Shown here piece after piece: positions 1-20,232 of a stretch of DNA of 20,232 bases (position 1 is its first letter; every line of letters starts with the position of its first letter). Made by a program: the position numbers and the translations under genes. Where the stretch lies: positions 1 through 20,232 of the IMG/VR virus record IMGVR_UViG_3300037245_000547; one strand, written 5' to 3'. A model generated the notes under the pieces. It saw only the letters and a program-made list of their open reading frames with translations. It did no database searches and was not told the origin of the DNA. Source of the stretch: a virus.

Positions 1-30
1 TAGACCTTAGGGGGTCGAACAAGACAGACA

Positions 31-1167
31 ATGATTACAATAGACAAAGACAATGTAAGATTACACCCGGACGGGAACAAGGCAGCTATCAAGAATAGCC
101 TGTCTGAACTCGGTGCTGGGCGTTCTGTCCTTCTGGATGCTGACGATGTTCTTATTGCTGGCAACGGCGTGTACGAGCAGGCAGAAGCCCTTGGCATTCC
201 TATCCGTGTAATTGAGACTGATGGGACTGAACTCGTCGCAGTCAAGCGTACAGACCTCAGCACGGACGATGAGAAGCGTATCGCTCTTGCTATTGCCGAT
301 AACCGCCTGACTGATCTGTCTGAGTTTGACGATGAAGCATTAAACAAGATGCTGGACGAACTTTCTCCAGATATGCAGGAGCTGGCGGGGTATGCTGTCG
401 ACCCGAACGACCTTTTGAACGAGGGCAATACCGATGAGGACGAAGTGCCGGAAGTCACCGAGGCAACCTGCAAGCTGGGCGAACTCTGGATTCTGGGCAA
501 CCACCGTCTTTTGTGTGGTGACTCTACCGATAAGGAACAGGTTGAGAAGTTGATGGATGGCGAGAAGGCGGACATGGTATTTACGGATCCGCCTTATGGG
601 GTTGATTATGATGGAATTAAGAATGATGACCGTAAAGGTCTTGAGTCTCTCTTGAGGGGTGTGTTCAGTAATTATCTAGCGACATCGAAGTCAGGTGCGT
701 CTATTTACGTTTTTCACTCAGACCGATGTGCTGATATATTCCACAAGGTGTTCAGGGAGTTCTTCCATTTTAGCTCTATGGTTATCTGGTCTAAAAATTC
801 ACTGACTTTATCGCAGACGGACTATCAAAGCCAACACGAGCCGTGCCTCTATGGATGGATGGACAACGGCTCTCATTCGTGGTATTCAGACAGAAAACAA
901 ACATCGGTGTGGTATTGCAATAAGGAAAGAGTAGAGGGGCATACAACCCCGAAACCAATCGAGATTATTGAGCGTGGCGTAAACAACAGCAGTAAGGGTG
1001 GCGATTTAATAACTGACTTATTCCTCGGCTCAGGCTCAACCTTAATAGCCTGCGAAAAGACAAACCGCAAGTGCTACGGCATGGAATTGGATGAGCATTA
1101 CTGCGATGTAATCATAAAGAGATGGGAAGATTACACCGGAGAGACGGCGGTGAAACATGCGATCTAA
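31..1167 (+). CDS. ParB-like domain / site-specific DNA methyltransferase fusion
   Basis: Predicted to methylate adenine N6 or cytosine N4 in DNA using SAM. Residues about 1-115 look like the ParB/sulfiredoxin-type domain common at the N terminus of phage methylases (AIKNSL, then IAGNG at 42-46, and IADNRL near 88-93). The methylase follows. Motif IV (DPPYG, 186-190) comes before motif I (DLFLGSGST, 329-337), the order of beta-class N6A/N4C enzymes, and HTTPKP at 304-309 is typical of the same family. The ATG at 31 is supported by AGGGGG at 9-14 (a rather long gap) and by an in-frame TAG at positions 1-3, so no longer reading is possible. No restriction endonuclease is adjacent, so it looks like an orphan methylase. 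Lying directly before the terminase genes, it probably modifies phage DNA before packaging (inference). The target site cannot be read from sequence. Confidence 0.9.
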   Translation: MITIDKDNVRLHPDGNKAAIKNSLSELGAGRSVLLDADDVLIAGNGVYEQAEALGIPIRVIETDGTELVAVKRTDLSTDDEKRIALAIADNRLTDLSEFDDEALNKMLDELSPDMQELAGYAVDPNDLLNEGNTDEDEVPEVTEATCKLGELWILGNHRLLCGDSTDKEQVEKLMDGEKADMVFTDPPYGVDYDGIKNDDRKGLESLLRGVFSNYLATSKSGASIYVFHSDRCADIFHKVFREFFHFSSMVIWSKNSLTLSQTDYQSQHEPCLYGWMDNGSHSWYSDRKQTSVWYCNKERVEGHTTPKPIEIIERGVNNSSKGGDLITDLFLGSGSTLIACEKTNRKCYGMELDEHYCDVIIKRWEDYTGETAVKHAI

Positions 1168-1208
1168 GCGTCTGAGTAAAATATTTAGGATAAATAAGGC
1201 GGTGTTAG

Positions 1209-1676
1209 ATGCCAGGTCCAGCTAAGACACCGACAAATATACTCAAGCTCCGTGGCAGTACCCGCGTTTGCGAAAGAAAGAATGAGCCGAAGCCGAAGAA
1301 ATGCAGTGGATTACCACGCAAGCCCGAACACCTTAAGGGCGATGGGGCGAAGTATTATAAGGTTGTCGGCAAGAAGCTGCTGGGGATGGGCGTGCTGACC
1401 GTGGTTGACCATGAGGCACTGGTTGTAATGTGTGAAGAGTACGGACAATACAAAGAAGCTGACAAACTATGTAGGACGTTGCTGATTAAGACCAGCAATG
1501 GAAACGTAATCCAGAACCCGGCTATCGGGATTAGGAATAAAGCAAGAGAAGCATTAAAGAAGTCAATGTCTTATTTTGGCATGACTCCAAGCAGTAGAGC
1601 AAGTTTATCTATTAAGGTTGAAGTTGAAAACAAAGAAGACAATGTTAAAAGGTTCTTCCAGAACAGGACAGCATGA
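1209..1676 (+). CDS. terS: Terminase small subunit, P27 family
   Basis: Recognises phage DNA and loads it on the large terminase for packaging. The 155-residue protein opens with the P27-type signature MPGPAKTPTNILKLRG. It then has a helical region ending in KKLLGMGVLTVVDHEAL (about 54-71) and a C-terminal part with NPAIGIRNKAREALKKS and FGMTPSSRA, all typical of this family and of normal length. The start is supported by AAGGCGGTG just upstream of the ATG. Its stop codon overlaps the terL start (ATGA at 1673-1676), implying translational coupling. Family assignment is from recognised sequence pattern; DNA specificity is unknown. Confidence 0.9.
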   Translation: MPGPAKTPTNILKLRGSTRVCERKNEPKPKKCSGLPRKPEHLKGDGAKYYKVVGKKLLGMGVLTVVDHEALVVMCEEYGQYKEADKLCRTLLIKTSNGNVIQNPAIGIRNKAREALKKSMSYFGMTPSSRASLSIKVEVENKEDNVKRFFQNRTA

Positions 1677-3319
1677 GTAAGAAAAAGACACCAAGCGTTT
1701 TTTCAAAGTGGGGTAAGCTCCTGGAACTGATTCCGGGTTACTCTCCTATCGAAACCGCAGGCGACTGTTGGTTTGACGAGGAACGTGCGCAGTTGTGTAT
1801 TGACTTCTTTCAGGAGCATCTTTGCTTTATTGAGGGCGAAAAGGCTGGACAGGCATTCTTGCTTGAGCCTTGGCAGAAGTCTATTCTTGCTAATTTGTTT
1901 GGATGGATTAGACCGGATGGAACACGTCGCTATCGTGAAGCGTTTATATTTGTACCCCGCAAAAATGGAAAGACTCCGTTCGCCGCGGGTATTGTAGATA
2001 TGGTGGCCTTTGTTGACGGAGAGCCGGGAGCCCAGCTATACGTAGCAGCAGGTGAACGTGAGCAGGCCGCATTGACGTATCGGCACGCTGCCGGGATGAT
2101 TGCAAGGAATCCAGAGCTTGCGAAGCGATCACGGGCGTATAGGACGTTCAAGAGCATTGAGTTTTATGATGGTGATTGTGTATTTAAAGCCCTGTCTGCT
2201 GATGCAGATACTAAGCATGGCCTTAATGCTCACCTGGTAATCAATGATGAGTTGCATATCCAGAAGAATCGTGACCTAGTTGACACGCTTGAGACTGCCA
2301 CGGCATCGCGCCGGCAGCCGATGATTATCCATATTACTACTGCTGGCTTTGATAAGCACTCGATTTGTTATGAGAAGTACAGCTATGCTGAAAAGATTCG
2401 CGACGGAGCGATTGATGATATTAAATTTTTACCTGTTATATATGAAGCGTTAGAGGATGATGATTGGACTGATGAAAAAACATGGATCAAAGCTAATCCG
2501 AATCTCGGCGTTAGTGTGTCTCTTGATTACTTAAAATCTGCTTGTAAAGAGGCTCAGGACGTACCGGCTAAAGAAAATACATTCAAGAGGCTTCATTTGA
2601 ATATCTGGACAGAGCAAGAGACTCGATGGCTTTCAATGATAAAGTGGAATGCGTGTGACGAAAAATGCGATGAGCAGGTATTGTTCGGTAAACCCTGCTT
2701 CGCTGGGCTTGACTTGTCATCAAATACAGACATCACAGCCTTCGTCATGGCTTTCCAGGTACAGAATAGCGTTGTTTTAATCCCACGTTTCTGGATACCT
2801 AAAGAGAACGCAACGGAACGCGAACGCAAAGATGGCGTCCCCTACAGTGTCTGGGAACGGCAGGGATTCTTGACGATGACTGAGGGTAATGTAATCGACT
2901 ATGAATATGTTATTGACGACATACAAAAGGACTTTGAGAAGTACGACGTGCAGGGCATTGCATTTGACAGGTTCGGCTTTGAGGCTGTCCGGCAACGGTT
3001 TATAAAGGTCGGTGCTCCTGCAGATAAGTTTATATCTTTCGGCCAGGGCTTCTTAAGTATGTCCCCGCCGATGAAGGAACTTGAAAAACTGGTGCTTGAG
3101 GGTGCAATAGTACACAACGACAACCCTGTTCTTAAGTGGATGGCGTCGAATGTGGCTGTCCTGCAAGACCCGGCAGGCAATGTCAAAACGAATAAAGATA
3201 AATCGAGCGAGAAGATAGATGGAATAGTTGCCGCGATCATGGCTATTGGTTTGATGACAGTAGACCCCGGCAGAACAGAAGTATTCTATGAAAATCACGG
3301 TGCAAGGACTATTAGCTAA
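1673..3319 (+). CDS. terL: Terminase large subunit (ATPase and nuclease)
   Basis: The packaging motor: an N-terminal ATPase drives DNA into the prohead and a C-terminal RNase H-fold nuclease cuts the concatemer. Motifs seen: Walker A-like VPRKNGKT at 94-101, Walker B LVINDE at 188-193 with the catalytic Glu at 193, and a coupling-type ITTAG at 221-225. The nuclease shows the expected acidic residues: GLDLS with Asp347, IAFDRFG with Asp432, and EKIDG with Asp516. At 548 residues it has normal length for the Terminase_1 (HK97/YmfN-like) group. It is coupled by overlap to terS upstream (ATGA) and portal downstream (TAATG at 3317-3321). It appears intact. Confidence 0.95.
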   Translation: MSKKKTPSVFSKWGKLLELIPGYSPIETAGDCWFDEERAQLCIDFFQEHLCFIEGEKAGQAFLLEPWQKSILANLFGWIRPDGTRRYREAFIFVPRKNGKTPFAAGIVDMVAFVDGEPGAQLYVAAGEREQAALTYRHAAGMIARNPELAKRSRAYRTFKSIEFYDGDCVFKALSADADTKHGLNAHLVINDELHIQKNRDLVDTLETATASRRQPMIIHITTAGFDKHSICYEKYSYAEKIRDGAIDDIKFLPVIYEALEDDDWTDEKTWIKANPNLGVSVSLDYLKSACKEAQDVPAKENTFKRLHLNIWTEQETRWLSMIKWNACDEKCDEQVLFGKPCFAGLDLSSNTDITAFVMAFQVQNSVVLIPRFWIPKENATERERKDGVPYSVWERQGFLTMTEGNVIDYEYVIDDIQKDFEKYDVQGIAFDRFGFEAVRQRFIKVGAPADKFISFGQGFLSMSPPMKELEKLVLEGAIVHNDNPVLKWMASNVAVLQDPAGNVKTNKDKSSEKIDGIVAAIMAIGLMTVDPGRTEVFYENHGARTIS

Positions 3320-4866
3320 TGTGGAATCCCTTTACGAAATCTAAAACACCAGAACTGAAAGCCGTAACTGCTACCGACACAGACGGATGGTTTCCGTTGA
3401 TGTTTAACGGTGGTGTGATGACTGCGGCCGGAGTTTCAATCAGTAACGACACGGCCTTACAGATCAGTGCTGTATTTAATAGCATCCGTATTATTGGTGA
3501 GGACATTGCAAAACTCCCATTACAGGTATTTAAGAGGCTTGACAAAGGACGCGAGAAGCGTAGTGACAATAATATCTGGCGTATTTTCAATGAGTCCCCA
3601 AACCCCGAAATGGATGCAATGTCTTTCCGCAATACTTTACAGGGTCACATCTTAGGGTATGGCAATGGGTATGCTGAGATAATCAGGGACGCAGACGGCG
3701 AAGTCGATCAGTTATGGATTATTGATCCGTCCAGGGTTATTCCAAAGCGAAGACAAGACGGGACTTTATATTACCAGGTGACGACACCGAGCGGGCAGCC
3801 TACGGAAGTGTCGCCTAGTAAGATATTCCGTATTCCGGGATTTGGTTTTGACGGCGTAACTGGATATAATGTAATTACTTATGCTCGGCAGTCGTTAGGG
3901 CTTGCCCGTGGTGCTGAGGATTACGGCTCTAAGTTCTTTGGCAATGGGGCTAAAGCTTCGTTAGTCCTGGAAATACCGCAGGAATTAACAGAAAAGTCAG
4001 CCGACAATCTTATAAGGTCTGTCCAAAAGCAGGTCAGTAACCAAAACCAACACGGCATATTGCTCGCCGAGCAGGGTGCTAAGTATAGTACACTATCGGT
4101 ATCTCAGAAAGACAGCCAGTATTTAGAGACTCGCCAGTTTTCGGTAAGCGATATTGCAAGATGGTTCAGGATGCAGCCGCATAAAATCGGCGATCTCTCA
4201 AAGGCGACATTCTCTAATATTGAACAGCAATCCCTTGAATATGTTGGCGACACCTTAACTCCGTGGTTCGTCCGGTGGGAGCAAGCTATTCGGATGCAGC
4301 TTATGACACCTGAGCAGCAGGCAGATAATTTATATGTAAAACATAATGCCAACGCTCTGCTTCGCGGCGACCTCAAGAGCAGGTATGAGGCTTACGCGAG
4401 TGGTATTGTAAATGGCTGGTTTACCCGTAACGAGGCAAGGGAACGCGAAGATCTTAACCCAATTGAGGGTCTGGACGATCCGCTTGTGCCTTTGAATATG
4501 GCAGTAGTCGGCGAAGAGCCTGTAGATACGGGAAATACTGACGCATTCATTGAAGATGCTGCTGCGAGGATTACAACCGCAGAAGAGCATGGACTGTCTG
4601 CGAGGGTTAGTAAGGCAAGTGAAGACCGCGACCGATTCAATGAATGGGTTAATGTGTTTTATTTAAAACACGAGGCTTATATTGGCACTTGTGTTAAATC
4701 TTTCGTTACTGCTGATAATTGCATAAACACCTTACATGCCATAACTAATGGGGGTGTAAATCAAATAATGATGTGCGACGACCCATCAGAGCATATAAAA
4801 ACATGGAATAGAAAACAAGAAATAGTAGACATAATCAAAGAGGCACTATTATGTACGACCAAATAA
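3319..4866 (+). CDS. Portal protein, HK97 family, with C-terminal extension
   Basis: Forms the dodecameric ring at one capsid vertex through which DNA is packaged and to which the neck attaches. Family features include SAVFNSIRIIGEDIAKLPLQ near 50-70, the loop NPEMDAMSFR, GNGYAEI, the GFDGVTGYNVI segment, and the stem/crown region with ADNLYVKHNANALLRGD. The core ends near residue 390 (EGLDDPLVPLNM). About 110 further residues follow: helical, acidic, with SEDRDRFNEWVNVFYLKHEAY and late Cys residues. HK97-type portals are usually around 400 residues, so the 515-residue length is on the long side. The start overlaps the terL stop, and the 3' end overlaps the protease gene by 16 bases. Confidence 0.93.
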   Translation: MWNPFTKSKTPELKAVTATDTDGWFPLMFNGGVMTAAGVSISNDTALQISAVFNSIRIIGEDIAKLPLQVFKRLDKGREKRSDNNIWRIFNESPNPEMDAMSFRNTLQGHILGYGNGYAEIIRDADGEVDQLWIIDPSRVIPKRRQDGTLYYQVTTPSGQPTEVSPSKIFRIPGFGFDGVTGYNVITYARQSLGLARGAEDYGSKFFGNGAKASLVLEIPQELTEKSADNLIRSVQKQVSNQNQHGILLAEQGAKYSTLSVSQKDSQYLETRQFSVSDIARWFRMQPHKIGDLSKATFSNIEQQSLEYVGDTLTPWFVRWEQAIRMQLMTPEQQADNLYVKHNANALLRGDLKSRYEAYASGIVNGWFTRNEAREREDLNPIEGLDDPLVPLNMAVVGEEPVDTGNTDAFIEDAAARITTAEEHGLSARVSKASEDRDRFNEWVNVFYLKHEAYIGTCVKSFVTADNCINTLHAITNGGVNQIMMCDDPSEHIKTWNRKQEIVDIIKEALLCTTK

Positions 4867-5675
4867 TAAACGCATTCAACAATCAGGTATGGGCTATCAT
4901 GCCCGACAACATGGAATCTATTATGCGATGGCTTGGGCCTCGGCTGGCTGGTGGGCCAATGCCGGAAATCGAAGCGGCTCGACCAAGGCAACAGCTAAGG
5001 ATGGACGGCAAGGTCGTAGTCCTGCCGATGGTCGGGACAATGACACAGCGTGCTAATATGATGACTGAACATAGTGGGATGCTAAGCACTGACACGTTTG
5101 GTAAGATGATAAATCAGCTTGCTAATGATCCGTCTGTTAAGTCTATTATCTTAGATATTGATTCGCCTGGTGGTAGCATGTTCGGGATTGAGGAATTAAC
5201 CCAGAATATCCGGGCTGCGGCTGGACAGAAAAGGGTCGTTGCTGTAGCAAATTCATTGATGGCATCGGCTGCATACTACACCGGGTCGGCGGCAACTAAA
5301 GTATTCGCCGCCCCTGGCTCACTTGTCGGTAGTATCGGCGTGATAATGACCCACATTGACCATAGTGAGGCGTTAGCGGCAGAGGGCGTGAAGTACACCT
5401 TTGTTACCGCAGGTAAATATAAAGCTCTTGGTAACGCTACAGAACCGATGGGCGAGGATGCTATGGCTTATATGCAGGGGCTTGTTGATGATGGATATGA
5501 CCAGTTTTTGTCGGCTGTAGCGCAAAACCGCAGGGTATCTAAGTCGAAAGTGAAAGAACAGTACGGACAAGGTAAGGTTTTGTCGGCCAAAGACGCACTG
5601 AGCGTTGGCATGATCGACGGAATTAGAACACTTGACGAAGTTATAAGCATGGAATTAAGAAGAAAACAGAGGTAG
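4851..5675 (+). CDS. Capsid maturation protease, S49 (SppA/protease C-like) family
   Basis: Serine peptidase expected to act inside the prohead, trimming capsid and scaffold domains. S49 hallmarks: LDIDSPGGS at 101-109 (oxyanion-hole region), the nucleophile Ser139 in SLMASAAYY, and the general base Lys191 in AGKYKALG (assignment by family pattern). GSIGVI at 160-165 is also typical, as is the C-terminal VLSAKDALSVGMIDGI. At 274 residues it is a single-domain phage form without the signal peptide of cellular SppA. AAAGAGG lies 8-14 bases before the ATG, which sits inside the end of the portal gene. No scaffold gene is visible; the coiled N terminus of the capsid protein is the likely substrate (inference). 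Confidence 0.92.
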   Translation: MYDQIINAFNNQVWAIMPDNMESIMRWLGPRLAGGPMPEIEAARPRQQLRMDGKVVVLPMVGTMTQRANMMTEHSGMLSTDTFGKMINQLANDPSVKSIILDIDSPGGSMFGIEELTQNIRAAAGQKRVVAVANSLMASAAYYTGSAATKVFAAPGSLVGSIGVIMTHIDHSEALAAEGVKYTFVTAGKYKALGNATEPMGEDAMAYMQGLVDDGYDQFLSAVAQNRRVSKSKVKEQYGQGKVLSAKDALSVGMIDGIRTLDEVISMELRRKQR

Positions 5676-5749
5676 CTTTCACGCGGTAGCGGTTAGCGTC
5701 TTTGATTGTTTGTTTAATTATAGTGAAGTTTAAATTTAGAAAGAACATT
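5676..5749 (+). promoter_or_regulatory. AT-rich leader before the capsid gene, possible promoter
   Basis: This 74-base gap is one of the longer untranslated gaps in the packed structural region and sits before the gene needing highest expression. It has two GGTAGC copies near 5671-5690, then an AT-rich run. TTGTTT at 5706-5711 and TTTAAA at 5729-5734 are spaced 17 bases apart but match sigma-70 consensus poorly. Phage late promoters can be unrelated to sigma-70, so this is only a candidate. Confidence 0.2.
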
Positions 5750-7141
5750 ATGAAGTATTCAGAAATGCTCGCAAAACTCAAAGCTGATAATGCAAGAATC
5801 ATCGAGATAGATGAGATGGCAGAGGTCACCGAAGAGCTTAAGGCAGAGCAAGACGTGCTCATTACCGCGTGCGAAGACATGAAGGGTAAGATTGAGCGTA
5901 AAAAGGCATCTATCGAGACAGAAGGTTATCTCGCAGACGCTACGGAAAACAAACCTATCGAAGCTAGAGTTATTGGAGCAAGTCCTATTATCCAGGAAAC
6001 AATCACCGCTGCAAAGCCGATTGTGATTCCTGCAAGAGCGGCCCGGTTCAATAACACACTGAGGGCATTTAAGGGTAAAAATGCAGATATAGACGCTTTT
6101 ACAAGTGGTATGTGGCTTTCTGCTGTACTCGGCAATGCAAGTGCCGCTCAGTTCTGTAATGAGCATGGCATTGCTATCAATGCTGTCCATGAAGAGGGCG
6201 TTAATACCACTGGTGGGTATCTAGTACCAACAGTGCTTCATACTGCGATCATCGACCTACAGAAAGAGTACGGTGTATTCAGGCGTGAATCTGAGGTTAT
6301 TCCTATGACTTCTGATAAGCTTTTGATTCCTCGTACTACGGGCGGCCTTGAAGCTTACTTTGTTGGTGAAAGCGCGGCAATGACTGAATCGACCGCAAGC
6401 TGGGACGATATAACTCTATCGGTCAAGGATTGCGGCGTATTGACTCGCGTAACAAACGCACTTGCCAGTGACGCGATTATTCAGCTTATGGATAATCTGA
6501 CAGTCAAAATCGCAAGAGCATTGGCTCTCAAAGAAGATCTTGTTGGCTTCTTGGGTACAGGCATTTCTACGCACGGCGGGATTACTGGTGTAATTACCAA
6601 GCTAATCTCTACTGCGTGGACTGCTCCAAGTGTCAACACTGGCGCCGGCCTTGTCGAATGGGGTACTGGCGTTGGCTTTGAGAATATCACGCTTGCCAAC
6701 CTAACGAGCTTGATGGCATTACTGCCGACATATGCTCGTGCTGGTGCGAAATGGCATTGCACTCCGGCATTCTTTGACTCTGTGATTACCCGGCTGGTTC
6801 TGGCTCAGGGCGGTAGCACGGCGACCGAAGTTATTAACGGTATTCCTATGACTAGAGCTCTCGGCTATCCGGTTGTCTTGAATGAGACAATGAACTCGGT
6901 CGGCACAGATCAGGAAGTAAGCTTGCTGTTTGGCGATTTAGGCCAGGCGACTACTTTTGGAGATCGTCAGCAGATGTCAATCGCGTCTTCGGACAGTGCA
7001 ACTATCGGCGGACAGTCAATGTTTGAACGTAATCAGCGTGCTTTGCGTGCTATTGAGCGGTTTGATATTGTTGCCCATGATGTCGGGACAAGCTCTGCTC
7101 CTGGCCCAATCGTTGGCTTAATGGCTTACGACGCATCGTAA
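5750..7141 (+). CDS. Major capsid protein, HK97 fold
   Basis: Builds the icosahedral shell. With the ATG at 5750 the product is 463 residues, starting MKYSEMLAKLK. A longer reading from TTG at 5702 would add 16 hydrophobic/basic residues of no family resemblance, so 5750 is preferred, although its Shine-Dalgarno site (AGAAAG) is weak. Residues about 1-65 are charged and predicted to coil, matching the cleaved scaffold-like delta domain of HK97-type capsids. The folded part begins around residue 100 and contains NTTGGYLVP (GGYLVP at 155-160), EYGVFRRE, LLIPRTTGG, the VGESAAMTES loop, LALKEDLVGFLGTG and, near the end, QRALRAIERFDIVAHD. The preceding protease gene fits processing of the N-terminal region. 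No separate scaffold gene is present. Confidence 0.93.
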   Translation: MKYSEMLAKLKADNARIIEIDEMAEVTEELKAEQDVLITACEDMKGKIERKKASIETEGYLADATENKPIEARVIGASPIIQETITAAKPIVIPARAARFNNTLRAFKGKNADIDAFTSGMWLSAVLGNASAAQFCNEHGIAINAVHEEGVNTTGGYLVPTVLHTAIIDLQKEYGVFRRESEVIPMTSDKLLIPRTTGGLEAYFVGESAAMTESTASWDDITLSVKDCGVLTRVTNALASDAIIQLMDNLTVKIARALALKEDLVGFLGTGISTHGGITGVITKLISTAWTAPSVNTGAGLVEWGTGVGFENITLANLTSLMALLPTYARAGAKWHCTPAFFDSVITRLVLAQGGSTATEVINGIPMTRALGYPVVLNETMNSVGTDQEVSLLFGDLGQATTFGDRQQMSIASSDSATIGGQSMFERNQRALRAIERFDIVAHDVGTSSAPGPIVGLMAYDAS

Positions 7142-7172
7142 CTAACGAAACTTTAACTTGAAAGGTTAAAAA

Positions 7173-7679
7173 ATGATACATGCAAATGAAGGCAAAAATG
7201 CGATTTCTCCGGGGATTGCAGTAACTAACGCAACGGCCGAACACACACTAGACCTTGACACGTCTGGCAGTGATCAGCTTAACATTCTTATCGCTTGCGG
7301 TACTCACAATTCGGCGACAGAAGCTATCGACACTGTTTCTGTCTATGAGTCTGACACTGTGACGCAGGCGACTAACATGGAACTGATTGCCGCACTGTCA
7401 AGCGGTACGGCGACAAGTACGTCGGCAAGTAATATCCTACCAACTGCTGCTCTTATGGCTCTTGGCGGGAATGTTCAGGAACTCCAGATCGACTTGCGGA
7501 AACGTAAGAAGTATGTTGGTGTTGCTGTTATCTCAGGTGTTGTCGCTGCTGGATGTGCTATTGTCACCTCCGCAAGGTTGACCCGTAATGAGAAGTCGGC
7601 AGATTCGGCGACTGAAAAAGACCAGGTTGATTTGGGTGCGACCACTGTTAGCGGTTGTATGCAGGTCATTACTGCTTAA
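7173..7679 (+). CDS. Probable head accessory (decoration-like) protein
   Basis: A 168-residue protein directly after the major capsid gene, a position often taken by head decoration proteins. I do not recognise a named family. The sequence is rich in Ser, Thr and Ala, with beta-type alternation (HTLDLDTSGSDQLNILIACG) and a basic stretch RKRKK near 109-113. A hydrophobic segment follows (VGVAVISGVVAAGCAIVTSA), more likely buried beta structure than a membrane span since the protein looks globular. There are three Cys residues. GAAAGG precedes the ATG by about 7 bases. A capsid-surface or vertex role is inferred from position only. Confidence 0.6.
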   Translation: MIHANEGKNAISPGIAVTNATAEHTLDLDTSGSDQLNILIACGTHNSATEAIDTVSVYESDTVTQATNMELIAALSSGTATSTSASNILPTAALMALGGNVQELQIDLRKRKKYVGVAVISGVVAAGCAIVTSARLTRNEKSADSATEKDQVDLGATTVSGCMQVITA

Positions 7680-7684
7680 GAATT

Positions 7685-7730
7685 TCCTTTATCTGGGGTC
7701 GGCTCGTGGCCGGCCCTGATAAGGGGCTTT
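7685..7730 (+). terminator. Long imperfect hairpin, candidate transcription attenuator
   Basis: The inner stem pairs GGGTCGGC (7696-7703) with GCCGGCCC (7709-7716), one G-T wobble, around the loop TCGTG. After a small internal loop, CCTTTATC (7686-7693) pairs with GATAAGGG (7718-7725), again with one wobble. In total there are about 16 pairs. Only a short T run (7728-7730) follows, so it would be a leaky intrinsic terminator or an RNA-stabilising 3' end for the abundant capsid messages. Confidence 0.5.
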
Positions 7731-7736
7731 AAAGAT

Positions 7737-7742
7737 AAAGGG
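7737..7742 (+). promoter_or_regulatory. Ribosome binding site for the 30-residue microprotein
   Basis: AAAGGG lies 8 bases before the ATG at 7751 but only 2 bases before the in-frame ATG at 7745. The spacing picks 7751 as the start. Confidence 0.55.
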
Positions 7743-7750
7743 AAATGATA

Positions 7751-7843
7751 ATGAGTGACTTGCAACAGATATTCGTGATTTGGTGGGGTTTAACCACTGG
7801 AGTATGTTCAATAATTATAGCGATTAACAGTTTTAAAAGATAA
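7751..7843 (+). CDS. 30-residue single-span membrane microprotein
   Basis: A very short gene reading MSDLQQIFVIWWGLTTG, then a hydrophobic CSIIIAIN stretch and a final SFKR. Residues about 7-27 are hydrophobic enough for one membrane helix with a basic C-terminal tail, suggesting the C terminus is cytoplasmic. It has a well-spaced AAAGGG and is followed after 13 bases by the next gene, whose own AAGGA begins at the stop codon. It is too small for family recognition. A holin-like or membrane-anchoring function is possible but not shown. It could also be a leader peptide controlling the downstream gene. Confidence 0.5.
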   Translation: MSDLQQIFVIWWGLTTGVCSIIIAINSFKR

Positions 7844-7856
7844 AGGAAAATAAATT

Positions 7857-9038
7857 ATGCTAAAACTAAACCTCGGATCGGGGAAACTAAAACTAAAAGG
7901 CTTTGAGAACATCGACAAGATGTACGGAACCAGTGTGTTTCCGCTGGATTACGATTCTGGCGAAGTGGACGAAATATACGCCTCTCATATCCTCGAACAT
8001 TTCAGCAAGCATGAAACCGCAAGGGTGCTTCGTGATTGGGTAGACAAACTACGTCCGGGTGGAGTGCTTAAAATAGCTGTACCGGACTTTGATAAAATAG
8101 CGTTGGCTTATGTTAATCAGGAAAAGCAAGAGCATTCGCCAAACGATCTAATTATGGGCGGTCAGACAGACGAAAACGACTTCCATAAGGCTATATTCAA
8201 CAAGACCATACTAACAAAACTATTAGAGCAAGCTGGTCTGTCCGACATTCGCGCGTGGGAATCACAAGTTCAGGATTGTGCATCCATGCCGATAAGCTTG
8301 AACCTTGAAGGCACAAAACCCGGCGGGTCTGAAATCAAGATACAGGCCGTTATGACATTACCGCGATTAGGATTTACAGCCAATATGTTCGCCGCAGCAA
8401 AAGTATTCCCTAAGCTTGGAATCGGCTTTGATACTGCATCGGGTGTATTCTGGGGACAAAAGCTTTCCAGGTTGATTGATAAGCACCTAAACGATGGAAC
8501 CGAGTTCATTATAACGCTCGATTATGACACAGCTTTCAGGGAAGAACACGTAATTCGTCTCTTGCAATTGATGGCAGAGAATCCAGAGGTTGACGCTATT
8601 GTTCCTGTCCAGACAAAAAGGGAAAACGAAACTCCTATGTTTGCCATAGTTAATGACGATGGTAGCGGTAAGAATGTCGCTCTTACTGAGTTTGAGCCGG
8701 AACTTGTACCGATAATGAATGGGCATTTTGGACTTACTATATTCCGCGTGTCTGCATTCTCTGGACTTGAAAAGCCGTGGTTCTTACCTCATCCAAACGA
8801 GGATGGCGACTGGAACGAAGGCCGGATAGACGAAGACATTCACTTCTGGCATAACTGGTGGAAGTGCAAGCGACGAACATGCCTCGCCACAACAGTCATG
8901 CTTGGTCACTTGCAAATGATGTGTACGTTCCCAGGCCCGGCAAGGACAGGATTTAAGCCAGTGCATTATTACATGAATCAATTAGACAGTGGCCAATGGC
9001 CAGAACATTGCCTGCCCAAAGTGGAGTTATTGAAATGA
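7857..9038 (+). CDS. Methyltransferase-like / glycosyltransferase-like fusion protein
   Basis: Two predicted enzyme domains in one 393-residue chain. Residues 1-145 resemble class I SAM-dependent methyltransferases of the type found with sugar-modifying enzymes: the SAM loop LNLGSGK at 4-10, EIYASHILEHF at 39-49, then KLRPGGVLKIAVPDFD at 64-79. Residues about 160-393 look like a GT-A glycosyltransferase: FIITLDYDTAF with a DxD-type motif at 222-224, MNGHFGLTIFR near 287-297, an acidic RIDEDIHFW at 323-331, and His351 in LGHLQ as a possible metal ligand. No signal peptide or membrane span is seen, so it acts in the cytoplasm. It sits between the capsid and head-tail joining genes. Substrate is unknown: a virion protein or surface glycan is more likely than DNA given the context (inference). 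AAGGA precedes the start by 9 bases. Confidence 0.75.
   Translation: MLKLNLGSGKLKLKGFENIDKMYGTSVFPLDYDSGEVDEIYASHILEHFSKHETARVLRDWVDKLRPGGVLKIAVPDFDKIALAYVNQEKQEHSPNDLIMGGQTDENDFHKAIFNKTILTKLLEQAGLSDIRAWESQVQDCASMPISLNLEGTKPGGSEIKIQAVMTLPRLGFTANMFAAAKVFPKLGIGFDTASGVFWGQKLSRLIDKHLNDGTEFIITLDYDTAFREEHVIRLLQLMAENPEVDAIVPVQTKRENETPMFAIVNDDGSGKNVALTEFEPELVPIMNGHFGLTIFRVSAFSGLEKPWFLPHPNEDGDWNEGRIDEDIHFWHNWWKCKRRTCLATTVMLGHLQMMCTFPGPARTGFKPVHYYMNQLDSGQWPEHCLPKVELLK
9023..9026 (+). promoter_or_regulatory. Ribosome binding site selecting the start at 9035
   Basis: GGAG lies 8 bases before the ATG at 9035. A longer reading from 8996 would overlap the previous gene by 43 bases and has no comparable site. 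Confidence 0.5.
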
Positions 9039-9190
9039 AAATAGAACTATTAAAGGCTTACGGGATGTCGGGAAAGGGCGAAATCCTTAACCCGTCCCCG
9101 GTCATTGCAGACATGTTAATTAAACGTAAAGTAGCCAAAGCTGTAATCGTAAAGAAAAAGAGGGCTAAAAAATGCTCGAATACCAAATAA
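9035..9190 (+). CDS. Small basic phage protein of the head-tail region
   Basis: A 51-residue protein starting MKIELLKAYG, with GKGEILNPSPVIADMLIKRKVA and a Lys/Arg-rich end (VKKKRAKK). The pattern of a short beta-rich start, a central Gly-x-Gly-Glu turn and a conserved 'A-x-x-L-I-K-R-x-V-A' helix is familiar in short phage proteins encoded just before head-tail connector genes, whose function is unknown. The start at 9035 overlaps the previous stop (ATGA), and the end overlaps the next gene by 19 bases, so all three are probably translationally coupled. The basic tail could bind nucleic acid or the acidic face of a connector. Confidence 0.65.
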   Translation: MKIELLKAYGMSGKGEILNPSPVIADMLIKRKVAKAVIVKKKRAKKCSNTK

Positions 9191-9741
9191 CAACACCGCC
9201 AGCAGTAGAACCATTGACACTGGACGAAGCAAAGCTGAATCTCCGTGTTGATTGCGATGCTGACAATGCCCTAATTACGGCTTTGATTATCGCTGCCCGC
9301 AGATGGTGCGAGCAATACGAGAATCGGGCGTATATTACGCAGACGATCACAGCAAAGACATTCTGGCTGCCGAGTGAGATTGTATTGCCGTTGCCTTTAT
9401 TGCAGTCAGTGACTTCGATTACTTATGTTGACTTGGCTGGTGACGAGCAGACCTTATCGTCTGATCTGTACGATGTTGACACTTATCGCGAGCCGGGACG
9501 GATAACGAAGGCTTATAATGCAACATACCCATCTGCAAGAGGCGATATTAACGGCGTAACGATAGTATATAAAGCAGGTTACGGCGATGCCGCTGCCGAT
9601 GTACCGGCAGAGACGAAACAGGCTATGCAGTTGTTTATAGCTCACCTGTACGAGAACCGTGTGGCCGTTACTGAGATAAACATGAATACCTTACCGCTTG
9701 GAGTTAAGGCATTGCTGAATAAAAGGGTTAAAACAGTATGA
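9172..9741 (+). CDS. Head-tail connector protein, gp6/phiE125 gp8-like
   Basis: An adaptor expected to form the ring beneath the portal. The 189-residue sequence has the usual layout: PPAVEPLTLDEAKLNLRVD near 8-27, then a helical DNALITALIIAARRWCEQY and ENRAYITQT. A central beta region (LPLPLLQSVTSITYVD) follows, then YKAGYGDAAADVPAETKQAMQ and the ending LIAHLYENR-type helix. These are hallmarks of the phage gp6-like / phiE125 gp8 group. GAGGG lies 7 bases before the ATG. It overlaps the following adaptor gene by ATGA at 9738-9741. Confidence 0.88.
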   Translation: MLEYQITTPPAVEPLTLDEAKLNLRVDCDADNALITALIIAARRWCEQYENRAYITQTITAKTFWLPSEIVLPLPLLQSVTSITYVDLAGDEQTLSSDLYDVDTYREPGRITKAYNATYPSARGDINGVTIVYKAGYGDAAADVPAETKQAMQLFIAHLYENRVAVTEINMNTLPLGVKALLNKRVKTV

Positions 9742-10079
9742 AGATAGGAGATTACAACCGAAGAGTAGAAGTGCAGACGAATACACCGCAACCAAAGGAC
9801 AGCATGGGCGGCGTTACTTATTCGTGGGCTACTACTTCGATTGTTTGGGCGAAAGTCATCAACCTTACAGGCGGTAAGCTTGAAGCGGCCCGACAGATCG
9901 ACATTAAGGCAACTGTTGAGATACAGACCCGCTTTTGCGGTACAGGCGGCGTATCAGGCATTACTATTGCTAATCAGTTGGTATACAACGGCAGAACCCT
10001 TGAAATAGTCCATGTGAATGACGTATTTGAGCAACATACGGAATTACGGCTTACATGTAAGGAGCAGATCGATGGCTGA
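9738..10079 (+). CDS. Head-tail adaptor (head closure) protein, SPP1 gp16-like
   Basis: A 113-residue beta-barrel type protein that closes the head after packaging and receives the tail. Family pattern: IGDYNRRVEVQ at 3-13, the D-x-x-G-G-V turn (DSMGGVTYSW), VWAKVINLTGGKLEAARQ, and the ending VYNGRTLEIVHVNDVFEQHTELRL in two pieces. Length is normal for the family. It is linked by ATGA overlap to the connector upstream and overlaps the following gene by 8 bases, consistent with stoichiometric expression of the neck proteins. Confidence 0.88.
   Translation: MKIGDYNRRVEVQTNTPQPKDSMGGVTYSWATTSIVWAKVINLTGGKLEAARQIDIKATVEIQTRFCGTGGVSGITIANQLVYNGRTLEIVHVNDVFEQHTELRLTCKEQIDG
10058..10064 (+). promoter_or_regulatory. 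Strong ribosome binding site selecting the start at 10072
   Basis: TAAGGAG lies 7 bases before ATG 10072, the best Shine-Dalgarno match seen in this part. It rules out the longer reading from 10018, whose extra residues have no family resemblance. Confidence 0.7.
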
Positions 10080-10596
10080 TGGTATACATATAACAACTAA
10101 AGGATTTGAGATTTTCGACGCCCAATTGCAAGCACTTGAAACAAAGGTCGCTAGAGGTATAATCAGAAAAGCTGTCAGAGGTGGTGCTAAGCATACGCTG
10201 AAACAAGTTAAGTCCAATGCTCAATCAATGGTTGGCGGCAATATGGGAAGCTTGTTAGCAAAGTACGCTAAAATAATAGTCTTTGGACATCAGCGACGTG
10301 GTAGTTATGGCGTGCAGATAGGCATGAAACCAAGAGTACCAGAGTTCGATTCATGGCGGCAAGGCTCTGCTACTTCGGTTGATTTTTCTAAGGGCGGGAA
10401 AATAGGAAAAACAACTGGCAAGAGCTATATTCCTGCTGCATTAGAATATGGGCATGGAAACGCAAGGCCAATACCATTCATTCGCAGTGCGTGGGATGCT
10501 ACTAAAGGCAGAGATGTCAAGACTATGGGCGACATATTAAGACGTGAAATAACAAAGGCAGTGAATACAAGAGGCGTAAACTTAAGTGGAATATAA
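10072..10596 (+). CDS. HK97 gp10-like neck/tail-completion protein
   Basis: A 174-residue protein of the HK97 gp10 group, which joins the head-tail interface. It begins MADGIHITTKGFEIFDAQLQ, followed by a helix with KVARGIIRKAVRGGAKHTL near 22-40, as in gp10-like proteins. Near the end are the characteristic AALEYGHGNARPIPFIRSAWDA elements (GHG, then P-x-PFIR) and a terminal helix. The middle has a basic, Gly-rich part (GGKIGKTTGK). It follows the head-closure gene with an 8-base overlap. In many phages the tail terminator gene comes next; here a 2.8 kb accessory block separates them. Confidence 0.82.
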   Translation: MADGIHITTKGFEIFDAQLQALETKVARGIIRKAVRGGAKHTLKQVKSNAQSMVGGNMGSLLAKYAKIIVFGHQRRGSYGVQIGMKPRVPEFDSWRQGSATSVDFSKGGKIGKTTGKSYIPAALEYGHGNARPIPFIRSAWDATKGRDVKTMGDILRREITKAVNTRGVNLSGI

Positions 10597-10648
10597 ACAA
10601 TTTAAAACTGGAATTGAACGCGAAGCCCGCAAGCAGCACGGGGCGTAA
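10586..10648 (+). CDS. Possible 20-residue mini-ORF
   Basis: A GTG-started frame overlapping the end of the gp10-like gene encodes a charged peptide (EYKQFKTGIEREARKQHGA after the start). It fills the gap before the next gene, but has no clear ribosome site. It may be a remnant, a coupling peptide or chance. Confidence 0.2.
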   Translation: MEYKQFKTGIEREARKQHGA

Positions 10649-10659
10649 AGGGAGAGAAA

Positions 10660-10893
10660 ATGGCAGAAAAGACAAGAGATATATGGTTAAAACTAACATT
10701 GGGATTCTTATTTGCTTTAAGTATGGCTATTGCGACAATGGGAGCGAATGCTATTGACCGGAAAGCCGACAAAGAAGCACTTAACAAGCATGAGATTTAC
10801 CAAGACAAGCAATTTAGCGACATGAAAGAGTACCAGAGAGAACAATTTGATAGCTTTGAGAAGTATATAAAAGCAGTTACATTTACTAAATAG
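10660..10893 (+). CDS. Small membrane protein with a helical charged tail
   Basis: A 77-residue protein with one hydrophobic segment (about 9-29, WLKLTLGFLFALSMAIATMG) followed by a charged, probably helical tail (DRKADKEALNKHE, then KEYQREQFDSFEKYIK). The basic N terminus (EKTRD) suggests N-in topology with the tail outside. A strong AAAGGGAGA precedes the ATG. Its location between neck genes and the beta-helix gene does not match a lysis cassette, and it lacks the second span of usual holins. It resembles small tail-region membrane proteins of other phages in shape only; function unknown. A superinfection or anchoring role would be speculation. Confidence 0.6.
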   Translation: MAEKTRDIWLKLTLGFLFALSMAIATMGANAIDRKADKEALNKHEIYQDKQFSDMKEYQREQFDSFEKYIKAVTFTK

Positions 10894-10902
10894 GTTTAAA
10901 CC

Positions 10903-10950
10903 ATGATAAATTCAATAATAGACGCCAGAATAACGACAGTGGAGCTTTAA
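10903..10950 (+). CDS. Possible 15-residue leader mini-ORF
   Basis: An ATG-started frame (MINSIIDARITTVEL) ends one base before the start of the beta-helix gene, and its last codons contain the GGAG that serves that gene. The peptide resembles the beginning of some phage tail proteins. It may be a translational coupler or a truncated remnant. Evidence is only the reading frame and its position. Confidence 0.2.
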   Translation: MINSIIDARITTVEL

Positions 10951-10951
10951 A

Positions 10952-12568
10952 ATGGCAGACCAAACTTTCTATATTGACCCAACTATAGGCAATGATGGGA
11001 CGGGCACAGAAGGCAATCCGTCCTTGCCGTATAAGACAATCAGTGCGGCGATAGATGATGTTAGTGCTACGGGGGCGGATGTTGCCACAATACGCTTAGT
11101 GGATGGTACTTATGATAAGATTACGCAGGTGTATTCAGGCGATTGGAGGCTACAGTTTGACTCCGGTGAGGCAGGTACAAATATTGTTATTCGGCCAGAC
11201 ACAGCAGAAGTCATAACATTAGATTTTGATGTCGAGTCAACTTCTGCTTATGCCGTAAATTATGCAGGTACAAGCGATGGGATTCATGTCACTTTCAACG
11301 ACCTAATAATGGTGTGTGATGCAAGGGATCAAGGGTTTGCTTTGGACGCAGATTCTATTGGGTCATCGTTGACTTTGAATAATATAAGCATTGCTAATAC
11401 CGCATCTGGAGTAGTTATTTCCGTAGCCTTGGGGACTGGGCCTTTCCAGAAACTAGAAATAAACGACTGCGATTTGGCTTGCGATGGAGCAGGTCAGAAT
11501 GTAATCTTTTCCCAGAATGATATAACGGACGGTATTTATATCACCAATTCTACACTTCGCCATTTTGCAACAGATATAAACTCCAATGCTATCTCAGCTT
11601 CAGAAACGGCCACCGTTACTAATTTGTCGATTATAGACAGTACGATCCAAGGTGGCCGGAGAGGTCTTATATCTCAGCGATGGGCGAAAAACATATTACT
11701 GGATAATGTAGATTTCACATCTACGCAGATAACAGTGGGGGATGATGCTGGCCCTTCACTTGTCTGTGGGTATGAGTGGGATCAAAATGCAGACTGGGCT
11801 ACAGGCCAAGCATATAGTATTGGCGATCTTAAACAAAGCGTAGGCACTTTATGGGAATGCCATCAAGCAGTAGGGTCGTCGGCAGCTACAGAAGAACCGG
11901 GTGTTGGGGCAACATATAAGCAGTTTTGGGCGTTATATACAGGCATAAATTTAGTCGCCAGAAATTGCAGTTTTACTATTGATGACGTAGGCGCGGCTCA
12001 TGCTTGCGGTATTTTCTATGGCGTAAACGCTGTATTGATAGGTTGTACTGCGTCTGGCGGGGACAGTCAGTTTGTAGTTAAAGGCGAGAATGCAGTTATA
12101 TGTTACTGTTCTGCAACAGGTGCAAATCCATGTAGCGTAAAAGGAGCAGACAGTTCTAGAGTTTTCAATAACTACTTTAGAGCTACATCAGGCTTCGCTT
12201 TAGGCGTAAACGATCAAGACGGATTCTACCCAGTTAAGCAAAGGATATTTAACAACATACTGATAGGCACAGGTGGAGGTATACCTTTTACTAACAACAA
12301 CAACCCGACGCCCGACCTATTTGCTGATAATAATATCTTTTGGAATGAGACAGGTACGCAGTTGGCGGCATTAGGATTCGCTGGCAATCAAACATCAATT
12401 GCCGAGATACAGGCTTATTACGAAGACTATGTATTCCCGACAAATGAAGCGAATGGCTTAGAACAAGACCCTGGCAGTGCAACTGGAATCTTAATTGATG
12501 ACGAATGGTACGGCATTCCTGGTACTGGTGGTGGCGTAAGTAAATCAAGAATATTCGGAGCAATGTAA
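10952..12568 (+). CDS. Right-handed beta-helix protein with inserted CBM5/12-like module
   Basis: A 538-residue predicted virion-surface protein. The opening TFYIDPTIGNDGTGTEGNP, then PYKTISAAID, is the typical cap of pectate-lyase-like parallel beta-helices. Repeating short strands with NN, D and G turns follow (LTLNNISIAN, KLEINDCDLAC, IYITNSTLRH, NLSIIDSTIQGG, NILLDNVDF, RIFNNILIG). At about 281-328 an insertion has the aromatic pattern of carbohydrate-binding modules of the chitin-binding 5/12 type: DWATGQAYSIGDLKQ, GTLWECHQA, then YKQFWAL. The likely job is binding, and perhaps cutting, a host surface polysaccharide. No catalytic residues can be assigned. No signal peptide is seen. Its site between neck and tail-terminator genes is unusual for a tail spike, so a neck whisker or head fibre is also possible. 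Confidence 0.75.
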   Translation: MADQTFYIDPTIGNDGTGTEGNPSLPYKTISAAIDDVSATGADVATIRLVDGTYDKITQVYSGDWRLQFDSGEAGTNIVIRPDTAEVITLDFDVESTSAYAVNYAGTSDGIHVTFNDLIMVCDARDQGFALDADSIGSSLTLNNISIANTASGVVISVALGTGPFQKLEINDCDLACDGAGQNVIFSQNDITDGIYITNSTLRHFATDINSNAISASETATVTNLSIIDSTIQGGRRGLISQRWAKNILLDNVDFTSTQITVGDDAGPSLVCGYEWDQNADWATGQAYSIGDLKQSVGTLWECHQAVGSSAATEEPGVGATYKQFWALYTGINLVARNCSFTIDDVGAAHACGIFYGVNAVLIGCTASGGDSQFVVKGENAVICYCSATGANPCSVKGADSSRVFNNYFRATSGFALGVNDQDGFYPVKQRIFNNILIGTGGGIPFTNNNNPTPDLFADNNIFWNETGTQLAALGFAGNQTSIAEIQAYYEDYVFPTNEANGLEQDPGSATGILIDDEWYGIPGTGGGVSKSRIFGAM

Positions 12569-12569
12569 A

Positions 12570-13382
12570 ATGCGAGAACTATTACAATCAAGTACAGATA
12601 AAGTCATCAACTTCTATATGGTCGATTCAACTGACCATATAACAGAGGAGACGGGTCTTACTGTAGCCGTAGCCTTAAGCAAGAATGGAGCGGCCTTTGG
12701 TGCGGCGGCAGGTGCGGTCGCAGAGGTCGGCAATGGGATATATAAGCTTACTCCGACAGACGTAGACACTGGGACGCTTGGGCCTTTAGTGGCAAGAGCA
12801 ACAGCTGCCGGAGCAGACAATAATGTTGTCGAAACTAACATTGTAGCTAACGACCCTTATACAGCAGACGGGGCATCGCTCAATAAAACCCCTATGATTG
12901 TAAAGCAGGGACAAACAGACGTAACGACTTATTTTAAGCTGATAAATGCGACGACCGGACTACCAGAAGTAGGGTTAGTTGCTGCTGACATTGCCCTTGA
13001 ATACATCAGGGATAGGGACTTATCTATACCTATAATTGCAGGCGACATATCCCGGGCACAAGATCATGAAGACGGCGGTATCGTCGGCTTCAGCAATGGA
13101 ATCTACCGTGTCGACTGGCCTGACGCAGCGTTTGCATCCGGCGTAGATAAAGTGCAACTTATGGTTATAGGCGATGATATTGATATTGCTATTATGGAGG
13201 CCGAACTAGAGATAATTAGTGACAGCCTCTTCCCGGACGAAGTATTTGACCCGGCAGCCGGAACTATCCGTTACAACAAAAAGGGAACTGTAACCCAGTT
13301 AAGCAAGAAAGACCTGAAAGACCCGGCAGGCGATCCGGTAAATTCGACCGAGGACATCATTGCGGAGGCAACCGAGCAATGA
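12570..13382 (+). CDS. Duplicated beta-sandwich structural protein
   Basis: A 270-residue protein made of two related units. Unit one (about 5-95) has VGNGIYKLTPTDVDTGTLGPL and ends NIVANDPY. Unit two (about 105-215) has FSNGIYRVDWPDAAFASGVD and ends with a similar strand. The 'GNGIY ... D' pattern is familiar in phage appendage and baseplate-associated proteins with Ig-like folds. The C-terminal tail (220-270) is charged and contains RYNKKGTVTQLSKKDLKDPAG. GGAG lies 9 bases before the start, and its stop overlaps the next gene (ATGA). It probably accompanies the beta-helix protein as a linker or fibre component (inference from adjacency). Confidence 0.6.
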   Translation: MRELLQSSTDKVINFYMVDSTDHITEETGLTVAVALSKNGAAFGAAAGAVAEVGNGIYKLTPTDVDTGTLGPLVARATAAGADNNVVETNIVANDPYTADGASLNKTPMIVKQGQTDVTTYFKLINATTGLPEVGLVAADIALEYIRDRDLSIPIIAGDISRAQDHEDGGIVGFSNGIYRVDWPDAAFASGVDKVQLMVIGDDIDIAIMEAELEIISDSLFPDEVFDPAAGTIRYNKKGTVTQLSKKDLKDPAGDPVNSTEDIIAEATEQ

Positions 13383-14194
13383 GCATAACAGCCTCAAATG
13401 TTGGACAGAATAACGGTGTGGTAATGCCCACGGCTGGACAAGCCAAAGATGGCATTGAGTTCGGTTGGCCTGACACGCGAACCGGAACGGGGCTATGTAC
13501 CGCTCCTGCCGCTCCTATTATCACGGGCGTAGTGGACAACGGCGATCAGGACAGCGTAACGGTATCGGTAACGACAACGCCAATAACGAATACAGTCCAG
13601 TTATATTACAGACAAAAGGACGAATCGGCATGGACTACGGGATTAACTAGGTCGGGTTCGGGCGATATTGTCCAGACCGGGCTTGCCGATGGTGTTTGGT
13701 ACGAGATGTATTGTACCGCACAGGACACAAACGAATCAGCACCGTCTAATCTGGTAACGGTTTACCTTGCATCTTTGGCTGGTACAGGAACGCTTAAGCA
13801 GGCGATATACGCCATACTAGTAGGCGATAGCACACTAGAAGCTTTAGTTGGTGACAGAATAACGCCGGGCGGCGATCCTGTTGAAGGCCAAACGTCCGTA
13901 ACGTACCACGCTATAAGCATGGATGCCGACAAGCATACGATGGACGGGCCTGACACGCTCGCCACAAGGCGGATGCAGGTCAATTCCTATGGATTGTCCG
14001 AGTTGTCCGCCGTAAGCGTCTCAACGGCGGTACGCAAGGCACTGGATGGATTCAGCGGGACAGTCAATGGCGTACCAATATCTTACGTTTCTTTGAGAGA
14101 CGAAGGCGATCTGGACGAATTTCAGCCAGGCAACAAACCAATAAGCCGACACGGGATTCGGCAAGATTACGAAATAACTTATACAAGACAGTAA
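13379..14194 (+). CDS. Tail terminator (DUF3168-like) with N-terminal FN3 domain
   Basis: Residues about 139-270 match the tail-completion family DUF3168 (SPP1 gp17-like, comparable to lambda gpU): LKQAIYAILVGDSTLEALVGDRI in two parts, VTYHAIS, RRMQVNSYGLSE, AVRKALDGFSG and the closing QDYEITY. This domain ends tail-tube growth and joins tail to head. It is preceded by a low-complexity start and a fibronectin type III-like domain (about 44-131) with APAAPIITGVVDNG, QLYYRQKDESAWTTG, LADGVWYEMYCTAQD and SAPSNLVTVY. DUF3168 proteins are usually near 130 residues, so this is a fusion roughly twice that length. The FN3 part would project at the head-tail junction. The ATGA overlap couples it to the preceding gene. 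Confidence 0.82.
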   Translation: MSITASNVGQNNGVVMPTAGQAKDGIEFGWPDTRTGTGLCTAPAAPIITGVVDNGDQDSVTVSVTTTPITNTVQLYYRQKDESAWTTGLTRSGSGDIVQTGLADGVWYEMYCTAQDTNESAPSNLVTVYLASLAGTGTLKQAIYAILVGDSTLEALVGDRITPGGDPVEGQTSVTYHAISMDADKHTMDGPDTLATRRMQVNSYGLSELSAVSVSTAVRKALDGFSGTVNGVPISYVSLRDEGDLDEFQPGNKPISRHGIRQDYEITYTRQ

Positions 14195-14214
14195 CTTTTT
14201 GAAAGGGTATTATC

Positions 14215-14685
14215 ATGGCAGGAATAGGCAGTTTTGGGATTAAAATAAATGGAACTGAGAACTTTAACACGGCGGCTAATTCAAGTGCGACGGCAACGTC
14301 AGAATTAGTCTCTCATATCGGCGAGGTGACGGGTATTACTATGCCCGAAGTGGTTGTTGGCGAAATCGACGTGTCTTCGTTCGATTCAGCAAGCAACTTC
14401 ATGGAATATGTCAGCGGCCAGAAAGAACCGGGGACTATTGATCTCACTTTGAATTACGACGCAGATCAGCTTGCTTTGGCTATCGCGGCTATTGGTGATA
14501 CAAACGAGATATGGCAACTCAGCTTCCCCGACGATTCGATTTACAAGAGCGTAGGTTTCTTGAGCAAGGCAGTTGGTGGCGATGCAGCCCCTAACAGCAA
14601 AATCGCCGGAGTCGCTGCGATTAAACTAAGCGGCATACCAACTGCATCAACCAGTTTCGTAGCACCGGCAGCACCGGCGGTATAA
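14215..14685 (+). CDS. Major tail tube protein
   Basis: A 156-residue protein that polymerises into the tail tube. The first part, GSFGIKINGTENFN, then a helix-poor beta-rich core with EVTGITMPEVVVGEIDVSSF, YVSGQKEPGTIDLTLNYD near 62-79 and WQLSFPDDSIYKSVGFLS, follows the siphoviral tube pattern. The end IAAIKLSGIP-like strand and an Ala/Pro tail (STSFVAPAAPAV) are also usual. GAAAGGG lies about 7 bases upstream of the ATG. It lies between the terminator and the chaperone genes, the expected place, and no tail-sheath gene is next to it. Confidence 0.85.
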   Translation: MAGIGSFGIKINGTENFNTAANSSATATSELVSHIGEVTGITMPEVVVGEIDVSSFDSASNFMEYVSGQKEPGTIDLTLNYDADQLALAIAAIGDTNEIWQLSFPDDSIYKSVGFLSKAVGGDAAPNSKIAGVAAIKLSGIPTASTSFVAPAAPAV

Positions 14686-14711
14686 TTAAAATCTTATTAA
14701 GGAGATAAAGA

Positions 14712-15086
14712 ATGTTATTGACTAGACAAGAAATCATTGATTGCAATGATATTAAAACAGAAGTGGTCAAAGTCCCTGAGTGGGGCGGCGAAGTAACAGT
14801 TAAGGGTTTGACGTTGGCCGAAAAGGACGTATGGACAGATTCGATAATAGAAGACGGCAAAGCCAGCATGACGGGTGCTACAGCGAAGCTTTGTGCTTTG
14901 TGTATGCGTGATGAATCCGGCAAGCTATTGTTTACCGACGATGACATACCGGCATTGCAGGCTAAATCAGCAGCAGCATTGGATAGGGTTTTTCAGGTTG
15001 CTCAAAGACTTTCTGGTATTGGCCAGGAGGACATCGAGGAAACAGTAAAAAACTCAGGAAAGACCACGACAAGCGATTCAGACTAA
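14712..15086 (+). CDS. Tail assembly chaperone, short (gpG-like) form
   Basis: A 124-residue acidic protein read in frame 0: TRQEIIDCNDIKTEVVKVPEWGG, continuing to VTVKGLTLAEKDVWTDS, LCALCMRDESGKLLFTDDDIPAL and AALDRVFQVAQRLSGI (given here in fragments). This is the typical layout of siphoviral chaperones that hold the tape measure protein soluble during tail assembly. Codons 112-114 (GTA AAA AAC) carry the slippery site at which a share of ribosomes shift to make the long form. The short form terminates at TAA 15084-15086, inside the loop of the downstream hairpin. AAGGAG lies upstream of the ATG. Confidence 0.88.
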   Translation: MLLTRQEIIDCNDIKTEVVKVPEWGGEVTVKGLTLAEKDVWTDSIIEDGKASMTGATAKLCALCMRDESGKLLFTDDDIPALQAKSAAALDRVFQVAQRLSGIGQEDIEETVKNSGKTTTSDSD

Positions 15087-15385
15087 AGCTTTGTCGTGAG
15101 GTTTTCCATTGCACTCTTGCAGAACTCGGCCAGCGTATGTCGGCCAAAGAGTACACTTTATGGATTGCTGAGTACAATATCCGTCCGTTTGGCGAAGAAT
15201 TGCAGGACTATCGAATTGGTATGGTGACGCAGGCTGTCAGAGCTGCTAATTCTAAAGACGCGGTACATATAAAGGATTGCATCCCATTGTATGAAGCCGT
15301 GGAAGAAAAAAAAGAGTTTGATTGGAAAGCGGCAAGTGCCGCATGTAAAGCCCATGCAGTAGCGATGGGCGGTAAGGTAGACTAA
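14712..15385 (+). CDS. Tail assembly chaperone, long (gpGT-like) form by -1 frameshift
   Basis: Reading join(14712..15053, 15053..15385) gives 224 residues: 114 from frame 0, then 110 in the -1 frame, which stays open from 14987 through the overlap. The second part includes REVFHCTLAELGQRMSAKEY and YTLWIAEYNIRPFGEE, the recognisable 'T-domain' pattern of phage tail chaperones (LAEL-x-x-RMS, then W-I-A-x-Y-x-x-x-P-F-G). The family pattern begins upstream of the only ATG in this frame (15137), and that ATG has no Shine-Dalgarno site, so a separate gene is unlikely. In lambda, gpG and gpGT are needed in a fixed ratio; the same is inferred here. The next gene starts at its TAA (TAATG). Confidence 0.85.
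15047..15098 (+). promoter_or_regulatory. Programmed -1 frameshift signal
   Basis: The heptamer A AAA AAC (15047-15053) is in the frame-0 phase needed for tandem -1 slippage. Eleven bases later CACGACAAGC (15065-15074) can pair with GC (15088-15089) and TTGTCGTG (15091-15098). That is eight perfect pairs, two more past a bulged T, and a loop containing the frame-0 stop. Confidence 0.85.
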
Positions 15386-15450
15386 TGGCCACTATCAGTA
15401 CTTTAGCTGTAAACTTAATAGCACGCACCTCATCCTTTGAAAAGGGAATG
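15385..15450 (+). other. Conserved N-terminal segment of the tape measure protein
   Basis: Codons 1-22 encode the S-x-L-x-V-N-L-x-A-R-T-x-x-F-E-K-G pattern seen at the start of many tape measure proteins. It confirms the ATG at 15385 as the true start even though it overlaps the upstream stop. Confidence 0.6.
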
Positions 15451-17295
15451 AAGCGGAGTCGTAATGCGACTAAGAGCTTAAAGGCTACCATTTCGGGTGC
15501 GGTTGGATCGGTCGCTCGCTTCGCTAAAGGTCTTGTGCTGGCTGCTGGGATCGGTGGTATGGGCTTCTTGCTGAAAAGCACGTTGACCACTCTGGATGCT
15601 GTGTCGAAGTTGGCACGTAGGCTGGACATTACTCACGAGGCATTGCTTGGTTTGAGGCACGCCGGAGAGCTTGCAGGCATAAGCGTTCAGGCTATGGATA
15701 AGGCGCTTGAAACCTTTACCCGTAGGATGGGAGAGGTTAAGGCTGGGAGTGGTGAGGCGAAGCGTGGGCTTGAGGCTTTGGGGTTGTCTGCTGAAAAGAT
15801 GATTGCAATGACACCTGATAAGGCTTTGCTTGTCATCGCTGACCGGATCGAGACGCTCGGAACTCAGGCAGAAAAGGCCGCTGCTGCTTACTTCTTATTC
15901 GGCCGTGCGGGTGCTCAGATGCTTAACCTGTTCGAACAAGGTGCAAAGGGTATTGAGGAAGCACAGAAACAGGCGAAGGAACTTGGAATTACACTGGAGG
16001 GCTACGACCTTACGCAGATCGAGGCCGCTAATGATGCAATGTTGAGCTTTAAAAAGTCGATGACTTCGCTTGTTCAGGTGGCAACAATAAGACTTTCACC
16101 TGCCATTACGAAGATCGTTAAGCTGATTACTAAATACAGAGAGCAGATTGTAACCTCAACAAAGAGAACCATTATTTTTATCGCTAAGACTTTCTTGATT
16201 GTTAAAACCATCAAGCTTGTAGGTGGTGCGATTCGTGGACTTATAGCAATATATAAATCACTTGCCGCTGCACAGACAGTCACGCTTGCTCTTGGTGGGC
16301 CTGCTGGATGGGCTACGTTGGCTGCTGGTGTCCTTATCGCCACAGGTGCTATCGTTGGTATCAATAAGGCAATAGACGGCACAATCACGGGCCTTGATAA
16401 GTTATCTAGCAAGCAACAGCAGACCTTAGATGAGGCCAAGCTTGTAGCCGATATTGCCCAGAAACAAAGAATACTCGCAAAACTATCTGCTCCGCGGCAA
16501 GGTTTCGCAAGCGAAGAACTTAGGAGTAGAGTAATTGCTCAACAAAAAAGAGCAATTGAGCGTGCAAAAGAAAGGCTGGTCATATTCCGGCAACAAGCAG
16601 ACGCTAAAGACGCACTTGTAAAGGCTGGTATAGATGAACTATCGCAGCAAAAGAAGTTGAAGGAATTAGAAATAGAGGCAGTAAAGCTTACGGAGGCATT
16701 GCTAACTCCAGCACAAAAACTAAAAGATGAAATAAAACTAATAAATGATTTATACAAAGAGGGTCTCATTACGACAGACCAGCTATTTAAAGCCACAAGG
16801 AAAGTTAGCCTTGGCGGTTTAATAGCAGACGCAGATTCACTTAAGCAGTCATTAAAAACACCACTACAGCTATTGGAAGACCAAGTTAAAAAAATAGGTG
16901 TCCTATTTAATGCGGCACTAATAACCCAAGAGGAGTTTACTAAGGCTACTAATTTGCTTAGCCTTAGAGATTTAGTTGCAGAAGCCAAGCAACTCAAGGA
17001 ATCCATCCTCACGCCAGTTGAATTACAAGGAAGAGAGATAGAGCGGATAAATGAATTACTCGCTAAAGGGTTGATTACGGCAGAAGAACAACAAAAAGCA
17101 CTTGCCGGTGTTGGTGGTGGCGGCGAATTAAAGGGCGGTCGCTTCCAGGAAATCCGCTCAGAGTTTATCGACGTTGCCGCATTGAACGCAGGTAAATCCA
17201 CAAGTGGCGTTGCAAAGACTAACACCTTATTGCAGGAATCAATCGCAATACAATCCAAAACACTTAATGAAATTACAGGGAAAGATGTACTATGA
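15385..17295 (+). CDS. Tail tape measure protein
   Basis: Sets tail length and is expelled during DNA injection. The 636-residue chain is mainly helical. It starts with STLAVNLIARTSSFEKGMKRS in two segments (typical N-terminal motif), followed by DITHEALLGLRHAGELAGIS, FTRRMGEVKAG and LFGRAGAQMLNLFEQG, patterns common to phage tape measures. Two hydrophobic regions (about 262-290 and 300-328) are likely membrane-inserting. From 432 to 577 three 51-residue repeats are seen, each with a 'TP' and 'LIT' landmark. At roughly 0.15 nm per residue the tail would be about 95 nm (inference). The start overlaps the chaperone stop (TAATG), the end overlaps the next gene (ATGA). Confidence 0.92.
   Translation: MATISTLAVNLIARTSSFEKGMKRSRNATKSLKATISGAVGSVARFAKGLVLAAGIGGMGFLLKSTLTTLDAVSKLARRLDITHEALLGLRHAGELAGISVQAMDKALETFTRRMGEVKAGSGEAKRGLEALGLSAEKMIAMTPDKALLVIADRIETLGTQAEKAAAAYFLFGRAGAQMLNLFEQGAKGIEEAQKQAKELGITLEGYDLTQIEAANDAMLSFKKSMTSLVQVATIRLSPAITKIVKLITKYREQIVTSTKRTIIFIAKTFLIVKTIKLVGGAIRGLIAIYKSLAAAQTVTLALGGPAGWATLAAGVLIATGAIVGINKAIDGTITGLDKLSSKQQQTLDEAKLVADIAQKQRILAKLSAPRQGFASEELRSRVIAQQKRAIERAKERLVIFRQQADAKDALVKAGIDELSQQKKLKELEIEAVKLTEALLTPAQKLKDEIKLINDLYKEGLITTDQLFKATRKVSLGGLIADADSLKQSLKTPLQLLEDQVKKIGVLFNAALITQEEFTKATNLLSLRDLVAEAKQLKESILTPVELQGREIERINELLAKGLITAEEQQKALAGVGGGGELKGGRFQEIRSEFIDVAALNAGKSTSGVAKTNTLLQESIAIQSKTLNEITGKDVL
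16678..17115 (+). repeat. Three tandem 51-residue repeats in the tape measure gene
   Basis: The protein repeats at about 432-481, 482-531 and 532-577 share landmarks exactly 51 residues apart: T-P at 441, 492 and 543; L-I-T at 461, 512 and 563. The bases have diverged, so the duplication is old. Confidence 0.75.
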
Positions 17296-18134
17296 GTGTT
17301 CCACATTTATATAACATTAAGGGCGCAAGGGGTTCTTATGATGCTTCGATTAACGGGTATACTTTTATAGTAAAAGCTACACTTACTGGCATTGTTGGCG
17401 TTGGCGACGATGCCGACGTTAAGCAGTTATATGCCTCATTGGTTGACAATGCTATTCCGAATGTTGGCGATGACCTTGGCCTTGCCTTGGACATCTCCGA
17501 CCTTGACGGTTGCTGGCTACGCAACATAGAATCCGACCCGCTTGGTGACGGGCAGTTTTCGCTGACCCTCACTTACCAACAGAGCCAATGGGGGATAATA
17601 CAGGTTGACGTTGGAAGTCAGTTAAGCCAGATCGAGACGACTAACGATATAGATGGCAATGCAATTGAAACCAATTACGAATACCCATCTGATTACGGTG
17701 GTACAGATCCCAATGCAGAGCAGTTGAGATTAAGAGGTACGGGTGAATTAAAACAGGGCGGCACTGTCAATGTGTTCAAGCCCGAAGGCTCAAGGATTTA
17801 CACAGTAAGGGAAACCAATGACCCGTCGATACCGCAGATGCTTTATGAGGGCAAGGTCAATGATGCCACATGGTGGTTTGTTCCTGCTGGCGAATGGCTT
17901 TGTACTTCAATTACCGGAACAAGCGACAATAGCGGCGTACTGGTTACAGTCCCTACTCATTTCGTGAACCGCTACGAATTTCAACGCAAGATAGGCGGAT
18001 GGGATCCCGAAGTTGTTTATTCAGATGACCTTACCGGCGAAAAAGTTCCAGACCCAGTGCCAGGTCTTGGCATTAAAAAGATTCTAGAGTATGACGAATT
18101 TGACTTTACTGACTTATTTCCGACTCCATTTTAA
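17292..18134 (+). CDS. Tail-tip protein of unknown family
   Basis: A 280-residue, beta-rich, acidic protein immediately after the tape measure gene, where distal-tail proteins are usually encoded. I do not recognise a named family. Features: LYNIKGARGSYDASINGYTF near the start (given in part), SLTLTYQQSQWGIIQVDVGS near 90-108, a polar linker with NYEYPSDYGGTDPN, and a second beta domain with TWWFVPAGEWLCTSITG near 194-210. The end is acidic and aromatic (YDEFDFTDLFPTPF). The position suggests the Dit/hub role, but no Dit motif is visible, so this stays an inference. GGGAAAGA lies upstream, and the ATGA overlap couples it to the tape measure gene. Confidence 0.6.
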   Translation: MSVPHLYNIKGARGSYDASINGYTFIVKATLTGIVGVGDDADVKQLYASLVDNAIPNVGDDLGLALDISDLDGCWLRNIESDPLGDGQFSLTLTYQQSQWGIIQVDVGSQLSQIETTNDIDGNAIETNYEYPSDYGGTDPNAEQLRLRGTGELKQGGTVNVFKPEGSRIYTVRETNDPSIPQMLYEGKVNDATWWFVPAGEWLCTSITGTSDNSGVLVTVPTHFVNRYEFQRKIGGWDPEVVYSDDLTGEKVPDPVPGLGIKKILEYDEFDFTDLFPTPF

Positions 18135-18142
18135 AGGCTTAT

Positions 18143-18730
18143 ATGTTTAAGCAATTTAACAAGAAAATATTACCGCAGCTCAATGTCATGTGGCGGCAAC
18201 TCCGTGGCTTGGGGAAGATGACGGGTGATGGCTATATCAACGTGAGGCGTATTGGTGATAACGTAGCCCTTAACTTGAATATCCAGAAGCTAAAGGGTCT
18301 ATTTGGTGGCAGTGGTGCTGGTGGTGGCGCAAGCATGGCCTTTGTCAAGACCGCACCCGGAGCAGTGACTACGGTAGATTGCTTTCTCGGTACAGACACG
18401 ACCGGGACCGAAATAACTGTCAATTGCTCTGTGATCGGTGGGGATGGCAGCGAGGTCTTAAACGAAGCTGTCCCGCGATTAATCGACGGCTCGCTTATAT
18501 TCGTGGAGCAGTTTGGGCCTGATTGGTGGTGTACTACGCCGTTTATCGCTACAGATGATTGTTTATGCGTACAGGAAGACGCGGTATTTACCAGCGTGAC
18601 AATCGACGAAGATGAGAAGTTTACACTAGACGGTGTTGGTGGAGATACATTCATAACGTATGTCTCGGCGGATGCCGAACTTGAGACTACTGTAGACGCG
18701 GTTAAGGTGACGGAAACGAGAGGGGATTAA
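18143..18730 (+). CDS. Tail-associated structural protein, unknown family
   Basis: A 195-residue protein in two parts. Residues 1-50 are basic (FKQFNKKILPQLNVMWRQLRG), then a Gly/Ser/Ala linker (GGSGAGGGAS) leads to a beta-rich part containing FVKTAPGAVTTVDCFLGTD, GTEITVNCSVIGGDG, AVPRLIDGSLIFVEQFGPD and WWCTTPF. Such domains are common in tail-fibre-like proteins of aquatic phages, from memory. AAAGG straddles the previous stop and lies 5 bases before the ATG. The basic N terminus could dock onto the acidic neighbour encoded before it (inference). Receptor binding or tail-tip structure is plausible, but not shown. Confidence 0.55.
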   Translation: MFKQFNKKILPQLNVMWRQLRGLGKMTGDGYINVRRIGDNVALNLNIQKLKGLFGGSGAGGGASMAFVKTAPGAVTTVDCFLGTDTTGTEITVNCSVIGGDGSEVLNEAVPRLIDGSLIFVEQFGPDWWCTTPFIATDDCLCVQEDAVFTSVTIDEDEKFTLDGVGGDTFITYVSADAELETTVDAVKVTETRGD

Positions 18731-18731
18731 A

Positions 18732-19058
18732 ATGGCACATAAAATATTAGTTACCTTAGATACTGGGTCGGGCAGGATAGTGAACACGACACTCCTCACT
18801 GTAGCCGACACGCCATATACAGTTTTGCCCTCAGACCACCATATATCCTGCGACACTGACGGGGGTGCTATTACTGTTAATCTGCCCGCTGGGATTGATG
18901 GCACTGAATATTACATATACAACACAGGCTCATCTGGCTTTGATGTAACTATGTCGCCCAATGGGGCCGAAACATTACTCGGTGATAATTCCGACTACGA
19001 CATACATGACGATTCAGACGAGCAGATAAATTACTTTACGACGAAGGGATGGCGATAA
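18732..19058 (+). CDS. Small tail-fibre-type beta-sandwich protein
   Basis: A 108-residue protein resembling the short repeat-like domains used in phage fibres: VADTPYTVLPSDHHISCDTD, then GGAITVNLPAGIDGTEYYIYN, and GSSGFDVTMSPNGAETLLGD. The order 'pYtVlpsD ... aitVnLPaG ... yyIyNtGs' is a pattern I associate with fibre and appendage proteins of many phages. GAGAGGGG is upstream of the ATG. Its stop overlaps the next start (TAATG at 19056-19060). It may pack against the neighbouring tail proteins or act as a fibre tip; substrate unknown. Confidence 0.6.
   Translation: MAHKILVTLDTGSGRIVNTTLLTVADTPYTVLPSDHHISCDTDGGAITVNLPAGIDGTEYYIYNTGSSGFDVTMSPNGAETLLGDNSDYDIHDDSDEQINYFTTKGWR
19043..19048 (+). 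promoter_or_regulatory. Ribosome binding site selecting the start at 19058
   Basis: GAAGGG lies 9 bases before ATG 19058 but directly abuts the in-frame ATG at 19049. The spacing and the TAATG overlap favour 19058. Confidence 0.6.
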
Positions 19059-19861
19059 TGCCTAATAGAGATTCAGGAACAACAGACTTCTTGCTTGAGG
19101 TTGCTAAGGGTAATATCCCCGGCCACTACGCCGTGAACAAATACGGTAGTTCGTCTAACATTGACACGACCCCGACAGATGTATGGGATCACGCCACGCA
19201 GAACATATGGCTAGCTCCAACGGCAGCACGTATTCACGAGATAGTATCTACAAGCGATGCAGACTCAGATACAGGCGGAGCGATTGCTCAGGGTGCAGGT
19301 GCAAGGACTATCAGGATTTGGGGCTTGCAGGACTGGGACACAGCAGAGACTAGCGAAGATGTAATAATGGATGGAACGGATGGCACTGATACTGTGAACT
19401 CTTATGTCATCATACATAGACTGAAGGTATTGACGACAGGTTCGACTGGGCCATTCGCTAATGTCGGTATTATCTCTGCCGTAGCAGCTGTTGACGGAAC
19501 TACCACGGCCCAGATATTCACTGCAAAAGGACAGACCCAAATGGCAATACTTGGCGTGCCGTCTACACAGCAATTCTTTATGTACGACTTCCACGCATCT
19601 ATCGCAAAAGACTCGCCCGGAGTTACGCCAAAAGCGGGTATAATTATATTCTCAACTGTTGACGTAGAAAATAACCCACAAACCTACTTATTCAAACATA
19701 CAGCGACACGGCAAGGAGACGGAACAACGTCTGGCACGACTCCGTTTATTGTGCCTAAAGACGGTTTTCAAGGGCCGTGTATTATAAAATTAGCAATGGT
19801 GGCAGATACTAATAATTCACTGGGCGACGCTTCATTCGACGGAGTATTGGTAGATAATTAA
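19058..19861 (+). CDS. Phage structural protein with conserved 'TVRIYGLD'-type core, function unknown
   Basis: A 267-residue protein starting MPNRDSGTTDFLLEVAKGNI. The central part, NIDTTPTDVWDHATQNIWLA, IHEIVSTSDADS, GARTIRIWGLQDWDTAETSE and DVIMDGTDGTDTVNSYVIIHR, follows an order I know from uncharacterised virion proteins of many environmental phages ('vdtat.EdvW', 'GartV.I.GLD', 'e.v.lnGt..v.t'). The second half adds IFTAKGQTQMAILGVPS and YDFHASIAKDS, again usual for that group. It is probably an appendage or surface protein near the tail tip. It is neither secreted nor membrane-bound by sequence. It is followed immediately by the next ATG. Confidence 0.6.
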   Translation: MPNRDSGTTDFLLEVAKGNIPGHYAVNKYGSSSNIDTTPTDVWDHATQNIWLAPTAARIHEIVSTSDADSDTGGAIAQGAGARTIRIWGLQDWDTAETSEDVIMDGTDGTDTVNSYVIIHRLKVLTTGSTGPFANVGIISAVAAVDGTTTAQIFTAKGQTQMAILGVPSTQQFFMYDFHASIAKDSPGVTPKAGIIIFSTVDVENNPQTYLFKHTATRQGDGTTSGTTPFIVPKDGFQGPCIIKLAMVADTNNSLGDASFDGVLVDN

Positions 19862-20232
19862 ATGGGCATTAAAGCAGAATACAATCCAAGTACAGGACTA
19901 ATGCACTTCACGGCTGCTACGGGCAAGGTGCAGGTGGTGGACGATGGCATATCGCCTGGGGAACCCTGTGCGTGTACATCTGGAGGTGGGAGCAAACTGC
20001 CGTCAGTTCCAAGTTCCATACATGTTGAGTTTACAGGTTGGACTAATTGTACTGAATGTTATGGGCGAAAGGTAGGGTGTATTGGGTCAGTAAGATTCAC
20101 TAGCCTAACCATAGGCTCGGGAGACTTACAATGGGACAACAACTGTACATATCTAGGTACATTGCCAATTACTGAGCATAGAGAAAATTGGTCCTTTCCG
20201 GATTCTACTTGTGACGGCCCCCCAGACGGTGA
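19862..20232 (+). CDS. Cys-rich tail-region protein, partial (runs off window)
   Basis: An open frame directly following the previous stop (TAA then ATG, no gap). It reads for 123 codons without a stop up to the window edge, so the C terminus is missing. The product starts MGIKAEYNPSTGLMHF and has seven Cys residues: C-A-C at 36-38, then C-x-x-C at 63-66, and single ones at 73, 95 and 117. A Gly/Ser linker (TSGGGSKLPS) precedes a beta-type domain beginning SIHVEFTGW. Paired Cys could bind a metal or form disulphides in the mature virion. Similar Cys-rich beta proteins are found, from memory, in phage-like regions of Planctomycetes. No Shine-Dalgarno site is obvious; coupling to the preceding stop is likely. 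Confidence 0.6.
   Translation, partial: MGIKAEYNPSTGLMHFTAATGKVQVVDDGISPGEPCACTSGGGSKLPSVPSSIHVEFTGWTNCTECYGRKVGCIGSVRFTSLTIGSGDLQWDNNCTYLGTLPITEHRENWSFPDSTCDGPPDG

Follow-up and report, generated by a model that had tools for sequence, protein, structure and literature searches.

Why does a tailed phage keep a methyltransferase and a glycosyltransferase (GT) in one polypeptide among its head genes, and on what would such an enzyme act? The locus that raises this question belongs to the phage record IMGVR_UViG_3300037245_000547, of which positions 1 to 20,232 were analysed (the window, 20,232 nucleotides). The fusion gene occupies positions 7857-9038 and, in the list of open reading frames and in the alignment of its relatives, is a single frame with an ATG start, 393 codons (393 aa) and no internal stops; it and the features given below between 5744 and 9741 lie on the plus strand. 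A first-pass annotation of the letters alone had read the protein as a SAM-binding domain joined to a GT-A-like domain, had called the combination unusual, and had proposed either modification of capsid sugars or alteration of host surface glycans.

The N-terminal half (residues 1-151, 7857-8310) matches the methyltransferase family PHROG 6636 (E 3e-9) and, at scores weaker than the curated cut-offs, the Pfam families Methyltransf_11 (E 7e-4) and Methyltransf_23 (E 1e-3). Its SAM motif I, LNLGSG (residues 4-9, 7866-7883), follows the pattern LxLGxG found in 11/11 aligned domains, and motif I together with Asp20, the acidic residue after strand 2, is retained in 10 of these 11, the exception being L026. 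In a Foldseek search of the PDB the N-terminal half of an AlphaFold2 model of the fusion resembled class I O-methyltransferases (3mcz, E 2e-5). Family match and motifs support the assignment of this half as a class I SAM methyltransferase, its activity being a prediction.

A sequence search of the PDB gave no meaningful matches, and for this reason fold comparison was used, also for the C-terminal half (residues 156-393, 8322-9035). The AlphaFold2 model has a modest mean pLDDT of 67.6, with the motif I strand badly placed, and its confidence is about 70-87 across most of residues 160-350. The PDB fold matches of this half found by Foldseek are the glycosyltransferase complex 9u7h, STIV A197, COLGALT1 and SpsA, all of them GT-A enzymes; A197 (2c0n) is the second-best PDB match (E 5e-7, TM 0.64 over the target). 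A structure search of BFVD agreed, and neither search placed the second half outside the GT-A fold. The family match to Glyco_trans_2_3 has an E of 2e-3 for the window protein and of 1.7e-7 for the best relative. The DxD motif Asp222-Tyr-Asp224 (8520-8528), the expected metal/nucleotide-sugar site, and His351 (8907-8909), a candidate third metal ligand, are unchanged in nine aligned relatives and invariant over 14 GT domains, and the DYD and GH motifs are present in distant members too. Asp325 and Asp327 of the sequence Asp325-Glu-Asp327 (8829-8837), a candidate catalytic acidic motif by comparison with GT2/GT-A enzymes, are also invariant in the GT-domain alignments, distant members included. 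Fold comparison with the model supports a GT-A glycosyltransferase with predicted activity. Both halves of the earlier reading, the SAM-binding LNLGSG domain and the GT-A-like domain with DYD at 222-224 and His351, therefore held up under the structure prediction and fold search that had been suggested for them, as did their union in one chain. No transmembrane segments were found in the fusion protein (highest 19-residue hydropathy mean 1.16; maximum 1.48 among the ten sequences tested), and a membrane-bound host-envelope glycosyltransferase of the GtrII type was rejected on this ground.

The fusion is intact in ten close relatives with 61-81% identity (L001, L004, L005, L007, L008, L009, L013, L014, L019 and L024), and also in the remoter relatives L026, L032, L037, L039, L040 and L048. 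The only split close relative is L002 (3440-3500), where a gap of about 22 nucleotides exactly at the methyltransferase/GT junction shifts the frame and produces two overlapping open reading frames; this could be a real deletion or split, or an assembly fault. Resolution of the fusion into two genes in all relatives, which the first-pass annotation had named as the finding that would count against it, was thus confined to L002. Judged from these alignments, the fusion is real and not a chance read-through.

The gene was correctly said to stand between capsid and connector genes, but the intervening gene for p168 had been left out. The order is an HK97-type major capsid protein (MCP; 5744-7141; Pfam Phage_capsid E 8e-41, PHROG 10), p168 (7173-7679), the fusion enzyme, a 51-aa small gene (9035-9190; PHROG 829, E 9e-4) whose ATG overlaps the enzyme stop codon (ATGA), and a gp6-like head-tail connector (9172-9741; Pfam Phage_connect_1 E 8e-9, PHROG 442). 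The loci were collected for the most part through their GT sequence, and position played no part in any retrieval. Among the 38 unique loci with enough flank, the MCP gene lies at most 1.5 kb upstream of the GT in 36, the p168 gene at most 1 kb upstream in 35, and the gp6 connector follows within 1.5 kb in 35. The exceptions include L028, where the GT stands alone, apparently amid tail genes; L044/L109, where it directly follows the capsid gene and p168 is missing; and L106, where two further genes separate p168 from the enzyme. Elsewhere in the window, a 538-aa protein encoded between the head-tail and tail genes (10952-12568) gave no significant family match; it has one weak match to a carbohydrate-binding module (CBM_5_12, E 0.05) and is a possible fibre.

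p168 has the highest Ser+Thr content of the 20 window proteins (21.4%, with two others close behind). Its predicted fold is a beta-sandwich of seven strands (pLDDT 68.9), and its model found weak, unspecific matches in the PDB (best E 6.5e-4); because the fold has no specific PDB match, position and size are the grounds for regarding it as a decoration protein. In other loci p168 matches PHROG 5707, which is annotated as of unknown function.

Identity comparisons connect p168 with the GT. Between the window and L001 the head genes have diverged to 43% (TerL), 36% (portal), 39% (protease) and 40% (MCP) identity, while p168, the methyltransferase half and the GT half are 86%, 89% and 75% identical. 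Mantel correlations over 14 loci were 0.92 for p168-GT, 0.76 for methyltransferase-GT and 0.24 for MCP-GT; the value for portal-gp6 was 0.94, over 10 loci. Within the closest set of loci they were 0.83 for p168-GT, 0.42 for p168-methyltransferase and 0.34 for methyltransferase-GT, and on bootstrapping p168-GT exceeded the other two in at least 98.9% of resamples (at most 1.1% reversed). GT identity thus follows p168 more closely than it follows the methyltransferase of its own chain, and the MCP is the head protein whose identity follows the enzyme least. Since p168 and the GT are near neighbours, part of this co-inheritance may be linkage; however, the methyltransferase domain lies between them, so linkage alone would predict a p168-methyltransferase correlation at least as high as that of p168 with the GT. 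What is more, a scan with p168 sequence from the GT-only clade gave 80 loci, with a GT downstream in 75/75 having at least 300 b of flank (47/47 unique), a count that represents one clade and not independent events. No p168 was detected at any position of the L028 or L044 record, both of which may be fragments; if it is truly missing, another acceptor is required there. The methyltransferase halves, judged from synonymous divergence, recombine separately as well: between the window and L001 the value is 0.56 for the methyltransferase and saturated for the GT, and between L007 and L019 it is 0.74 and 2.75, respectively. As for the surrounding genes, the MCP gene has been replaced between the window and L007/L019 (48-50% identity) while TerL/protease and p168 stay 84-93% identical, and by this comparison there is strong mosaicism among the head genes of these phages.

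On balance we favour, with somewhat better than even confidence, a soluble enzyme whose two domains modify the phage's own particle, with p168 as the likeliest acceptor and the sugar subsequently methylated. The GT-A half would use a nucleotide-sugar of the host as donor and attach its sugar to a virion protein, Ser/Thr of p168 being the likeliest site and the MCP the second choice. p168 would sit on the capsid as a decoration protein; the methyltransferase half would next methylate that sugar, or another transferred along with it, the product being a methyl-capped glycan, and the purpose would be an altered particle surface. We infer catalysis, acceptor, sugar, order of steps, the role of p168 and purpose alike from gene content and comparison. 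p168 is proposed mainly for its co-inheritance with the GT, the downstream GT in 75/75 loci and its richness in Ser and Thr.

The same enzyme could instead glycosylate and methylate the MCP or another head protein, p168 being a mere neighbour. The loci L044/L109, in which the GT directly follows the capsid gene and p168 is absent, would suit such a target, and so would the glycans carried by the MCPs of the mycobacteriophages Che8 and Rita (PMC11256854) and the glycosylated coat protein of STIV (PMC10551542). Among close relatives, however, GT identity correlates with that of p168 (0.78-0.92) and not with that of the MCP (r 0.04-0.24), and the same enzyme accompanies capsid proteins that are about 40% identical; we consider this account unlikely, at roughly one chance in a handful. 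The earlier proposal that capsid sugars are methylated is accordingly kept as to a virion target and narrowed as to the protein, p168 being a better candidate than the MCP. Its other branch, alteration of glycans on the host surface or of the precursors of these, for example to block competing phages, is improbable in our judgement. The donor sugar is necessarily host-derived, and some phages use GT and sugar-methyltransferase genes to change host envelopes, but the enzyme is soluble, with no membrane segment, its gene lies inside the head gene run with no excess of promoter or terminator signals and keeps this place in diverged phages, and it is co-inherited with p168. Of the two roles left side by side at first, modification of the virion is the better supported by these same features.

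A small molecule or the phage DNA, as in base hypermodification, seems to us a very improbable target. At 31-1167 the window does encode an N6/N4 DNA methylase fused to a ParB-like domain (PHROG 498), directly upstream of a probable small terminase gene; against this, the enzymes nearest in fold to the GT half (collagen galactosyltransferase, STIV A197, SpsA) have proteins or polysaccharides as substrates, the window showed no recognisable gene for base hypermodification, and both gene position and linkage to p168 would be left unexplained. A different doubt concerns the methyltransferase half, which in many members might be structural or substrate-binding and non-catalytic, so that glycosylation alone would take place. 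A decayed N-terminal domain that has lost motif I but is still fused to the GT is found in L042, L043, L110 and L113, and L026 has LDLGAG as motif I and has lost Asp20. The window and its close relatives, on the other hand, retain motif I and Asp20, with the domain under purifying selection (dN/dS about 0.07-0.26), and we hold a non-catalytic role to have only a small chance of being right.

The preferred reading, a particle-decorating enzyme with p168 as acceptor, draws further support from the domain architectures of the family. Besides the fusion, the GT occurs alone, in the order methyltransferase-FkbM-GT (L025, L036 and L114) and in the reversed order FkbM-methyltransferase-GT (L106); the FkbM domain is a Pfam call in L025 and L106 and was read from similar sequence in L036 and L114. 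In L047 and L112 an unrelated methyltransferase (DUF1698/Methyltransf_23) is fused to the GT. The four proteins with a decayed methyltransferase domain form one tree group with moderate support (72/72). On the GT tree the architecture labels require eight changes against a minimum of four, FkbM accounting for three or four and the DUF1698 fusion for one; these counts are approximate, as the tree has several long branches. By this tree several gains or losses of domains appear to be needed. Sulfotransferase genes adjoin the enzyme in L025 (by Pfam) and in L106 (by similar sequence). Such swapping of domains around one GT fits a sugar-modifying chain in which various caps are recruited to a single transferase. 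It is possible, and we put it forward tentatively, that p168 and the GT form a modular particle-glycosylation cassette, matched to each other and exchanged across unrelated capsids, whose modifying domain is swapped, decayed or lost; with three kinds of methyltransferase and sulfotransferase neighbours, phage surface chemistry might then vary as a cassette. The genes concerned beside the p168/GT module lie at 8141-8785 in L025 and at 1374-2069 and 2056-2685 in L106; they are sulfotransferase-like and, in L106, include a cytidylyltransferase/pyrophosphatase-like gene.

The enzyme gene is part of a co-oriented run of head genes, and a purine-rich ribosome-binding stretch precedes its ATG at 7857. 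Promoter- and terminator-like sites around it showed no excess over shuffled sequences, and on this basis the idea of a moron expressed independently, from a promoter and up to a terminator of its own, was rejected. Folding and comparison of relatives revealed, in the spacer that separates p168 from the enzyme, a conserved RNA hairpin (7685-7742), whose outer arm CCTTTATC (7686-7693) is complementary to GATAAAGG at 7734-7741 and again at 7839-7846, in the ribosome-binding region of the enzyme. A strong hairpin is found here in almost all relatives, its outer arm CCUUUAUC being able to pair with GAUAAAGG of the enzyme's ribosome-binding region, and in several of them an alternative pairing is available to the outer arm. 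The corresponding regions include L001 5894-6012 and L005 4464-4574 as well as L009, L014, L019 and L032; in L005 pairing is preserved through a compensated double change, and folding z-scores for six sequences range from -3.1 to -5.7. There were no Rfam matches within the window. The hairpin may act as a translational attenuator that holds the enzyme below the levels of its structural neighbours. Between hairpin and enzyme the window has an inserted mini-ORF for a 32-aa hydrophobic single helix (7745-7843), which most relatives do not have; L004 has a different ORF, of 105 aa, at this place.

The family of the GT half comprises at least 69 distinct loci in uncultivated phages; a profile search with this half gave 113 related stretches in viral contigs, of which 80 were kept. 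Six of the close loci derive from a single metagenome. A broader GT profile search of genome contigs gave nine matches, all on MAG contigs, whose names (Phycisphaerales/Planctomycetaceae, Coriobacteriia, Rhodobacteraceae, Deltaproteobacteria, Lentisphaerae and others) are weak evidence of hosts; a scan of genome contigs with close relatives only yielded no confirmed relatives. Searched by tblastn with the whole fusion, each of its halves and a number of relatives, 50,697 phage records gave no convincing homologue (best about 26% identity, E 3e-4 to 6e-4), the fusion having no match at a threshold of 1e-5, and p168 found no convincing match among annotated phages.

To our knowledge few cases of glycosylated phage particles have been recognised, mainly among mycobacteriophages. 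A literature search whose scope lay mostly outside subscription journals found no description of the present gene arrangement. Systems of this kind are known; as far as we have searched, the family, its place, its partner and the domain swapping are new. We have here a widespread enzyme family of uncultivated phages with a fixed place in the head cluster and a specific candidate acceptor. If the proposal is true, glycosylation of phage coats would be commoner than isolates suggest, coat chemistry (sugar plus methyl or sulfate) would be exchanged as a cassette, and there would be a bearing on particle adhesion, stability and recognition.

The known systems make the arrangement less unusual than the first-pass annotation claimed. 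A verified case is A064R of the algal virus PBCV-1, in which GT and sugar methyltransferase domains are joined and which has been shown biochemically to add and methylate rhamnose on the capsid glycan (PMC7019647). Like the window protein, it is a virus-encoded GT with a sugar methyltransferase in one chain, but its methyltransferase is C-terminal and preceded by two GT domains, whereas the protein of our tailed phage has one GT and an N-terminal methyltransferase; and A064R acts on the MCP glycan, whereas the target of the window enzyme is a proposal from sequence. In the phage Podoviridae sp. ctKR88 (MW202524) the GT half has a distant homologue (E 2e-15), and the gene immediately after it is homologous to the methyltransferase half (E 2e-9). 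There the two are separate genes, with about 26% identity, in a different type of phage, and p168 was not found among the six ctKR88 proteins tested. The uncultured Caudovirales proteins A0A6J5M7M7 and A0A6J5T3W3, among the best BFVD matches, have GT-A domains, and one is annotated as a methyltransferase FkbM, which indicates that such fusions are already present in deposited data; these proteins are far longer (788 and 1119 aa) and about 15% identical to the window protein. The C-terminal half shares its GT-A fold with A197 of the archaeal virus STIV, a small, essential GT believed to modify the coat protein (PMC10551542), which is a single domain from an unrelated virus with about 14% identity to the window GT. 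Among tailed phages, Che8 and Rita have virion proteins, the MCP included, with covalently bound glycans, as we propose for a virion protein of the window phage, and the related phage Maravista has putative GT genes near the 3' end of its genome (PMC11256854). Those genes do not lie beside the capsid gene, whereas the enzyme described here is encoded within the head cluster.
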